DNA of 64,000 bases from Bacteroidota bacterium (GTDB lineage: Bacteria; Bacteroidota; Bacteroidia; 2-12-FULL-35-15). Of the stretch, positions 1 to 64,000 are shown in pieces. Numbering within the stretch: position 1 is the first letter of the stretch; each line of letters begins with the position of its first letter. The notes under the pieces are model-generated. The model had not been told where the DNA came from and made no database searches. It was given only the letters and a program-made list of their open reading frames with translations. Position numbers and translations under genes: made by a program. The stretch covers positions 248,001 through 312,000 of the forward strand of contig JAOQAE010000002.1 in NCBI GenBank assembly GCA_025963725.1, in the 5' to 3' direction.

Positions 1-436
1 TATTATAGACCGCGGAGATGCGTGCACGTTTCTGCTCCTCTTCCAGCGAGCCTCTCAGCACAAAATAAGCGAGGTAAATGAGCAGGGTGATGGCCGCGCC
101 GTTCAGCTTGGTATCGGATACCCACCAGGCGCCCCAGGTGTATTTTGCCCAGATGGAGCCTGTGATAATGCCTAAGAAGCCGAGCAGCATGCCGGTATGC
201 GCAGCCTGCGTTGCCACGATGTCGCTTTCGATGTTAGAATTGCTTAAGTATTTGATGCTGTGCCAGAGCGATACGAACAGGATCGTCATCATCCCGAACC
301 ACATGGGCACATGGAAATAAAGGTTGCGGATGGTTTCGTGAAGAATGGGCTGGGCAGGCACTTTAATTAAAAAACCGGCAATGACCGTATAAAGCACGAG
401 CACAATTGCGAGAATTTTCCACCAATAATTTTTCAT
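1..436 (-). CDS. ccmC: Haem exporter permease CcmC (partial)
   Basis: This inner-membrane protein of cytochrome c maturation handles haem outside the membrane and passes it towards CcmE. The visible N-terminal 145 residues begin MKNYWWKILAIVLVLYT, followed by the NLYFHVPMWF segment and the tryptophan-rich haem-binding motif WGAWWVSD near residue 105. The last Trp usual in this motif (WxWD) is Ser here. At least three membrane segments are visible. The start ATG is at 434-436 and the gene runs off the left edge, so the C terminus is missing. It follows ccmB on the same strand after about 85 bp, as expected for a ccmB-ccmC operon. The gene is recognised by eye from family motifs. Confidence 0.85.
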   Translation of the reverse strand, partial: MKNYWWKILAIVLVLYTVIAGFLIKVPAQPILHETIRNLYFHVPMWFGMMTILFVSLWHSIKYLSNSNIESDIVATQAAHTGMLLGFLGIITGSIWAKYTWGAWWVSDTKLNGAAITLLIYLAYFVLRGSLEEEQKRARISAVYN

Positions 437-522
437 TGCAATTTATTCTGTTGTAAACCGCGGGGATTGGGCAATTTTTTAGCAGGGAATACTGAGAAAA
501 CCGGCTCAAAAAGCCCAACCGC

Positions 523-1179
523 TTAGTCCCGCCAAAGGTAGCGAAATAACAGATACGAAAGCGCGATAATGATCACATTTATAAACATTAGAACCGCGAG
601 GTAGTTCAGGTCCCATTGCTCCAGTCCGTCGACCGCATTTTTCGATAATTTAAGCAGCACCATCAGCAGCGGCATCATGATCGGGAAGCTCAGGATCGCC
701 ATCAGGGTGAAGTTGTTGCTGGTTTTGGATGCAATGGCGGAAACCATCGTCAGCAGCGAAGAAAAGCCGAAGCTGCCCAGCACAAGCGTAAGGATGAAAA
801 GCGGAAGGTCCTGCACCAGGTAACCCACAAACAGACTGTAAGTAAGGAGGCAGAGGCCGGAGATGATCAATAGCAGCAGCGAATTGTAAATGATCTTGGA
901 AAGGATCACCGCCTGGGGGCTTACAAGCGTATACAGGTAGAGCAGGCGCCCGCGGCTTTCGCCGATAAAGCTTTTGGCAACCCCGTTCACAGAGGCAAAC
1001 AGCAGGATGATCCAGAACAGCGCATTCCACGTAGGTACGTTTATGATCTGCTTAAAGGATAAATAGCTCACGAAAACCGTGGATACCACGTACAGGAGGA
1101 TCCCCCCAAGGGCGTATTTATTCCGCATTTCGAGGCGGAATTCCTTAATAATGAGATATTTTGTCTGCGAAGCGATCAT
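523..1179 (-). CDS. ccmB: Haem exporter protein CcmB
   Basis: CcmB is the permease of the CcmAB ABC transporter in System I cytochrome c biogenesis, in the inner membrane. The product is about 218 residues with six hydrophobic segments and the conserved opening QTKYLIIKEFRLEMRNKYAL, with ILLYVVSTVF just after, typical of Bacteroidota CcmB. An in-frame ATG lies nine bases upstream at 1188. The ATG at 1179 is preferred because the family aligns from there and a -7 box (TATATTTG, 1202-1209, minus strand) would otherwise leave only a few bases of leader. ccmC lies downstream. No ccmA ATPase gene is visible in the window. Confidence 0.88.
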   Translation of the reverse strand: MIASQTKYLIIKEFRLEMRNKYALGGILLYVVSTVFVSYLSFKQIINVPTWNALFWIILLFASVNGVAKSFIGESRGRLLYLYTLVSPQAVILSKIIYNSLLLLIISGLCLLTYSLFVGYLVQDLPLFILTLVLGSFGFSSLLTMVSAIASKTSNNFTLMAILSFPIMMPLLMVLLKLSKNAVDGLEQWDLNYLAVLMFINVIIIALSYLLFRYLWRD

Positions 1180-1201
1180 GAAAGGCATCTAACCGTTCCG
1201 G

Positions 1202-1209
1202 CAAATATA
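1202..1209 (-). promoter_or_regulatory. -7 promoter element for ccmB
   Basis: TATATTTG on the minus strand matches the Bacteroidota -7 consensus TAnnTTTG and lies 22 bp before the preferred ccmB start. I see no clear -33 TTG at the right distance. Confidence 0.5.
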
Positions 1210-1293
1210 CATAACCGTTCAACATACGGCCCTTTAATTTGTTGGAAGAATGAGAACCATATTTTATTTATCTTTAACAAAAAATAAAAGACC

Positions 1294-1836
1294 ATGAAAA
1301 AAATTTCCGCTATCCTGTTCGCCCTTATGGTAACGCTGGGCGTTTCTGTAAATGCACAAACATTCTATGACCTGAAAGCTAAGACCATCGACGGCAAGGA
1401 TTTTAATTTTTCCGAGCTGAAAGGCAAAAAGGTGCTGATCGTGAATACCGCTTCCAAATGCGGCTACACCCCGCAATACGAGGATCTTGAAAAGCTGTAT
1501 AAAGAGTATAAGGACAAGAATTTTGTGATCATCGGCTTTCCCGCCAATAATTTCGGACACCAGGAACCGGGCAGCAACAGCGACATCAAGGAGTTCTGCC
1601 AGAAAAATTACGGCGTGAGCTTCCAGATGATGGAAAAGATCGACGTAAAGGGCGATGACATGAACGCGGTGTATAAATGGCTGACGGAAAAATCCCTGAA
1701 CGGCAAAATGGACTCTTCCGTTAAATGGAATTTTCAGAAATACATGATCGATGAAAATGGAAACCTTGTAGATGTGGTGTATTCTAACGAAAAACCGACT
1801 TCCGACAAGATCGTGAACTGGATCAACGGGAAATAA
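1294..1836 (+). CDS. Exported cysteine glutathione peroxidase
   Basis: This is a thiol peroxidase of the glutathione peroxidase fold that reduces hydroperoxides. In bacteria such Cys enzymes usually draw electrons from thioredoxin. The catalytic tetrad is present: Cys56 (NTASKCGYTP), Gln90 (FGHQEPGSN), Trp145 and Asn146 (KWNF). Cys102 (KEFCQKNYG) is the likely resolving cysteine. Residues 1-21 form a signal peptide ending before AQTFYD, so the enzyme acts in the periplasm. The length (180) is usual for the family plus the signal. A near -7 box, TATCTTTA, lies at 1269-1276. The gene is monocistronic, and a long inverted repeat follows it. Confidence 0.92.
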   Translation: MKKISAILFALMVTLGVSVNAQTFYDLKAKTIDGKDFNFSELKGKKVLIVNTASKCGYTPQYEDLEKLYKEYKDKNFVIIGFPANNFGHQEPGSNSDIKEFCQKNYGVSFQMMEKIDVKGDDMNAVYKWLTEKSLNGKMDSSVKWNFQKYMIDENGNLVDVVYSNEKPTSDKIVNWINGK

Positions 1837-1867
1837 TTTTCTTTTAAGAAGATCTTCATAACTTACG

Positions 1868-1949
1868 GTCATCCCGTGCCCCGACACGGGATCTCATAAA
1901 TGTTTGCAGGTTCTTTTTGAAAAGATCCCGTGTCGAAGCACGGGATGAC
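1868..1949. repeat. Long inverted repeat between GPx and bshB1
   Basis: Arms 1868-1894 and 1923-1949 are 27 bases each and pair at 25 positions around a 28-base spacer. Each arm is itself a partial palindrome (CATCCCGTG ... CACGGGAT). It could fold in RNA from either strand and may end GPx transcription, but there is no T run after it. It resembles the dispersed palindromes found between genes in many Bacteroidota. Confidence 0.8.
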
Positions 1950-1966
1950 GAATACGATTAGCAAAT

Positions 1967-2683
1967 ATGAAACTCGATATATTAGCCATAGGCGTACACC
2001 CAGATGATGTGGAGCTTTCCTGCGCAGGAACATTGCTGAGGCACATCGGCATGGGAAAGGTATGCGGCATCGTCGACCTTACTTCCGGCGAGCTTGGCAC
2101 ACGCGGAAGCGGGCCATTGCGTTTGCAGGAAGCTGCCGCGGCGGCAAAGGTCCTTGGCGTGCCGGTACGTGATAACCTTGGAATGGCGGATGGCTTTTTC
2201 AAAAATGATAAGGAGCACCAGCTGGAGATCATTAAGAAGATCAGGCAATACCAGCCGGAGATCGTTCTCTGCAATGCTGTTTCCGACCGCCACCCGGATC
2301 ACGGAAGGGCGGCGCAGCTGGTTTCTGAAGCCTGCTTTTACAGCGGGCTGCGAAGGATCGAAACGGAGATGGAGGGCGCCCAGCAACCTGCCTGGCGTCC
2401 GAAGGCTGTGTACCATTACATCCAGGACAGGCAGATGAAGCCCGATTTTGTAGTAGATGTTACTCCGTTCATTGATAAAAAAATGGAGGCGATCAAAGCT
2501 TTCAAATCACAATTTTATAATCCTGATTCCAACGAGCCGGAATCGCCGATCTCGGTAAAGAACTTCTTTGATGTGGTGCTTGGAAAAATGAGCGTTTACG
2601 GGCGTGATGCGGGATATGATTATGCGGAAGGATTTATTGCCGAGCGGGTTCATGGCATTAGTGACCTGTTTCATTTGAAATAG
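1967..2683 (+). CDS. bshB1: Bacillithiol biosynthesis deacetylase BshB1
   Basis: BshB1 is a PIG-L/LmbE-type zinc deacetylase that converts N-acetylglucosaminyl-malate to glucosaminyl-malate, the second step of bacillithiol synthesis in the cytosol. The product has 238 residues, the usual length. The zinc site is visible as HPDD (His11, Asp14) and HPDH (His109-His112). The end NFFDVVLGKMSVYGRDAGYD and the following YAEGF are characteristic of BshB1 rather than other LmbE proteins. No bshA or bshC is nearby. It stands alone between the inverted repeat and a repeat array. Confidence 0.93.
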   Translation: MKLDILAIGVHPDDVELSCAGTLLRHIGMGKVCGIVDLTSGELGTRGSGPLRLQEAAAAAKVLGVPVRDNLGMADGFFKNDKEHQLEIIKKIRQYQPEIVLCNAVSDRHPDHGRAAQLVSEACFYSGLRRIETEMEGAQQPAWRPKAVYHYIQDRQMKPDFVVDVTPFIDKKMEAIKAFKSQFYNPDSNEPESPISVKNFFDVVLGKMSVYGRDAGYDYAEGFIAERVHGISDLFHLK

Positions 2684-3373
2684 GTTGTTCACCACAGATT
2701 TCAGGGATCACACAGATAATGCATGAAGGTGTGTTATTTTGCCGCAGATTCGCAGATTTTTTTCTGAAGTTAGCGAAGCGATTATTCACCACAGATTTCA
2801 CGGATCACACAGATAAGTTGAAGAAGGTGTGTTGTTGCCGCAGATTTCACAGATTACAATATGCTCCGGCGGAGCATATTATTAATAGCACATTCGTTTT
2901 CACGATTTTCACAGAGTTCCGGAGGAGTGAATTATTTACCACAGATTTCACGGATCACACAGATAAGTTGAAGGAGTTGTGTGTTTTTGCCGCAGATTCA
3001 CAGATTTTTCGAAATTTTCTGAAGTTAGCGAAGCGATTATTCACCACAGATTTCACGGAGCACACAGATAAGTTGATGAAAGTGTGTTATGCTTACGGCA
3101 GATTTCACAGATTATAGCATGCTCCGGCGGAGCATATTATTAATAGCACATTCGTTTCCCGATTTTCACAGAGCTCCGGAGGAGCATATTATTAATAGCA
3201 CATTCGTTTTCACGATTTTCACAGAGCTCCGGCGGAGCGAATTATTTACGCAGATTTTCCCGATTATAATAGGTTCAGCTTTTCGCTCCGTAGGAGCAGC
3301 CTGTTTGTAACAAGAAGGACTCAACGTGGGAAACTCAAGCTCCGTAGGAGCGGCCTGTTAAAATGAAAAGGGA
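2684..3373. repeat. Intergenic repeat array (about 250-bp period)
   Basis: No real gene is present in this 690-bp stretch. Two related units alternate. One starts with ACCACAGATTTC near 2691 and again at 2938. The other starts at 2788 and 3043 and carries the palindrome GCTCCGGCGGAGC followed by ATTATTAATAGCACATTCG. The composite period is about 250 bp. The 3' part (3160-3355) contains further copies of GCTCCGGAGGAGC and GCTCCGTAGGAGC. Open frames here encode repetitive peptides (TTDFTDHTDK) that follow the DNA repeat, so I do not call them genes. Confidence 0.85.
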
Positions 3374-4147
3374 TCAATGCTTAATAAATTCCCCCATCAT
3401 ATTATCATAATTAAGGAAGTAGTGTCCTTTCGGCAGTTGGGAAATATCGATGGTTTTTCCGGTTCCTTCCATCATCAGCGCACCATACTGATCATACACC
3501 TGGTACATGGTTTCTTCGCTGAATGTGTATTCCGTTCCGCTGCATCGCTTTGAGTCGATCATCACTCTCTTCTTTGCTGACGTATAGTTCAGCGCTTTTG
3601 AATAATGCGGAATCCCAAGATTGTCAACCTGCTTGAGCCTGAACTGGTTAAGTCCCGAATGCACAAAGGGTTTTACCAGCTGCTCATAGCTTTCCCCTGG
3701 CTTCGGACTGATCTCCGCAAGCTTGATCCACCTGTTCCACCTGAACTGCTCAATGATGAAAGGCAGCTTGTTATCACTTTCCTTTGTTTGCCAGCGCAGC
3801 ACTTCACTGGTATCAATTCCTACAGAAACACCTTCAAATGTGCTTTTGGGATAATGCTCTAAGGTATGGAGAACCGAGGGCTTGCAGCCGGGCTTGTGAA
3901 AGATCTCGACCTTTACTTTATCTCCTTTCCTGAACTTCATGGAGTCCAGCTGAATCACAAAATAGCCGGTATCGGCGAAGGGAATTTCTTTTCCGTTTAC
4001 CAGCAACCGCTGCGTGCAAAAGCCGGTATCTGCAGCCGGGTTTTGTATGTATAGGTTTTTTTCCATGTAGATCCCTTCAAGCACGACTACCTGCGCAGAA
4101 CAGGAAAGAGCTGTAAATACGGAAAGAAAAATCAAAAGCCTCGGCAT
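3374..4147 (-). CDS. Secreted hypothetical protein with T9SS-like C-terminus
   Basis: The family is unknown to me. Residues 1-18 are a signal peptide (MPRLLIFLSVFTALSCSAQ), which could also be read as a lipoprotein signal. The middle holds beta-rich segments with QFRWNRWIKLAEI and LNQFRLKQVDNLG, a pattern like fibronectin-type repeats before sorting domains. The last 45 residues (YQVYDQYGALMMEGTG ... LPKGHYFLNYDN) resemble a T9SS type A sorting domain that lacks the usual YPNP opening. It is probably outside the cell or on its surface. It is convergent with the repeat array and has no clear operon partner. Confidence 0.6.
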   Translation of the reverse strand: MPRLLIFLSVFTALSCSAQVVVLEGIYMEKNLYIQNPAADTGFCTQRLLVNGKEIPFADTGYFVIQLDSMKFRKGDKVKVEIFHKPGCKPSVLHTLEHYPKSTFEGVSVGIDTSEVLRWQTKESDNKLPFIIEQFRWNRWIKLAEISPKPGESYEQLVKPFVHSGLNQFRLKQVDNLGIPHYSKALNYTSAKKRVMIDSKRCSGTEYTFSEETMYQVYDQYGALMMEGTGKTIDISQLPKGHYFLNYDNMMGEFIKH

Positions 4148-4250
4148 ACGGCTAATTTAAACAAATTCGTTTTAATGCCTTAAAAACAACCTGTGAATTC
4201 GGTTTGATCTGTGGTAAACATGGGTGTGTGTGCCTGTACTGAAAAAATTA

Positions 4251-4258
4251 TATCTTTG
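4251..4258 (+). promoter_or_regulatory. -7 promoter element deciding the methyltransferase start
   Basis: TATCTTTG matches TAnnTTTG exactly. Transcription would start near 4264, downstream of the longest open-frame start at 4211 and upstream of the ATG at 4280. The later start is therefore favoured. Confidence 0.6.
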
Positions 4259-4279
4259 ACAAAATTTGAAACACGGCTT

Positions 4280-5350
4280 ATGGACTTTTTTAAGAAGGAA
4301 ACCCGCACTGCATTGCAGGCTATTGAATATGCACAATTGATCGCGCATGCGCCAATGGTGTTCCAGGCATCCCGCATCCTGCGTGATTCGGGCATCCTGG
4401 AATGTGTGCTCGACAGCAAAAAAACAGGGCTTAGCCTCGAGGAGATCGTTGAGAAGGTGAAGCTGCCGCATTATGGCGTACGTGTGCTGCTGGAAGCAGG
4501 GCTTGGCATAGGGCTGCTGCTTGTGAATGACGACAAATACACCATTTCCAAAACAGGATATTTTATACTCAAGGATGCGATGACCCGCGCCAATATGGAT
4601 TTTTCGCATGACGTATGCTACAACAGCATGTTCTACCTGGAAGATGCCATAAAGAATGAAAAGCCGGAAGGGCTGAAAGTGTTTGGCGACAAATGGAATA
4701 CCGTGTATGAAGCGCTTTCGGAGCTTCCGCCGAAGGTGCAGAAAAGCTGGTTCGGCTTCGACCACTTTTATTCCGATGATGCTTTTCCGCTGGTATTGCC
4801 GCTTGTATTTAAGAACAAGCCCAAAAAGCTGCTCGACATCGGCGGAAACACCGGCAAATGGTCGATCGCCTGCGCGAAGTACGATCAGGATGTGCATGTT
4901 ACCATTGTTGACCTTCCCGGCCAGCTGAACATGGCGAAAGCCAATATTGCTTCTCATGGATTGTCGGACCGCATCGACTTTCACGGCACCAACCTGCTGG
5001 ATGAAACATTGAAATTGCCAACAGGGCATGATGCCATCTGGATGAGCCAGTTCCTTGATTGCTTCTCGGAAAAAGAGATCGTTTCCATTTTAAAGCGCTG
5101 CCATGAGGCTATCACCGAGGATGGATACGTTTACATCCTGGAACCGTTCTGGGACCGCCAGCGCTTTGAAGCTGCGGCATTTTCCTTGCAGCAAACCTCC
5201 CTGTACTTTACGGCCATTGCCAACGGCAACAGCCAGATGTACGATTCACGCGTGTTTGTAAAATGCATTGAAGCGGCAGGATTCGATGTTGCCGAGCAGA
5301 TCGACCAGATCGGCGTAAGCCAGAGCCTGCTGAAGCTGAAAAAGAAGTAA
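4280..5350 (+). CDS. SAM-dependent methyltransferase, O-methyltransferase (Methyltransf_2) type
   Basis: This is a cytosolic class I methyltransferase of 356 residues. An N-terminal winged-helix dimerisation region (IAHAPMVFQASRILRDSGIL ...) precedes a Rossmann SAM-binding domain with the glycine motif LLDIGGNTGKWSIA near residue 190. VTIVDLPGQ (acidic ribose-binding residue) and a C-terminal EPFWDRQRFEA segment follow. This order is typical of plant-like and polyketide O-methyltransferases. The substrate cannot be told, because there are no biosynthetic neighbours. The start at 4280 is chosen from the promoter; the longer frame begins at 4211 with residues unlike the family. A strong terminator follows. 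Confidence 0.82.
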   Translation: MDFFKKETRTALQAIEYAQLIAHAPMVFQASRILRDSGILECVLDSKKTGLSLEEIVEKVKLPHYGVRVLLEAGLGIGLLLVNDDKYTISKTGYFILKDAMTRANMDFSHDVCYNSMFYLEDAIKNEKPEGLKVFGDKWNTVYEALSELPPKVQKSWFGFDHFYSDDAFPLVLPLVFKNKPKKLLDIGGNTGKWSIACAKYDQDVHVTIVDLPGQLNMAKANIASHGLSDRIDFHGTNLLDETLKLPTGHDAIWMSQFLDCFSEKEIVSILKRCHEAITEDGYVYILEPFWDRQRFEAAAFSLQQTSLYFTAIANGNSQMYDSRVFVKCIEAAGFDVAEQIDQIGVSQSLLKLKKK

Positions 5351-5365
5351 AGAATTTAAATTGTT

Positions 5366-5413
5366 AAAAAGGTTAATTCAGGTGGTATAAACACTGCCTA
5401 AATTAACCTTTTT
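5366..5413 (+). terminator. Intrinsic terminator after methyltransferase gene
   Basis: AAAAAGGTTAATT (5366-5378) pairs with AATTAACCTTTTT (5401-5413). The outer stem of 13 bp ends in a T run, and the inner loop contains a weaker AGG/CCT stem. Confidence 0.8.
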
Positions 5414-5464
5414 GTTATTTTACTCAATTAACTTTTAGTAAATTCGCGTACTAAATTAAATACC

Positions 5465-6811
5465 ATGTTTGATAGTTTAAGTGAAAAGCTGGAACGCGCC
5501 TTTAAGAATATAAAGGGCCAGGGGAAAATTACCGAGATCAACGTGTCGGAAACAGTGAAGGAGATCAGGAAAGCCTTGCTGGATGCCGATGTGAACTATA
5601 AAGTAGCCAAGCAGTTTACCGACAGCGTAAAGGAAAAGGCGATGGGGCAGAATGTGCTTACGTCCATTTCCCCGGGACAGCTGATGATCAAGATCACCCA
5701 AGAAGAGCTCACCGGGCTGATGGGAGGCAACACCTCCGAGATCAAGCTGGGCGGAAACCCTACCGTGATCCTCATGAGCGGCTTGCAAGGCTCTGGTAAA
5801 ACCACTTTCTCCGGAAAGCTGGCCAATTATTTAAAGACAAAGCGCGGCAAAAAACCTTTGCTGGTTGCCTGTGATATTTACCGGCCTGCGGCTATCGACC
5901 AGCTGCATGTGCTGGGAGAGCAGATCGGGGTGGATGTATTTTCCGACAGGGAAAATAAGAATGCTGTGTCGATCGCTATGAAAGGGATCGCGCATGCGAA
6001 GCTGAATGGCAATTCCGTTGTGATCATAGATACTGCCGGACGTTTGGCGGTTGATGAGCAGATGATGAACGAGATCGCTGCCGTGAAAGCTGCGGTAACG
6101 CCCGATGAGATCCTTTTCGTGGTGGATTCCATGACAGGGCAGGATGCGGTGAACACTGCAAAGGCATTTAATGAGCGCCTCGATTTCAGCGGCGTGGTGC
6201 TTACCAAGCTGGATGGCGATACCCGCGGTGGTGCCGCTTTATCCATTAAATCCATTGTCGACAAGCCGATCAAGTTTGTTGGTACAGGCGAGAAAATGGA
6301 TGCCATGGATGTGTTCCACCCGAACAGGATGGCCGACAGGATCCTTGGAATGGGCGATGTGGTAACGCTTGTAGAGCGTGCACAGGAGCAGTACGATGCC
6401 GAGGAGGCAAAGAAATTACAGAAGAAGATCGCGAAGAACCAGTTCAGCTTCAACGATTTTTTATCCCAGCTTCAGCAGATCAAAAAGATGGGAAATATCA
6501 AAGACCTCGTGGGAATGATCCCGGGCGTAGGCAAGGCATTGAAAGGTGTGGACATTGATGAGAACGCATTCAAGAGCATTGAAGCGATCATCGGGTCGAT
6601 GACGCCTGCCGAGCGTGAGAACCCGGAGATCCTGAATGGCAAGCGCCGCGAAAGGATCGCCAGGGGCAGCGGAACAAACGTGCAGGAAGTGAACAGGCTC
6701 ATCAAACAGTTTGACGATACACGTAAAATGATGCGCATGATGGGCGACAAAAAGCAAATGGCGAAGATGATGAGCCAGATGAAGAACATGCCCGGAATGG
6801 GGAAAATGTAA
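5465..6811 (+). CDS. ffh: Signal recognition particle GTPase Ffh
   Basis: Ffh binds signal sequences of nascent inner-membrane proteins and, with FtsY and SRP RNA, brings ribosomes to SecYEG. The 448 residues show the N domain (1-95), the G domain with P-loop GLQGSGKTT (106-114), [15 protein letters not shown] and GTGE motifs, and the methionine-rich M domain from about 300 to the end ([21 protein letters not shown]). Length and motifs are normal. folD begins two bases after its stop, so the two are surely cotranscribed. The SRP RNA gene is not seen in the window. Confidence 0.98.
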
Positions 6812-6813
6812 AT

Positions 6814-7698
6814 ATGGCAACAATAATCGACGGTAAATTGATCTCCGAGCAGATCCAGAACGAGATCGCAATAGAAGTACAATCTATTGCGGAGCAGGGC
6901 GGCAAGATCCCTCACCTCGCTGCCATACTGGTGGGAAGCGACGGCGCAAGCGAAACATACGTGGGTGCAAAGGTGAAAGCCTGCGAGAAGATCGGCTTCG
7001 AGTCCACACTTATCCGCCTCCCGGAAAGCACAACAGAAGAGGATCTGATCCGTAAAATAGGAGAGCTGAACAATGATCCCGGCATCGATGGCTACATTGT
7101 ACAATTGCCTTTGCCCAAGCACATCAACGAACAAAAAATAATTGAAGCGGTTGACCCGAAAAAGGATGTTGATGGCTTTCATCCGCAGAGCGTTGGCCGC
7201 ATGGCACTGAACTTACCTACTTATCTTCCTGCAACTCCCTACGGCATCATCCAGCTGCTGGAGCGCTATAATATTGAAACATCCGGCAAGCATTGTGTGG
7301 TGATCGGCCGCAGCAACATTGTGGGCTCGCCCATGAGCATCCTTATGGCGCGGAATGCCGCTCCCGGCAACTGCACGGTAACGCTTACGCACAGCCGCAC
7401 GAAAAACCTCAAAGAGTTCACGCTGAAGGCCGACATTCTGATCGTTGCATTGGGCAAAGCGGAATTTTTAACTGCCGATATGGTAAAGGATGGAGTAGTG
7501 GTGATCGATGTGGGCATCACACGCTTGCCTTCCGACAAAACAAAAAGCGGCTATAAATTATTCGGTGATGTAAAGTATGATGAAGTGGCCGCCAAGGCTT
7601 CTTTTATTACGCCTGTTCCCGGCGGCGTTGGCCCGATGACGATTGCCTCGTTACTGATGAATACACTTAAGGCCAGCAAAAAGGAAGTGTACCGCTAA
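6814..7698 (+). CDS. folD: Bifunctional methylene-THF dehydrogenase/cyclohydrolase FolD
   Basis: FolD interconverts 5,10-methylene-, methenyl- and 10-formyl-tetrahydrofolate in the cytosol, supplying one-carbon units. The 294-residue product has the catalytic region [14 protein letters not shown] with its Lys, the QLPLPKHIN motif, the nucleotide-binding [12 protein letters not shown] and the signature [12 protein letters not shown]. It follows ffh by two bases. The downstream gene is convergent. All family motifs are intact. Confidence 0.98.
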
Positions 7699-7706
7699 TC
7701 CTGAAT

Positions 7707-8390
7707 TTATTTCTTTAATACCCGTACGCTGTCTTTCGTCAGCAGGCGGATCCTTCCATCATTCCCGATCACATAATGAGATACCACCGAATCGATCGTG
7801 TGGTTTGCGCCGTTCGTATAAACGTAATTAATGCAGGAGGTGTTAAATGTTGAATCACTTGTGAAGGAGCTGTACTTGTCGTGCGTAAAATAACCGGATG
7901 AATCTTTGCCGTTCCCATCGAAGGTGGAATCGGGCCCGCCGCTTACTCCGCCTGCAAGGTCGGTATTCGAGAGCAGCTTTCCCTGCCTGTCGACCACCAG
8001 CAGGGTATAAGCGAGGTAATCATCGGCAAAGGCTTCAAGAACAATGGGAAACAGCGAGTGCACAGGCGCCTGCATCGAATAAAAAGTGATGTCGCAGTAA
8101 GGCGCCGTGAGCGGATGGCCGAAGCCCGGGCTCTCATAATCCCATGCTTTTTGCTGCGCTTCCGAAAGTGTGTCGGGTGCTTTGTTTGCAACGGCTTCTA
8201 TAAATCCGTTATCGCTGATGCGGAACTCTTTCTTATTGTAAAAACGGAATTGTGAGCGGGCGGGGATAAGCATGGAAACGCTGTCTTTCGCCGGGGCATC
8301 GCCGGGTGAATTGCTTTCGCTGCCGCAGCCGGCGATCAGTAAGCAGCCCGAGCATAAAAGCAGGAGGCGGGAAAAGGCTTTTTTATGCAT
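7707..8390 (-). CDS. Hypothetical lipoprotein
   Basis: I do not recognise the family. The 227-residue product has a lipoprotein signal with lipobox LIAGC (Cys22) followed by a Ser/Asp-rich linker, so it should be membrane-anchored. The rest is a mixed alpha/beta region with KAWDYESPGFGHPLTAPYC and a segment LLVVDRQGKLLSNTDLAGG that resembles a beta hairpin. It ends RIRLLTKDSVRVLKK. It converges with folD (eight bases between the ends). The SET-domain gene lies upstream in the same direction after 42 bp, so they may be cotranscribed. Confidence 0.65.
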   Translation of the reverse strand: MHKKAFSRLLLLCSGCLLIAGCGSESNSPGDAPAKDSVSMLIPARSQFRFYNKKEFRISDNGFIEAVANKAPDTLSEAQQKAWDYESPGFGHPLTAPYCDITFYSMQAPVHSLFPIVLEAFADDYLAYTLLVVDRQGKLLSNTDLAGGVSGGPDSTFDGNGKDSSGYFTHDKYSSFTSDSTFNTSCINYVYTNGANHTIDSVVSHYVIGNDGRIRLLTKDSVRVLKK

Positions 8391-8432
8391 GGGAATAATA
8401 GTGCTTTACAGGTAAAAGGCAGGTCCGAAAAA

Positions 8433-8894
8433 CTATTTTTTAGCCTTCTTCACTTTCTTCGCTGCTTTCTTCGCTTTCTTTTTTTCGTCGAGCTTGATGT
8501 TGTAGCGGATGTCCTTCCAGTATTCTGCGCCATAGCTTACGAAGATCTCTTCGCCTGCTTTGATGTCTCTTTCAGCTTCGATCCAGCCGCTGCGCTTGTA
8601 GATGGTATAACAGCAATTGTTTTTTATGCCTTTGATCTTTACAATTCCTTTTGCATCATTTGCATAGCGTGCAAGGTGCTCGGGAGTGTAGTACGCATCT
8701 ATGCATTTGTTCTTGCTCACATAAAAAGCATAGCCGTAAATGTCCTTTTCCGCCCTTTTATCGAGCTCGGCTTCCGTGATGATCTCGCCATGGTATTCCA
8801 CAAAGCGCTCGCCTTTTTTAATATCTCTTTTGGTGAACAGGCCTTTGCCCGCTCCGGGAAGTGTCGATTTTTTTACTGTTAAATCTTCGTACAT
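8433..8894 (-). CDS. SET-domain protein with basic C-terminal tail
   Basis: SET domains transfer methyl groups from SAM to protein lysines. The 153 residues show the N-terminal SET motif GAGKGLFTKRDIKKGERFVE (15-34), a YHGE segment, a reduced central motif around ARYANDA (76-81) in place of the usual NHxC, and the C-terminal GEEIFVSYGAEYW (114-126). The last 16 residues are almost all Lys and Ala (KKAKKAAKKVKKAKK), like a histone H1 or HU tail, which suggests DNA or ribosome contact. Such small SET proteins occur in several Bacteroidota. The substrate is not known from sequence. Confidence 0.85.
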   Translation of the reverse strand: MYEDLTVKKSTLPGAGKGLFTKRDIKKGERFVEYHGEIITEAELDKRAEKDIYGYAFYVSKNKCIDAYYTPEHLARYANDAKGIVKIKGIKNNCCYTIYKRSGWIEAERDIKAGEEIFVSYGAEYWKDIRYNIKLDEKKKAKKAAKKVKKAKK

Positions 8895-8980
8895 AGAAAT
8901 TACATTAGGGAGGCAAATTTAGCAAAAGCTTTGATTGAAGCGCTTTTTATCCGAATTAATTAAAATGGAGATCGTTCTGC

Positions 8981-10357
8981 TTACAGCCGATCCTTTCGTT
9001 TCAGCTTATCCATGCTTTTCTGTATGTATGTCTCCGGAGGCAGGAGCGATTGCTGGATCTTTTTTGCATAGTGAATGCTGTCGAGGATCTCTTTCTGCTT
9101 TTCTTCTATAACAGCTTTCTGCCGTTCCGTTTCCTCCTTCTGCTGCGTGATGATGATGTTTGCCTTCTGCTTGTTCCTGTATCCTTTGAAGATCGCAAAA
9201 GCAAGTAAAAGCACCAGCGCGAAGCCGGTAAGAAGCACATTGCGCACTACCGCCTGGTGATGCTGCTCTTCTTTCACCATCTGGTCCTTTTTTTCCTGCT
9301 CCGCTTTTTCAACGGCCTGCTTTTTCTCAAACTCAAAGTTCATTTCGCTGCGCACCAGCTTTTTTGTATTCTCTTCATTGAAAATACTGTCGCGGTTGGC
9401 AATGTAGGCTTTGTAATAGCTGAGCGCCTTCACAGGCTCATGCTTCAGCTCGTACAGCTTGCTCAGGTTGAAGTTATTGTCCTGCGACGAAAACACAAGC
9501 CCCAGGCTGTCCGACATTGCAATGGCTTTCTGCAGGTAGCGCTCGGCTTCTCCGTAATTTTTCATATCGAGATAGATCGCGCCGATGTTCCCGAGGTTGA
9601 GCACAACATCCTGCACGGAGTTCATTTTTTCGAAAGTGGCGATCGCGCTTTTATAATATTCAAGCGATCTTGCAAAGTCTTTTTTTTCATAATAAATGTT
9701 GGCGATGTTATTGATCATCACCGCATACTCCTTTTCCTGCCCCTGTTCCCTGTACATGTCGAGCGCGATGCGGTAATTTTCCAGCGCCTTTTCATCGAGA
9801 TGCTGAGAGTGGTAAACCAGGCCGATGTGGGCATAGTTCTTCGCTACGCCATATTCCCTTTTCAGCTTTTTGTTCATCATCAGCGCCTTTTGAAGCGTTT
9901 CCAATGCATGCGCATAATTGCCCTGGTCGGCATACACCATCCCAATGTTCCCCGTTTGTACGGCTATGCCTGTTTGCTCGCCGATCTCTTCAAACAGCTT
10001 CAGCGCTTTGTAATAATTGTCGAGCGTGTTGGGATAATCGCTCTGGTAATAATAGATCACGCCTGCGTTGTTATATGCGCGGGCTTCGCCTTTTTTAAAG
10101 CCGATCCTTTTTGCGAGCTCCTGCGATTGCTTTGCAATGAGGGTCGCCTTCGGATAATTGGCGCCATCAATGTATTCCCAGCACAGTGCATTCAGCGAGT
10201 ACACTTTGTTTGAATCATCTACGCCGGTGCTGATGAGTGTTTCCAGCGAGTCGACCCTTCGCTTGTCCTGCGAAAACGCCTGCGTGCCCGCCATGCACAG
10301 CAGGAGCACAATGGCTTGGATGTATTTTTGCAGGCGCTGTGCCGACTGGATTTCCAT
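8981..10357 (-). CDS. TPR membrane protein with SpoIIE-type linker but no phosphatase domain
   Basis: The 458 residues begin with an export signal (residues 13-31), then about seven tetratricopeptide repeats (50-330) predicted in the periplasm, a membrane segment (NVLLTGFALVLLLAFAIF, about 372-390) and a cytosolic coiled coil. It ends with ILDSIHYAKKIQQSLLPPE and about 15 more residues. In many Bacteroidota proteins this last motif leads straight into a SpoIIE/PP2C phosphatase domain, which is absent here. The stop is followed by unrelated sequence. It probably senses something through the TPRs and signals by its coiled coil. A -7 box TATCTTTG lies at 10376-10383 on the minus strand. Confidence 0.82.
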   Translation of the reverse strand: MEIQSAQRLQKYIQAIVLLLCMAGTQAFSQDKRRVDSLETLISTGVDDSNKVYSLNALCWEYIDGANYPKATLIAKQSQELAKRIGFKKGEARAYNNAGVIYYYQSDYPNTLDNYYKALKLFEEIGEQTGIAVQTGNIGMVYADQGNYAHALETLQKALMMNKKLKREYGVAKNYAHIGLVYHSQHLDEKALENYRIALDMYREQGQEKEYAVMINNIANIYYEKKDFARSLEYYKSAIATFEKMNSVQDVVLNLGNIGAIYLDMKNYGEAERYLQKAIAMSDSLGLVFSSQDNNFNLSKLYELKHEPVKALSYYKAYIANRDSIFNEENTKKLVRSEMNFEFEKKQAVEKAEQEKKDQMVKEEQHHQAVVRNVLLTGFALVLLLAFAIFKGYRNKQKANIIITQQKEETERQKAVIEEKQKEILDSIHYAKKIQQSLLPPETYIQKSMDKLKRKDRL

Positions 10358-10375
10358 TAGGTTTGATTAAGGCTT

Positions 10376-10428
10376 CAAAGATAAAATAATTTAGTTCCCT
10401 TGAAGATCAGGGATTTTTTTTAGATTTG
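10376..10428. promoter_or_regulatory. Divergent promoters for TPR gene and STAS/SEC14-like gene
   Basis: On the minus strand TATCTTTG (10376-10383) serves the TPR gene. On the plus strand TTG (10400-10402), 18 bases and TAGATTTG (10421-10428) make a complete Bacteroidota promoter for the gene at 10452. The two start regions are within 50 bp of each other. Confidence 0.65.
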
Positions 10429-10451
10429 TTTCGAAACACTTTCAGCCCCCT

Positions 10452-10856
10452 ATGCAGTTAAAACAGAAGGTATGCAGGACCCTGCATACTGAAATATCGT
10501 TGGATGAGGATGGTATACTCTGGCTGCGGCCCGATGCAAATTCCGATCTCGGCCTTGATGAGGTTACAGCCTGCTTTGATACTTACCGTGAAATGGGCAT
10601 CGGCCCAAACAATAAAGTGTTGCAGGTGATAGATGCGCAGAAGGATGTAACGATGGACAGGGAGGGAAGGGAGTACGCGGCACAGCATGGGAATGATTTT
10701 TTTATTGCTTCCGCGATCATCAGCACCAATTTATCCATCCGGCTGATCGTGAATTTCTTTAACCTGTTCTATAAAACAAAAACAGTCCCTTTTAAATTGT
10801 TCGGCAATGAAGAGTCGGCCAAACGCTGGCTGCTGAAGTTCAGGGAAGAGCTGTAA
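10452..10856 (+). CDS. STAS/SEC14-like (SpoIIAA-like) protein
   Basis: This 134-residue protein has the alternating beta/alpha pattern of SpoIIAA-like proteins: an N-terminal strand pair (EISLDEDGILWLRPD), a helix, the central strand NKVLQVIDAQKDV, and a C-terminal PFKLFGNEESAKRWLLKF. The same ending occurs in the protein at 44130 (TKVFSNDKDAKAWIAQYL), so the two are distant relatives. No phosphorylatable DSSG motif is visible. It is divergent from the TPR/SpoIIE-linker gene, a possible functional link. The role is unknown; binding or scaffold functions are common in the fold. Confidence 0.65.
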   Translation: MQLKQKVCRTLHTEISLDEDGILWLRPDANSDLGLDEVTACFDTYREMGIGPNNKVLQVIDAQKDVTMDREGREYAAQHGNDFFIASAIISTNLSIRLIVNFFNLFYKTKTVPFKLFGNEESAKRWLLKFREEL

Positions 10857-10868
10857 GACTCTGAAATC

Positions 10869-11699
10869 TCAATTTCTTTTCACAACCCTGAACCCCTGGT
10901 TCGAAAAAGAAGCATGGATATTCACGTGCCCGATGTCGGCAGAGTTGAAGAAGTTGCAGGAGCGCTTTGAGCACCACCAGGAGCCTCCACGCGAGGATGC
11001 TATGTTTTTGTATTGCTTTGCATTCTCTGTAAGCCCCGAACAAAACTCAAACACATTTCCATACACATCATACAACTCAAACGCATTCGGCTTGTACGAT
11101 GCTGCCGGCGAGGTGTACAGGTGGTCTTCATTTTCACCCGCAGCCATGTGATTTTTTCCTTTCCAGATGTTCGCAAATTCATCGATCCTTCCTGGATCAG
11201 CTCCCCAGAAATAAATGGCAGTCGACCCGGCCCGGCTGGCGATCTCCCATTCGTCGAGCGAGGGCAGCCTCACTTCCGCCCAGCTGCAATATGCGTTCGC
11301 ATCCGTAAAGCTGATGCAGGTAACGGGATGCTCCATTTTCTGTTCGATGCCGCCGTTCTTTTTTCCGAAGGGAAACCTCCAGTTTGCGGTTGTATCTTCC
11401 ACCCATTCAAACTCATCGAGGCCAACATGAAAGGTCATCGCGTTCTTTGCTTTTTCCGCATCGGTTATGTAATGTGTTGCTGTTACGAAGGCTGAGAACT
11501 GCCTGTTGGTGATCTCTGTAGTGGAAATGGAATACGCATTCGCTTTCACGATCCGCAGCGGGTTTTCATAATGCATGTATTGGCCGAGGCAGTAATATCC
11601 CGCCGGGATCTCCGCAAAGGCAATACCTGCATTCTTTCTGCCGCTGCAGGAAAAGAGCAGGAGCAGAGCTGCAAATACAGTGATGATCTTTGCGCTCAC
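10869..11699 (-). CDS. Formylglycine-generating-enzyme-like (SUMF1) lipoprotein
   Basis: The 276 residues carry a lipoprotein signal (LLLLFSC, Cys18) and a complete FGE-sulfatase domain: EIPAGYYCLG, TTEITNRQFSAFV, HPVTCISFTDANAYCSWA, RLPSLDEWEIASRAG, LYDVYGNVFEFC, RGGSWW and NQGFRVV. True FGEs oxidise a sulfatase cysteine to formylglycine with a copper-binding Cys pair spaced five apart. Here Cys243 and Cys248 (CSKRSC) occupy that place. Most bacterial SUMF1 relatives, such as GldJ and GldK of gliding and T9SS, do not act as enzymes. No sulfatase is nearby. The ATG overlaps the upstream gene's stop (ATGA), so translation is coupled to it. Confidence 0.85.
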   Translation of the reverse strand: MSAKIITVFAALLLLFSCSGRKNAGIAFAEIPAGYYCLGQYMHYENPLRIVKANAYSISTTEITNRQFSAFVTATHYITDAEKAKNAMTFHVGLDEFEWVEDTTANWRFPFGKKNGGIEQKMEHPVTCISFTDANAYCSWAEVRLPSLDEWEIASRAGSTAIYFWGADPGRIDEFANIWKGKNHMAAGENEDHLYTSPAASYKPNAFELYDVYGNVFEFCSGLTENAKQYKNIASSRGGSWWCSKRSCNFFNSADIGHVNIHASFSNQGFRVVKRN

Positions 11700-12409
11700 T
11701 TGCCGGCCTTTTTTAATTCATAATAGGCGCCTGCCAGCGCGAGGATCTCATCACGGCGCTTATTCGTCAGCGCCACGGTCATCTCTTTTCTGAAATCCTT
11801 GTTTTCCTCGTTATACAAGGCCTTGTATAGTTCCGTCGCGATAAAAGGCGCGTACTGATCGTTCTTCATTAAAAGCATGAGAACGGTAAGGATGTAGGTG
11901 TCTTTTAATTTTTGCGGCTGTCGTTCCAGGATCTTCTTCAGCGTTGGAATGGCTTCGTATCCGGCAAGATTAACAATGGTCTGCTTATAATCATCGGAAA
12001 TGCCCGCTTCGTTTTCAAAACAGTGGCTGATAATGTACATCACCGAATCCCTGTTCTTTTTGAGCGATTCCCATTGCCGGAAGCTCATAGTTAGCCCTTC
12101 TCCCTTGCGCGGAAGGATGGAATGGATCTTTTCGCTTTCATCCGCAGCCCTGCTGTACCGGGAGCACGACTGGTAATACTGCTCGGGAAAATGATGCGCG
12201 TATATCACAAGCGCCATCACATCGAGTGAAGCAAGGTCGGCCTCGCTTAATTTCTTTGCTTCCCATTCCTCTTTCGGCTTGGGCGTTTTATTCATGAGCG
12301 CGTTCAGCCTCGGGGAGGAAAAGCAGGGGAGAGGGCTTTCGCCCGGATTGCCTTTAAATGCAAAGCAGAAGAATACGGCAAGGATACCTAAGAAAGTAAA
12401 GGGCCTCAT
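11696..12409 (-). CDS. Exported hypothetical protein, paralogue of the next gene
   Basis: The family is unknown to me. The 237-residue product has an N-terminal export signal (FLGILAVFFCFAFKG). It aligns clearly with the product of 12458-13234: LASLDVMALVIYAHHFPEQY, HSILPRKGEG and CFENEAGISDDYK recur, as does the end ALAGAYYELKKAGK. Its mostly helical pattern, with EAIPTLKKIL and KDTYILTVLMLLM, suggests a HEAT-like or TPR-like scaffold. It is the middle gene of an operon whose last gene is the FGE-like lipoprotein, with which it overlaps by four bases. Confidence 0.7.
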   Translation of the reverse strand: MRPFTFLGILAVFFCFAFKGNPGESPLPCFSSPRLNALMNKTPKPKEEWEAKKLSEADLASLDVMALVIYAHHFPEQYYQSCSRYSRAADESEKIHSILPRKGEGLTMSFRQWESLKKNRDSVMYIISHCFENEAGISDDYKQTIVNLAGYEAIPTLKKILERQPQKLKDTYILTVLMLLMKNDQYAPFIATELYKALYNEENKDFRKEMTVALTNKRRDEILALAGAYYELKKAGK

Positions 12410-12457
12410 AGTTCGGGATTTGACCTAAAGATAATAAAATGATTGGTGAAGAGTTTC

Positions 12458-13234
12458 TTATCCCGCTTTTTTGAATTCATAATATGCGCTTGCAAAAGCC
12501 ATGATCTCATCGTAATTTTTTTTATTTACCGGCACCGTCATGTCGTATTGATAATCCTCCCGGGTTTCATCATACAGCTTTTTATGAAGGTCCGAAGCTG
12601 CAAAGGGCGCATATTTATCCTGGTTCATGAGGATCATGAATAAGGTAAGTATATACGTATCCTTCGTTTGCTGTCTGGCGATCATTTTCTTCAGGGATGG
12701 AATGCATTCATAGCCGGAAAGTAGGCAGACAGTGGTTTTATAATCATCCGGAATGGCGGAAGCATTTTCGAAGCAGCGGTTAAAAAGCAGCAGAACAGAA
12801 TCGCGGTGATCCTTCAGCAATTGATATTGCCTGTCGCTCATGTAAAACCCTTCACCCTTACGCGGCAGTGAAGAATGGATCTTTGTATTGTAGCTGAGCT
12901 CCTTAAAGTAGATGCTGCAGGATTGCAGGTACTGTTCGGGATGCTGGTGTGCAAAAACGATGATCCCGGTTACATCAAGCGCCGCAAGCTCTTTATCCGT
13001 CAGTTCCGAAGTTTTGCCATCTTTCCCTGCATGTTCTGCCAGGAGCGTATCGAGCTTTGCAGAGTAAAAGCAGTGAAGCGCGGATGCAGGTGCCAGCCTG
13101 AGGCTGTCGGCCGGCTGACTGTACAGGAAGGAATCCTCGAGTGCAGGCGCTTCCGGCTTATGGGAACTGCCGGTGCATGCCGGGCTTGCCGATAATAAAA
13201 GAAGAATAATAAATGCGGCTGCGAAACGTTCCAT
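12458..13234 (-). CDS. Exported hypothetical protein, first gene of FGE operon
   Basis: This 258-residue protein begins with an export signal (FIILLLLSASPAC); Cys20 could carry lipid although SPAC is a weak lipobox. From about residue 75 it is paralogous to the next gene: DVTGIIVFAHQHPEQYLQSC, HSSLPRKGEGFYMSDRQY, CFENASAIPDDYKTTV, ECIPSLKKMI and SAYYEFKKAG. The paralogue follows after 48 bp and then the FGE-like gene. The duplicated pair beside an FGE-like lipoprotein suggests one periplasmic assembly, but this is inference. No function is assigned. Confidence 0.7.
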   Translation of the reverse strand: MERFAAAFIILLLLSASPACTGSSHKPEAPALEDSFLYSQPADSLRLAPASALHCFYSAKLDTLLAEHAGKDGKTSELTDKELAALDVTGIIVFAHQHPEQYLQSCSIYFKELSYNTKIHSSLPRKGEGFYMSDRQYQLLKDHRDSVLLLFNRCFENASAIPDDYKTTVCLLSGYECIPSLKKMIARQQTKDTYILTLFMILMNQDKYAPFAASDLHKKLYDETREDYQYDMTVPVNKKNYDEIMAFASAYYEFKKAG

Positions 13235-13409
13235 AAAGACCGGGATTTGATTTTACAAATACGAAATTGCCCTTTTTATTCCTGCGAAGGCAAAAGGAAG
13301 TGTTAATAAATGCTTAATTTTATATAATTAACTGTTTTTCAGCATCTTATTTATGCTTATCTAAAATGAATTCCGGGTCCGGGCTGGCCTTTACAAAAAA
13401 ATAAAGTGT

Positions 13410-13443
13410 TTTGCTTTAGCGAAAGGGAAAATTCGTATCTTTG
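13410..13443 (+). promoter_or_regulatory. rpsA promoter
   Basis: TTTG (13410-13413), 22 bases, then TATCTTTG (13436-13443): a full Bacteroidota promoter. It gives a leader of about 108 bases for rpsA. Confidence 0.7.
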
Positions 13444-13488
13444 TGTCCCTTAAAAATAATAAGGATCAATCAATTCAGTACTAACCCC

Positions 13489-13550
13489 TTCAATTGAGCT
13501 GGAGATCAGCCTCTTGAATACAAAAAAAGCCTTCCTGCACTCAGCAGGAA
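13489..13550 (+). promoter_or_regulatory. Structured rpsA leader with two hairpins
   Basis: The first hairpin spans 13489-13518 (TTCAA/TTGAA closing, with GAG/CTC and CTG/CAG inside). The second is perfect: TTCCTGC (13532-13538), loop ACTCA, GCAGGAA (13544-13550), ending seven bases before the ATG. The purine-rich AGGAA lies in its 3' arm. S1 autoregulates its own mRNA in other bacteria, so this may be its binding site; that is inference. The rest of the 13235-13557 gap is AT-rich with nothing more visible. Confidence 0.5.
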
Positions 13551-13557
13551 AAATTAA

Positions 13558-15375
13558 ATGGCAGAAACAGTAACAGCTCCTGTAGAGCTTGAAGCATTTG
13601 ACTGGAACGCAGTCGGAAAAAAAGGTGAAGGTTATACAAAAGAAGAGCGCGAACAGCTTGACTCTATCTATGAAAAAACCTTAAAATCAGTAGCACAGAA
13701 TGAAATTATTGACGGAACTGTTGTTGCAAAGAACAACAAGGAAGTTGTAGTTAACATCGGTTACAAGTCTGACGGTGTAGTTCAGTTGACTGAATTCCGT
13801 TACAACCCGGATCTTAAGGTTGGAGACAAAGTGGAAGTGTATGTAGAGAGCCAGGAAGATAAAAGCGGTCAGCTGATCCTTTCCCACAAAACTGCCCGTG
13901 CAATGAAATCATGGGAGCGTGTTAACCAGGCGCTTGAAAATGACGAGATCATCAAAGGATATGTTAAATGCCGTACAAAAGGTGGCCTTATCGCCGATGT
14001 ATTTGGTATTGAGGCATTCTTACCGGGATCACAGATCGATGTTAAGCCGATCCGCGATTACGATATTTATGTAGGTAAAACAATGGAGTTCAAAGTTGTG
14101 AAGATCAACAATGAGTTCAAAAACGTTGTTGTTTCCCACAAAGCTCTTATCGAAGCTGAGCTTGAGCAGCAGAAGAAAGAGATCATCTCCAAACTTGAAA
14201 AAGGACAGGTTCTTGAAGGAACTGTTAAAAACATCACTTCTTACGGTGTGTTTATCGATCTTGGCGGTGTTGACGGACTTATCCACATCACCGACCTTTC
14301 CTGGGGCCGTATCAACCACCCGGAAGAGATCGTTAAGCTTGACCAGAAGATCAACGTGGTTATCCTTGATTTCGACAACGAGAAAAAACGTATTGCACTG
14401 GGCTTGAAACAGCTTTCCGCGCACCCTTGGGATGCATTGAAATCTGACCTTGCCGTAGGTGATAAAGTAAAAGGTAAAGTGGTTGTGATCGCTGATTACG
14501 GCGCGTTCGTAGAGATCGCACCGGGCGTTGAAGGCCTGATCCACGTTTCAGAAATGAGCTGGAGCCAGCATTTACGCACTGCACACGACTTCTTAAAAGT
14601 AGGTGATGAAGTGGAAGCTGTTGTATTGACACTTGACCGCGAAGAGCGTAAAATGTCATTAGGTATCAAACAACTGATGCCTGATCCTTGGAACGGCGTT
14701 ATTGAGAAATACGCAAAAGGAACACGCCACTCTGCAACCGTACGCAACTTCACTAACTTCGGTATTTTCGTAGAATTAGAAGAAGGTGTTGACGGACTGA
14801 TCCACATCTCTGACCTTTCCTGGTCTAAAAAGATCAAGCATCCATCAGAATTCACCAAGATCGGTGACAAGATCGATGTAGTTGTTCTGGAGATCGACGG
14901 TGAGAACCGCAGGTTGAGCCTCGGACACAAACAGCTGGAAGAAAATCCATGGGATGTGTTTGAAACAGTGTTCACACTGGATTCTATCCACCAGGGAACG
15001 ATCATCAACATCATGGACAAAGGTGCGATCATCTCCATGCCATACGGTGTTGAAGCATTTGCCCCTACACGTCACTTAATGAAGCCTGATGGCACTTCTG
15101 CGAAAGTGGAGGAAGTACTGGATTTCAAAGTGATCGAGTTCAACAAAGAAAACAAAAAGATCATCGTATCTCACAGCAAGGTGAACGAAGAAGTGGCAGC
15201 TCACGAAAGAGCAGCAGTTTCCGACGCTAAGAAAGCTGAGAGAGATGAAACAGATAAAGCTGTTAAGAAAATGAAGAGCAGCGTTGAGAAATCAACTTTA
15301 GGTGACCTTGATGTTCTTTCCAATCTGAAAGCAGATATGGAAGAAACAGAGAAAAAATCTAAAAAATCTGAATAA
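13558..15375 (+). CDS. rpsA: 30S ribosomal protein S1
   Basis: S1 binds mRNA on the small subunit and helps translation initiation. The 605 residues contain six S1 (OB-fold) repeats, with the clearest in the middle: KGQVLEGTVKNITSYGVF, VGDKVKGKVVVIADYGAF and YAKGTRHSATVRNFTNFGIF. The repeats are followed by VDGLIHISDLSW-type endings. The first two repeats (about 50-200) are the more divergent ribosome-binding ones. The C-terminal 50 residues are Lys/Glu-rich. Codon use is plain and highly regular, fitting strong expression. It has its own promoter, a structured leader and a terminator, and so is monocistronic. Confidence 0.98.
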   Translation: MAETVTAPVELEAFDWNAVGKKGEGYTKEEREQLDSIYEKTLKSVAQNEIIDGTVVAKNNKEVVVNIGYKSDGVVQLTEFRYNPDLKVGDKVEVYVESQEDKSGQLILSHKTARAMKSWERVNQALENDEIIKGYVKCRTKGGLIADVFGIEAFLPGSQIDVKPIRDYDIYVGKTMEFKVVKINNEFKNVVVSHKALIEAELEQQKKEIISKLEKGQVLEGTVKNITSYGVFIDLGGVDGLIHITDLSWGRINHPEEIVKLDQKINVVILDFDNEKKRIALGLKQLSAHPWDALKSDLAVGDKVKGKVVVIADYGAFVEIAPGVEGLIHVSEMSWSQHLRTAHDFLKVGDEVEAVVLTLDREERKMSLGIKQLMPDPWNGVIEKYAKGTRHSATVRNFTNFGIFVELEEGVDGLIHISDLSWSKKIKHPSEFTKIGDKIDVVVLEIDGENRRLSLGHKQLEENPWDVFETVFTLDSIHQGTIINIMDKGAIISMPYGVEAFAPTRHLMKPDGTSAKVEEVLDFKVIEFNKENKKIIVSHSKVNEEVAAHERAAVSDAKKAERDETDKAVKKMKSSVEKSTLGDLDVLSNLKADMEETEKKSKKSE

Positions 15376-15438
15376 TCCCATTTTGTCCTTCCCGCAAGGG
15401 AAAGGCAGAATCTAAAGATCACGCCATGGTTTTTAGGG

Positions 15439-15470
15439 AAAGCCCCACAGAAATGTGGGGCTTTTTATTT
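15439..15470 (+). terminator. Intrinsic terminator of rpsA
   Basis: AAAGCCCCACA (15439-15449), loop GAAA, TGTGGGGCTTT (15454-15464), then more Ts: an 11-bp stem with a stable tetraloop. Confidence 0.92.
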
Positions 15471-15552
15471 TTCCTTCTGGCTCATTTTTTTTATGGATCA
15501 TCAATGCCAGTCGCCGGTATTTACCGGCAGGCTTGTCCATAAAGACCTTAAA

Positions 15553-17520
15553 ATGAGAAAATCATACTTCCTGCTTTTTCTTACCGGCATCGTGCTGAGT
15601 GCCACATCGGTTGCCCAGTCGACCTTTTATAAGCAGCTTACCGGCTTCAACACCAGCCTTGAAGTAAAATCGGTTGCGTCGCCCGATGGGGGATGGGTCA
15701 CCGGCGGCACTTCCGACGGAATAAAGCTTGTGAAATACGACAAATGCGGTAATATCGAGTGGAGCAAGCATTACAGCGGCGGTAACATTGTTGATTGTGT
15801 GGATATTGTTGCAAATGCCAGCGGCGGCTTCTGCATCACGGGCTATTCGGGCAGCGACCCTGCGCATCCCGATGTTTACCTGCTGAAGCTGGACCACAGC
15901 GGAAACGTGGTTTTCTGCAAGGAATACCAGGCGGCGACAAGGGAGGATACATATTCCCTGGGGGAGGACAGTTCCGGCAACCTGTATATCAACGGAAACT
16001 CGGTGGTGTCAGGCTCATTGGATCCGGGCGGCAATTTCATCATTAAGACCGATTCTCTCGGAACCATTCTCTGGAGCAACCTGTATGGCTGGGGCGGCAT
16101 GTGGGCACGTGCTCATGTTTGCAGCGACGGAGGCGTGCTCCGCAGCGGCGGCCATTCCGACATTTACAAAGTGGATGCGGCCGGAAATGTGCTCTGGGCT
16201 AAACGCGGTTTTTATTCAACCGACGAGTCTGTGGAGCTGGCCGACGGCTATGTGATCCCCGGATATACCGGCCGGAAATACCTTTGCAAGCTCGACTTCA
16301 ATGGCAACCTTATGTGGGTCAGCAGCCAGTACGGTTCCACCAGCGCTGTGCAGCAGCTTGCCGTTTCCGCCTCAGGAAACCCTGTGGTGGTGGGACTCTC
16401 TGCCGCAACTGAATACGATAAGGCTACGGGCAACTATCTGCATCATACAAATTATCTGTCGCCTTCCCTGGGAATTTCAAACGTGCACATCACCGATATC
16501 AACCGCCTCAGCAATAATGCTTTTATTATGGCCGGCTACCAGGGAGGCGGTGTTATTTTTAATCAAAAGGTCAATGCCGGGCTCCACGCGGGATGTGCCG
16601 ACAGTGCATTGGTACGGGTGGATACTGCAGCAGCGCCTTTGCTTAACATCCACGATACCGCTTATGCGCCTTCTCCAAAGAGTTTTGTAACAACATCGCT
16701 GAGCGTTACCGCCGTGGATTTTGATCCCTTAGAAGTGAATGTGTGCTCACATTATGAGCCGATCGTTTTTAGCGTCATTCCGCCGGATACCATCTGTGAA
16801 GGCCAGGCAACTACCTTATCTGTTTCGGCGCCTGCCGGACAGGAGGTTGAGTGGAGCTGGTACACTGCCAACTGCGGTGCCGACCTTGTTGGCACCGGAA
16901 CCTCCGTAATCGTTGGCCCGGGAGCTACGCAAACCTATTTTCTTAACGTCAAAGGTTGTGATACTACAGCCTGCGTGCCGGTTGTATTGTATGATCTGCC
17001 GAGGCCGGTTGCTGCATTCACAGCGGATTATATGGTGAACTGCGAAGGATTGAAAGCCGATCTGCACAATCAGAGCAGCAATGCCACGCAATACACCTGG
17101 AATTTCAGCGATGGCTTCTCCAGCAATGAAGCGGATGTAAGCCATGCACTCGGGCTTACCGGCGCCTTTAACGTTTCCCTTATCGCCACCAATGCAAATG
17201 CCTGCAGCGATACGATGACGCTTTCTGAAAATTACGGCTCTGTGATGGATCTGTTCCACATCTCTGTCCCCAATGTGTTCACACCGAATAATGATGGATC
17301 TAATGATACCTATTCGGTGATCAGCGATGCCGGCCTTGCAGGCTGCTTCAGCATGAAGATCTTCGACCGCTGGGGCCTCGAGATCTTCAGTTCAGAGCAG
17401 AAAGGCATGAAATGGGATGGAAGGACCAGCGCCGGTGAAAAAGTAAGCCCCGGAACCTATTTTTATCTTTTGAAAATAGCCGACACCGCCTACAAAGGCG
17501 AGATCACGCTGCTGGAATAA
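15553..17520 (+). CDS. Secreted T9SS type B cargo with PKD domain
   Basis: This extracellular protein is exported by Sec and then by the type IX system. The longest frame opens at 15493, but MRKSYFLLFLTGIVLSATSV at 15553 is a proper signal peptide. Residues 40-350 hold repeated segments of the form GGWVTGGTSDGIKLVKYD, a propeller-like pattern also seen in the proteins at 31073 and 41107. A PKD-type region follows (AAFTADYMVNCEG ... YTWNFSDGFSSNE). The last 85 residues (VPNVFTPNNDGSNDTY ... DRWGLEIF ... WDGRTSAGEKVSPGTYFYLL) form the gliding motility-associated (type B) sorting domain. The ligand is unknown. Confidence 0.9.
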   Translation: MRKSYFLLFLTGIVLSATSVAQSTFYKQLTGFNTSLEVKSVASPDGGWVTGGTSDGIKLVKYDKCGNIEWSKHYSGGNIVDCVDIVANASGGFCITGYSGSDPAHPDVYLLKLDHSGNVVFCKEYQAATREDTYSLGEDSSGNLYINGNSVVSGSLDPGGNFIIKTDSLGTILWSNLYGWGGMWARAHVCSDGGVLRSGGHSDIYKVDAAGNVLWAKRGFYSTDESVELADGYVIPGYTGRKYLCKLDFNGNLMWVSSQYGSTSAVQQLAVSASGNPVVVGLSAATEYDKATGNYLHHTNYLSPSLGISNVHITDINRLSNNAFIMAGYQGGGVIFNQKVNAGLHAGCADSALVRVDTAAAPLLNIHDTAYAPSPKSFVTTSLSVTAVDFDPLEVNVCSHYEPIVFSVIPPDTICEGQATTLSVSAPAGQEVEWSWYTANCGADLVGTGTSVIVGPGATQTYFLNVKGCDTTACVPVVLYDLPRPVAAFTADYMVNCEGLKADLHNQSSNATQYTWNFSDGFSSNEADVSHALGLTGAFNVSLIATNANACSDTMTLSENYGSVMDLFHISVPNVFTPNNDGSNDTYSVISDAGLAGCFSMKIFDRWGLEIFSSEQKGMKWDGRTSAGEKVSPGTYFYLLKIADTAYKGEITLLE

Positions 17521-17532
17521 AAGGCGGGTTTT

Positions 17533-19629
17533 TTACCTGCTTACCACAAATTTTCTCGTGATCTCCTGCTTCCCGTCACTGAGCTTTACAAAATAAAACC
17601 CGCTTTTCAGCTGCTTCAGGTCCAGCGCGAATTCATTTGCTCCCTGCGTGCAGATGGTCTTCCCGGAATTATACACTTCCTTGCCAAGGATATCGGTTAC
17701 AACAAAATCCAGCTGTTTAGGGGCCGACAGATCAAAAGATAAGTGCAGCACATCGCTGGCCGGGTTTGGATAAACAGCAAGGTTGCTCAGCTGCTGCGTG
17801 ATCTCATCAATTCCTGATGCCACATCAATGTTAATGTCGTCGATGTAAATATTGTTTCCTCCCTTTGAGCTGAATACAAATTTGAAGCGGAAATTGGCAG
17901 TGTAGTAGGAAACAGGAATGTTCACCGAAGCCTGCATCCAGTCGCCGGCTGCGACAGGAACATACGGGGTGCTTTGCGGTACAACGGTTTGCAAGGCCGA
18001 TCCCACAAGGCTCAGCCGCTGGATCCAGGTATTGTTGCAATCCTTCGTAACATATACCTGCAGCTGGTCCTGGCTTGTTGTATCTTTTCTTGCGAAAGCG
18101 TACTTGAATTTAAAAGCGATGGAGCTGCCTCCCGTGAGGTTGATGATCGGACTGATGAGCTCATCCTTTGTATTCATGGTATTGCCGAAATTATCAAGCA
18201 TCACCGAATGCGTTCCGCTGCAGGCGGCCGTCGTGGTAAGCTGCCACCTGTTCAGCGTATCGAAGCTGTTGGAGAACCACTGCAGCCCGGTGAGGGAAGT
18301 GGTGCTTTCATAGCCTTCCGTAAAGGGGTAGGGAAGGCCCGTGTTCGGCAGTACCGAAATGTAATCTGTTTTGGTGATGGAAGCCGAATCGGTGCCGTTG
18401 TATACTTTCAGCGTTACCGGGTAAGTTCCCGGAACCGAGTATGTAATTGTTGGCGAAGCTGCGGCAGATGTTGATGGCAAGCCTCCCGGGAAGCTCCATG
18501 CCAGCGAGGTAAAGCTTCCGTTGTACGAGGTGTTGGTAAAGAAAACAGTATTGCTGCCTACTTCACATACCACCGTTTTGTTGCTTGTGAAGTCGGCATT
18601 GCAAAGCGCCCCCGGCTGCGTGTACGTTCCCGTAGCGATAAGATTGGCAACCTGCCAGAGGTTATTGCGGTGCGCGATGGTATCGTTAAGGCAGGCATGC
18701 ATCCTTGCCTTTTGTCCGTAGGTGAACATCTTGTTGCAATAGGAGTAGTCCATTGCATTCTGCACATTATCCACCGCGTTGCCGCAGGAGGCGCCGCTAA
18801 GGTTGCAGGTTTGCCAGCCGATGGTTGGAGGCGTATCTGCCACGAGGTCGTCTATGGCGCAGTCCTTCGCCGTATCCGCACAGGGATAATAATAAAAGTT
18901 CGGCACATTGTTGCCGCCCCAGATGTGCTGCAGATTCAGGTAATGTCCGCATTCATGTGCGAAAGCTACCGATTGGGTAGGATTGGAGGTGCCGATGCTT
19001 CCCACATAATTATGCGAAAGAACGATCCCATCCCAGGCCGGGATCGAATCGGCATCGGCAGGCCATACCGCGTGCCCGGCGAGGCCGGCTGCATTTTTCA
19101 CGACATATACATTCAGGTATTTATCAGGCGGCCATTGGATCAGGGCTTTCACAGCATGGTCGCCGGTGTAGGTAAGGGTGGAAGCTGTCCGTGTGATCCC
19201 GTTCGTGCAGTTGCCGTTCGGATCTATTGTTGCAAGGCGGAATTCGATATCGCAATCGGCATGCAGCGGCTTGAACGCGGCTACAATAGAGCCGGTGTCG
19301 GCAGCCTGTTTGCGGAATGTTTTATTGATCACCGTGATCCCGTCGCGCAGCTGCGCATCCGAAATGTTTTCGGTGCCGTAGTCGTGGATCACGTGAAATA
19401 CAACAGGGATAATGTACGTAGCGGATGGTGTGCGCTGCTGATAAAACTGCTCTACGTAATTTTTTGTGAAGGCTTCCAGCAGCGAATCGCGTTTGATCAC
19501 GGCTTCCGCGATCTTCGGGTTGGCTTTGAGCGTGGCAATGCGCAGCTCGTCGGCGCCGCAGTGAAGCGGCTCCTGTGCCCGGGAGATGAGGGAGATTATA
19601 AGAAGGAATGGGAGTAAAAGCTTTTTCAT
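17533..19629 (-). CDS. Secreted M43 zinc metalloprotease with PKD and T9SS type A domain
   Basis: This is a pappalysin-type (M43) metallopeptidase. Numbered from the upstream ATG at 19644, the zinc motif HECGHYLNLQH is at 230-240 and the Met-turn NAMDY has Met298. The paired cysteines around them (Cys255, 262, 280, 287) fit M43 disulphides. A PKD domain follows (CNADFTSNK ... YSVPGTYPVTLKVYNG), then a MAM/jelly-roll-like region (DELISPIINLTGGSSIAFKF ... IYIDDINI) and a type A sorting domain (LAVYPNPASDVLHLSF ... KFVVSR). MKKLLLPFLLIISLISRAQ is the signal peptide, so the start at 19629 is preferred. It is secreted and probably degrades proteins. Confidence 0.92.
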   Translation of the reverse strand: MKKLLLPFLLIISLISRAQEPLHCGADELRIATLKANPKIAEAVIKRDSLLEAFTKNYVEQFYQQRTPSATYIIPVVFHVIHDYGTENISDAQLRDGITVINKTFRKQAADTGSIVAAFKPLHADCDIEFRLATIDPNGNCTNGITRTASTLTYTGDHAVKALIQWPPDKYLNVYVVKNAAGLAGHAVWPADADSIPAWDGIVLSHNYVGSIGTSNPTQSVAFAHECGHYLNLQHIWGGNNVPNFYYYPCADTAKDCAIDDLVADTPPTIGWQTCNLSGASCGNAVDNVQNAMDYSYCNKMFTYGQKARMHACLNDTIAHRNNLWQVANLIATGTYTQPGALCNADFTSNKTVVCEVGSNTVFFTNTSYNGSFTSLAWSFPGGLPSTSAAASPTITYSVPGTYPVTLKVYNGTDSASITKTDYISVLPNTGLPYPFTEGYESTTSLTGLQWFSNSFDTLNRWQLTTTAACSGTHSVMLDNFGNTMNTKDELISPIINLTGGSSIAFKFKYAFARKDTTSQDQLQVYVTKDCNNTWIQRLSLVGSALQTVVPQSTPYVPVAAGDWMQASVNIPVSYYTANFRFKFVFSSKGGNNIYIDDINIDVASGIDEITQQLSNLAVYPNPASDVLHLSFDLSAPKQLDFVVTDILGKEVYNSGKTICTQGANEFALDLKQLKSGFYFVKLSDGKQEITRKFVVSR

Positions 19630-19817
19630 GTTATAATTTTTCATAAAAATAAGAAGATCGGGGAAGAATCAAAGGATTTATTTTGTCGTGCATGCCTTCG
19701 CTGTCAGTTCGGGCGATTCGAGAACGTGCGAGGGGTGAATGGAAAAACCTTGTATCGAATAAAAGATCCTTCGGCTTCATTTCATTTCGCTCAGGATGGC
19801 AATGTGAATTTTTTGTT

Positions 19818-19825
19818 TATATTTG
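19818..19825 (+). promoter_or_regulatory. -7 element immediately before pyrR
   Basis: TATATTTG matches TAnnTTTG and ends nine bases before the ATG at 19835. The transcript would have almost no leader. No -33 TTG is evident. Confidence 0.5.
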
Positions 19826-19834
19826 ACCTCTGAA

Positions 19835-20371
19835 ATGATGAAGCCACGTATTATTTTAGACAGTAAGCACTTCGAAATTACCGTTACCCGGCTTTGTTAC
19901 CAGTTAATTGAGGTTCACAACGATTTTTCGAACACTGTGATCATCGGGCTCCAGCCCCGCGGGATCTACCTCGCAAAACGCATCCAGGCAAAACTCCAGG
20001 AAATTTTAAAGAAAAAGGACATCAAATGCGGAAGCCTTGATATTACTTTTTACCGCGATGATTTCCGCAAAAAAGGATTGGTTCCCAACCGCACGGAGAT
20101 CGATTTCATTATAGAAGAAAAGAATGTGGTGATGGTGGACGATGTGCTGTTCACCGGCCGCACCATCCGCGCAGGGCTCGATGCTATGCTGGCTTTCGGC
20201 CGCCCGAATGATGTGGAGCTGCTGGTGCTGATCGACAGGAGGCTGAGCCGCCATTTGCCGATCCAGGCGAAATATGTAGGAAAAACGATCGACTCCATCA
20301 TTTCCGAAAAAGTGGTGGTGGAGTGGAAGGAAACCGATAAAGGGGATAAGGTAACGCTGATCTCCAATTAA
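19835..20371 (+). CDS. pyrR: PyrR phosphoribosyltransferase-type protein
   Basis: PyrR relatives are uracil phosphoribosyltransferases that in Firmicutes also bind pyr mRNA. The product of about 178 residues has the PRPP loop VVMVDDVLFTGRTIRAG, the preceding IIGLQPRGIYLAKRI and the RRLSRHLPIQAKYVGKTI segment typical of PyrR. The longest frame begins with a TTG at 19823 that lies inside a -7 promoter element, so ATG at 19835 (or 19838) is taken. pyrB follows on the same strand after 124 bp of AT-rich sequence. With virtually no leader, attenuation like that in Bacillus is unlikely at this gene. Confidence 0.92.
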   Translation: MMKPRIILDSKHFEITVTRLCYQLIEVHNDFSNTVIIGLQPRGIYLAKRIQAKLQEILKKKDIKCGSLDITFYRDDFRKKGLVPNRTEIDFIIEEKNVVMVDDVLFTGRTIRAGLDAMLAFGRPNDVELLVLIDRRLSRHLPIQAKYVGKTIDSIISEKVVVEWKETDKGDKVTLISN

Positions 20372-20495
20372 ATTTTAGATTTTTTGAATTCCTGAATTTT
20401 AGATTTGCTGATAATAAATAACGATAAACACATTGAAGCTGCCAAACAAATCACAACTCTGTAATTCTAAAATTCTCCAACTCTACAAATAAGAA

Positions 20496-21419
20496 ATGAC
20501 GGCATTAAGCACGAAGCACTTACTTGGAATAAAGGACCTTACTCCTGACGACATCCATCTCATACTGGATACTGCTGAAAGCTTTAAGGAAGTGATCAAC
20601 CGGCCGATCAAAAAAGTGCCTTCCCTCAGGGACATTACCATTGCCAATTTATTTTTCGAAAATTCCACCCGCACCAAGCTTTCCTTCGAGCTCGCCGAAA
20701 AGCGCCTGAGCGCCGATGTGATCAATTTTGCCGCATCATCCTCTTCCGTAAAAAAAGGCGAAACGCTGATCGATACGGTGAATAATATCCTTGCCATGAA
20801 GGTTGATATGGTGGTAATGCGCCATCCGAACCCCGGAGCGGCGGTGTTCCTGTCGAAGCACATTGATGCGAAGATCGTGAATGCCGGCGACGGCGCGCAT
20901 GAGCATCCCACGCAGGCGCTGCTGGATGCTTTTTCCATCCGCGAAAAGCTGGGCAGCGTCAAGGGAAAAAAGATCGCGATCATTGGCGACATCCTGCATT
21001 CGAGGGTGGCGCTTTCCAATATTTTCTGCCTTCAGAAGCTGGGAGCCGAAGTGATGGTTTGCGGCCCGACCACGCTCATGCCGAAATACATTGCAAGCCT
21101 CGGCGTAAGGGTGGAGCATAACCTGCGCAAGGCGCTTGAATGGTGCGATGTGGCAAATATGCTGCGCATCCAGCTGGAGCGGCAGGACATTAAATATTTC
21201 CCTTCACTGCGCGAATACACCATGCTGTTCGGGCTCAACAAAGAGATCCTCGATTCACTTTCCAAAGAGATCGTGATCATGCACCCGGGGCCGATCAACC
21301 GCGGCGTGGAGATCACCAGCGATGTGGCCGACAGCGAGCAGAGCATTATCCTCGAACAGGTGGAAAATGGCGTTGCCGTAAGAATGGCCGTGCTGTTCCT
21401 GCTTGCGGGAAGAGGATAA
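20496..21419 (+). CDS. pyrB: Aspartate carbamoyltransferase catalytic subunit
   Basis: PyrB joins carbamoyl phosphate and aspartate in the second step of pyrimidine synthesis. All motifs are present in the 307 residues: the carbamoyl-phosphate site FFENSTRTKLSFELAEKR, SSSSVKKGET with its Lys, HPTQALLD, and HPGPINRGVEI near the C terminus. Length is normal for the catalytic chain. No pyrI is visible, so it may work as the simple trimer. pyrR precedes it, and the spacing leaves room for a separate promoter. Confidence 0.97.
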   Translation: MTALSTKHLLGIKDLTPDDIHLILDTAESFKEVINRPIKKVPSLRDITIANLFFENSTRTKLSFELAEKRLSADVINFAASSSSVKKGETLIDTVNNILAMKVDMVVMRHPNPGAAVFLSKHIDAKIVNAGDGAHEHPTQALLDAFSIREKLGSVKGKKIAIIGDILHSRVALSNIFCLQKLGAEVMVCGPTTLMPKYIASLGVRVEHNLRKALEWCDVANMLRIQLERQDIKYFPSLREYTMLFGLNKEILDSLSKEIVIMHPGPINRGVEITSDVADSEQSIILEQVENGVAVRMAVLFLLAGRG

Positions 21420-21470
21420 CCGCAGCTCCGGCAACAGGGATCTTCACCGAAAAAATCATATCGTACAGTA

Positions 21471-21501
21471 TTGCTTTATAAGGCAAAAATTTCTACATTT
21501 G
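21471..21501 (+). promoter_or_regulatory. Promoter of STAS-domain gene
   Basis: TTG (21471-21473), 20 bases and TACATTTG (21494-21501). It places the RNA start near 21508 and supports the ATG at 21519 over the longer frame at 21471. Confidence 0.7.
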
Positions 21502-21518
21502 TTAAAACATTTAAGGTT

Positions 21519-21866
21519 ATGAGTTTCCAGATAGAAAAGACAGATAAATACACCGTGATCAGGCTCCAGGCTGAAAAGCTGGACAGCAATCTTGCGCCTG
21601 CCCTAAAATCGGAGCTGGTGGTATTGAATACCGATGGTGTTAAAAGCATTATTATTGACCTTACGAGCACGCGCTACTGCGATTCATCCGGCCTAAGCGC
21701 CATACTCGTGGCCAACCGCCTCTGCAAGAACAGCAACGGGCAGTTTGTGCTTACAGGCCTGCAGGAGCCGGTTAAAAAGCTGATCTCCATTTCCCAGCTT
21801 GACACTATTTTAAACATTACGGCCACACTGCCGGAAGCGACCGAGCTGTTCGCTGTTAAAGCATAA
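21519..21866 (+). CDS. STAS-domain anti-sigma-factor-antagonist-like protein
   Basis: This is a small cytosolic SpoIIAA-type protein of 115 residues. The phosphorylation motif RYCDSSGLSAILVA is present (Ser56-Ser57), so a partner kinase (RsbW type) and SpoIIE-type phosphatase would control it by partner switching. Neither is visible nearby. The start is fixed by the promoter ending at 21501. The next gene starts 30 bases after its stop. The sigma factor or other target is not evident. Confidence 0.88.
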   Translation: MSFQIEKTDKYTVIRLQAEKLDSNLAPALKSELVVLNTDGVKSIIIDLTSTRYCDSSGLSAILVANRLCKNSNGQFVLTGLQEPVKKLISISQLDTILNITATLPEATELFAVKA

Positions 21867-21896
21867 GAAGAAACACACACAACCAAATAACTCCCC

Positions 21897-22748
21897 ATGA
21901 TGAAAAAATTACTCTTCGCATTTTTCCTGGCTTCAACGTTCGGAACAACTGAAACTTTTGCACAGGCTTCCTGCACTCCCGACCTGAGCTGCCTCGGCAC
22001 TGCTACGGAAGGTATTTGCCCCGACAGCGCTACAGGCATCCCTACGGCAAACATCGGCGCAGCCTACAACACCACCGTAAGCGTAAAGATCCCGGCTGTG
22101 TACACCTACATGGGAACTACCTACAACCTTACTCATTTCGTGATCACCAATGTTGATGTGGATACTACTGCCGGCAGTACCGGGAGCTACGTTCCATTAT
22201 CGGCCATCGGCCTTACTTACCTTGGAAGCGGCGGAAATTCGCCATCGGGCGGCGCATCAGGCGTGAGCGGCGTAACCATGACACAGCACTGCTACTGGGC
22301 GGCACCCGGCAGCGCATGCGTTGTTGTTAGCGGAACACCAACCAAGCAGGGAACTTTCCCGATCCGCATCAAATCACAGATCCGCACACTTGTATTCGGT
22401 TCCGGCGTTTGGATCCCGGCACCGGACAACACGGATTACCGCATGACCGTTCTCGGGCCTGCAGGTGTTGAATCGATGAGCGCAGCTAAATTTGAAGTGA
22501 TGCAGAATAACCCGAACCCATTCAGCTCGGTATCGAAGATCAGCTTCAGCTCGGCAACTCCGGCTGATGTTGAGTTCAAAGTATTCAACATGCTCGGCTC
22601 TGTAGTTTTTTCTAAAACCATCAAAGCAGAAAAAGGAATGAATTCATACGAACTGGATGCCTCTTCTTTTTCAGCTGGCATATATGTTTATTCTATGAAA
22701 AGCGGAGATAAAACGATCACCAAACGAATGATCGTATCCGGTAAATAG
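21897..22748 (+). CDS. Secreted T9SS type A cargo, unknown function
   Basis: The 283-residue product has a signal peptide (KKLLFAFFLASTFGTTETFAQ) and a Cys/Gly/Thr-rich central part (PDLSCLG, GICPDSATG, GSGGNSPSGGASG) with a beta pattern. Its sorting domain reads FEVMQNNPNPFSSVSKISF ... VFNMLGSVVFSK ... FSAGIYVYSMKSG. I do not recognise the central domain; a segment on expected folding (FVITNVDVDTTAG ... GTPTKQGTFPIRIK) resembles immunoglobulin-like folds. rnz starts at the next base after its stop, yet a terminator-like hairpin sits 66 bases further on. Confidence 0.8.
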   Translation: MMKKLLFAFFLASTFGTTETFAQASCTPDLSCLGTATEGICPDSATGIPTANIGAAYNTTVSVKIPAVYTYMGTTYNLTHFVITNVDVDTTAGSTGSYVPLSAIGLTYLGSGGNSPSGGASGVSGVTMTQHCYWAAPGSACVVVSGTPTKQGTFPIRIKSQIRTLVFGSGVWIPAPDNTDYRMTVLGPAGVESMSAAKFEVMQNNPNPFSSVSKISFSSATPADVEFKVFNMLGSVVFSKTIKAEKGMNSYELDASSFSAGIYVYSMKSGDKTITKRMIVSGK

Positions 22749-23681
22749 ATGCAAAATTTTGAATTGACAATATTGGGCTGCAGCAGTGCAACCCCAACTT
22801 CTACAAGAAACCCTACCGCTCAGCTCCTTAACATAGCTGAGCGGTTTTTTTTAATTGACTGCGGCGAAGGCACGCAGATGCAGCTGCGTAAATACAAGGT
22901 AAAGTTCCAGCGCATCAACCACATCTTCATCAGCCACCTTCACGGCGATCATTTCCTCGGGCTCATGGGCCTGCTCTCCAGCATGCACCTGCTGGGGCGC
23001 ACCACCGACCTCCATTTGTATTGTCCGGCCGAGCTCCAGGAGATCCTCGAAGTGCAGAACAAGCACTCGCAAACGAGGCTCAATTATACCATCATTTACC
23101 ATCATCACAAGTACATAAATGAAGACCTCCTTTTTGAAGATGAGAAGGTGGAAGTACGTGCCCTTGTAATGAATCACCGCATTCCATGCTGCGGCTTTAT
23201 CTTCAGGGAAAAGCCGGTTACCGGCAATGTTTCGAAGGAGATCATCGGCAGGTACAGACTCACGGTAGAAGAGATCCTGTACCTGAAAAAAGGCTCCGAC
23301 CTTACGCTTGAGAACGGTACCGTGATCCCGAACAGGGAGATCGTTTCCAACAAAACACTCCCGCGCAGCTATGCGTTCTGCTCCGACACCATTTACCTCG
23401 AAAGCCTCGTGCCTTACCTGAAGGATATCGACCTGCTTTACCACGAAGCTACCTTCCTGCACGAGATGCTGGAGCGGGCGGTGGCCACGCACCATACCAC
23501 CGCTTTACAGGCAGGCATGATCGCGCAGAAGGCCAATGTGAAAAAGCTGATGATCGGGCATTATTCGGCGCGCTACAAGGACGTGGAGCCGCTTGTGGAA
23601 GAAGCGAAAAAAACGTTCGCGAACACCGTGCCGGCCATAGAAGGGCAGAGCACCGTTGTGGAAGCCATTCCTGTGGGCTGA
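22749..23681 (+). CDS. rnz: Ribonuclease Z
   Basis: RNase Z is a metallo-beta-lactamase-fold endonuclease that trims tRNA 3' ends, important for tRNAs without encoded CCA, such as the tRNA-Arg of this window. The 310 residues include the zinc motif HLHGDH (63-68), the opening LTILGCSSATPT, the RNPTAQLLNI and FLIDCGEGTQMQLRKY segments, YAFCSDT and the H-rich HEATFLHEM. Length and motifs are normal. The ATG follows the TAG of the previous gene with no gap. The 5' coding region contains a perfect hairpin with a T run (22815-22852). Confidence 0.96.
   Translation: MQNFELTILGCSSATPTSTRNPTAQLLNIAERFFLIDCGEGTQMQLRKYKVKFQRINHIFISHLHGDHFLGLMGLLSSMHLLGRTTDLHLYCPAELQEILEVQNKHSQTRLNYTIIYHHHKYINEDLLFEDEKVEVRALVMNHRIPCCGFIFREKPVTGNVSKEIIGRYRLTVEEILYLKKGSDLTLENGTVIPNREIVSNKTLPRSYAFCSDTIYLESLVPYLKDIDLLYHEATFLHEMLERAVATHHTTALQAGMIAQKANVKKLMIGHYSARYKDVEPLVEEAKKTFANTVPAIEGQSTVVEAIPVG
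22815..22852 (+). terminator. Terminator-like hairpin inside rnz coding sequence
   Basis: ACCGCTCAGCT (22815-22825), nine-base loop, AGCTGAGCGGT (22835-22845), then seven more Ts: an 11-bp perfect stem with an uninterrupted T run, encoding residues 23-35 of RNase Z. By sequence it is a textbook intrinsic terminator. Whether it acts inside a translated frame is unknown. Confidence 0.75.
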
Positions 23682-23761
23682 AAACCATCTGTTCAATAAA
23701 CCAGCATTGCATTTCCCGGTATTTTGTTCACAAGCCATTTGAAAAATAGTTGGAAAAATAG

Positions 23762-23792
23762 TTTGAGAAACCCATTCCAATCGTTACTTTTG
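23762..23792 (+). promoter_or_regulatory. Promoter of LuxR-type response regulator
   Basis: TTTG (23762-23765), 19 bases, TACTTTTG (23785-23792). The match to the Bacteroidota consensus is complete and implies a leader of about 25 bases. Confidence 0.72.
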
Positions 23793-23823
23793 AGCGTTAT
23801 TTAAATTCAATCTAAATAAACAA

Positions 23824-24492
23824 TTGACACAGATCCGGATCACTATTGCTGACAGTCATTTTTTAAGCCGTAAAGGGCTGGCTGTGGTATTGAAGGAAAA
23901 TGCCGATTTTACACTGCTTGCAGAGGCGCTGAGCACTTCCGACCTCGTTAACCAGGCGAAATTCTATCACCCCGACCTGATCATTATCGATTATACTTCC
24001 GCGAATTTCAGCCTCCAGGGCCTGGAGCAGATCGTGAAGAAATATCCGAATACCCGTTTTCTTGCCATTACCGACATTCAAAGCAATGCCGTGATCTCCA
24101 AGGCACTTAAAACAGGCGTTACCAGCCATTTGCTGAAAGACTGCGACCAGGACGAGATCGTGGAAGCGATCTATAAAACGGCGCAGGGAGAGCAGTTCAT
24201 GTGCGGAAAAATCGTTACGGCGGTGCTTGAAGAAAAGCCTGCCAATGCAATTGAATACACCTGCGAAGGGCTGAACATCAGCGAGCGTGAAATGGAGATC
24301 ATCCGTTTGATCGCGGAAGGCTACTCGAACAAGGAAGTGGCCGATAAGCTGTTCCTGAGTACGCATACTGTTACAACGCACCGCAAGAACATCATGAACA
24401 AGCTGGGTGTGAACAACACTGCAGGCCTTGTGCTGTTTGCCGTTCGGGAGAACCTTATTTCACCGAACCATTTTCTCTTCGCCGGAAATTAA
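23824..24492 (+). CDS. LuxR/NarL-family response regulator, TTG start
   Basis: This two-component DNA-binding regulator has 222 residues. The receiver (1-120) has Asp10, phospho-acceptor Asp56 (LIIIDY), and Lys105 (SHLLKD); the first acidic pair is reduced to one Asp (ADSHF). The C-terminal LuxR helix-turn-helix (about 150-210) reads ISEREMEIIRLIAEGYSNKE and continues with LSTHTVTTHRKNIMNKLGV. No ATG exists upstream in frame, and TTG at 23824 fits both the receiver start and the promoter. No histidine kinase is adjacent. Its last 38 bases overlap the end of the convergent PepSY gene. Confidence 0.9.
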   Translation: MTQIRITIADSHFLSRKGLAVVLKENADFTLLAEALSTSDLVNQAKFYHPDLIIIDYTSANFSLQGLEQIVKKYPNTRFLAITDIQSNAVISKALKTGVTSHLLKDCDQDEIVEAIYKTAQGEQFMCGKIVTAVLEEKPANAIEYTCEGLNISEREMEIIRLIAEGYSNKEVADKLFLSTHTVTTHRKNIMNKLGVNNTAGLVLFAVRENLISPNHFLFAGN

Positions 24493-25567
24493 TCCTGTCC
24501 CTTCTTTTTCTCAACCACAACATGAATCCCGTAACAGGGAGGCTGGCGCTGATAAGCGCCGCGAAGAACACCATCAGCTGTCCGGGAAGCCCCAGCACTT
24601 TACCTGTATGGATATTATAATTCGTAGCTTTTAATTTATCGCCTGCAGAGCTGTGCGTAAACAGCTGTTCCTTCAGCAGCGTTCCCGTGTACTGGTCAAA
24701 GAAGAACTGGTCCTGCTTTGTGTAGAAGCCTTCCTTCACATAACGGATGTTCATCCGCACGGCGCCTGTGGAATCTTCCGGCAGAAAGATCAGCTGCTCT
24801 TTAGTTGTCCCTGTTGCCTGTGCAAGCCCTGCCTGCAGAAGCTCATCCATAGATATTGTTTTTCCTCCGGCAGGCATTGTCGATTTGGCCTTCACCGGGC
24901 TCTCCTTTACCGATCCCGTAAGGCTGTACATGCCGCTTTCCATCCATTTGAATGACCATACCAGTCCGGTAAGCACCGTAAAGATGATGATCCAGGATGC
25001 ATAGAAGCCGAGCACGCTGTGCAGGTCGTAGTTCAGCCGTTTCCAGCCGGCATTGCGTGCCAGCGTAAATTTCTGCTTCAGCTTCTGCCTGCGCCCCGGC
25101 CACCAGAGAACGATCCCGCTGATGAGCATGAAGAGGAAAATGAAAGCGGAAACGCCGGTGATGATCTTTCCCGGTTCGCCAAGGTAAAGGCTGCGGTGAA
25201 TCTTCAGCACCACGGCTAAAAATTCGCTTTCACGGTCGATGCTGCCCAGCACCTTTCCCGTGTAGGGGTCAACATAAACACCCGTGTTGTTTTTCAGGTT
25301 GATCTCCACGCTGCGTGCGGCATCGCTGTACACGCGGATGTTTTTTATCTTCTGCTTCGGATTGCTTTCCTTCACCGCGCCGATCATCTGCTCCAGCGAT
25401 TGCCTGCTGCTGCCGGGCTGCACTTCCAGCACATCGCTGTGGACCACGGAGCGGATCTCTTCCTCAAAGGCATAGATGCAGCCTGTGCTGGCTACGATGA
25501 ACACCACCAGTCCGCTGCTGAGGCCTAACCAGAGATGAAGCAGGCGGAATACACTTTTTAATTTCAT
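24455..25567 (-). CDS. PepSY-associated membrane protein (PiuB-like)
   Basis: This inner-membrane protein of 370 residues has four hydrophobic segments: an N-terminal one with LLHLWLGLSSGLVVFIVAST, two around residues 135-210, and one near 340 (LMVFFAALISASLPVTGFML). The periplasmic parts are PepSY-like, e.g. SRQSLEQMIGAVKESNP and YVDPYTGKVLGSIDRESEF. The GIVLWWPGR segment is typical. Such proteins often sit beside TonB receptors for siderophores and are thought to reduce or release iron. Here the gene follows one after 24 bases. Its end overlaps the convergent regulator gene by 38 bases. Confidence 0.88.
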   Translation of the reverse strand: MKLKSVFRLLHLWLGLSSGLVVFIVASTGCIYAFEEEIRSVVHSDVLEVQPGSSRQSLEQMIGAVKESNPKQKIKNIRVYSDAARSVEINLKNNTGVYVDPYTGKVLGSIDRESEFLAVVLKIHRSLYLGEPGKIITGVSAFIFLFMLISGIVLWWPGRRQKLKQKFTLARNAGWKRLNYDLHSVLGFYASWIIIFTVLTGLVWSFKWMESGMYSLTGSVKESPVKAKSTMPAGGKTISMDELLQAGLAQATGTTKEQLIFLPEDSTGAVRMNIRYVKEGFYTKQDQFFFDQYTGTLLKEQLFTHSSAGDKLKATNYNIHTGKVLGLPGQLMVFFAALISASLPVTGFMLWLRKRRDRINFRRRENGSVK

Positions 25568-25591
25568 AGTGAAGGAGAAGAAAACGCGCGA

Positions 25592-27973
25592 TTAAAATTT
25601 ATAGCTGATGGTCGACATCACCGATCTCGGTGCGATCGGGTTCACGCTGTTATCATCATGTACGTTGTAGCTCAGCACATCCAGCAGGTTCGATACCTTC
25701 ACCCTCAGGGAGAAGCGGTTCCGGCTGTAGCCGATGCTTGCATCCAGCAGGCAGTAATCGGGAAGCGTCATAAGCTTGTAGGAGTCATTCAGAACTGTTA
25801 CACGAGTGGAGCGGCCTGCAACCCTGTCGCCAACGTAAAAGGCGCCAAACCCGAAGTTAAGCCCCCGGAGTGCCGACCTTTCATTCACTGCATAATAAAT
25901 GCTTGCATTGGCAGTATGTGATGGATTGTAGCGCAGCTTGCTGCCAACTATGAAGGTATTGCTTTTTGTATAGCGCGTATCGTTGTAGCTGTAGCCGGCA
26001 ATAAAGGAAATGCCTTTGATGGGACGGCTGCTGAGGTCAAGCTCGAGGCCCTGGCTCGTAACTTCACCCGCCAGCTCTTTCACGTTCGCATTGGTATTGC
26101 CATTCTCGAGGCTCATCTGCGCAAGCCCGCTGTTCACGATCTGGTACACGGTAAGGTTGGTGGAGATGAAGCCTTTGAAAAGGTCGTTTTTAATGCCGGC
26201 CTCGTACTGGTTGATGTACGAAGGGGCAAGCGCATCGCCGTTTATATCCACGCCGGTATTGAGCGCAAAGGAATTGGAGTAGCTTGCAAAGATGGAAGTA
26301 GTGCTCAGCGGCTGGTACACAATCCCGAAGCGGGGAGTGATGGCGTGGTCGAACAGCCTGCTTTTGGTAGTGGTGTTCGTAGCATACGTATTCACATCGC
26401 TGAACGATTCAATGTATGTGATCCGCACACCCGCCAGCAATTTGATCTTTTTCGTGATGCTGACGAGGTCCTGGATGTACGCACCGGCGCGCTTCACAGG
26501 GCTTACCGTTGTTGTGTTGATGGTGAGGTCCGGAATATCATTCCGTTGCCTGTACTTTTCAAGGTCAAACACATTGATGGAATCATACGTTGCAATTCCT
26601 TTGTAGGCAATAGTTTTGGTATAGTACTTATCGGCATCCACGCCAACAAGTAAATTGTGTTTCAGGAACCCTGTGGAGAAACGCCCGGTAAGGTCGAGCT
26701 GGCTAATCAGGTACTCTTCGCTGATGGCGGTGCGCTGCACTCCGCGCTTCCAGTTGCCGTTGCTGCGGATGAACTGGCTGGATGCATTCGGGCGGGTTGT
26801 GCCGAACAGGTCGTTGTCGTAATCCTGGAATGCCGTTACATTCCTGATCTCCCAGCGGTCGCTGAAATGATAAGTAATGGCGGAAGAAATGCTTTTCTGC
26901 TCCGTTTTATTGTACGACCATTTTGCGCCAAGGAAAGTGCTTCTCGGCACATCGATCAGCTGATAATCGATAGCGCCCACACCGTAATCGTTGGTCCTGT
27001 TATCGCGGAGATAATCGCCTTCCACAAGCACATCCAGCTTTGGCGTAAGCTTAAGGGCCACGGAAGGATTGATGTAAAAGCGCTCGGCATTCACCACATC
27101 GCGGAAGCTGTGTGAGCGCTCGTATACGGTGTTCACACGGTATGCCGCTGTTTTTGCAGGGTTCAGAACGCCGTACACATCAATGGAAGGCTTGTAAAAA
27201 TCGAAGCTGCCGGTTCTCATGCTCACTTCACCGCCATTCTTAAAGAGCGGCTTTTTTGTTACAAGGTTAATGATCCCGCCTGCTGCAACGTTCCCGAAGA
27301 GGATGGCGGAGCTGCCTTTCATGATCTCCACGCTTTCCAGCGCAGTGATCTCCGGCATGGTGGTGTTGTTATAACGTACGCCGTTCTTAAAGGTGTTGCT
27401 GCTGGTAAAAGCAAAGCCGCGCCCGGCGATCTCTTCCTGTGTGCCGCCGGTATTTCCCATCAGGTACACGCCGTTCACGTTCTTCAGCACATCGGTAAGG
27501 CCGGTGCTTTGCTGCTGCTCAAGTGTTGCTTTGTCGATCACGGCAATGCTTTGCGGAAGGTCGAGGGAGCGGATGGCAATTTTTCCGATCGCTACCGGGC
27601 GCTCATTATTGCTTTTCGCCGCTTCGATCACTATTTCCTGGAGCTGCTGTGTATTCTCCGGTAATAAAAAATCTACGGTAAGGCTTTCTCCGGCGATCAC
27701 TTCGATGTCTTTCGCCTGTCCCTGCAATCCTACTGTGCTTACCTTTAAAGTATATTTTCCTGCCGGTACATCCGTGATCGTGTATTGCCCGCCCTGATCG
27801 GTAGCAGCCCACTTTTTAGTACCTACGAGGCCCACATTCACATATTCTGCGGCCTTGCCTTCGGAAGTGCTGATCTTTCCTTTAATGGAGCCGTTCTGGC
27901 CAATAGCGATGGCTTGCACCAGCACGAATAAAATAAAAGCAGGAAGTTTTAGTCCGGGGAAAAGGTGTTTCAT
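25592..27973 (-). CDS. TonB-dependent siderophore receptor
   Basis: This outer-membrane receptor imports ferric siderophores using TonB energy. The start at 27973 gives the signal peptide MKHLFPGLKLPAFILFVLVQ; the longer frame starts at 28006. A carboxypeptidase-regulatory-like domain (GSIKGKISTSEGKAAEYVNV, about 25-105) precedes the plug (RSLDLPQSIAVIDKATLEQQ, LKNVNGVYLMGN, GSSAILFGNVAAGGIINLVT) and the 22-strand barrel, which ends in the aromatic SYKF. It is of the FhuA/FpvA-like siderophore class (TIGR01783 type). It is the first gene of an operon with the PepSY protein. The ligand is unknown and no Fur box was identified by eye. Confidence 0.93.
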   Translation of the reverse strand: MKHLFPGLKLPAFILFVLVQAIAIGQNGSIKGKISTSEGKAAEYVNVGLVGTKKWAATDQGGQYTITDVPAGKYTLKVSTVGLQGQAKDIEVIAGESLTVDFLLPENTQQLQEIVIEAAKSNNERPVAIGKIAIRSLDLPQSIAVIDKATLEQQQSTGLTDVLKNVNGVYLMGNTGGTQEEIAGRGFAFTSSNTFKNGVRYNNTTMPEITALESVEIMKGSSAILFGNVAAGGIINLVTKKPLFKNGGEVSMRTGSFDFYKPSIDVYGVLNPAKTAAYRVNTVYERSHSFRDVVNAERFYINPSVALKLTPKLDVLVEGDYLRDNRTNDYGVGAIDYQLIDVPRSTFLGAKWSYNKTEQKSISSAITYHFSDRWEIRNVTAFQDYDNDLFGTTRPNASSQFIRSNGNWKRGVQRTAISEEYLISQLDLTGRFSTGFLKHNLLVGVDADKYYTKTIAYKGIATYDSINVFDLEKYRQRNDIPDLTINTTTVSPVKRAGAYIQDLVSITKKIKLLAGVRITYIESFSDVNTYATNTTTKSRLFDHAITPRFGIVYQPLSTTSIFASYSNSFALNTGVDINGDALAPSYINQYEAGIKNDLFKGFISTNLTVYQIVNSGLAQMSLENGNTNANVKELAGEVTSQGLELDLSSRPIKGISFIAGYSYNDTRYTKSNTFIVGSKLRYNPSHTANASIYYAVNERSALRGLNFGFGAFYVGDRVAGRSTRVTVLNDSYKLMTLPDYCLLDASIGYSRNRFSLRVKVSNLLDVLSYNVHDDNSVNPIAPRSVMSTISYKF

Positions 27974-28128
27974 AAATCTATTAAGATCGATTATAAATAA
28001 CGGCACAAAAGTGAATGATTGAAGTGTTTCCTACAATACCTAATTCATGGTATTTGGGGAATATGTGAGAAAATACCTAAAAGAAGGTACTGAGCGGGGG
28101 TGCTGGAATTAATACTTAAATTAGCCGC

Positions 28129-28977
28129 ATGATCCTGATAGCAGATAGTGGCTCTACGAAAACCGACTGGCGGTTGATAGATGATGAACAAAAGATCCGG
28201 CAGTTTTCCAGCCAGGGCATTAATCCGTATTTTCAAACGAACGAGGAGATCGCTTCCATTATAAGGAATGAGCTGCTCCCCGGGCTTCCACCGGGAACAG
28301 AAAAAGGGCCTGAGCTCTTTTTTTACGGAGCAGGCTGCCGTGCGGCAGATAAAAACGAATTGGTGAAGAATGCGCTGTCGGAAGTATTTCCAGATGCGAA
28401 GATCAGCGTTGAAACCGATATGCTCGGAGCTGCGCGCTCGGTATGCGGGCACAACCCGGGGATTGCCGCTATCCTGGGCACAGGCATGAACACCTGCGTG
28501 TACGATGGAAAGCAGATCACGGAAAACCGCACCTCGCTTGGCTATATCCTCGGCGATGAAGGAAGCGGTGCACATCTTGGCAAAACATTTATCACCGACT
28601 TCCTTAATGATGAGCTTCCGGCAGCTTTGTCGGAGCGCTTCAAAGAGCGGTTCAAATTAACCAAGGATGAGATCATCAACAGCGTTTATAAAAAGCCGAT
28701 GCCGAACCGCTACCTGGCGGGCTTCAGCAAATTCATCTACCAGAACCTGAAAGAGCAGTACATGATCGACCTGGTAAGCGGATGCTTTTCCGGATTCTTT
28801 GAGAAGCACATTTGTAAATATCCGCAGCACAGGGAACTGAAGCTAAGCTGCGCCGGGTCGGTAGCATTTTATTACAGCAACATTCTTCGCGCTGTAGCGG
28901 AAAACAAAGGGGTAAATATTGATACGGTAGTGGAAACGCCGATCGCGGGATTGACGCTGTATCATTTGGAAAGTTAA
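28129..28977 (+). CDS. N-acetylglucosamine kinase-like (BadF/BadG) protein
   Basis: This sugar kinase of the ASKHA fold has 282 residues. It begins LIADSGSTKTDWRLIDD (phosphate-1 loop), followed by SQGINPYFQT, FYGAGC, the phosphate-2 region GIAAILGTGMNTCVYD, GYILGDEGSGAHLG (sugar and adenosine contacts), and CAGSVAFYYSNILR near the C terminus. It belongs to the BadF/BadG/BcrA ATPase family and most resembles eukaryote-type GlcNAc kinases, which phosphorylate GlcNAc from cell-wall or chitin turnover. No sugar pathway genes are adjacent. A perfect palindrome follows its stop. Confidence 0.88.
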   Translation: MILIADSGSTKTDWRLIDDEQKIRQFSSQGINPYFQTNEEIASIIRNELLPGLPPGTEKGPELFFYGAGCRAADKNELVKNALSEVFPDAKISVETDMLGAARSVCGHNPGIAAILGTGMNTCVYDGKQITENRTSLGYILGDEGSGAHLGKTFITDFLNDELPAALSERFKERFKLTKDEIINSVYKKPMPNRYLAGFSKFIYQNLKEQYMIDLVSGCFSGFFEKHICKYPQHRELKLSCAGSVAFYYSNILRAVAENKGVNIDTVVETPIAGLTLYHLES

Positions 28978-29010
28978 ACCCCTGTCAGGGTTTGGAACCC
29001 TGACAGGGGT
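28978..29010. repeat. Perfect 15-bp palindrome between convergent genes
   Basis: ACCCCTGTCAGGGTT (28978-28992), loop TGG, AACCCTGACAGGGGT (28996-29010). It begins at the stop of the kinase gene and ends nine bases before the end of yebC. Each arm holds a smaller palindrome (CCCTGTCAGGG). It lacks a T run on either side. It may still stop both convergent transcripts. Similar palindromes are common in Bacteroidota. Confidence 0.85.
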
Positions 29011-29019
29011 AACAATAAA

Positions 29020-29727
29020 TTACTTCATGTTGTGATAAACATTCTGAACATCATCATCTTCCTCCAGCTTCTCGATCAGCACCATCACTTCCGCCACCTG
29101 CTCTTCGGTAAGCTCTAGGGTAGAAGTAGGCACGCGCTCGAGCTCCGAGCTGATGATGTTTAATTTTTTTGCCTCCAGGGCTTTCTGCATGTTACCAAAG
29201 TCGGTAAACGCTGCATAAACAACGATCTGCTCTTCATCGCCTTCAATTTCATCGGCGCCGAAATCGATCAGCTCCAGCTCCAGCTCTTCAATGTTCAGCC
29301 CTTCATTTTTGATCGTAAAAACGCTTTTGCGCTCGAAGAGATAATCCAGCGAACCTGTTTTTCCCAGCTCGCCGCCATTGCGGTTAAAGTTCATGCGCAC
29401 GTTTGCAACGGTGCGTGTAGGATTATCGGTTGCGCATTCGATGAGGATGCCCACGCCGTAAGGGCCTTTCCCTTCGTAAACAACTTCTTCCAGCCCTTTC
29501 GCATCCTTGGAGGCGGCACGGTTTACAGCCGCGTCGATGCGGTCCTTCGGCATGTTGATCCCTTTTGCATTCTGGATCGCCACACGCAAGCGTGAATTTC
29601 CCTGCGGATCGGCACCGCCTAATTTAACGGCGATTGCGATCTCTTTTCCTGCGCGCGTAAAACCTTTCGCCATTTTATCGTAGCGCGCAAACATTTTATA
29701 CTTCCGTTTTTCAAATACACGTCCCAT
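29020..29727 (-). CDS. yebC: YebC/PmpR-family protein
   Basis: This 235-residue cytosolic protein of the TACO1/YebC family binds DNA or the ribosome; recent work on relatives links it to translation of proline-rich stretches. Motifs are normal for the family: KMAKGFTRAGKEIAIAVKLG, NSRLRVAIQNAKGINMPKDR, YEGKGPYGVGILIECATDN and NFNRNGGELGKTGSLDYLF. The acidic end EEDDDVQNVYHNMK is also typical. The gene stands alone; the membrane protein gene upstream ends 67 bases before its start. Confidence 0.95.
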   Translation of the reverse strand: MGRVFEKRKYKMFARYDKMAKGFTRAGKEIAIAVKLGGADPQGNSRLRVAIQNAKGINMPKDRIDAAVNRAASKDAKGLEEVVYEGKGPYGVGILIECATDNPTRTVANVRMNFNRNGGELGKTGSLDYLFERKSVFTIKNEGLNIEELELELIDFGADEIEGDEEQIVVYAAFTDFGNMQKALEAKKLNIISSELERVPTSTLELTEEQVAEVMVLIEKLEEDDDVQNVYHNMK

Positions 29728-29794
29728 GGTACAGATATTAATTTTTCTAAATGCTAAATAAAATCAGTGTCGCAAATTTAATAAAATTTTACAC

Positions 29795-31063
29795 TCAGAA
29801 CTGCTTCAGCCAGCGGGCCCAATCCCAGGTATCCCCATAAAAGCAGCCGTCGTAATAATACTCGAGGCTGAAATACATGGTGCAGCAGCAGAGCGCAAAG
29901 ACAAGCAGGAGATAACGGGTGCCGGCCTTTTTCCATGCGGCTTGTATTGCAAATGCCATCGGGATGCTCAGCAAGGTATAAAATTCCACGAAGCTTCTTG
30001 CGCCAAGCGCGCAGCCAAACCACCAGTTCCACCAGCTGGCGAACAAATAGCTGATGAACAAGAACATGGCTAAGAGATACCAGCCCATCCGCTCTTTGTT
30101 ACGGATCATCAGGATCATTCCAATGATGGAAAGCAGCAGCACAGGCGCATAAATGAAGAGGCCGTTGTTCGGGCTGAACCATGTTTCGAGCAGGAAGGGA
30201 TGGCCGAGGTTGCTAAAGGTTTCGTTCCCATAGGAATACGCGAAATAGCTGCCCGATGTTTTTTTGAAATAGAGCAGCTGCGGAACAATGCAAAGCAAGC
30301 CGGCAGCAAGCGCAATGCCGATGCTGAGCTTCTCTTTCAATAACACGCTGATCCTTGTAACGAATTTCCCGTTCTCGTAGAACAGAGGAAAGAGAATGAT
30401 GACGGCGTTGGTGGGGCGGGTTAAAGCCGCCAGCACAAAGGAAAGCACGAATAGAATGTACCACAGCCGCTTTTCAGAGCTAAGCAATTGTTGCGTAGAA
30501 TAGAGAAAAGTCGCGAACAGGAAAAAGGAATAGATGTGCGACATTCCCGGTGAATCGATCGCGTAATAAAAAAGGTTGGTGCTGACAAATAAAAGGAAGG
30601 CGGTGCTTACTGATACTTCCGGGGAAAAATGCTTTTTTAGGAACAGCGAAAGAAAGAACAGGCCGAGGCTGCAATAAACAATTCCCGCAAAATACAATCC
30701 ATAGGAATAGATCTTCGAAAAGCCGTCGGCGGCAAAACCAAGTGGCGCAGCCAGCGCGTGGCATGCAAGAAAGAAGGGCGACATCAGCAGAGCCGAGCCG
30801 CAGTAATATTTTGTGATGATCCGGTTGCTTAAGCTATCGGCATGAAAGCCGTTGCCGCATTGTTCCGATGCATTCGCGGGAAATGCATCGGCATTGTTTC
30901 CGTAAATGAACCATATTGGCAGATGCACGTAGTAACCCGCCGCATCGGCCCAGATCACGCCATGGTAGGAGTGCGCTTTATCCTTGCTGTGCTTGTTGAA
31001 TGTAAGAAAGATGCAAAGTGGCAGTAAAAGGAACAGGAACAATTTCGGCTGTATGGATCGCAT
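29795..31063 (-). CDS. Polytopic membrane protein, GT-C-like
   Basis: This inner-membrane protein has 422 residues and about ten hydrophobic segments. After the first, an external loop carries HGVIWADAAGYYVHLPIWF, with the acidic D-A-x-Y-Y arrangement seen in GT-C glycosyltransferases and lipid-sugar mannosyltransferases. An SFFLFATFLYSTQQLL stretch and the C-terminal SWWNWWFGCALGARSFVEF are conserved in a Bacteroidota family whose members carry no proven function. It is the third gene of a likely operon kdsA - T9SS protein - this gene, with gaps of eight to nine bases, which hints at envelope glycans. Confidence 0.75.
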   Translation of the reverse strand: MRSIQPKLFLFLLLPLCIFLTFNKHSKDKAHSYHGVIWADAAGYYVHLPIWFIYGNNADAFPANASEQCGNGFHADSLSNRIITKYYCGSALLMSPFFLACHALAAPLGFAADGFSKIYSYGLYFAGIVYCSLGLFFLSLFLKKHFSPEVSVSTAFLLFVSTNLFYYAIDSPGMSHIYSFFLFATFLYSTQQLLSSEKRLWYILFVLSFVLAALTRPTNAVIILFPLFYENGKFVTRISVLLKEKLSIGIALAAGLLCIVPQLLYFKKTSGSYFAYSYGNETFSNLGHPFLLETWFSPNNGLFIYAPVLLLSIIGMILMIRNKERMGWYLLAMFLFISYLFASWWNWWFGCALGARSFVEFYTLLSIPMAFAIQAAWKKAGTRYLLLVFALCCCTMYFSLEYYYDGCFYGDTWDWARWLKQF

Positions 31064-31072
31064 TCCGGAAAA

Positions 31073-32521
31073 TTAGTGCTGGATGATCAATCGCTTAACG
31101 GATACAGATCCTTTGCTTTCAATGCTGATGAAATAAACGCCATTGGCAAAAGCGGATGTATTGATCTCCGTTTTTTCGTTCATCGCTTTCTCACGGTAAA
31201 TTTCTTTTCCAGGCAGGTCCCTGATGCTGATCACATTTTCTTCCGCATCTTCCAGCTCAATGGTTATAAGATCTGCGGCAGGATTCGGATAGATCTTGAA
31301 ATTCTTTCCGGCAGCGGATACAGAGTTAATGCCCGCCACAACGTTGATGACCGTGCCCGAAGACACGCCGTTACTGTCAGTTTTGATGATGTAAATATGA
31401 TCGAGGATAGAGTAGGAGGAGGAGTTTCCGCAAATGATATATCCGCCGTCGGTAGTGTTCTGGATGCTGTAAGCCTGCTCCATTTTGCTGGCGCCATAAG
31501 TTCCGGAATGCAGCCCCGTTACAGGGTTCTCTATATACAGCAGGTAATCGCTGGTGCCGAGTCCGCCGCCGAAGCTGTAAGTATAACCCATTACAGCAAA
31601 GCGGCCGCCGGGCGAATAAGCCACTGCGTTGGTTCCGTCTTCTGCGGCACCGCCGTAATCGCCGATGTACTGAAAAGCACCGGTGAGGGAGATTTCCAGC
31701 GCAACACCCTGCATATTGCCGGGAACAACGCTTTTCGACTTGCCGCCGATCAGGTATTTCGTCGGGTATTCCACCACGTCGTACGATGCATCTTCCTGTG
31801 TTCCCGGGTAACGGTAGGTCCAGAGCGTATCGCCGTTGCTGTCTGTTTTTACAGTATAGATATCGCCTGAGGCATCCCCGAAGCTTTTGGTCCAGCCGGT
31901 GAGGATGTAGCCGCCGTCGCTGGTCTGCTTTACGCAGCGCGCCTCATCATCGTTGCTGCCGCCGAATGTTTTTGTCCAGGTGGTATCGCCCGTAGCGTTG
32001 GTTTTGATAAGGTACATATCGGAATTGCCGTTCCCGAACGAATAGGTGCTTCCTGCGAGGATGTAGCCGCCATCCGTGGTCTGCTGCGCCGAATAGCCGA
32101 AATCCCAATTTGTGCCGCCGTAAGTTTTTGTCCAAACGGTGTCGCCGTAAATATTTGTCTTAATAAGGTACATATCGTAGCCGCCATGCCCGAAGCTGTT
32201 GGTATAGCCGGCGATCACCATTCCCGAATCGCTTGTTTCTTTTATTGAATAAGCCTGCTCGATATTGATCCCGCCGTAGGTCCTGTGCAGCTGCGGCACA
32301 CCGTTCGAATCCACTTTTACCATGTAGGCATCCATGCTGCCGTTCCCGAAGCTGCTCGTTGCGCCTGCCACTATGTAGCCTTTGTCGTAGGTCTGCGCCA
32401 CCGAATAGCCGTAATCGTAGCCCGATCCGCCGATCACCACCTCGAATTTCACCACCTGCGCATTCATGGAAAACATGGAAAGCAGGACTGCCGCTAACGG
32501 AATTATTTTTTTGATCTTCAT
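31073..32521 (-). CDS. Secreted repeat (beta-propeller-like) T9SS type A protein
   Basis: The 482 residues begin with a signal peptide (IIPLAAVLLSMFSMNAQ). At least six repeats of about 50 residues follow, each with the pattern GG-x-DGGYI-x-AG-x-T-x-SFG-x-G followed by DMYLIKT and GDTxWTKTxGG. This is the usual Bacteroidota propeller-like repeat. The end is a sorting domain: FKIYPNPAADLITIEL ... GVYFISIESKG ... KRLIIQH. The protein should be surface-exposed or released. It sits directly after kdsA (eight bases) in the same operon. The ligand is unknown. Confidence 0.85.
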   Translation of the reverse strand: MKIKKIIPLAAVLLSMFSMNAQVVKFEVVIGGSGYDYGYSVAQTYDKGYIVAGATSSFGNGSMDAYMVKVDSNGVPQLHRTYGGINIEQAYSIKETSDSGMVIAGYTNSFGHGGYDMYLIKTNIYGDTVWTKTYGGTNWDFGYSAQQTTDGGYILAGSTYSFGNGNSDMYLIKTNATGDTTWTKTFGGSNDDEARCVKQTSDGGYILTGWTKSFGDASGDIYTVKTDSNGDTLWTYRYPGTQEDASYDVVEYPTKYLIGGKSKSVVPGNMQGVALEISLTGAFQYIGDYGGAAEDGTNAVAYSPGGRFAVMGYTYSFGGGLGTSDYLLYIENPVTGLHSGTYGASKMEQAYSIQNTTDGGYIICGNSSSYSILDHIYIIKTDSNGVSSGTVINVVAGINSVSAAGKNFKIYPNPAADLITIELEDAEENVISIRDLPGKEIYREKAMNEKTEINTSAFANGVYFISIESKGSVSVKRLIIQH

Positions 32522-32529
32522 GGTGTTTT

Positions 32530-33342
32530 TTATTGAACAGCCTTCCTGATCCTAACCAGGTCGGTCATTAATTTCTCAAAATGATCGAGGTGAAGCATGT
32601 TGGCTCCATCCGATTTTGCTTTTGCAGGATTGGGATGCGTTTCTAAAAAGATCCCGTCGGCGCCTACTGCAATTGCCGCTTTCGCGATGGTGCCGATCAG
32701 CTCCGGCCTGCCGCCTGTAACTCCGCTGGTTTGATTTGGCTGCTGAAGCGAGTGGGTGATGTCCATGATCACCGGCACATTGTTCTGCTGCATTTCAGGG
32801 ATCCCGCGGTAATCCACCACGAGGTCCTGGTAGCCGAGGAAGGTTCCCCGTTCCGTAAGCATTACATTGTTATTGCCCGATTCGCGTACTTTATCCACGG
32901 CAAATTTCATGGAGCCTGCAGATAAAAATTGTCCTTTTTTAATGTTCACATGCTTGCCCGTAAGCGCTGCCGCAACCAGCAGGTCGGTCTGCCTGCAAAG
33001 GAAAGCAGGGATCTGCAGCACATCCACATACTGCGCCGCCAGTGCCGCTTCTTCATGTGCGTGAATATCGGTAACCGTTGGAATGTTAAAATGTTTGCCC
33101 ACTTTCGCAATGATCTCAAGCCCTTTTTCATCGCCGATGCCGGTAAACGAATCGAGGCGGGAGCGGTTGGCCTTGCGGTAAGACGCTTTGAAAATATAGG
33201 GAATGCCCAGCTTATCGGTCACAGCTTTTACCTTCTCCGCGATCTCGAAGCAGATTTCTTCACTCTCCACCACGCAGGGGCCCGCCAGCAGGAAAAAATT
33301 ATTCTTGTCTAAATGTTTTATGTTTGGAATGTTGCTTAACAT
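32530..33342 (-). CDS. kdsA: 3-deoxy-8-phosphooctulonate synthase
   Basis: KdsA condenses phosphoenolpyruvate with arabinose 5-phosphate to Kdo 8-phosphate, needed for lipopolysaccharide. The 270-residue product has the family motifs LLAGPCVVESEE, FKASYRKANRSR, DIHAHEEAALAAQYVDVLQI, PAFLCRQTDLL, KKGQFLSAGSMKF, MLTERGTFLGYQDLVVDYR and DGIFLETHPNPAKAKSDG. The CR motif and the ETHPNP His fit the metal site; the Asn at KANRS is typical of KdsA. It is the first gene of an operon with a T9SS protein and a membrane protein. Confidence 0.97.
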   Translation of the reverse strand: MLSNIPNIKHLDKNNFFLLAGPCVVESEEICFEIAEKVKAVTDKLGIPYIFKASYRKANRSRLDSFTGIGDEKGLEIIAKVGKHFNIPTVTDIHAHEEAALAAQYVDVLQIPAFLCRQTDLLVAAALTGKHVNIKKGQFLSAGSMKFAVDKVRESGNNNVMLTERGTFLGYQDLVVDYRGIPEMQQNNVPVIMDITHSLQQPNQTSGVTGGRPELIGTIAKAAIAVGADGIFLETHPNPAKAKSDGANMLHLDHFEKLMTDLVRIRKAVQ

Positions 33343-33556
33343 ATCTACTAATTACGAATCTATACTAATCTACTAATTACGAATTTATACTAATTTACGA
33401 ATTACTAATCTCTATATTCTCATTCCGAGCGTAGCCGGGAGATCTAATTCAATGAATTGAAAATTTATTACACACCCCTAACCCCTCTTCCTTCGGCTGT
33501 GCTCAGGATAAACCGGGGAATTGATCCTGCACCATTTACAAACAACCAACTACAAA
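33343..33556. repeat. Short direct repeats upstream of kdsA
   Basis: CTACTAATTACGAAT-type 13-15-mers recur at least four times between 33346 and 33405 ("ctaattacgaat", "ctatactaat"). Then comes sequence beginning ACACCCCTAACCCCTC (33470-33490), related to the element at 54981. No gene is visible. Confidence 0.6.
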
Positions 33557-34825
33557 CTATTTAAAGTTCTTCACCAGCGAAAAATACGCCCCCTGTGCCG
33601 TTGTTTTTTTCGGAACAATATACCCTTCAATGTTCTGGCTGCCTGCGTACAGCATAAATCCTTTTCCTAAATTGGCGAATACCCCAATGCCGCAGTTGAA
33701 CGTGCTGTAGCCGCCATAGCTTAATGTTGCGGAGAGCATAAGACGCGGATTGAAATAAAAATTACCCTTCACATAGGCAAGCAGGTTGTAATTCGCATTG
33801 AACACATAACGGATGCCTTCAACGAGCTCAAAGTTTTTGCTGAACCGTGTCTCGAACGATAAATTAAGGATGGCCGGGAGCGTTACCGAAACGCTTTGCT
33901 TCTTGAATGGCGCTATCGAATTCAGGATGCTGTCGGGAGAGGTTTTATCGGATAGCGTTGAATCCTGCAGGTCGTAAATGCTGTTGATCGTAAAGCCGTT
34001 ATACTGGAAAACCGAATCCTGCTTCATGTACAGCGTGTTCTTGTTAAAATTGATCAGCCCGATATCGGAAACGGAGACACGCATTTTTGAATCGCCGAAC
34101 TTTGTTTTGAAAGGCGCCTCAAAGTAGATGTCGACACTTGCGCCGAAGCCGTTTACTGCGCCAAGTCCTTTTTTGGCGGTGTCGGACTTTGCCATTTCCA
34201 TCGAAGTGTTAAAGTTGATGTATTGGCCGTCTTCACTGGTGTACAGGTCTGCTGTTTTTGCATAAACAGATGCATACTGCTCTCCTTTCAGGAACGATAC
34301 TCCGATGCCCCAACGCGCTGCGCTGTCGAACTTGGAAGAGAAGATCCCCACCTGCACCTGCTGGTAGCGGAGCAGGGTCATGTTAAATCCGTCGAAGGAG
34401 GCCGTTTTTCCCGCGTAGGCTGCATTGCCGTAAAAACCCACCTTATACAGGTCTTTGGAGAATGCCGCATCAAAATGTTGCCGGTCCTTCACTGTAAAGA
34501 AAAGGCTGATGTCTTTCTTGTGAAGCAGTGAGTCGAGCTTGAATGCTGCGTAAATGCCGGTATTCACATCGGCCCCGAGGCGGTTCTTATTTCGCGTACG
34601 GCTCAGCACTTCATTCTTTAGCCTCCCATCAATGAAGCCGCCTTTGTAGAATTTGCCCAAAAATTCATTGGTAAGGCAGTTGGATCCGATCGCATAATCA
34701 ACGTTTACGCCGATCCGGGTTGTGGCGGAATCGGGGAACTGATCCGCAAAAATGGATGCGATCTGCGCACCGGAACGAAAGGAAGATACAAGTAAGAAAA
34801 GGGATATGATCGTTGTTCTCAGCAT
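33557..34825 (-). CDS. DUF5723-type outer-membrane beta-barrel protein
   Basis: The 422 residues carry a signal peptide (MLRTTIISLFLLVSSFRSGAQ) and an all-beta pattern of alternating residues to the end, with LGADVNTGIYAAFKLDSLL, GVSFLKGEQYASVYA, RVSVSDIGLINFNKNTLY and the terminal AYFSLVKNFK. The overall order (signal, AxxGAN-like strand, plug-like loops, DIGL motif) fits the DUF5723 family of porin-like Bacteroidota proteins related to PorV/FadL barrels. It follows the lipoprotein gene at 34839 by 13 bases, so the two are cotranscribed and may form one outer-membrane complex. Confidence 0.78.
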   Translation of the reverse strand: MLRTTIISLFLLVSSFRSGAQIASIFADQFPDSATTRIGVNVDYAIGSNCLTNEFLGKFYKGGFIDGRLKNEVLSRTRNKNRLGADVNTGIYAAFKLDSLLHKKDISLFFTVKDRQHFDAAFSKDLYKVGFYGNAAYAGKTASFDGFNMTLLRYQQVQVGIFSSKFDSAARWGIGVSFLKGEQYASVYAKTADLYTSEDGQYINFNTSMEMAKSDTAKKGLGAVNGFGASVDIYFEAPFKTKFGDSKMRVSVSDIGLINFNKNTLYMKQDSVFQYNGFTINSIYDLQDSTLSDKTSPDSILNSIAPFKKQSVSVTLPAILNLSFETRFSKNFELVEGIRYVFNANYNLLAYVKGNFYFNPRLMLSATLSYGGYSTFNCGIGVFANLGKGFMLYAGSQNIEGYIVPKKTTAQGAYFSLVKNFK

Positions 34826-34838
34826 AAAGGCCGCTTGC

Positions 34839-36431
34839 TTATTTTAACTGGATGGTATAATTAACATCTCCTATCAGCTTGATGTCGATGCTGTAGTCGC
34901 TGTAGATCTTTACGTATTGCGACTGGCTGGCTGTGTTGAACTTCACTTTCAGCTTGATCTTTTTTGCATTGTACAGCAGGTTCATCCTGCTTTCGCTCAC
35001 CTGTGCAACCAGCTTCGTAGCTTTCTTTCCTACCACCCGGAGGCTGGAGTTGACCATTGCCTGGTCAATGGTATTGGCATAAGTGTACAGCGAATCGCTG
35101 ATGTTGTTGTTCTCGTCCAGCATATAGATCTGGATGGAGGCGTCGAACGGGAATCCGTTGTTGGCCAGCAGCGTGATCGTTCCGCTGTGCAGGTTTTGCG
35201 TGCCGCCGGTGCTTCCGAGGTGAATATCGAATGTATCCACCAGCGTTAAGTTAGTAGCGATGAGCGACAGCGGGATCTCCATGCTCATCTTCGCTTTCAG
35301 CAGCTGGTCGGAATAAATAAAATCGTTGGAGCCCGACACATTCCCCATCGGGTTTGTGATGATCTGCAAAGCATATCCAAAATGGTCGGGCAGGTTCTCG
35401 ATCATCGGCTTGATGTTGGAATTGCTTGTGGTCAGAGGGAAATTTGCATAGGTAGGGTATACGGTGGTCCCGCTTTCTGCGGCGCGGTTAATGTTGATCG
35501 GGCTTCCCACGATCGCGTTCACAAGGCTGATGGAATTGCCTGTGCGCGTGTTCATGGAGGTAAGGTTGTTGATGTACACACGTGCATCCAGACCGATCGG
35601 ATTCTCGAGCTTCAGCTTAAAGTCAACATCCTCCAGCTGCAGGGTGCCGTCGGTGATCCTGCTGAACATGCTGAAAGGGGTTTGGTCGGGGCCTACATTA
35701 ATAGTGTTCGTGCCGAAGTATCCTTTTGCATAATGCGGGAACATATCCGAAAATGTATTATCAATGGTAAGCACATCGCTCGGGTTCACCAGCACCGAAT
35801 CGCCGCCGGGGTTAACGCCCGCCGTGAGGGAGGTGTATATCGTGTTCACCCTGTTGTGCGCCACGCCGGTAAGGTCGATGGTATAGCCGGCAAGGTCAAA
35901 TGTTTGATTGTAAACGCCGGGCGTACTGCCAACGGCTGCAGGAACGGTCACATTTACAGTGAAAGGAACGCCGCCGATGGTTGCACAGGGGATCTTATAG
36001 ATGAAATCCACTTTTTCATGAATGAGGCTGTTCACCTTAAAGTTCACAAACCCTCTTTTCACGATCACGGTGCGAAGCTGAGGGCCGCCCAGATCGTAAG
36101 TGGTTTCCGAAATATTGTTGCTGATCACTTCATCGCCCGGGCCAAACTGGTAGCTGATGGGAATGTTGAAGGAATTGTGGATGGTGGTATCCTGGATATT
36201 AAAAAGAGTATCCATCGAGATCTTGTAAATATCGCCTTCATAAACGATCTTCATGGAGCTGTCGGCATTCGACTGCAGGATGGAATCGGGCAGGATGTTA
36301 TCAATGCTGAGGGAAGCATTTACCAGCGGGGCCAGCACCTCCGTATCCCAGGAGGGGCGTTCCATTTCCTTTCTGCAGGCATACAATGCAAGCAATGCGG
36401 AACAGCACAAGAACAAAGTTGTTTTTTTCAT
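34839..36431 (-). CDS. Large lipoprotein, partner of DUF5723 barrel
   Basis: I cannot name the family. The 530-residue product has a lipoprotein signal ending ALLALYAC (Cys19). The mature part begins RKEMERPSWDTEVLAPLVNA, a start I associate with Bacteroidota outer-membrane lipoproteins that pair with DUF5723. The body is beta-rich and Asn/Thr/Ile-rich with segments like NNLTSMNTRTGNSISLVNA, and ends SDYSIDIKLIGDVNYTIQLK. It is the first gene of the pair and has a near -7 box (TACCTTTA) on the minus strand near 36463-36470. Function is unknown. Confidence 0.7.
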   Translation of the reverse strand: MKKTTLFLCCSALLALYACRKEMERPSWDTEVLAPLVNASLSIDNILPDSILQSNADSSMKIVYEGDIYKISMDTLFNIQDTTIHNSFNIPISYQFGPGDEVISNNISETTYDLGGPQLRTVIVKRGFVNFKVNSLIHEKVDFIYKIPCATIGGVPFTVNVTVPAAVGSTPGVYNQTFDLAGYTIDLTGVAHNRVNTIYTSLTAGVNPGGDSVLVNPSDVLTIDNTFSDMFPHYAKGYFGTNTINVGPDQTPFSMFSRITDGTLQLEDVDFKLKLENPIGLDARVYINNLTSMNTRTGNSISLVNAIVGSPININRAAESGTTVYPTYANFPLTTSNSNIKPMIENLPDHFGYALQIITNPMGNVSGSNDFIYSDQLLKAKMSMEIPLSLIATNLTLVDTFDIHLGSTGGTQNLHSGTITLLANNGFPFDASIQIYMLDENNNISDSLYTYANTIDQAMVNSSLRVVGKKATKLVAQVSESRMNLLYNAKKIKLKVKFNTASQSQYVKIYSDYSIDIKLIGDVNYTIQLK

Positions 36432-36571
36432 GGCAAATGCCTTTTACAAGCGGTGGATCGAATCAGGTTTAAAGGTAGTAAAATAATTCAGTTTGTAAAA
36501 AAAAGACGTTTAGAGGGGCAACCTTTGCAGGAAAATATCGTATAACGTGCCGGGCTTAACCAATTATACCG

Positions 36572-36579
36572 TACCTTTG
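36572..36579 (+). promoter_or_regulatory. -7 element of small membrane protein gene
   Basis: TACCTTTG matches TAnnTTTG and lies 24 bases before the ATG at 36604. A clear -33 TTG is not visible. Confidence 0.5.
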
Positions 36580-36603
36580 CAACCCGAATAGCATTAAAGA
36601 ATC

Positions 36604-37035
36604 ATGATCACAAAGCGTTTTTTTATTTCCTGCCTGGCATCATCCATTGTGATGTTTGTACTTTCGTATGTATGGCATGGGATGGTGCTTACCGACTTTT
36701 CAAGGCTTTCCTATTCAAAGCACCTGTTCCTTTTCTTTGCAGCCCTGGTTTATTTAATGATCGGCTTTGTGGTTTCAAAATCCATCGATTTTAAGATCCT
36801 TGAAAAAAAATTCAAGCGCAAGCCCATACTGAGAGGCGCTATTTCAGGAGCTATCTGCGGTGTTGCTTTCTTCCTGATCGCAACCGTGGTGGGCGTTTCC
36901 TTCAGCACCGGCTCGAAGCTGGAAAACATGCTGCTGGATGTCACCTGGCAAACCATCGAGCAAATGATCGGTGGAGTAGTGGTAGGGCTCACGCACTTTT
37001 TTGTGTTTGATCCGACTGCGCATTTCGAAGAGTAA
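36604..37035 (+). CDS. Small four-helix membrane protein
   Basis: This 143-residue protein has four hydrophobic segments: residues 7-27 (FFISCLASSIVMFVLSYVWH), 42-60, 78-98 (ISGAICGVAFFLIATVVGVS) and 117-135. The loop between the second and third is strongly basic (EKKFKRKPILRG), so it faces the cytosol. A WHG motif in the first helix and THFFVF near the end stand out. I do not recognise the family; it resembles small DUF1761-like proteins only in general shape. Its own promoter is at 36572-36579. The gene is monocistronic. Confidence 0.7.
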   Translation: MITKRFFISCLASSIVMFVLSYVWHGMVLTDFSRLSYSKHLFLFFAALVYLMIGFVVSKSIDFKILEKKFKRKPILRGAISGAICGVAFFLIATVVGVSFSTGSKLENMLLDVTWQTIEQMIGGVVVGLTHFFVFDPTAHFEE

Positions 37036-37440
37036 ACCAACAAGCTTGCTAAAAAGGCTGTGTCTTCTATAATCCGCTCCTCCGGAGCTCCTTTTATATT
37101 TCGTTTATTTCCAGGCTATTAATAGGTTGCTCCTCCGGAGCAAGCCAAGTTGTGTATATGCTCCTGGGTCAGGCCGCTCCTACAGAGCTTGGCTCGGGAG
37201 GTCAGTTTACCTTGTTACAAACAGGTCGCCCCGCTGGGGCTTTGCCAATTCTGAATTACAAGGCACTTCAATCTTCACAGGAGCGGGCTTGTCATTATAG
37301 GTTTAGTATAATATAGCGCTTTCGGAGCTGCATTATTCATAACATTCAATCTCTTCAAAACATAAGAGCTCCGGAGGAGCGAATTATACAGGCCTTCAGG
37401 CTTTCAAAAAATAACACCACCCCATTTAACCTTATTTAAC
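37036..37440. repeat. Cluster of short dispersed palindromes
   Basis: No gene is seen. Palindromes of the GCTCC-GGAGC type occur at about 37077, 37130 and 37370, with GCTCCTACAGAGC near 37172 and GCCCCGCTGGGGC near 37229. CTATTAATAGGTTG precedes the second. Several match the elements of the array at 2684-3373, so both gaps hold the same repeat families. Confidence 0.75.
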
Positions 37441-37471
37441 AGGGGTTTTAATTATTATTAAGTGCAATGCA

Positions 37472-37501
37472 TTGCGGGTTCAGTTAATTTTACTATCTTT
37501 G
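37472..37501 (+). promoter_or_regulatory. Promoter of DEAD-box helicase gene
   Basis: TTG (37472-37474), 19 bases, TATCTTTG (37494-37501). The RNA would start near 37508, leaving a leader of about 169 bases. Confidence 0.72.
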
Positions 37502-37507
37502 CAACGG

Positions 37508-37676
37508 TTTTAGTCAAAATAGGATTTTTGCTGAGACGAATTATACAACTGGACATTACTTGCCGATATTGCCCGATCCACTGATGGCGGGCCTCTTAAA
37601 CTACAGTTGTCGGATTCAACTCACATATACTTCCTCGTAAGTTGACAACTGTAATATTCACTTAATTAACATTTCA
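37508..37676 (+). promoter_or_regulatory. Structured 5' leader of DEAD-box gene
   Basis: Two stems can be read: GCCCG (37571-37575) with CGGGC (37588-37592), and TACAGTTGTC (37602-37611) with GACAACTGTA (37644-37653), a perfect 10-bp stem around 32 bases. The second ends 23 bases before the ATG. Long leaders are usual for cold-induced RNA helicases, and helicase-mediated autocontrol is plausible but not shown. Confidence 0.5.
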
Positions 37677-39602
37677 ATGAACAAATTTGAAGCGTTAGGG
37701 CTTAACGATGCTATCGTTAGAGCCGTAACAGAATTGGGGTTTGAGGCTCCTACACCTATCCAGGAAAAAGTTATTCCTGCATTATTAGCCGGTAATACCG
37801 ACCTTGTTGCATTAGCACAAACAGGTACCGGAAAAACAGCAGCTTTCGGGTTGCCGTTAACATCCCTGATCGATTTCACCTCGCGTGATACACAGGCAGT
37901 GATCATTTGCCCTACACGCGAATTGTGTATGCAGATCACACGTGACTTACAAAGTTACACGAAGTACATTAAGGACGCAAACATTGTAGCTATCTACGGT
38001 GGAGCAAGTATCGACACGCAAACACGCGAGATCAAAAGAGGAGCGCAGATCGTTGTTGCAACTCCGGGCCGCCTGAACGACATGATCGACCGCAGGCGCG
38101 TTAATTTAACGAACGTACGTTTTGCCGTGCTTGATGAGGCGGATGAAATGCTGAACATGGGCTTTAAAGAAGACCTTGACACTATTTTATCGCAAACACC
38201 GGAAGAAAAGAACACATGGTTGTTTTCTGCAACAATGCCGGATGAAGTATTGCGCATCTCTAAAAATTACATGGAAAACCCGGTGGAGATCACTGCGGGA
38301 ACAAAAAATTCCGGTAATGATAATATCGAGCATATTTACTATTGTGTGCATGCACGCGACAAATACGCAGCATTGAAACGCATCGCGGATTCAAATCCTG
38401 ATATCTTCGCTATCGTTTTCTGCCGCACACGTATTGAAACACAGGAGATCGCTGATTCCCTGATCAAGGATGGCTATGGTGCAGATGCACTGCATGGCGA
38501 CCTTTCCCAGTCGCAGCGCGACCACGTTATGAAGCGCTACCGTTCACGCTCGCTCCAGATGCTTGTTGCAACCGATGTTGCAGCGCGCGGTATCGATGTG
38601 AACGATGTAACTCACGTGATCAATTACAACCTTCCCGATGAGATCGAAAATTACACGCACCGTTCCGGACGTACGGCACGTGCAGGTAAGCTGGGGATCT
38701 CCATCGCAATCATTAACATGAAAGAGGTTGGAAAGATCCGCATCATCGAGCGCATCATCAAGAAAAAATTCGTTGCAGGAGTACTTCCTACAGGCTTTGA
38801 AGCTTGTGAGAAGCAATTGTTCAGCTTAGTGAAGAAGATCCACAACGTGGAAGTGAAAGAATCGGCGATCGAAGCATACATGCCAAAGATCTATGATGAG
38901 CTGAAAGACCTGAGCAAAGAGGATATCATCAAGCGTTTCGTTTCAACGGAATTCAACCGCTTCCTTGATTATTACAAAAATGCGCCTGACCTGAATGCAA
39001 AAACGGGTGCGCCAAGGGATCGCGACGACCGTCAGTTTGCTTCCACACCGGGCATTACCAAGTTGTTCATCAACATCGGTGAAATGGACCAGCTGGACGC
39101 AGCTACAATGAAAGAATACATTGCTGAAGTATCAGGAGTGGATAAGAATATGATCACGAACATCGATGTGAAATCAAGCTTCTCTTTTGTTGAAGTGAAG
39201 ACCGAAGCAGCAGAGATCATCCAGGGCACGTTCAAGAATGCGCGCTACAACAACCGTAGTGTGCGGATCGAATCGCGCGGTGCAGCAGGCGGAGGCGAAG
39301 GCTTTTCACGCGAGCGCAGCAACAGCCGAGGTTCAGGATCATACGGCGAAAAGCGCACTTATGGCGGCGGAGGCGGTAACCGCGGTGGTTACAGCGGAGA
39401 ACGCAAGAGCTTTGGAGAAAGAAAAAGCTACGGCAGCGAAAGAGGCGGAGAGCGCAAGGAAAGAAGCTTTGAAAAGAGCTTCAGCGACCGCAAGCCTTCA
39501 TTCAGCGACCGTGAACGTTCTTCTTCAAGAAGCGAATCGACCGGCGGTGGAGAAAGAAAAAGCAATTTTTCGAGAGAGAAGCGTCCGCGCAAACAGCTTT
39601 AA
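37677..39602 (+). CDS. DEAD-box ATP-dependent RNA helicase (DeaD/CsdA-like)
   Basis: This enzyme unwinds RNA in ribosome assembly, mRNA decay or cold adaptation. The 641 residues show the Q motif (GFEAPTPIQEKVIP), Walker A AQTGTGKT (47-54), PTRELCMQI, VLDEADEMLNMGF, FSATMPD, ATDVAARGIDV and HRSGRTARAG. A DbpA-type RNA-binding domain lies at about 455-530 (ITKLFINIGEMDQLDAATMK ... IDVKSSFSFVEV). The tail of about 100 residues is Gly/Arg/Ser/Glu-rich with SxGERKSYG repeats, as in RNA-contacting helicases. It has its own promoter, a structured leader and a terminator. Confidence 0.96.
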   Translation: MNKFEALGLNDAIVRAVTELGFEAPTPIQEKVIPALLAGNTDLVALAQTGTGKTAAFGLPLTSLIDFTSRDTQAVIICPTRELCMQITRDLQSYTKYIKDANIVAIYGGASIDTQTREIKRGAQIVVATPGRLNDMIDRRRVNLTNVRFAVLDEADEMLNMGFKEDLDTILSQTPEEKNTWLFSATMPDEVLRISKNYMENPVEITAGTKNSGNDNIEHIYYCVHARDKYAALKRIADSNPDIFAIVFCRTRIETQEIADSLIKDGYGADALHGDLSQSQRDHVMKRYRSRSLQMLVATDVAARGIDVNDVTHVINYNLPDEIENYTHRSGRTARAGKLGISIAIINMKEVGKIRIIERIIKKKFVAGVLPTGFEACEKQLFSLVKKIHNVEVKESAIEAYMPKIYDELKDLSKEDIIKRFVSTEFNRFLDYYKNAPDLNAKTGAPRDRDDRQFASTPGITKLFINIGEMDQLDAATMKEYIAEVSGVDKNMITNIDVKSSFSFVEVKTEAAEIIQGTFKNARYNNRSVRIESRGAAGGGEGFSRERSNSRGSGSYGEKRTYGGGGGNRGGYSGERKSFGERKSYGSERGGERKERSFEKSFSDRKPSFSDRERSSSRSESTGGGERKSNFSREKRPRKQL

Positions 39603-39620
39603 TAATTAGTTAGCAAAACT

Positions 39621-39657
39621 AAAGCCGCAGGTTCAATGAACCTGCGGCTTTTTTTAT
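39621..39657 (+). terminator. Intrinsic terminator of DEAD-box gene
   Basis: AAAGCCGCAGGTTCA (39621-39635), one-base spacer, TGAACCTGCGGCTTT (39637-39651), then a T run. The 15-bp palindrome will open to a small loop when folded. Confidence 0.9.
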
Positions 39658-39737
39658 TACGGGCAGGTGAGAAGGACTGTTAGCGGGAATCCACATTCTG
39701 CAAACGCGAAGCGGCCCGAAGGAGCTGATCAAATAAT

Positions 39738-39767
39738 AAAAAGGCGGGCCAAACGGCCCGCCTTTTT
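39738..39767. terminator. Bidirectional terminator, SPFH gene side
   Basis: AAAAAGGCGGGCC (39738-39750), loop AAAC, GGCCCGCCTTTTT (39755-39767). The A run upstream and T run downstream let it act on both strands. It lies 19 bases past the stop of the minus-strand SPFH gene. Confidence 0.9.
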
Positions 39768-39785
39768 ATTATATAGTATCGAAAG

Positions 39786-40733
39786 TTATTTCCTGACAGG
39801 AGTGTTATCCTTCGGCTTCATGAGGTTGTTCATAGCCATCATTTCCTGCATGGTGCGCTGCATATTGTCGCTGGAGCCATCAAGGAAAATCACATTGCCC
39901 TTGCCATATTCCGCAAAGTTCTTGATCGCTTCCGTCCACATGCTGAACAGGATCACGGAAGTATCGAGGTTGGCCTGCTGCATTTCTTTGGCAGCCTGTC
40001 CCATACCCTTGGCCACCTCTTCACGGAACAAAGCAACACCCTGTCCGCGCAGCTGCGCAGCCAAACGTTCAGCTTCCGCGGCAATCTTGATCGCATTACC
40101 TTCCGCCTCGGCAGCCTTTGTTTTTGTGATCAGCAATGCCTGTCCTTCGTTCTCTGCGGCAGCTTTTAAGTTGCTGGATGCAACTACCTGCGCCATCGAT
40201 TTAATGATCGCCTCATCAAATGTAATGTCGTTCAGCTGAAGATCGAGCAGGTGATAGCCCCATGTTTCAAGGGTTTGGTCGATCTGCTCCTTTACGTCGT
40301 TCACGATCTCCTTTCTTAAGGATAATACTTCCGATTGCTTCTTTGTAGCTACAAAGCCGCGGATCGAGCCTTCAATAGTGCGGACAAGCGCCTGCATCAG
40401 GCTGCGGTCATCAATGAATTTGAAAGCCACATTCTTGATGCTTTCCTCGTTGTTATTCACCACGGCATACAGCAGCATGGCTTTGAAATAAACGTTCGCC
40501 TGGTCGATGGTGATCGCCTGGAATTCCAGCTCCACGGAGCGGTTCTGGATGGAAACGCGCCTGTAGATCCGCTCGATGAAAGGGATTTTCAGGTTCAGCC
40601 CCGGCATCATGATCCTCCGGTACTTTCCGAAAACAGTCACCACCGCGATGGTTCCCTGCTGCACGGTAACAAAGGAGAGAAAAAAGAAAAGGACGATAAA
40701 CACTATTAAAAGTGTGGTAAATACTGGGGCCAT
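39786..40733 (-). CDS. SPFH/Band 7 (stomatin/HflC-like) membrane protein
   Basis: This 315-residue inner-membrane protein has an N-terminal anchor (FTTLLIVFIVLFFFLSF, 5-22) and then the Band 7 domain: VVTVFGKYRRIMMPGLNLKI, RVSIQNRSVELEFQAITIDQ, VYFKAMLLYAV. The coiled, Ala/Glu-rich stalk (ITKTKAAEAEGNAIKIAAEA, ERLAAQLRGQG) drives ring assembly. Family members organise membrane microdomains or control proteases. It lacks a neighbouring NfeD or HflK gene. The length and motifs fit the Bacteroidota stomatin group. It is transcribed from the region shared with the tRNA promoter. Confidence 0.9.
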   Translation of the reverse strand: MAPVFTTLLIVFIVLFFFLSFVTVQQGTIAVVTVFGKYRRIMMPGLNLKIPFIERIYRRVSIQNRSVELEFQAITIDQANVYFKAMLLYAVVNNNEESIKNVAFKFIDDRSLMQALVRTIEGSIRGFVATKKQSEVLSLRKEIVNDVKEQIDQTLETWGYHLLDLQLNDITFDEAIIKSMAQVVASSNLKAAAENEGQALLITKTKAAEAEGNAIKIAAEAERLAAQLRGQGVALFREEVAKGMGQAAKEMQQANLDTSVILFSMWTEAIKNFAEYGKGNVIFLDGSSDNMQRTMQEMMAMNNLMKPKDNTPVRK

Positions 40734-40831
40734 AAGTTGAGAGTTTATTGGTTCTGTACAAATGTATCATAATTTCGAGGAAAGGAGCGTTCCCAGCGAC
40801 TTCCTTTTTTTTACTATTTTTTGGGAAGTTC

Positions 40832-40861
40832 TTTGAAGTATTAATGTTTTGCTTATCTTTG
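40832..40861 (+). promoter_or_regulatory. tRNA-Arg promoter
   Basis: TTTG (40832-40835), 18 bases, TATCTTTG (40854-40861). The RNA would start near 40868, about 16 bases before the mature tRNA. Confidence 0.72.
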
Positions 40862-40883
40862 CAACGCTTTTTAAAAGCGGACT

Positions 40884-40957
40884 GGTTTTGTAGCTCAACT
40901 GGATAGAGCATCTCACTACGGATGAGAAGGTTTGGGGTTCGAATCCCTACAAGACCA
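40884..40957 (+). tRNA. tRNA-Arg (anticodon ACG)
   Basis: All arms fold: acceptor GGTTTTG/CAAGACC (one G-T pair), D stem GCTC/GAGC, anticodon stem TCTCA/TGAGA with loop CTACGGA (anticodon ACG at 40918-40920), a five-base variable loop, and T arm TGGGG-TTCGAAT-CCCTA. The discriminator is A40957. CCA is not encoded (the genome continues CGATTG), so it must be added after RNase Z cleavage. A34 should be deaminated to inosine by TadA to read CGN codons. Confidence 0.95.
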
Positions 40958-40966
40958 CGATTGATT

Positions 40967-41006
40967 AAAAAGGGTTTGTCATTTGACCAGCCCTTTTTGT
41001 TTTTTA
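40967..41006 (+). terminator. Terminator after tRNA-Arg
   Basis: AAAAAGGG (40967-40974) pairs with CCCTTTTT (40991-40998), followed by GTTTTTT. A small inner stem (TCA/TGA) may form in the 16-base loop. Confidence 0.75.
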
Positions 41007-41106
41007 CAAAATTGGAAAAAAAAGTTGCTTTCAAAAGTTGGCAGGATAATACTTCAAAAATCCATTCTCATTTTATTTATACTTCCTTGAAATTGATAAA
41101 ATAACA

Positions 41107-42840
41107 ATGAAGAAAATTATCCTCCTTCTCTTAATCCTCAATTCATTTAAGTTCCCTTTGTTTGCACAAGTATCAAACTGGCTCTGGGCAAAACAAGCCA
41201 CCGGGAGTATCACTGCAAGCGACGGTCAGGAAGGCACGGAAGCTGTTGCCGACGCATATGGAAATGTTTATGTAGTAGGCCGCTTTTCAGGCAACAATAT
41301 CAAGTTCGGGTCTATTACATTAGTAAATACAAGCCCTGCTTATTTCGATATATTTATTGTGAAATATGACCCCAATGGAAATGTTATGTGGGCAAAAAAT
41401 GCAGGAGGATCAGAAGACGATATTGGAAACTCTATTTCAATAGATGCGTCAGGGAATTTATACATAACTGGTTATTTCAATAGCAATACTATTGCTTTAG
41501 GAAGTTTCAGCTTAACCAATACTCATGCTGGTACGAATGATCTATTTATTGCAAAATATGATATTTCAGGAAATGTTCTGTGGGCTGAAAGTGTAGGAGG
41601 ATATTATGATGAAAATGGATTTTGTGTAACCAAAGATGCCTTTGGAAATATTTATTTAGCGGGCCGTTGGTCAAGCGCAACACTTACGATCGGCTCTACA
41701 ACGATAACAAATTCAGGCCCAACTGCTACTTTTGATATTATTTTAATCAAATATGATCCAAGTGGAGGTATTATTTGGGCAAAGGATATTGGTGGTGACT
41801 TAAATGACGAAGCAACCAATGTGGTTCTTGATGCCTCCGGGAATTTGATTTTAACAGGGATGTTCAATAGTTCAAGCATTGACTTTGGAGGCATTACATT
41901 GATCAATCCGACCAGTAGTAAGTACAATACGTTTATTGTAAAATATGATAATAATATAAACCTCCTCTGGGCAAAAAGGCCTGGAACCGTTAACACAACG
42001 GCGTTTTATTTTACAAGACTTAACTGCGCAATCGATTTATATGACGAAATATATCTTGCGGGATCATTTACATCTCCAACTATTACTTTTGATACCATTA
42101 CTTTAACAAATGAGGACTATACTGGTTTTAGAAGTGATGTGTTTTTTGCAAAATATGATTCGAATGGAAATGCAAAGTGGGCAAAACGAGCCGGCGGTCA
42201 TTCAGATGATTATGGCGAAGGAGTCGCAACAGACGCCTCCGGTGTTTATTTTATTGGTGGATTTTTAGAATCCCCTTCTAATCTTATAACTCTTGGTATA
42301 GATACTTTACCTTTTCCAGGCAATCTTTCCGATCCAATAGTTCTTGTAAAATATGATTTTAATGGAAATAAAATATGCTTATCTACATTATATAGTGGTG
42401 GTGATGATCAGGCTTCCATTATTCCCGATGGTTTTGGCAATGTATATATTGCTGGCGATTTTTTTGGTATTCCAACATTTGAAATAGGAATAGACACCTT
42501 AACCCTTTATGGTCAAGAAACATTTTTTATAGCAAAGTATAATTGTAGCACAATAAGTACAGTAAATATAAATGAAACTCCCTTATTACAAGATATTGCC
42601 ATTTATCCCAATCCGAACGACGGCACAATGAATCTTATTTATTCATTGGACGGAGCATCCAAAGGAGAGATTGTGCTTTATGATCTCACCGGCAAGCTGA
42701 TTGTTAAATATAATTTACAGGCGGGTAAAAATAACCAGCTGCTCATTCAGGACAAGCAATTGAACAATGGGGTATATTTTTACAAAGTGATCGTGGATAA
42801 TGAAGTAAAAGCAAGCGATAAAATAATAATTGTCAAATAA
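41107..42840 (+). CDS. AT-rich secreted SBBP-repeat T9SS type A protein
   Basis: The 577 residues begin with a signal peptide (IILLLLILNSFKFPLFAQ). About eight repeats of 55-60 residues follow, each with a GNxYxxGxF motif, a variable strand pair of the form TIxFGSITLTN, and FIVKYDxNGNVxWAKxAGG. This is the SBBP beta-propeller repeat of secreted proteins. The end is a sorting domain (IAIYPNPNDGTMNLIYSL ... NNGVYFYKVIVDN). Its codons are visibly richer in A and T than those of genes on both sides, and it lies just after a tRNA gene, so it may be a later arrival. The ligand is unknown. Confidence 0.85.
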   Translation: MKKIILLLLILNSFKFPLFAQVSNWLWAKQATGSITASDGQEGTEAVADAYGNVYVVGRFSGNNIKFGSITLVNTSPAYFDIFIVKYDPNGNVMWAKNAGGSEDDIGNSISIDASGNLYITGYFNSNTIALGSFSLTNTHAGTNDLFIAKYDISGNVLWAESVGGYYDENGFCVTKDAFGNIYLAGRWSSATLTIGSTTITNSGPTATFDIILIKYDPSGGIIWAKDIGGDLNDEATNVVLDASGNLILTGMFNSSSIDFGGITLINPTSSKYNTFIVKYDNNINLLWAKRPGTVNTTAFYFTRLNCAIDLYDEIYLAGSFTSPTITFDTITLTNEDYTGFRSDVFFAKYDSNGNAKWAKRAGGHSDDYGEGVATDASGVYFIGGFLESPSNLITLGIDTLPFPGNLSDPIVLVKYDFNGNKICLSTLYSGGDDQASIIPDGFGNVYIAGDFFGIPTFEIGIDTLTLYGQETFFIAKYNCSTISTVNINETPLLQDIAIYPNPNDGTMNLIYSLDGASKGEIVLYDLTGKLIVKYNLQAGKNNQLLIQDKQLNNGVYFYKVIVDNEVKASDKIIIVK

Positions 42841-42951
42841 ATAAGTACCTTATTTCGGCTTTAATTTAATCTTCCTGTTAATTTTTCCTAAATAAAACCA
42901 CCCTTCAAAATATCACCTTACCTTTCTTTTGTTATCTCAATTCTCAAGGCA

Positions 42952-44127
42952 ATGAAACGGTACACCACTTTTTTAATAGTGTTTTCCTTACTGGTTTGTA
43001 TTAAAAACGCAGCAGCCCAGAAACCTGAAAAGGTCTACGGCAAGAACAGGGCGCTCAGGACCAATGAGTATTACCTGCAGCAGATGGAGCTTTGGAAAAA
43101 AGAGCTGGAGAAGGATCCGAAAAATGCAGAGGCTTGGTACAATTATTACCGCGCCGACAGGAATGCATACATCGTAGGCGAAGAAAAAGATTCGCTGAGG
43201 TCAAAAGGCATTAACCGTTTTGAGCGCCTGCAGAAAGTTGTGCTCGACATGGAGAAGCAGGTGCCGGAATCGTACCAGTATAATTTCGTAAAATGGCTGA
43301 ACGGGAACAACGACCTCAGCCTTTTCCCTTATCTTGAAAAAGCGCATCAGCTTGCACCTGAAGAGATGGAGCCGGTGATAAGCCTTGTTTATTATTACGA
43401 GATCACCGGCGATTACACAAAGCGCGATGAGAACATCGTAACGTATTATAATTCCGGGCAGTATTCGCCGGGACTGCTGAATTACGGCTATAACCAGCTG
43501 GCAGGGCTCGAAAAGGATGCGATCATTTTTACCGAAGGCGATAAGGATACCGATGCAACTTTCCTGCTGCAGAAAGCAAAAGGGATCCGCACCGATGTGC
43601 GTTTGCTCAACGTGAATCTCCTGCTGATGCCAGCCTATAGAGAACGGATCCTGAAAGAACTGGATGTTCCGGCACCTGAATTTGATCCAAACTCAAGCAA
43701 CGAAAATTTTGAAAAGTTTAGGCAGTCGCTCATCGAGCATTTTGCAAAGAACAAACAGCAGCGCCCGGTTTACGTGGCAGCCACGGTAAGCCTGCCGTAT
43801 ACGGAAAAGATCAGGGATAGGCTCAGCATCACCGGCCTGGCTTATTTGTATAACCCTTCAAAAAAAGATGCAATGGCGACCCTCGAAAAGAATTACGAAG
43901 AAGTTTATATGCTTGATTATTTAAGAGTGTACCTGCCGCACGACATATCCGAAGGAAATATGCATCAGTTCAACGGCAATTATCTTGAATCTCTTTTTAC
44001 GCTGGCTGAACATTACCGCCTTAAAGGAAACAACAAAAGGGCAGACCACTGGAGATCCCTTGCACGGAAAGTTGCCGCCGATGCTGGACGCTCCGATGAA
44101 TTTGAGGAGTTCTTCAATAAAAAATAG
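42952..44127 (+). CDS. Secreted TPR-like protein with DUF2723-like C-terminal motif
   Basis: The 391 residues begin with a signal peptide (FLIVFSLLVCIKNAAAQ). The N-terminal half has helical repeats (QMELWKKELEKDPKNAEAWY and so on). From about residue 183 comes IIFTEGDKDTDATFLLQKAK followed by GIRTDVRLLNVNLLLMPAYR. This closely follows the pattern FTxGDxDT...LQ...RTDVRxxN..LL...Y that I know from the soluble end of DUF2723 (TMEM260-like) O-mannosyltransferases. No membrane helices or catalytic half are present. The last part is again TPR-like (LAEHYRLKGNNKRADHWRSL). It is periplasmic. The function is unknown. Confidence 0.75.
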   Translation: MKRYTTFLIVFSLLVCIKNAAAQKPEKVYGKNRALRTNEYYLQQMELWKKELEKDPKNAEAWYNYYRADRNAYIVGEEKDSLRSKGINRFERLQKVVLDMEKQVPESYQYNFVKWLNGNNDLSLFPYLEKAHQLAPEEMEPVISLVYYYEITGDYTKRDENIVTYYNSGQYSPGLLNYGYNQLAGLEKDAIIFTEGDKDTDATFLLQKAKGIRTDVRLLNVNLLLMPAYRERILKELDVPAPEFDPNSSNENFEKFRQSLIEHFAKNKQQRPVYVAATVSLPYTEKIRDRLSITGLAYLYNPSKKDAMATLEKNYEEVYMLDYLRVYLPHDISEGNMHQFNGNYLESLFTLAEHYRLKGNNKRADHWRSLARKVAADAGRSDEFEEFFNKK

Positions 44128-44129
44128 AT

Positions 44130-44519
44130 TTAGAGGTATTGCGCGATCCAGGCTTTGGCATCCTTGTCGTTGGAGAACACCTTTGTAGGAAAGGGTGGGG
44201 GCTGCATGCCAAGGTAAAGGTTAACAAGCATTTTTCCCAATGCCGTTTGCGAAACAAATGCAATGGCTTTGAATATTTCGGGAAGCACCTGCTGGTTGTA
44301 TTCCCTGTTTTCGGCAGATGTGATGGATGAATTGGTAATGTCGATCACCGCGCAGATCTTTTTACCATTCAGCGCGCTTTTAAAAGCTTCCGACCTTTTC
44401 CTGTGCTCGTCAAAAGCAATGGCGGGCGCCTTCCTGGTAACAATGCACAACAACTCGCCTTCATACCAATGGCTATTGTTTGCCGTTTCAAAAACCTGTG
44501 CTGATGCTGGTGGTGTCAT
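44130..44519 (-). CDS. STAS/SEC14-like protein
   Basis: This 129-residue protein has the SpoIIAA-like pattern: a short strand pair (WYEGELLCIVTRKAPAIAFD), a long helix, the central strand KKICAVIDITNSSITSAE, another helix (LPEIFKAIAFVSQTALG) and the final FPTKVFSNDKDAKAWIAQYL. It is distantly related to the product of 10452-10856. There is no DSSG phosphorylation motif. Its ATG overlaps the TGA of the upstream gene at 44516 by four bases, so the two are translationally coupled. Ends three bases from the convergent TPR gene. Confidence 0.68.
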   Translation of the reverse strand: MTPPASAQVFETANNSHWYEGELLCIVTRKAPAIAFDEHRKRSEAFKSALNGKKICAVIDITNSSITSAENREYNQQVLPEIFKAIAFVSQTALGKMLVNLYLGMQPPPFPTKVFSNDKDAKAWIAQYL

Positions 44520-44779
44520 TGCTGATCCTCGTATATATAAACATGTTTGCCTTCCAACGAGGCCTTATCCTTCCGCACTCCTTTATCCAGCAGCATCTTC
44601 AGCACTACGGCGGCGTTGGTAGTGCTGCTGCAGTCAACCGAGCGGATGTTTTTCAGCTTCAGCTTCTCAGGATCATCAATAGTGCCTGCCAGCCATCCCC
44701 TGTAATTTTCGCCGGAAAAGCCGGAGGAAGCGTCGTGCAAGCGCTTGTAAAACAAATTCAATCCCCAGAAAATGTCCAT
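44516..44779 (-). CDS. Small hypothetical protein coupled to STAS-like gene
   Basis: This 87-residue soluble protein is of no family I recognise. It begins MDIFWGLNLFYKRLHDASSG, has a charged middle (GTIDDPEKLKLKNIRSVDCS) and ends ASLEGKHVYIYEDQQ. A mixed alpha/beta pattern is likely. The four-base ATGA overlap with the STAS-like gene is the main evidence that it is real, together with codon use like its neighbours. The two may form a pair in signalling. Confidence 0.6.
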   Translation of the reverse strand: MDIFWGLNLFYKRLHDASSGFSGENYRGWLAGTIDDPEKLKLKNIRSVDCSSTTNAAVVLKMLLDKGVRKDKASLEGKHVYIYEDQQ

Positions 44780-44844
44780 AATTTGTATGACTGTTGGTGC
44801 AACAAATGTAGTAATTTTAAAATGATATATCTAACTTTAGGCCC

Positions 44845-45333
44845 ATGAAAAGGAGTGAGATTTTTGAACATATTCAAAAAATAGAGGATCCGCAAAGAGA
44901 TTATGACAAGATCCTCGCGAACCTTCACTATACGCACTTTTTTTTAATGGACAGGTACAAAAAGCTGCTTGTAGCGTACGGCCTTACATCAACACAGGCC
45001 AACATCCTGGGGATCATTGATTTTTACGCACCGGGCTCCGCATCACTCGAGCAGATCAAGGAAATGGTGCTCGAGCCCAATTCGGATGTATCCCGCACTG
45101 TGACAAGGCTGGCAGAAAAAGGCTTCGCCGAAAAGGTAACCGATAAGGAGAACCGGAGAAAGGTGGCCATCAGGATCACACCGAAGGGGAAAAAGACACT
45201 AAAAACAATAGCCGATGACGGGGTATTTCATAAACTTACTTCCGGTCTTGACATAGCCGAAGTCAAAAATTTTATAATGGTTTTAGGCAAGCTCAGGGAA
45301 ATGCCTGATAAATTCAAAACAGAATCACGCTAA
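44845..45333 (+). CDS. MarR-family transcriptional regulator
   Basis: This 162-residue winged-helix dimer protein represses or activates genes in response to small molecules. After an N-terminal dimerisation helix (RDYDKILANLHYTHFFLMDR), the wHTH reads LLVAYGLTSTQANILGIIDF and NSDVSRTVTRLAEKGFAEKV. The wing DKENRRKVAIRITPKGKK is typical of MarR. The gene is followed by a PAS protein 29 bases later on the same strand, which it may accompany or control. A near -7 box, TAACTTTA, lies just upstream of the ATG (44829-44836). Confidence 0.88.
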   Translation: MKRSEIFEHIQKIEDPQRDYDKILANLHYTHFFLMDRYKKLLVAYGLTSTQANILGIIDFYAPGSASLEQIKEMVLEPNSDVSRTVTRLAEKGFAEKVTDKENRRKVAIRITPKGKKTLKTIADDGVFHKLTSGLDIAEVKNFIMVLGKLREMPDKFKTESR

Positions 45334-45361
45334 TAGCTTTTTACCCGTTTAAACCAGCCGC

Positions 45362-46258
45362 ATGATAAATTTTACAGTTAAGAAAGAGCTATTTAACTTC
45401 AATTACCTCCATGATTATGCAAAATACCTGCTGGAGAACAGGTTCGATGAATTTGTAACAGTGGGGATCCGCTTTTCAAGAGAAGCAGACCTGCCTTTAC
45501 TAAAACTGCTCAGCAAATTCTCAGAGAAGGAGCTGGTAGACCTGAGCCTTGAATCGAACCGGCTGTTGCTTGAAGCGCTGGCGAAAAACAGGATCGCTGA
45601 CCATATCGAGGAGAGTTCCAGGAAATGGATCAGCAATACGCTGCAGGTGATCGACAAGGACGATGTGGCGGCGGAAGACCTCACGCTTGTGTTCTACCTG
45701 AGAAGAAAGCTCTTCGCTTATTTCCTGGATGCCTATACAAAAAATGTAGTGCTGCAAAAGTTCATCATTGCGGAGCTGGATGTATACACCACCCAGGAAG
45801 AGCTGATCTCCTACAACATTTACCTGAAGATGCAGCAGGAAAAGCTGGCGCAAATGAACAGGGAGCTGGCCTTTCAGCAGGAGCTGCTGCTGGAGGCGCA
45901 GGAAATGGGCGGAATGGGATCATTCTCCATAAACTTTAAGGATCAATCGAAAAGCGTATTCACGCCGGAGTATAAAAAGATCTTTGAAATGGAGAACATC
46001 ACTTCCTTTGACCAGTTCCTGGAATGGGTGGTTCCGGAAGACCGGCAATCGCTGGCAGAAGGCATCGCATCAGCATATAAGCACGGCGGAAGCTACGAAG
46101 TGGAATACCGCTACAGGAAAACAAAGGAGAAGCGCATCTGGGCAAAAGGCTATATCGTTTCAGAAAATGAAAGGCCTGTATTTATCAGGGGTGTTGCCCG
46201 CGATACCACCGATTCGGCCCCGATGGCGGAAAAAAGTGTTGCGGTAGCTGAATCCTAA
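45362..46258 (+). CDS. PAS-domain protein without output domain
   Basis: The 298 residues fall into a helical N-terminal half (1-160; KELFNFNYLHDYAKYLLENR ... DLPLLKLLSKFSEKEL) and a coiled segment (YLKMQQEKLAQMNRELAFQQ). A PAS fold follows at about 180-285 (LEAQEMGGMGSFSINF, FEMENITSFDQFLEWVVPED, RYRKTKEKRIWAKGYIV). The N-terminal half looks like the all-helical sensor half of RsbR-type proteins. No histidine kinase, cyclase or HTH follows the PAS domain, which ends some 20 residues before the stop. A signalling role through protein contact is likely. Confidence 0.78.
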   Translation: MINFTVKKELFNFNYLHDYAKYLLENRFDEFVTVGIRFSREADLPLLKLLSKFSEKELVDLSLESNRLLLEALAKNRIADHIEESSRKWISNTLQVIDKDDVAAEDLTLVFYLRRKLFAYFLDAYTKNVVLQKFIIAELDVYTTQEELISYNIYLKMQQEKLAQMNRELAFQQELLLEAQEMGGMGSFSINFKDQSKSVFTPEYKKIFEMENITSFDQFLEWVVPEDRQSLAEGIASAYKHGGSYEVEYRYRKTKEKRIWAKGYIVSENERPVFIRGVARDTTDSAPMAEKSVAVAES

Positions 46259-46301
46259 CTGAATGCAGGCACATAATTAGCTGTTTATCGAATAAACATT
46301 C

Positions 46302-46309
46302 TAATTTTG
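46302..46309 (+). promoter_or_regulatory. -7 element overlapping a TTG codon
   Basis: TAATTTTG matches TAnnTTTG. The TTG in its last three bases is also the most upstream start of the following frame, so either the element or that start is false. Confidence 0.4.
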
Positions 46310-47056
46310 TCTGTCTTAAAAAGATCTCCATTGGGCCCGCTGTATAAATACGCTTTTATCCTCTTACTGTTCTGCCTGCCTCTGCTTTCAACCGCGCAGG
46401 AAGATGAAACGCCCGCACCGGCCGCTTCGGAAGATGCTCCCCCGGCGCCTAAAAGATATTACGTCTTTAGTCCGCGTGTTTCCGTTACAGTGCCGCATCC
46501 GATGGCGAACCCTTCTTTTAAGAAATCCTTTGTCGGCATTTATGAAGCAAGCGCGGGGCTCAACCTCTACCTGTATAAAGGCATCTTTATTGGCGGCATG
46601 TACAAGAACGGACTGCTGAAGATCACCGAGAACAAGATCGCGGATTACAATGCCAGCATGAGCATCAACAATATAGGAGGGAAGGTAGGTACGGATGTGT
46701 ACATCGGCGAAAAGAACAGGGTGATCTATTCCGCATCGCTTACAGTTGGTCGCAACTGGACCAGGTATTCCGGCCTGGTGGCGAAGGATCCGAACAAAGT
46801 GATCCCCGACAGCTACACCACTACGTATTACGAGCCGGAGATGAATATTTTCTTCCTGATCGAATCCAATTTCGGGATCGGCGCCACCCTCAGCTACAGC
46901 GTGTTCAAAAAGAATTTCGACCCCTACGAGCTCGCGTTGAACGACTGGACGCAGTTCAGCAAGAACAACAGCGGCAGCACCCAGTATATGAGCTTCGGCT
47001 TCGGGTTTTATTACAGCCTCTGGAGAAAAAACACACCTAAAAAATCCGGCTATTAA
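46307..47056 (+). CDS. Outer-membrane beta-barrel-like exported protein
   Basis: This roughly 249-residue protein has a signal peptide (YAFILLLFCLPLLSTAQ), then a Glu/Pro/Ala linker (ETPAPAASEDAPPAPK) and a body of alternating beta strands: FVGIYEASAGLNLYLYKGIF, IFIGGMYKNGLLKIT, VIYSASLTVGRNW and the end YMSFGFGFYYSLW. It therefore should be a small barrel. There is no ATG before the signal peptide: the start is TTG, at 46307 or at 46331. The 46307 codon lies within a TAnnTTTG box, which favours 46331, though KR residues useful to the signal would be lost. The next gene starts at the base after its stop. Confidence 0.65.
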   Translation: MSVLKRSPLGPLYKYAFILLLFCLPLLSTAQEDETPAPAASEDAPPAPKRYYVFSPRVSVTVPHPMANPSFKKSFVGIYEASAGLNLYLYKGIFIGGMYKNGLLKITENKIADYNASMSINNIGGKVGTDVYIGEKNRVIYSASLTVGRNWTRYSGLVAKDPNKVIPDSYTTTYYEPEMNIFFLIESNFGIGATLSYSVFKKNFDPYELALNDWTQFSKNNSGSTQYMSFGFGFYYSLWRKNTPKKSGY

Positions 47057-47518
47057 ATGAACCCGGATGAATCCCTGAAAGCAAAGCTGTACGACCATTG
47101 CCTGGAATATGCTTCCGGACGGCTGCAGTCGATCCGCTCGGCCATGGAAACCGCGCGTGAATCGGCTAACGACGACAGTAAAAGCAGCGCCGGCGACAAG
47201 CATGAAACCGGCCGCTCCATGGCGCAGCTGGAGCAGGAAAAGCTCTCCGGGCAGCTGCTGGAAGCGGAAAAGCTGCTGCAGGCGCTAAACCACATCGAAC
47301 GGGGCAAAACCGCCTCAGCCATCAGCCATGGAAGCCTCATCTGCACCGACAAAGGAAATTATTTCCTTTCCATCAGCGCCGGAAAGCTGCTGATTGACGG
47401 CGAAGTGTATTTCGCAGTTTCACCGGCATCGCCGATCGGGGCTGTGCTGGGCCAGCTGAAGGATCAGCGGGCATTTAATTTTAACGGACAATCTTACAGA
47501 ATAAAAAAAGTGTGCTGA
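47057..47518 (+). CDS. GreA/GreB-like C-terminal domain protein
   Basis: This 153-residue cytosolic protein has a helical N-terminal half (about 1-85) with a charged linker (ARESANDDSKSSAGDKHETG). The C-terminal half ends SPASPIGAVLGQLKDQRAFN, FNGQSYRIKKVC, which follows the end of GreA (SPIGxALLGxxxGD...YxIxxI). Relatives are often annotated as 3-oxoacyl-ACP synthase, which the sequence does not support. The acidic tip residues of GreA's coiled coil are not visible, so it may bind RNA polymerase without cleavage activity. Its ATG directly follows the stop of the barrel gene. Confidence 0.65.
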   Translation: MNPDESLKAKLYDHCLEYASGRLQSIRSAMETARESANDDSKSSAGDKHETGRSMAQLEQEKLSGQLLEAEKLLQALNHIERGKTASAISHGSLICTDKGNYFLSISAGKLLIDGEVYFAVSPASPIGAVLGQLKDQRAFNFNGQSYRIKKVC

Positions 47519-47542
47519 CAGGAGGAGATACCTCTATTTGCT

Positions 47543-47550
47543 TATTTTTG
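47543..47550 (+). promoter_or_regulatory. -7 element immediately before YfiR-like gene
   Basis: TATTTTTG matches TAnnTTTG and lies eight bases before the ATG at 47559. A transcript from it would be nearly leaderless. It favours 47559 over the upstream ATG at 47538. Confidence 0.5.
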
Positions 47551-47558
47551 CCATCGAT

Positions 47559-48275
47559 ATGAAATCACGTTTACTCACATATTCTATTTTTATTTTAGTT
47601 GCCGCATCGCTTGTTTCCTGCGTGAGCAAAAAGAAATACATCCGCCTTGAAAAAAGCTCGGTGGATACCGTAGCTACCCTTTCAAGAGAAAAGCTGCAGC
47701 TGCAGATGCTGAACGACTCCCTGAAAAGGTCGCTTGTATTAAAGGATTCGATGATCGATTCCCTCAGCTTTAAGCTGAATGAAGCCAGTGTAAAAAAAGA
47801 TAAGGATAAAGGCAGAACTACGGTGGTGGCTAAAAAAAGCACGCTGAGCAAAGAGCAGGAATATGAAAAAAAATCGCTGTTCCTCTATAATTTCACAAAG
47901 CTGATAGAATGGCCTATCGAATACAACGGCACCGAATTCGTGATCGGCGTGGTAGGCGATGAGCAATGGATCAAGCAGCTGCAGGGCTTTATGGCGCAGA
48001 AAAAAGTTTCGGGTAAAAAGATCATCGTGGAAAAATACAAGAAAGGGGCACGCTACAATGTGGTGTATGTGCCGACCTCGGAAATGGGCTCCTTCTCTGT
48101 GGTGAAAAATGCGGTCAAAAAAACAAAGGCCTTGCTGGTGACCGACGATGCCGCGCCGGGAACACACATTTCGTTCATGCTCGACCAGGATAAAGTAAGG
48201 TACATGGTTGATAAGGTGGCGATCGAAAAAGCCGGGATGAAGGTAGGGCAGGAGCTGATGCGCTATTCAGGTTAG
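47559..48275 (+). CDS. YfiR/DUF4154-like lipoprotein with coiled coil
   Basis: The 238 residues begin with a lipoprotein signal (FILVAASLVSC, Cys21), then an N-terminal coiled coil (about 35-90: LSREKLQLQMLNDSLKRSLV) and the YfiR domain: KSLFLYNFTKLIEWP, FVIGVVGDEQW, YNVVYVPTSEMG, ALLVTDDAAPGTHISFMLD, KVRYMVDKVAIEKAGMKVG. In Pseudomonas, YfiR is a periplasmic inhibitor of a diguanylate cyclase; in Bacteroidota such proteins are often associated with histidine kinases. No kinase is next to it. Lipid anchoring plus coiled coil is not standard for YfiR. Its last four bases overlap the end of the convergent cupin gene. Confidence 0.78.
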   Translation: MKSRLLTYSIFILVAASLVSCVSKKKYIRLEKSSVDTVATLSREKLQLQMLNDSLKRSLVLKDSMIDSLSFKLNEASVKKDKDKGRTTVVAKKSTLSKEQEYEKKSLFLYNFTKLIEWPIEYNGTEFVIGVVGDEQWIKQLQGFMAQKKVSGKKIIVEKYKKGARYNVVYVPTSEMGSFSVVKNAVKKTKALLVTDDAAPGTHISFMLDQDKVRYMVDKVAIEKAGMKVGQELMRYSG

Positions 48276-48796
48276 ATCTTCCAGTATTCTTTCAGCGGCC
48301 CGAACTTTCCAAATACAGGGTCTTCTTCCGGCAAAGGCAGCTTCCGGATATTTTCATCGGCTGCAGGCCTTTCACCGGGCTTTCCATAATTCATATCATA
48401 ATTCTGCCCGAACGGGTAGGCTCCCACACATTTAAACGTGCTTTCGGGGCTGATGTTCTTGTGCGCCACACCGGCAGGGATGATCAGCACGTCGCCGGCT
48501 TCAAAGCTTGTAATGAGGCCGTGCTCGCCGCCCAGCAACACCGACGTGCGGCCCCGGTAGGCGCAGAGCACCTCATGCGCCGTGCTGTGATAGTGGTGGT
48601 AATCGTTAATGCCGTCTTTCCAGGAATTGCCCCAGGAATTGCGCATGAGCTCGCTTTTAATGTATGTGGCTTTGAAGAGCGGCAGCTCCCATGCCGATCT
48701 ATAGAGCAATACCGGCAGGTTCACATTGTTGGGAAATGTGCCGTCGTCCTTCAGGAAAAAATGCCTGACCACCATGTTTTTCAGCGTAGCCTTCAT
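48272..48796 (-). CDS. Cupin-domain protein (YjlB-like)
   Basis: This 174-residue protein has a cupin barrel. The metal site may be read in YHHYHSTAHEVLCAYRG (His residues and Glu of cupin motif 1) and in GDVLIIPAGVAHKN (motif 2 His). The surrounding order (FFLKDDGTFPNNVNLPVLLY before, ECVGAYPFGQNYDMN-like after) fits the YjlB group of uncharacterised cupins. The natural ligand is unknown. The MFS gene lies upstream on the same strand but its stop is 43 bases before this start, so they may be cotranscribed. Confidence 0.82.
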   Translation of the reverse strand: MKATLKNMVVRHFFLKDDGTFPNNVNLPVLLYRSAWELPLFKATYIKSELMRNSWGNSWKDGINDYHHYHSTAHEVLCAYRGRTSVLLGGEHGLITSFEAGDVLIIPAGVAHKNISPESTFKCVGAYPFGQNYDMNYGKPGERPAADENIRKLPLPEEDPVFGKFGPLKEYWKI

Positions 48797-48839
48797 ACAG
48801 CTTTCCGCTAAAAAAAGATACCAGTTAAGGCGATACCGG

Positions 48840-50084
48840 TTAAGGAACCGGCTTTTCTGCGGGCGGAGGCTGCTGGTAATGTTTCAGTGACCGCACCGCA
48901 AACAGGATCCCGATGAACAGCATGATGGCGCCGGCAATAAATGCGGCACCGGGGAAATAGTAAGGTGTGTTCTCCCTGGTGAAATAATAGAACAGGTTGT
49001 TCATCATCAGCGGGCCAAGGATCGTGGTAAGGCTCATCAGGCTGGTAAGCGCACCCTGCAGCTCTCCCTGTGCATTTACAGGCACCTGGCTCGACATAAT
49101 GCCTTGCAGCGCAGGGCCGGCAATTCCGCCAAGGCAGTATGGAACCAGGAATGCGAACATCATCCATCCCTTTGTTGCGAACGCAAACAGCACGAGGCCC
49201 AATACATAAAGCGAAAGCCCGATAAATACGGTCTTCTTCTGGCCAAGCTTCGGGATCACGATGCGGATCAGCCCGCCCTGCACACCCGCTACCAGGATGC
49301 CGACAACGCTGAGTGAAAGCCCCACCCAGAATGTATTCCAGTCGAATTTCAGCATGGTGTAAAATGTCCAGGTAGACTCAACCGACTTTCCTGCCATAAA
49401 GAGCAGGAGGAAGGTGACCACCAGCCCGGAGATCACGGGGTATCTTTTCAGGGTGAGCAGCGCACCCACCGGGTTGGCGCGTTTCCAGTCGAACTTCCGG
49501 CGGTTGGCAACAGCTAATGATTCGGGCAGTACAAAGTAACCATAAATAAAATTCAGCAGTGAAAAGGAAGCCGCGACAAAGAAAGGCACTCTTGAGCCCC
49601 AGGAGCCGCAGATGCCGCCGATCATCGGCCCGATGATGAATCCCACACCGAAAGCCACGCCTAAGAGGCCGAAGTTCTGCGCACGCTTTTCAGGCGGGCT
49701 TACATCAGCAATATAAGCTCCCGCCGTGCTGAAGCTCGCCCCGCAGATGCCGGCAATGGTACGGCCTACAAACAGCCATGCAATTCCCGGCGCAAGCGCC
49801 ATGAACACATAGTCGAGCCCGAGCCCGAAAAGCGAAATGAGCAGCACCGGCCTTCTTCCGTAACGGTCGCTCAGTGCGCCCAGAACAGGCGAGAACACAA
49901 ACTGCATAAGGCCATACGCTACCCCGAGCCATGCGCTGTAACGCGATGCATCGCTCAGGCTGCCGCCGATCAGCTCTTCGATAAGTTTCGGCAGCACGGG
50001 TATGATCACACCCAGCCCGATCACATCAATAAGTACGGTGATAAAAAGAAAGGTAAGCGCCTTGTTATTCTGTTTGTCGGACAT
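48840..50084 (-). CDS. TCR/Tet-family MFS transporter
   Basis: This drug:H+ antiporter has 414 residues in twelve membrane helices. Motif [15 protein letters not shown] follows helix 2, and motif C-like [12 protein letters not shown] lies in helix 5; [15 protein letters not shown] opens the protein, as in TetA of Gram-negative bacteria. Chromosomal homologues are common in environmental Bacteroidota, and tetracycline resistance cannot be assumed. There is no TetR repressor next to it. It has ordinary codon use and no insertion sequences around, so there is no sign of recent acquisition. Confidence 0.88.
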
Positions 50085-50150
50085 AAAAAAAATTTTCGTG
50101 AAATTACATATTTTCCTTTTTCGATTGTGAATAATAATATTGTTGCAATC

Positions 50151-50466
50151 ACTTCTCGATACTCTCCCTGCGGTCGAACTCGAAGTGACATTAGAGTCAT
50201 CGAAGCGTTCCTATGTAGTTGGCGTCAGTTCGAGTAGCGAGGTACGAGCGTATCGAGAACAAGCGCACTAATATCATTCTGCTTTTAACACTTCTCGATA
50301 CTCTCCCTGCGGTCGAACTCGAAGTGACATTAGAGTCATCGAAGCGTTCCTATGTAGTTGGCGTCAGTTCGTTGCGAGGTACGAGCGTATCGAGAACAAG
50401 CGCACTGCAATCAACACTTCTCGATACGGCCTTCCTGAAAAAGGAAGTCCACTCGAAGTGACATTA
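50151..50466. repeat. Three direct copies of a repeat with inverted ends
   Basis: Copy 1 (50151-50269) and copy 2 (50290-50406) are nearly identical over about 118 bp; copy 3 (50416-50466) is partial. Each full copy begins TTCTCGATAC and ends GTATCGAGAA, so its ends are inverted repeats, and contains CTCGAAGTGACATTAGAGTC. The rest of the 50085-50529 gap has no gene; an open frame within copies 1-2 simply follows the repeat. Confidence 0.9.
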
Positions 50467-50529
50467 ACGTAGCAACATTGGGAAATTCCGAATAAAAGCA
50501 ATTACTTTGTTTTACCTTAACACAAACGA

Positions 50530-51144
50530 ATGGCTATTATTAAACCTTTCCGCTTCCTGCCCGGAATCAAAAGGAAAGACCTGAACCCCGACTTTGCAGA
50601 TCATACCTGGTTCCGGGATCTTTTCAGTGAGGAGGAAGCTGAACAGATCTGCGCTGCCTGGAGCGACGAGCTTGCAAAGAATGCCGCGGTGAACAATGCC
50701 GGAAAAGAAGAAACAAGGGATGAGCTGCGCAAATCGCAGATCATGTTCCTGAAGCCCGGAAGTGCTACCGACTGGATCTACGAGCGCTTGTCGCAGGCCT
50801 GCATCCAGACCAACACCAACCGCTATAAGTTTGAGATCACCGGCTTCCAGACCGAGCTCCAGCTTGCCAATTACAGCAACGGCGATTTTTTCGACTGGCA
50901 CATGGACTTCGGCGCAGGCGATATTTCCAACCGCAAGCTCAGCATTACCGTGCAGCTTTCCGGCAGTGATGAATACGAAGGCGGTGATCTCCAGTTCATG
51001 ATCAACCAGAACATAGTGAATGCGCCGAGGGAAAAAGGCACAGCAATTATTTTTCCTTCATTCGCATTGCACCGTGTAACACCTGTGACAAAAGGAAGCC
51101 GCAAATCAATTGTGGGCTGGATCGCGGGGCCGCCGTACAGGTAG
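50530..51144 (+). CDS. 2-oxoglutarate/Fe(II)-dependent oxygenase (PKHD type)
   Basis: This 204-residue enzyme uses 2-oxoglutarate and oxygen to hydroxylate an unknown, probably protein, substrate. The iron ligands are visible as His124, Asp126 (DWHMDFG) and His181 (LHRVTPV), and Arg191 (GSRKSIVGW) binds 2-oxoglutarate. The segment TELQLANYSNGDFFDWHMD is characteristic of the PKHD/PiuC-like group. It probably acts in the cytosol, since there is no signal. It has no obvious operon partner; the lipoprotein gene follows after 61 bases that include a G-rich run. Confidence 0.9.
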   Translation: MAIIKPFRFLPGIKRKDLNPDFADHTWFRDLFSEEEAEQICAAWSDELAKNAAVNNAGKEETRDELRKSQIMFLKPGSATDWIYERLSQACIQTNTNRYKFEITGFQTELQLANYSNGDFFDWHMDFGAGDISNRKLSITVQLSGSDEYEGGDLQFMINQNIVNAPREKGTAIIFPSFALHRVTPVTKGSRKSIVGWIAGPPYR

Positions 51145-51149
51145 GAGAT

Positions 51150-51178
51150 GGGAGGTTGGAGGGTTGGAGGGTTGGAGG
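51150..51178 (+). repeat. G-rich tandem repeat, possible G-quadruplex
   Basis: Three to four units of GGTTGGAGG follow each other just after the stop of the oxygenase gene. GG pairs separated by one or two bases could form a two-layer quadruplex in RNA or the plus DNA strand. Confidence 0.55.
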
Positions 51179-51205
51179 AAAGTAACACAATGTAAATGAC
51201 ACAAC

Positions 51206-52390
51206 ATGAAAGCATATTTTTATTTAGCCATTGCATTGCTTGCAGCAGGCTGCTCACAAACTGAAAAGCAGTACGTGGCACGTGTAAAGCTGCAGAAGCT
51301 CAGTGAAGCCGACCTGTACAACTCCGAAATGGTGTACGATGTGATCTTTGATGCGCAGGAGCTGAAGGCCGATTCGCTGAGGAACCAGAGCCGACAGCTG
51401 TTCCTGAAAGGCATCGACCTGTATAAGAACAAGAAGGATGCGGCCGGTGCCGTGAAGCTCTTCAAGCAGTCGATCCTGCTGTTCCCCGACGCAAAGACCT
51501 ATTATGAACTGGGCAATGCGCTGCTTGATATAAAAGGCGGCAGGGAATCGCTGAAGGAAGCCGACCAGGCTTTCGATGTTGCGCTATACCTCAACTTTAA
51601 GCCGGCGTCGATGCTGTATTATAAAACGGCGGTGGTGAAAAGCCTGCTCATGCGCTCGGATCCCGATATGGGTGTGTATTCCGTGGTCAACAAGCTCTCG
51701 GATGCTTTTCAGTCAGGGTTCTCCGATACGGCAGCACTAATGAAGGATGAAGCATTCAGTAATGTGATCCATACGCCCGAGTTCGGGGAGATGATGCTCA
51801 ACCTGAAAACGAAAGAAGTGAAGCAGGATGAAGGAAGCCTGTTCGCCCTCTTCAAAAATTCCTTCCAGGAGTACAAGCAGCCTTTCGCGATCACCTTTGA
51901 TGACCTTGATAAAAATAAACGCCAGTCGATCAGCTACGACTTTGCGCAGTTTGTGCCCGAAATGCAGAATGTAAGCTTCGGCAGGGATGTATCACACGAT
52001 TTTTTCTATGTCGGTAAAATTGCAGAAACACCTGAATATACCGCGGTGATCTATTCCTCGATCAGCTTCTGGGAGCAGGACATGCAGCCCGTGAACACAA
52101 AGCTGGTAACGTATGATAAGAATGGGAAGATCATCGCTTCGAAATTATTTGCCGGGCAGTTCTCCGCCGAAAAAGTGAAAACAGGCAGGATCAGCAACAA
52201 CGAGATCGTGCTGCAGGATTACAGGCGCATTTGGAAATCACCGATCGACGAGGTTTCCTTCGCGGATAACGAGGTGCTGAAATACGAGCTGGTAGCCACC
52301 GCCACCTTTAAGCTCAGCGATGCGGGGCAGATCGTTGAAGTATCCGTGCCGGCCAATTACTCCGATTCAGTAGTGTTCGCAAAAAAATAA
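51206..52390 (+). CDS. TPR-like lipoprotein, paralogue of next gene
   Basis: The 394-residue product has a lipobox LAAGC (Cys16). The region 55-130 holds TPR-like helices (LFLKGIDLYKNKKDAAGAVK, LFKQSILLFPDAKTYYELGN). The C-terminal part is beta-rich and ends with KLVTYDKNGKIIASKLFAGQ and DYRRIWKSPIDEVSFADNEV. The same order is found in the next gene (RLVTYNRKAEIISSQIVALQ and EYKRDWKKPYDKRDFDN), so they are an old duplication. Four bases separate them. No function is known to me; a periplasmic scaffold or sensor is possible. Confidence 0.72.
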   Translation: MKAYFYLAIALLAAGCSQTEKQYVARVKLQKLSEADLYNSEMVYDVIFDAQELKADSLRNQSRQLFLKGIDLYKNKKDAAGAVKLFKQSILLFPDAKTYYELGNALLDIKGGRESLKEADQAFDVALYLNFKPASMLYYKTAVVKSLLMRSDPDMGVYSVVNKLSDAFQSGFSDTAALMKDEAFSNVIHTPEFGEMMLNLKTKEVKQDEGSLFALFKNSFQEYKQPFAITFDDLDKNKRQSISYDFAQFVPEMQNVSFGRDVSHDFFYVGKIAETPEYTAVIYSSISFWEQDMQPVNTKLVTYDKNGKIIASKLFAGQFSAEKVKTGRISNNEIVLQDYRRIWKSPIDEVSFADNEVLKYELVATATFKLSDAGQIVEVSVPANYSDSVVFAKK

Positions 52391-52394
52391 GCTC

Positions 52395-53603
52395 ATGAAA
52401 AAAACACTTCTTTTTAGTATACTTTCAGTTTCCCTTTTGGCCTGCGAGGTAAAGCAGGAAACCGTTTACCGCGATGTGCCAGTGCTGCATGCAAGCTCCA
52501 TTTACCAAGCCGATTCCATTTATTTTTATTCTCAAAAATACGGCGATAACAACAAGGAGCTGGCGCAGTCGTACCTGAAACGCTCAAAGGCAGCGGAAGA
52601 CAACGACCTTGAAATGGCCGTGTATTATTGCAAACGTGCGATCACGCTCAACCCTGTTGCGGAATATTATAAGAACCTTTCAGCGCTGCTGGAAAAGACA
52701 GGAAATTATGATGAGATGTACCGGAGCTGGGTTCCGCTTGTTGAGAAAAGATACATAAAAGATTCTGCGCACCCGGAGGGAGAATATGTATACGTTTTCG
52801 GAAATCCGGATGAAGATGCCTATCACGAATACATGGTAGCATGCATGCTGGCTTATGGACGCCTTTACAGCGAAACCGTTTATGAGGCAAGGGAGCTGGG
52901 GCTCAATGTGAACAGGTTGAAAGAACGCTTCTTTTCCGATAAGCGCATGAAGATCGACATGAGCACGCCGGAAGCGAAGAACATGATGTTGCTCTTTCTC
53001 AGCGATGAAAAACTTGCAGCGTATAACAAGCTGGAAAGCAGCTTTAAAGATATGCTTTCCTCAATTAAAGATGTAAGCCCTGTATTTGAGATCGACAAGG
53101 ACAATGTGCATGAGTTCCGCTACAACGAATTCAACGGAATGGATGAATCGGAGGAGATGGACGGGCCCACTACATCTTACCTCCTGGTGAATTACCTGAA
53201 AGAGAAAAGGGAGCACCCGGACGAATGGTACCGCTATAATTTCAACCATGTGATCGACATCAGCGATTCCGTAAAGGCGGTTATCTATGCGATCGACTCT
53301 TCGGAAAATGCCTGTCCGGTGGAGATGCGCCACATTTACCACCGGCTGGTGACGTACAATCGGAAAGCGGAGATCATCAGCTCACAGATCGTAGCGCTGC
53401 AATCCGGGGAAAAACTGACAACCCTAAGCTACAACATGAATAAATTCACGGTAACGGAGTACAAGCGCGACTGGAAGAAGCCGTATGACAAAAGGGATTT
53501 TGATAATTACATCACCGGTACCGAAAAGCTGAAGGAAAGCTCGTACATGATCCTGCCCGACGGAAGGATCAGGGATTCGGAGGCTGTTGCTTCGGCCTTA
53601 TAA
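52395..53603 (+). CDS. TPR-like lipoprotein, second of paralogous pair
   Basis: The 402-residue product has a lipobox SLLAC (Cys17) and helical repeats in its first half (LAQSYLKRSKAAEDNDLEMA, VYYCKRAITLNPVAEYYKNL). The beta-rich C-terminal half is homologous to the preceding lipoprotein, with a conserved LVTY - R/K - II-S pattern and an E/DY-R/K-R-x-WK-P-D motif. It begins four bases after its paralogue. Its last 35 bases overlap the end of the convergent DUF2306 gene. Function unknown. Confidence 0.72.
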   Translation: MKKTLLFSILSVSLLACEVKQETVYRDVPVLHASSIYQADSIYFYSQKYGDNNKELAQSYLKRSKAAEDNDLEMAVYYCKRAITLNPVAEYYKNLSALLEKTGNYDEMYRSWVPLVEKRYIKDSAHPEGEYVYVFGNPDEDAYHEYMVACMLAYGRLYSETVYEARELGLNVNRLKERFFSDKRMKIDMSTPEAKNMMLLFLSDEKLAAYNKLESSFKDMLSSIKDVSPVFEIDKDNVHEFRYNEFNGMDESEEMDGPTTSYLLVNYLKEKREHPDEWYRYNFNHVIDISDSVKAVIYAIDSSENACPVEMRHIYHRLVTYNRKAEIISSQIVALQSGEKLTTLSYNMNKFTVTEYKRDWKKPYDKRDFDNYITGTEKLKESSYMILPDGRIRDSEAVASAL

Positions 53604-54231
53604 TATCATTGTAGCGGGAAGAATACCGGATCAGCAGCTCCGCGATCACAAGGTTGGGCACCCAGCTTAAATAAGAAACAAGCGTGTACATTTCCTTTGC
53701 ATGCAGATGAATGAAGAAAGGCAGGAGCAGCACGTAGGTACGGAGCGTGATCGCTGACAGCGTAAGCGCATAGCTCCTGTACATAAAGGCGAGATGGGAG
53801 CGGAGCTTGCCCTTCCTGATCTCCCGGTAAGCCATGAATGTAAAATACCACCACAATACCGAGATCGTTCCGAAAGAAACCTTTGCCGCAACTCCACCAT
53901 TCGCATAAATGGCCATTACGAAGCCCGAAGGCGCGCTTACAAACAAAATAAGCGCTACGTATATTTTCCCCAGCACGCGATGCAGCCGCGCATACCGAAG
54001 TATAAATTGCTTTACAAACTGGAAAATGCCAATGAGGAGAACGAACAGGCTGCTGCTGATATGCGTGTAAAAAGCGATCCTCCACACGTTGCTGTGAAGC
54101 ACGCTTTGCTTCGTCAGCAGAAAATCCACATCATAGTCAAATGAGAAATAAGGGACAGTGATCTTCAGCATCAGCATAAAGAAGAAAACCCCGGAGATCA
54201 CAAACAGGCAGGTGAGGAGCTGGCGGATCAT
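53569..54231 (-). CDS. DUF2306-type membrane protein
   Basis: This 220-residue protein has six to seven hydrophobic segments, starting with LLTCLFVISGVFFFMLMLK. It contains HISSSLFVLLIGIFQFVKQF, the basic loop RYARLHRVLGKIYVALI with its His, and GKLRSHLAFMYRSYALTLSA. The two His-containing loops are conserved in DUF2306, a cytochrome-b561-like family, and might bind haem. It starts at the base after the DUF2461 stop, so the two are cotranscribed. Its end overlaps the convergent lipoprotein gene by 35 bases. Confidence 0.8.
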   Translation of the reverse strand: MIRQLLTCLFVISGVFFFMLMLKITVPYFSFDYDVDFLLTKQSVLHSNVWRIAFYTHISSSLFVLLIGIFQFVKQFILRYARLHRVLGKIYVALILFVSAPSGFVMAIYANGGVAAKVSFGTISVLWWYFTFMAYREIRKGKLRSHLAFMYRSYALTLSAITLRTYVLLLPFFIHLHAKEMYTLVSYLSWVPNLVIAELLIRYSSRYNDIIRPKQQPPNP

Positions 54232-54921
54232 TTATACAAGGGAGATCCCGTTTTTATCGGTGGTCAGCACTTCGCTCATCAGGTTAAAGAAAGGCCGCAT
54301 CTTTTTGAAGGTATCGTTCACCTGTTTCATAAACTGCGGGCTCAGCACCTCCTTGTCGCTGAACTTTTTTACAAGCAAAAATTGCTTAAATCGCAGCAGG
54401 TCAATGTTCTCATGGTCGTTGGGATAGCCTTGCGGAGCGCTTTTCAGCTGCTCGCCCTGCAGGCTTCCGAACGTTTCATTAAAGCTTTTGCTTTTAAAGA
54501 CCTTCCTAAATTCGGTTGCATCATACGCGATCTCTTCGCGGATCCGCTTCAGGTCACCCGCTTCCGGGCCCCAGAAACCGCCGGCAACAAAGCTGTTTCC
54601 CGGCTCAATGTGAAAATAATATCCGCCTCTCAGCTTTTTCGTGGCCCTGCTGAAGCTGCCGCTCCAGTTTGTTTTGTAAGGTGTTTTCTCTTTGGAGAAG
54701 CGCGTGTCGCGGTAAATGCGGTGCAGGCTTTTTTTGCCCGATGCGGTTTCAATGGTATCATGCCTGTTCATCTCGAACAGCAATGCATCCGCGAAAGCAG
54801 CCACCGCTTCAAGCTCTTTTAAATACCTGTCTTTATTGGCATTGAACCAGTCGCGATTGTTGTTCTTTTTAACAAGTTTCAGGAATTCGATGGCGGAGGG
54901 TGGAATGATTACAGCTTTCAT
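54232..54921 (-). CDS. DUF2461-family protein
   Basis: This 229-residue soluble protein has the family's marks: AIEFLKLVKKNNNRDWFNAN, RDTRFSKEKTPYKTNWSGSF, GGYYFHIEPGNSFVAGGFW and RFKQFLLVKKFSDKEVL. The biochemical role of DUF2461 is unknown; the pattern of conserved RD-RFSKDK-PYK residues suggests an active site or nucleic acid contact. It is the first gene of a pair with DUF2306. The MITE-like element at 54981 lies upstream. Confidence 0.9.
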   Translation of the reverse strand: MKAVIIPPSAIEFLKLVKKNNNRDWFNANKDRYLKELEAVAAFADALLFEMNRHDTIETASGKKSLHRIYRDTRFSKEKTPYKTNWSGSFSRATKKLRGGYYFHIEPGNSFVAGGFWGPEAGDLKRIREEIAYDATEFRKVFKSKSFNETFGSLQGEQLKSAPQGYPNDHENIDLLRFKQFLLVKKFSDKEVLSPQFMKQVNDTFKKMRPFFNLMSEVLTTDKNGISLV

Positions 54922-54980
54922 AGGGGGAATTTACTATGTAAAATTACTTATAAAAAGCATTATATGGAAGCATTCGTTTG

Positions 54981-55100
54981 ACCACCCCTAACCCCTCCTG
55001 AGAGGAGGGGAATGCATTGTGCAAGCGAGAACATATTGGGAAAGCATAATGGTATAGTATAGCAGGATCAGCTCCCTCCTTGTAGGAGGGCCGGGGTGGT
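54981..55100. repeat. MITE-like element with inverted ends
   Basis: The ends are ACCACCCC (54981-54988) and GGGGTGGT (55093-55100), each followed inward by a CCTCC/GGAGG hairpin (ACCCCTCCTGAGAGGAGGGG; CTCCCTCCTTGTAGGAGGG). The 120-bp unit encodes nothing. A fragment related to one end lies near 33470. Confidence 0.75.
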
Positions 55101-55115
55101 ATCACATCAAAATAA

Positions 55116-55148
55116 AGATCCGCCCTCCCAAACAGGGAAGGCGGATCT
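55116..55148 (-). terminator. Intrinsic terminator of DUF1761 gene
   Basis: AGATCCGCC (55116-55124) pairs with GGCGGATCT (55140-55148). Read on the minus strand the hairpin is followed by TTATTTT, 16 bases after the gene's stop. Confidence 0.82.
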
Positions 55149-55163
55149 CTTCACAAAGTTAAT

Positions 55164-55667
55164 TTAGTTGAACTGGCAGATCACACCACCCATCAGGGTC
55201 ATGCAAACGATCCAGAACCCAACATTGATCGCAATGTATTTGAAGCCTTTTTTCTCAAACATGGCATTTACGCCAAGCACCGGCAATGCGATGAAGAGTC
55301 CGGTCATGAAGCCATGCAATGCGCCATGCTTGAAGGTACGGAAGTTAGTTCCGTATTTTGACATGAAATCATTGAAATAATTGTTCATATCCGACCCCGG
55401 TGTCATAAATCCCGGCTCATTCATAAGCGTAGAGGATACTCCGAACTGGTGGATGGTGATAAATGTAAGCGCAAGCCCTAAGAACAGGCTGAATACGTAC
55501 GTCAGCAAAAAGGTAACCCACATGTGGGCGCTTCTTGTTTCGGGCTCGGATACGCCGGATACTTTCATCCAGGCCATACCAAACACGCTCTTACTGTACC
55601 AGATGGCGCCGATCACCATAGGAATAAAGGCGGCTAATGCAATTACTAAAAAGTTGATTTTTAACAT
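55164..55667 (-). CDS. DUF1761-type membrane protein
   Basis: This 167-residue protein has four membrane segments: the first MLKINFLVIALAAFIPMVIG, then VTFLLTYVFSLFLGLALTFI, GFMTGLFIALPVLGVNAMF, and IAINVGFWIVCMTLMGGVI. IWYSKSVFGMAWMK after helix 1 is the DUF1761 signature. The frame runs up to 55742, but a TATATTTG box at 55689-55696 (minus strand) lies inside that extension, so ATG 55667 is the real start. Function is unknown. It is monocistronic, with a clear terminator. Confidence 0.85.
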   Translation of the reverse strand: MLKINFLVIALAAFIPMVIGAIWYSKSVFGMAWMKVSGVSEPETRSAHMWVTFLLTYVFSLFLGLALTFITIHQFGVSSTLMNEPGFMTPGSDMNNYFNDFMSKYGTNFRTFKHGALHGFMTGLFIALPVLGVNAMFEKKGFKYIAINVGFWIVCMTLMGGVICQFN

Positions 55668-55688
55668 AGTTTGTGGTTTTGGTTCGTT

Positions 55689-55696
55689 CAAATATA
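55689..55696 (-). promoter_or_regulatory. -7 element of DUF1761 gene
   Basis: TATATTTG on the minus strand, 21 bases before the ATG at 55667. It excludes the longer frame. Confidence 0.6.
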
Positions 55697-55776
55697 GAAC
55701 ATTGGAAGCCATATATACAGGAAAAGGACGAATGGTATTCACATAGGGATGTGAATAAATGTCATTTCGGATGTAT

Positions 55777-58470
55777 CTACTTCACCACAAAGCTCTTCAC
55801 GCCATTCAGCTTTTCCCCGCTGATCTTCGCAAAGTACAAGCCCGGAGCAAGCCCGAGTGAAAAGGAATAGCTGAGCTCGCCTTCCAGCGTTTTTGCATAC
55901 ACCCTTCTTCCCATTACATCAACCACTTCCAGCTGCAGCGCTTTATCCGTCATGCCTTTGCCTGACAGGCTGATGCTGAACGATCCGTTGTTCGGTGAAG
56001 GATACAGCTCAATATTTATGTTTGTTTCAGGTATGTCCTTCACATTTACCATTGAGCTAAGGTCGCTTTCCCAGATGCCTCTTCCGAAGGTGGATACATA
56101 AATTTTGTTCAGCGCCGGGTTGAATTCAATATCGGAAACGATCACATTCGGCAATCCCGTATTGCGCGCCACCCAATTGTTGGCTGCGGCATTGAAAATG
56201 TAAACGCCGAGGTCCGTCGCAACCATCAGCTCCCCGCTAACAGGTACGGTCTTCACGGAATTCACCGGCACATTCGGAAGGTTATACGAAATGTTCTGCC
56301 AGGAAGCGCCGCCGTCGGTTGTCCTGTATACCTTTTCCCCCGCAACAAGGCCGGCCAAAGAAATGTATGCGGTATTTGCATCGGTTTGGCTTACATCCAT
56401 GGCAGTGTAATAGATGGAATCCGGCAGGTTGGAGGTGATGTCGGACCAGCTGCCGCCGCCATCCGTAGTGCGGTAAGCGCCGGAAGGCGAGCCGAACTCA
56501 AAACGGATCCTTCTTGCCGCATAGATCACATTCGAATTAGAATTGGCAACAGCAAGCGCCGACAGCTCATTGTCATAAATTCCGTTGGATGGCAAAGGTG
56601 AAAGCGCATACCAGCTGTTGCCGCCGTCGTTGGAGGCGTTTACATTGGTAAGTCCTGCATACAGGGTACCGTAAATATTGTAATCCGCAACAATGGGAGA
56701 TGTCCATTCCCCGCGTTCAAAGTTCACATTCACACCCGGGTCAAACGCGGAGATCCCGCCGTCGGGCGAGAGATAAAAATTGCCGTACTGGCTGGAGCCT
56801 ATCACCACATCGTCATCCACCGGGTCGAGGTAATTATCCATACCATCGCCGCCGAAGATCGTGTTCCAGGAGGAGCCATCGTAATAAAACGTGGCGTTGT
56901 CCTGCGCACCGGCAACAAGCCTTCCTGTGGCATTTCGCGAGCTGGAAAGCCTGTAGAAGGATGTGATGGCCAGCCCGTCGCTGATGTCGGTCCAGGTGGT
57001 TGGCCAGGGGCTTCCGCTGTTGGCAGCCGACCATGTTTGCGTTGAGAAATTATCCGTGCGGTAAATGCCGCCGTCGCTGCAGACAAACAATTCTCCCGTT
57101 ATAGGATGTGGTTCAATGAAATGAATATCGCCGTGAAGCGTTGCACCATAGCTGAGTGTCCAGTGGCTTGCGGGATTGAACGTTACCGCCCCATCGGTGG
57201 ATGCCCAGATGTTTACGCCGCCGGTGTATACAATGTTTTTGTCGGCCGGACTAACATTAAAGCCGAGGTCGTACGTGCCTTGTCCGCCGGGGTTAGAACC
57301 GTCATTGCCTTCGAGCACATTTACGCCGGGATTCAGGAATTGCCAGCTTGTTCCGGCATTGATCGATTTGTAGATCCCGTACATTCCGTCAACGGCATCA
57401 ACCGCAAAGGCATATACATAATTAGGGTCGGAAGGCGCGATCGCGAGCTTGATGCGCTGCACCGATCCTGTGGCCGGGATGCCGGTGCTCAGCATGGTCC
57501 AGCTGGCGCCGAAATTGGTTGATTTGTAAATAGCAGCATAGCCGTAGTTGGAAGCTGCCAGCCAGCCCGATGCCGCATACAGCACATTCGGATTGGCTTT
57601 ATCCTGCACAAGGTCCCAGAAGAGTGTATCGAGCGTATGCGTCCAGCTGCTGCCGCCGTTTGCCGAAGTGTACATGCCGCTTACGCCGCAAGCCACCAGC
57701 TGATTGCTGTTAGCCGGGTTGATCACTACCTTGCGGATGAGCGAAGCATCGCCGTCGGTCAGCTGAAAGCTCAATCCGGTTGGCGTCCAGTTGAGTCCCC
57801 CATCCACCGTTTTATAAACGCCAAGCCCGTAATGCGTGTTGCGCTTTCTTCCATCGATGTTGAGCGCTACATCAATGTATTCAAAGTCGCATACCGAAAT
57901 GTACATAACATTGGTGTTGTTCGGGTCGATGGTAATGTCGCTGATCCGCATGATCGGGAGATTATCGGTAAGTGGAGTCCAGCTGCCGCCATTGTTCGTT
58001 GTTTTCCATACGCCGCCCTGTGCTACGCCAACAAAATAGGTATCGGGATCGGTAGGATGAAAGGCCATGCAGTTAATGCGCCCGATGCCGTTCTGCATAT
58101 AGCCGGTCAGATTGCCGGGCAATGCGAAAGGACCTACCGGCGACCATGCCGCGGAGGAAAAGCGGGCAGAAGGCTCCTGTTGCTTTTGGGCTGCAGCCTT
58201 CACCGCTTCATCAATGTAAACGGAAGGATCGGCAAGCTCGCCATGGCCGTTGGCCTTGAACTGCATGTCGTTTTCCCAACGCTTGTAGTACTTCCAGTGC
58301 CTGGTGGTTTTAAGGTCAACGGAATGTGACCATTCATCAAATTTCTTTTGCATTTCCACGAAGCCAAGGCGCTTGCGGCTGCTGTTTTTCTTGAGGAACT
58401 GCTGCGCATCGGCAGCGTACGCGCTGCAAAGCAGGCAAATGGAAAGCAGGTAGCATTTAAATGAATTCAT
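55777..58470 (-). CDS. Large secreted BNR/VPS10-like repeat protein, T9SS type A
   Basis: The 897 residues begin with a signal peptide (KCYLLSICLLCSAYAADAQ). Many BNR/sortilin-type blades follow, recognised by GGVWKTTNNGGSWTPLTDN, YKSTNFGASWTMLS, YRTTDGGGSWSDIT and YRTTDGGASWQNIS motifs (Asp-box S/T-x-D/N-x-G-x-x-W). Between blades are segments such as NPANSNQLVACGVSGMYTS and DPNNTNVMYISV. The C terminus (IELYPSPNNGSFSISLSG ... GLYFAKISGEK) is a sorting domain. No sialidase arginine triad is evident, so it is more likely a binding or structural surface protein. It is monocistronic. Confidence 0.9.
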   Translation of the reverse strand: MNSFKCYLLSICLLCSAYAADAQQFLKKNSSRKRLGFVEMQKKFDEWSHSVDLKTTRHWKYYKRWENDMQFKANGHGELADPSVYIDEAVKAAAQKQQEPSARFSSAAWSPVGPFALPGNLTGYMQNGIGRINCMAFHPTDPDTYFVGVAQGGVWKTTNNGGSWTPLTDNLPIMRISDITIDPNNTNVMYISVCDFEYIDVALNIDGRKRNTHYGLGVYKTVDGGLNWTPTGLSFQLTDGDASLIRKVVINPANSNQLVACGVSGMYTSANGGSSWTHTLDTLFWDLVQDKANPNVLYAASGWLAASNYGYAAIYKSTNFGASWTMLSTGIPATGSVQRIKLAIAPSDPNYVYAFAVDAVDGMYGIYKSINAGTSWQFLNPGVNVLEGNDGSNPGGQGTYDLGFNVSPADKNIVYTGGVNIWASTDGAVTFNPASHWTLSYGATLHGDIHFIEPHPITGELFVCSDGGIYRTDNFSTQTWSAANSGSPWPTTWTDISDGLAITSFYRLSSSRNATGRLVAGAQDNATFYYDGSSWNTIFGGDGMDNYLDPVDDDVVIGSSQYGNFYLSPDGGISAFDPGVNVNFERGEWTSPIVADYNIYGTLYAGLTNVNASNDGGNSWYALSPLPSNGIYDNELSALAVANSNSNVIYAARRIRFEFGSPSGAYRTTDGGGSWSDITSNLPDSIYYTAMDVSQTDANTAYISLAGLVAGEKVYRTTDGGASWQNISYNLPNVPVNSVKTVPVSGELMVATDLGVYIFNAAANNWVARNTGLPNVIVSDIEFNPALNKIYVSTFGRGIWESDLSSMVNVKDIPETNINIELYPSPNNGSFSISLSGKGMTDKALQLEVVDVMGRRVYAKTLEGELSYSFSLGLAPGLYFAKISGEKLNGVKSFVVK

Positions 58471-58604
58471 AGCAGGGCTTTGATGTGTTCTGTAGGTAAA
58501 TATACAAAATACCGGCGGAAGAAGAGCGCCCAGCTTTTAAGCGGAGCCTTTGTTGAGGGCATTAAATTTTATATCTTTAACGAAGAATTTCAAACTCAAA
58601 AAAA

Positions 58605-59024
58605 ATGAACCTCCCATCCATATTAATGCTCGAGCCGGACGATGCCGACCGTTTTATCACGAAGGTCTTTTTTGAAGAGCATCAGTTTGAAGCCGACCTG
58701 CATTTTACAGCCAGCAGCAGCGAGTTCTTCTCTTTCCTCGAAAATAGCAAGGCGGCAGGAGCAGGCACTCCCGACCTGATCCTGCTGAACATGCATGCGG
58801 TTCCCCTGAATGCTGCCGCGATTCTTAAATCGCTGAAGGCGGATGCTGATCTGTGCCATATTCCGGTGGTGATCCTGAGCGGAACCAAAGATCCGAAAAT
58901 GATCCGCGAATGCTATACGCTCGGTGCAAGCTCATTTATTCAGAAGCCGGACACCGAAGCGGAAACCAATAAGAAGATCCTGAGCTTTATTAAGTATTGG
59001 TTTGAAACGGTGGATTTAGCGTAA
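58605..59024 (+). CDS. Stand-alone receiver protein lacking the phospho-acceptor Asp
   Basis: This 139-residue CheY-like domain has no output domain. Acidic residues of the first loop are kept (Asp12, Asp13 in LEPDDADRF), as are Ser92/Thr94 (LSGTKD) and Lys114 (FIQKPD), but the phospho-acceptor is Asn62 (LILLNMHAVP). It can therefore not be phosphorylated in the normal way. The partner on the other side of the STAND gene (62756) retains Asp63. A near -7 box, TATCTTTA, is just upstream (58572-58579). A hairpin (TTCTTTTC/GAAAAGAA, 59026-59049) follows the stop. Confidence 0.85.
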   Translation: MNLPSILMLEPDDADRFITKVFFEEHQFEADLHFTASSSEFFSFLENSKAAGAGTPDLILLNMHAVPLNAAAILKSLKADADLCHIPVVILSGTKDPKMIRECYTLGASSFIQKPDTEAETNKKILSFIKYWFETVDLA

Positions 59025-59455
59025 ATTCTTTTCTCGCAGGCGAAAAGAAACACCGTAGCAAATAGATTGATAAAGGTGGTGCTTGTACTAATGGAATTTA
59101 GTTTGGAATTAAGGGAAGATGAAAGTCTTATAGCTGGGCATTCTGTAATTTATTCATATACAAGAATATACTATTTAACATAATATTAATTATAAGACTA
59201 TTATAGAATATAACGCTTTGACTATCAAAACCTTAACTAAATACCTGCACAACAAAACAACTATTTTTTTACAACCTAGACCTTTGGTCTCCAATAAATT
59301 AAAGAACGTAACTTAACCCACTAATTGCGATAACTCTGTGTAAGTGAAACAAATTTGAGTTAAATTTTGATACGAACGGCTTGAAAATTCCCCAAATTAT
59401 TAACACGTTATGATTTTTCTGTAATTTAGAGATCATTTAGGCCTAATCCTTCTCC
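59025..59455. other. AT-rich gap before the STAND gene
   Basis: After a perfect 8-bp hairpin (59026-59033 with 59042-59049, loop TCGCAGGC) I see no gene, no RNA gene and no convincing promoter. The sequence is much richer in A and T than other gaps, and this composition continues into the STAND gene. Confidence 0.5.
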
Positions 59456-62400
59456 ATGCCCAATTTCGACTTCCATAGTAATCTTTCCTCAATTGAATTT
59501 GAAAGATTGATTAGAGATATGCTGCGGGAGAAATTCAAAGGATTCGAGTTTCGAACATATAAATCCGGAAAGGACAGTGGTATTGATATCAAAAGTATTT
59601 CGGGAAGCCAAAAGATTCTTTGCCAAGCTAAACTATATCAAAATAACTACCCTATTCTCCGTAGAGCACTGAAGGATGAATTAAAAAAGGTAAAGCGGAT
59701 CAAGCCTGATAGATATATAATTGCAACCTCATGCTCTCTTACTAATCAAAACATAGCCGAAATACTAGATCTTTTTAATGAAATTAAGCTTCAAGAAGAA
59801 GACGTATGGGACAGAGAAAGATTGAATCATCTCTTAACCTTCCCCGAATTTAAAGGCGTTCTCAAAAATCACCTTAGATTATTTCTCACTGATTTAACAG
59901 TTCTCGAGGATTCTATTCGTAAGACCGTTAACAATGATGTTACGCAATTCTCTTTAGCTGAGGTGAAGACAATAAGCGACGAAATAAAGTACTACGTTAA
60001 AACTCGATTTATCGCTGAAGCATTAGCGAAACTTATTGATGAGCAGGTAATTATTATATCGGGCGTAGCTGGGAGCGGAAAAACGACTACAGCTCGATTA
60101 ATAGTGAATAATTTATTGAATGATCTGGACCCATCGACGGAATTCTATAAAGTGACATCTGTTCAAGAGGCATGGAAATGCTTTGACCCAGAAAGAAGGC
60201 AGATTTTTTTACTTGATGATTTTTGGGGTAGCTTTATAGAGGCGCTTCAAGAACCTGATGTAAAGAAGAGCGAAAAATTAATTTCCTTTTTAGAGCAAAT
60301 CAAAAGGCATGAAAATCATTATGCCATTATTACATCACGGGACTATATTATTAAACACGAAGACATTCAAAAGCAGTCTAAATTAAGACAAACTATAGAA
60401 TCGCATATTTCAATAATAAAACTTCCTGAACTATCAAAAGAAGAAAGTGCGGACATCTTATTGAGGCAGATATACGGTTCTGATTTCGATCGAGAATATA
60501 TCACCAAGCTATATTACTTAGATACTTTGGAAAGCATCGTATCACATAGCAATTTCAATCCAAGATTAATTAATCAGTTTATATATGAAGTATTCCCGGC
60601 TTCAGATAATGCTGATAAAAATTGTTATACATTTTATCACCGTTTAATAGAGTATTTAAATAATCCTGATGACTACTGGCGGCATCTATTAAATATTCAA
60701 ACCGACACAGGAAGACTTTTATTGGTCCTATTAACGGTGTCGGCTGGCCATGTAAACAAAGTGTCATTACTTGTTACCTTCCAAAAGTGTATTCCACATG
60801 CCAGGCAGCATGGAATGGATGTGAAGGTTACGGATTTTAAAAATGCAATTACTACACTTGAAGATAATTTTATTCAGTTATCGCCCCACGAAGACGACTC
60901 TTTTACTCTACGCTTTAAGAATGGTTCTATAGGAGACCATTTGCGTTCGTATTTGCAAGAACACATCTTGCTTTGGTTTCCAATATTAATTAATGGATTG
61001 GTCTTTTATGACCAGTTTGTTAACGTTTTTTCCACAAAAGAAAGTAATACGCACGATAGAAAAGTGCTTTTGCCTTCCTCCGCTTGGAAAGAATATAGGA
61101 CGAAATTATTGGAAAGCCTTTGGGACTTACCAAACAAACTTGCCGACTTACAGAGCGAAAAGTTTTTTGCACAAAACGAAGTGATTTCACGCCTGCTCAA
61201 GCTGACAGAACTATTTGATATTACCAAAGATATTGAGATAAGAACTTTCTTAATAGACAAAACAAGTCGAATAATTAAGCTTCAGAAGGAACAAGACTGT
61301 TTTCCTTTCGAAAGGCAAAATCTTAGTAACCTATCAACCTTGCTTATGGTAATGACCCCCTATCTCAACTTTGACAAAAGCGAATTTTTGTCATTGTTGT
61401 TTTTCTCTATAGAGTACCTTGAGGATTTTGAAGATTTTATAAGTTTTTCAAGCGTCTATCCTGAGGAATATAAATTGTTTGTCGGGAAAAACCGCGTTAA
61501 GGTAAGAGAGTATTTTGAACACGTATTGATAGATGAATTTGATAATGCAGAATATGAAAGCGATGATGACGAAGATTCGAAAATTGATTTGATCGACTTG
61601 TACTACGAAGAAACACTTAAAGGCCTAAACCTGCGTCATTCGACGACATTTCAGAACTACATATTTGAAAATTATGAAGTATATCTTAGAGCACGGGCTT
61701 CCTCAAAAAAAAACCTTACTGCTAAACCGGTCAAGAAAAATTTTAATCGAAGGCTTAAACGTCACAGATTAGATTCCATAAAGAAAGGTTACTGGAAGGT
61801 GATTAGACAATATGCAAAGCCAGAGCATGAAATTTATTCTTACTCCGCCTTCGAAGGGTCTGCATCACGATTTCATGAACAAATTGTTGCACAATTGGTT
61901 GACCTGAACTGCCATTTGTCGGTGAAAAAGATAACATCTGCTCTGAAAGCTCTCGCATTGCATTTTTACTTAGGGAGATCAAAGTGGTATACTGAAAACT
62001 CGTTTAGAAAAATCTTTTTCTCAGATGTTGATAAGACTGTTGCAATCGACTTTTCTCCCGTACTAGTGCAGCAAGAAAAATGGTTTAGCTTTAAGTACAG
62101 TAAATATGCGGAATATTTAACAGCTCTCTATGTAAAGGAAGATGTGGACGATGGTAATTATCCTAAACTCGTTAAAGAATATATTATTCATAAACATGAT
62201 TCTGAAGTTCTGGGATACCTTCTCGAAATCGATAAAGAAAGAGTGTGCTGGCTTCTGTTAAAACCACTGATTGAATCTACTTTCCAAAAACTAAATTTTA
62301 CAAACGAAGAGACCCTGGCAACATCATTTATCGTCAACACTGGATGGGGCTTTAGTTTTTCATTTAAGCAATATAGGGGAATGATTACTGACGCTGAAGA

Positions 62401-62737
62401 AGCCGAGGGCAGCGGTGGAGATGAAGTATTAGGATCTTTAATAAAAGTATTGACGGGTAAGGATGAGGATTTTACTTTTTTTGGCAGTCAGCTACTATAT
62501 AACGTATGTAATAACAGTGAATTACTTCAAGAATTTGCATCCTATTGCAAGAAGAATGTTCCTGCAACAAAAGGAGTATATCAATACAATGACAATGCAA
62601 AGATATATGAACTTGAACTGGCAAAACATATAAATACTCCGCAATTCTATGAGATGGCTGTAAAATCTAATTGGGTAAATGAGTTGAACCAGAATATTCA
62701 GGTGATCAATACTTTTTACAAGTCGTTGCAAAAGTAA
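59456..62737 (+). CDS. Mrr-like nuclease-STAND NTPase, probable defence protein
   Basis: The 1093-residue protein joins an N-terminal Mrr/PD-(D/E)xK-like nuclease and a STAND NTPase. Nuclease residues: Glu14/Glu16 (SSIEFERLIRD), Asp44 (SGIDIKS) and Gln57-x-Lys59 (CQAKL). NTPase: Walker A GVAGSGKTT (203-211), Walker B FLLDDFWG (251-258), ITSRDY (292-297) and NPRLINQF (368-375), as in nSTAND3. Beyond about residue 400 lies a helical, acidic and basic region (ESDDDEDS near 700) with no recognised repeats, which would be the sensor. The plan resembles Avs-type anti-phage proteins, in which target binding drives assembly and nuclease action. It stands alone, is AT-rich and has no visible mobile element. 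Confidence 0.8.
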   Translation: MPNFDFHSNLSSIEFERLIRDMLREKFKGFEFRTYKSGKDSGIDIKSISGSQKILCQAKLYQNNYPILRRALKDELKKVKRIKPDRYIIATSCSLTNQNIAEILDLFNEIKLQEEDVWDRERLNHLLTFPEFKGVLKNHLRLFLTDLTVLEDSIRKTVNNDVTQFSLAEVKTISDEIKYYVKTRFIAEALAKLIDEQVIIISGVAGSGKTTTARLIVNNLLNDLDPSTEFYKVTSVQEAWKCFDPERRQIFLLDDFWGSFIEALQEPDVKKSEKLISFLEQIKRHENHYAIITSRDYIIKHEDIQKQSKLRQTIESHISIIKLPELSKEESADILLRQIYGSDFDREYITKLYYLDTLESIVSHSNFNPRLINQFIYEVFPASDNADKNCYTFYHRLIEYLNNPDDYWRHLLNIQTDTGRLLLVLLTVSAGHVNKVSLLVTFQKCIPHARQHGMDVKVTDFKNAITTLEDNFIQLSPHEDDSFTLRFKNGSIGDHLRSYLQEHILLWFPILINGLVFYDQFVNVFSTKESNTHDRKVLLPSSAWKEYRTKLLESLWDLPNKLADLQSEKFFAQNEVISRLLKLTELFDITKDIEIRTFLIDKTSRIIKLQKEQDCFPFERQNLSNLSTLLMVMTPYLNFDKSEFLSLLFFSIEYLEDFEDFISFSSVYPEEYKLFVGKNRVKVREYFEHVLIDEFDNAEYESDDDEDSKIDLIDLYYEETLKGLNLRHSTTFQNYIFENYEVYLRARASSKKNLTAKPVKKNFNRRLKRHRLDSIKKGYWKVIRQYAKPEHEIYSYSAFEGSASRFHEQIVAQLVDLNCHLSVKKITSALKALALHFYLGRSKWYTENSFRKIFFSDVDKTVAIDFSPVLVQQEKWFSFKYSKYAEYLTALYVKEDVDDGNYPKLVKEYIIHKHDSEVLGYLLEIDKERVCWLLLKPLIESTFQKLNFTNEETLATSFIVNTGWGFSFSFKQYRGMITDAEEAEGSGGDEVLGSLIKVLTGKDEDFTFFGSQLLYNVCNNSELLQEFASYCKKNVPATKGVYQYNDNAKIYELELAKHINTPQFYEMAVKSNWVNELNQNIQVINTFYKSLQK

Positions 62738-62755
62738 AAGATATAATTACCAAGA

Positions 62756-63223
62756 TTATAGCTTAAAAACACTCGACTGCTTTCCCAACTCATCACTATC
62801 CGGCCGGATGCTCACGATCCAGTAATTAATGATCAGCTCCAGCTGCTTTGCCATATCCTTTACATCCTGGGGCTTTATAAAATAACCCTGCAGCCTGTAG
62901 TCGTACGCTTCTTCCAGTTTACGCTTTGTAGCTCCCGAACTCGAAAATATAAACGGAACCGATTTGGTTCTCAACTCTTTATCCCCGTCGATGATCTTTT
63001 TAAGGTCCAGCCCATTCAGTCCCGGCATGTTCATATCAGAAATGATCAGGAAGATCGGATCCTTTGTATGTTTAAGGTATTCCAGCGCAGTTTCCGCGCT
63101 GGTAAAGAATTCCAGTTCCGCTTTAATATCCAGCTCCTCCAGCGCCATTACCAGGAAATCCTTCTCAAAAGGATGATCGTCCACGAGGACTATTTTTCCG
63201 GATAGCTTCTTCATATAATTCAA
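62756..63223 (-). CDS. Stand-alone response regulator receiver protein
   Basis: This CheY-like protein of 155 residues has a complete active site: Asp15, Asp16 (LVDDHPF), Asp63 (IISDMNMPGLNG), Ser in FIFSSSG and Lys in YFIKPQD. No output domain follows; the last 20 residues are a charged tail. The ATG at 63223 gives MNYMKKLSGKIVLVDD; the ATG at 63214 (MKKLSG) is equally good. Such single-domain regulators in Bacteroidota usually work with hybrid kinases elsewhere. It converges with the STAND gene. Confidence 0.92.
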   Translation of the reverse strand: MNYMKKLSGKIVLVDDHPFEKDFLVMALEELDIKAELEFFTSAETALEYLKHTKDPIFLIISDMNMPGLNGLDLKKIIDGDKELRTKSVPFIFSSSGATKRKLEEAYDYRLQGYFIKPQDVKDMAKQLELIINYWIVSIRPDSDELGKQSSVFKL

Positions 63224-63391
63224 GTTTAATCCTTCAATAAGGTATTAATTACCAGCATATCAATACCTGTACAAAAATATACCAATAAAACCTCCCGTTA
63301 GTGCTATTTTGGTTAAAGCACAAAATTCCATAGCCGAACACTTAACACTCTGAATCCTGTACATTCCAGCCCCTGTGAACTTAAAGCCACA

Positions 63392-63425
63392 AAAAAACGG
63401 AGGACATTCCTGTCCTCCGTTTTTT
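63392..63425. terminator. Bidirectional intrinsic terminator
   Basis: AAAAAACGGAGGACA (63392-63406), loop TTCC, TGTCCTCCGTTTTTT (63411-63425). It can end the minus-strand TPR gene, whose stop is 18 bases away. Confidence 0.92.
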
Positions 63426-63442
63426 GTAATTCTGTGAATTAA

Positions 63443-64000
63443 TTAATTCTTCAGCTTTTCCTTCATTGCATCGCCTTTTTCCTTCATCTGCATGCGGTAA
63501 TAGCAGTTCTTTAAAGCCACCATGGTGCCTTTATCTTTTCCGTTAATGCTCAGGGCTTTTTCCAGGATCGGAATAGCCTTGTTGAACTCATCATTTGCGC
63601 GAACGATCTCTGACTCATATTTTTTCTGGTCGGTGATCGTATTTGCCTTGTTTGCCAAAGCAACCCCGCTGTTGTAATATAATGCCCCTAAATTGTACAA
63701 AGCATCAAAATAATCGGGTTTCAGCTCCAGCGTTTTTTTATAATCCGCTTCCGCCAGCTTCATTTTTTCCTCTGAATCCTTCGGCTTCTCAAGCTCTTTT
63801 CCTTTGGCATCCTTTGGGTTCGACAGGTTATCATACATGTTCCCGCGGGCAAAATACAGGATGTAATCACCCGGTTTTGCAGCAATGGCCTGGTTGAGGT
63901 TAGCGAGCGCTTCAGCGCTTTTGTTGGATTTAATGTAAAAATCCGTTTCGTTCAGCAGCAGGTTGATGTCGTTCGGGAACGCCGCACGGCCTTTTTTCAA
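63443..64000 (-). CDS. TPR protein (N-terminus beyond the window)
   Basis: The visible 185 residues contain at least three tetratricopeptide repeats: EALANLNQAIAAKPGDYILY, the charged insert NPKDAKGKELEKPKDSEEKM, KKTLELKPDYFDALYNLGAL and EFNKAIPILEKALSINGKDK, ending MQMKEKGDAMKEKLKN. The codon at the very edge is TTG, and the sequence reads as the inside of a repeat, so the gene continues past 64000. Its partner is not determinable. It is followed by a strong terminator. Confidence 0.85.
   Translation of the reverse strand: MKKGRAAFPNDINLLLNETDFYIKSNKSAEALANLNQAIAAKPGDYILYFARGNMYDNLSNPKDAKGKELEKPKDSEEKMKLAEADYKKTLELKPDYFDALYNLGALYYNSGVALANKANTITDQKKYESEIVRANDEFNKAIPILEKALSINGKDKGTMVALKNCYYRMQMKEKGDAMKEKLKN

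Follow-up and report, generated by a model that had tools for sequence, protein, structure and literature searches.

The window, i.e. the whole stretch of 64,000 nucleotides of DNA analysed here, carries on its plus strand a gene for ribonuclease Z (rnz), which is preceded on the same strand by genes for a T9SS-sorted protein, a STAS-domain protein and aspartate carbamoyltransferase (Table 1). The rnz product scores 331.9 bits against NF000801 (cut-off 252) and 297.7 bits against TIGR02651 (cut-off 292.95) and aligns from residue 5 onward to 1y44, which we take to be the RNase Z of B. subtilis. Close to the start of rnz lies a hairpin directly followed by a run of T, in the following called the element. 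Since the alignment to 1y44 begins at residue 5, the hairpin lies within conserved protein sequence. The stem consists of 11 perfect base pairs, the first T of the run (22845) also closes the stem, and the whole element (22815-22852) covers nt 67-104, that is codons 23-35, of rnz in frame. A sequence-only reading of the window had placed stem, loop and T run at exactly these positions, codon 23 beginning at 22815. Equally accurate is its claim that the upstream gene abuts rnz, the TAG stop codon occupying 22746-22748 and the rnz ATG starting at 22749.

Table 1. Features at the rnz locus (positions in the window).
Feature	Position	Strand	Description
pyrB, aspartate carbamoyltransferase	20496..21419	+	further upstream
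STAS-domain gene (anti-sigma factor antagonist type)	21519..21866	+	next upstream gene; start codon chosen by us
T9SS type A sorting-domain protein, 283 aa	21897..22748	+	stop abuts rnz ATG
rnz, ribonuclease Z, 310 aa	22749..23681	+	NCBIfam NF000801 and TIGR02651 above cut-off; best solved-structure sequence match 1y44
5' arm of stem	22815..22825	+	ACCGCTCAGCT; Thr23-Ala24-Gln25-Leu26
Loop, 9 nt here	22826..22834	+	CCTTAACAT; wobble positions variable
3' arm of stem	22835..22845	+	AGCTGAGCGGT; end of Ile29, Ala30-Glu31-Arg32, first base of Phe33
T8 run	22845..22852	+	Phe33-Phe34-Leu35; silent sites co-selected with stem

The minimum free energy (MFE) of 22800-22860 is -19.7 kcal/mol versus -6.98 (sd 2.22) in dinucleotide shuffles (z = -5.7), and none of 200 such shuffles is as stable as the native sequence. 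The 8-bp core of the inverted repeat (gap 3-25 nt) occurs at a single place in the genome, which rules out a dispersed repeat or an uptake sequence. A search of 22600-23100 against Rfam gave no match at E<=1, and at the gathering threshold the whole window yields one tRNA and nothing else. The element is absent from the list of a simple hairpin scanner, probably due to its loop limit of 8, and our literature searches returned no description of a terminator or conserved structure in rnz.

To put the element in its genomic context, 384 kb of its own genome (coding share 88% by a crude ORF rule) were scanned strand-wise for perfect stems of at least 8 pairs followed by a T run. Hereby, 28 sites were found, 23 intergenic, 3 antisense and 2 in sense orientation within an ORF, so that such signals sit between genes in this genome. 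The two sense sites are the rnz element and L279 15701-15724 (minus strand). The latter was set aside as an in-gene terminator, its ORF being judged spurious after reading the three frames; read on the plus strand, this site is counted among the three antisense ones. The rnz element is the only convincing in-gene site of terminator-like form in the 384 kb, and its form is like that of gene-end terminators. The window also holds a classical intergenic terminator (39622-39650, plus strand; 13 bp and T7) and a perfect hairpin with a poor T run (28978-29010, minus strand; 15 bp, 3-nt loop).

Within the genus, an rnz ortholog is present in 31 of 36 genomes, the genome of the window included (protein identity 66-100%); the remaining five have no rnz or a weak paralog only. 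All 31 genes pass the thresholds for stem and T run, and in all of them the stem reaches p<0.01 against 500 synonymous-codon shuffles per gene, drawn with the codon usage of the same gene (mean score 28.1 versus a null mean of 5.3). Among 162 degenerate codons whose amino acid is the same in at least 28 of the 31 genes, six never change codon. Five of these fall inside the element (Thr23 ACC, Ala24 GCT, Ala30 GCT, Glu31 GAG and Phe34 TTT) and the sixth, Phe150 TTT, outside; wobble sites nearby vary while the element stays. Arg32 is encoded by CGG in 19 of the 31 genes, a codon that accounts for 7% of Arg codons elsewhere in these genes, and by CGT in the other 12, whereby a bottom pair is lost and a T9 run is gained. 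As read from the sequence, the partner of every wobble base in the stem is fixed by the protein, so that conserved pairing must show as frozen codons, as is seen. Two genus genes (L051, L011) have an altered 5' arm and still pass the thresholds. Since all 31 genes keep the element, five of six invariant codons fall inside it and the synonymous null is beaten, the element is not a product of chance. Hence, the sequence-only reading withstands one of the two checks that it had itself put forward, conservation of base pairing at synonymous sites, and it was right to call the stem the surprising part: few sites of the gene are as conserved as the silent ones in the stem, and the arms covary across families. 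Raised codon conservation is also seen in genus rnz genes at several of the first 14 codons (Asn3 0.93, Glu5 0.97, Ala14 0.94), perhaps linked to translation start.

The element also occurs outside the genus. Further families of the class contributed 119 rnz starts, which are not a random draw (19 come from a search for relatives and 100 from the most similar rows listed). In these, the stem score at fixed register is bimodal. A score of at least 16 is reached by 42 of the 119 genes, from here on the non-genus carriers, and p<0.01 (500 synonymous shuffles) by 41; the carrier L093 has p = 0.012, and the lowest value among the other 77 genes is 0.034. A pattern scan of a named genome collection placed at least 90 loci at the same place in rnz among the 116 matches listed, at least 89 of them at offset 68 and one (L181) at 67; of the matches listed, 25 lie outside rnz and one (L211) has an rnz match that could not be placed. 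Carriers include cultured Marinilabiliaceae of the genera Carboxylicivirga, Saccharicrinis and Geofilum (Carboxylicivirga mesophila, C. marina, Saccharicrinis aurantiacus and Geofilum rhodophaeum). Over 162 carrier loci, in which 17 named loci duplicate a class locus, the 31-nt hairpin has a mean MFE of -18.7 kcal/mol (range -24.9 to -7.6); the value is -3.0 in the 77 non-carriers. One non-carrier (L084) and one carrier (L091) encode the same peptide SAQLLNIAERFFLIDC, and this natural silent-site control indicates that the protein does not require the hairpin.

For an even draw, 396 genomes of the class were searched with a covariance model built from 41 class carriers (alignment A1, see below), which gave matches in 129 genomes at E<=0.01. 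Matches at E<1e-10 were obtained in 65 genomes from 18 families, 18 genomes belonging to the genus and 47 to others. By coordinates all 65 lie at the start of rnz, four (G075, G077, G178, G201) having been checked separately, and the best match elsewhere in the 396 genomes has E = 3.8e-6. One of the 65 (G280, locus L084) is a decayed copy, scored above as a non-carrier.

Two alignments were used to follow the arms across families. A1 comprises 41 class carriers out of 69 distinct ones, the 28 omitted all being of the genus; A2 holds the 70 distinct rows of the 90 located named loci, 17 of which are the same stretch as a class locus, with L181 and duplicate rows (class rows included) left out. 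In A1, both-sided changes occur at 9 of 13 pairs, with 55 such cells versus a shuffle mean of 19.3. Pairing amounts to 89.3%, a figure inflated by the choice of carriers by stem score, and drops to 28-40% after sliding the partner by 1-3 columns. For example, GCT..GAG becomes GCC..GGG (L054, L079), ACC..CGG becomes AGC..CGC (L076, L111), GCT..CGG becomes TCT..AGG (L097), and CAG..GCT becomes either CAT..AAT/GAT (L036, L129) or CAA..CTT (L039, L100, L102, L105, L107), so that covariation often runs through amino-acid changes; L285 and L286 show further different sequences. In A2, where six pairs and the greater part of the T run are dictated by the scan pattern, free evidence comes from the inner pairs only, and T-run counts were not used. 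Here, 79 double-changed cells compare with 31.2 in shuffles, most of them in the inner five pairs, which are free in the pattern. The number of pairs with double changes (5 versus 4.6; 280 of 500 shuffles as high) is not raised, since the pattern fixes six pairs.

Phylogenetically independent contrasts, taken over well-supported branches of a tree from which the element's own columns were masked, gave on average 18.8 concordant and 0.9 discordant changes, the partner being unchanged in most contrasts (36.3); slid registers gave 1.8-4.3 concordant versus 1.4-4.8 discordant changes. These contrasts draw on carriers picked by stem score together with the pattern-scan rows, which inflates the percentage paired here as well; the shuffled and slid controls together with the unselected synonymous null guard against this bias. 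Mismatches and G-U pairs are tolerated, chiefly at the ninth pair, which is open in 14 of 41 (A1) and 18 of 70 (A2) rows. Constancy is greatest in the bottom eight pairs, except for the C-G pair that stands second from the bottom and does not form in 6 of the 41 A1 rows and 13 of the 70 A2 rows. Among carriers the continuous stem measures 5-13 bp; an additional 25 loci have an open second pair, and all 13 pairs are present in 62 of the 162 carrier loci. As far as sequence comparison reaches, the covariation demonstrates a selected helix and does not itself prove termination.

The T run was evaluated in the 42 non-genus carriers, picked by stem alone, with the rest of the same gene providing the expectation. 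In these carriers Phe33 is TTT in 37 of 37 cases (28.1 expected), Phe34 TTT in 40 of 41 (31.1 expected) and Leu35 TTR in 40 of 42 (21.3 expected). The corresponding values in the 77 non-carriers are 6/10 (7.3 expected), 39/45 (35.2 expected) and 43/75 (34.8 expected). Stem and U tract hence occur jointly, as is characteristic of an intrinsic terminator and not of a plain hairpin. The earlier suggestion that the T run is driven by the protein thus holds in part: the conserved FFL motif does give a T-rich stretch, but the protein is not the sole cause, as the excess of TTR at Leu35 of carriers demonstrates.

The element therefore unites a stable stem-loop, a U tract after the stem and a helix under selection, as looked for in an intrinsic terminator, and the terminator-like form first noted from the letters is backed by silent-site conservation, covariation and T-run co-selection. 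We consider it likely that the element is an intrinsic (Rho-independent) terminator, maintained within the 5' coding end of rnz by selection acting on the RNA, and attenuating this gene; rnz thus appears to possess a built-in brake on its own expression. Like gene-end intrinsic terminators, including the 23 intergenic sites of the 384 kb, the element has a perfect stem directly before a U run. It differs from them in lying in frame inside a translated gene, at codons 23-35 across many families, and in encoding conserved protein residues at the same time. Termination signals or RNA ends within coding sequence are described for E. coli in the excerpts available to us, which report ORF-internal 3' ends with terminator candidates (PMC7815308) and the cases of narY and rsxC (PMC5021804); unlike these E. 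coli observations, the rnz element is conserved across families with compensatory change.

The gene order suggests how such a brake could operate. In 161 carrier loci with upstream sequence, the gene before rnz encodes a T9SS-sorted protein in 95 cases, a STAS protein in 64 and another protein on the same strand in 2; 18 of the 95 T9SS neighbours were matched by the common sorting domain only and may be unrelated T9SS proteins. The gap to rnz is at most 35 nt in 152 of 159 carrier loci, 73 of which show overlap or abutment, and the other seven gaps measure 49 to 108 nt. In many Bacteroidia loci the gene before rnz codes for a T9SS-sorted protein of ~250-285 aa and often abuts or overlaps the rnz start; the non-sorting part of this protein matches in 77 carrier and 19 non-carrier loci. 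The STAS gene is found directly upstream of rnz in many relatives.

As rnz is the second gene of a closely spaced or overlapping pair, with the T9SS or STAS protein first, transcripts from upstream must pass the element, and we infer that the pair is co-transcribed. Some polymerases would then release at nt 97-104 of rnz, leaving an upstream mRNA with a stable 3' hairpin and a non-stop rnz stub, while others would read through and allow RNase Z to be made. The 5' arm begins 66 nt behind the start codon, so that a starting ribosome can cover it; a prompt start on rnz, e.g. by reinitiation at the abutting ATG, may thereby favour readthrough. In this way the element would determine how much RNase Z is made relative to the upstream product, and it may tie this ratio to translation.

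Leader-peptide attenuators such as those of pyrBI and trp are ribosome-mediated transcription attenuators, and the rnz element resembles them in that terminator formation would compete with a translating ribosome. It differs from them in that neither an antiterminator nor a separate leader peptide was found, the translated ORF being the controlled gene itself. Exact complements of six or more bases to either arm are absent from -90 to +62 in 27 of 31 genus genes and 37 of 42 other carriers, so that this search for exact complements did not reveal the alternative pairing of a ribosome-mediated attenuator. The pyr leader terminator also appears in the excerpt of PMC5021804, according to which ribosome stalling upstream of a terminator raises termination. 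In E. coli, as far as the available text of PMC4824070 goes, a terminator located no more than 100 bp into a coding region is reported to lose only ~10% of its efficiency to translation, early in-gene termination yields non-stop mRNA, and terminators later in the coding sequence are repressed. Judged by this result, translation dependence may be partial only; the rnz element (nt 67-104) lies at the 100-bp boundary, which leaves good odds for termination and moderate odds for its dependence on translation. Our searches found no data on transcription-translation coupling in Bacteroidota, and the accessible part of a paper on runaway transcription (PMC13323073) has no word that starts with Bacteroid.

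A simpler account would be that of a plain, unregulated terminator of the upstream gene or operon, which lies within the following gene since the two abut. This differs from attenuation of rnz in regulation only and would fit the close or overlapping order in 152 of 159 carrier loci, the likeness to the intergenic terminators of this genome and the result of the antiterminator search. Against it, the upstream neighbour differs between loci while the register in rnz is constant, and the element thus travels with rnz and not with a given neighbour. The 77 non-carriers have the same kinds of neighbours (STAS 31, T9SS 30, other 16), so that gene order alone does not explain the element. We regard the plain terminator as the less likely account.

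Going beyond attenuation, the element could be a dual-coded feedback device across many Bacteroidia families, in which the terminator senses translation start or RNase Z, the enzyme sets its own mRNA level co-transcriptionally, and codons 25 and 30 change in concert (Gln/His with Ala/Asn/Asp/His/Leu) on account of RNA pairing instead of protein function. As a whole this proposal is rather doubtful and is put forward tentatively.

RNase Z might also regulate itself through substrate mimicry, the hairpin imitating the acceptor/T-arm of a pre-tRNA with a U-rich trailer, so that excess enzyme binds or cuts its own mRNA after the stem. A precedent is B. subtilis RNase Y, which, according to the excerpt of PMC10303841, cuts its own mRNA in the first ~100 nt of the ORF. 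There too, an RNase gene has a control point early in its own ORF, but control is exerted through cleavage by the enzyme, whereas the rnz element is a terminator-like structure. In favour of mimicry, the host gene encodes RNase Z itself, strong model matches occur only there, and 62 of the 162 carrier loci have the full 13 pairs. A pre-tRNA mimic would, however, be expected to hold 12 bp, and the continuous stem varies between 5 and 13 bp with the ninth pair often broken. The loop is devoid of a T-loop consensus, as judged by eye, and a constant helix of ~12 bp with a T-loop is thus not what the carriers have. Moreover, cleavage beside the stem has no obvious need for T co-selection to the end of the 8-nt run. 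Altogether, mimicry is unlikely.

Less probable still is that the element forms the 3' end of a regulatory small RNA originating from the upstream gene or the 5' end of rnz, in analogy to E. coli ORF-internal RNAs, some of which are perhaps ended by intrinsic termination (excerpt of PMC7815308). Within the genus, codons 1-22 are less codon-conserved than the hairpin, Glu5 (0.97) and Ala14 (0.94) notwithstanding, and such an RNA would arise as a side effect of the terminator itself. Transcriptional slippage is also known where a homopolymer run directly follows a stem, as it does in the element. The shifted frames stop at scattered, mostly short distances across carriers, so that no conserved second product of slippage on T8-T9 is evident; slippage could occur as a by-product and is very unlikely to be what the element is kept for. 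A DNA-level site, i.e. a regulator-binding palindrome or an uptake sequence, would account for the long inverted repeat but is highly improbable, given the single place in the genome, the joint change of the arms to different sequences and the co-selection of a one-sided T run. Finally, that the well-conserved motif TAQ...ERFFLID with its T-rich FFL codons produced the element by coincidence can practically be dismissed in view of the beaten synonymous null, the codon invariance concentrated in the element, the covariation through amino-acid changes and the shared peptide of L084 and L091.

The reading as a terminator attenuating rnz has some general bearing. In-gene terminator-like signals are easily dismissed as chance, and here one is held at the same codons of a conserved tRNA-processing gene in carriers that represent 18 families or more. 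Codon choice visibly pays for it, and amino-acid changes are linked to it. If the reading is true, transcription-translation coupling in Bacteroidota becomes testable with one construct. The case also carries a warning, in that amino-acid covariation in a protein can stem from RNA pairing.

Carriers are unevenly spread. In a sample of 392 genomes from the phylum, the covariance model found one genome at E<=1e-7, that of the window. Apart from the genome of the window, the rows listed from this sample are 20 genomes belonging to the same class, with a completeness of 100% and a contamination of 0%; judged from these 21 of 392 rows, the draw seems to favour well-finished genomes. Given 65 of 396 genomes in the class draw and 1 of 392 in the phylum sample, class-wide would be too strong a term, and uneven spread reconciles the two figures only partly. 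Searches of more than 40 genomes used stricter filters and scored 15 candidates per genome, so that weak or degenerate copies may be missed. A search across the taxonomic order returned matches from the window's genus only, and the carrier sample as such is weighted towards relatives of the window and metagenome assemblies. As 77 of the 119 non-genus class genes are without the element, many of them with the same neighbours, it is dispensable.

In an rnz tree (FastTree) built from 192 of 240 loci, with L181, 23 rows of the genus and 24 that were short or cut left out, carriers form clusters that are scattered over the tree: the best tree requires 24 changes of carrier state versus 58.8 expected if random, at least 7 of them on well-supported branches, so that the element must have been gained or lost several times. 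The tree fits an old and often lost element as well as one that arose repeatedly, and cannot tell the two apart.

Apart from this, the listed genomes of four families (f10, f14, f49, f61) have no or a weak match to rnz and thus no ortholog, which suggests that their tRNA 3' ends mature without RNase Z or through a highly divergent form of it. Two contigs carry a Bacteroidota-type rnz with the hairpin under other labels, one as Chlorobiota (L172), which groups with Marinilabiliaceae, and one as a Woesearchaeota archaeon (L181), in which the hairpin is one base out of register; both are probably mislabelled or mis-binned.
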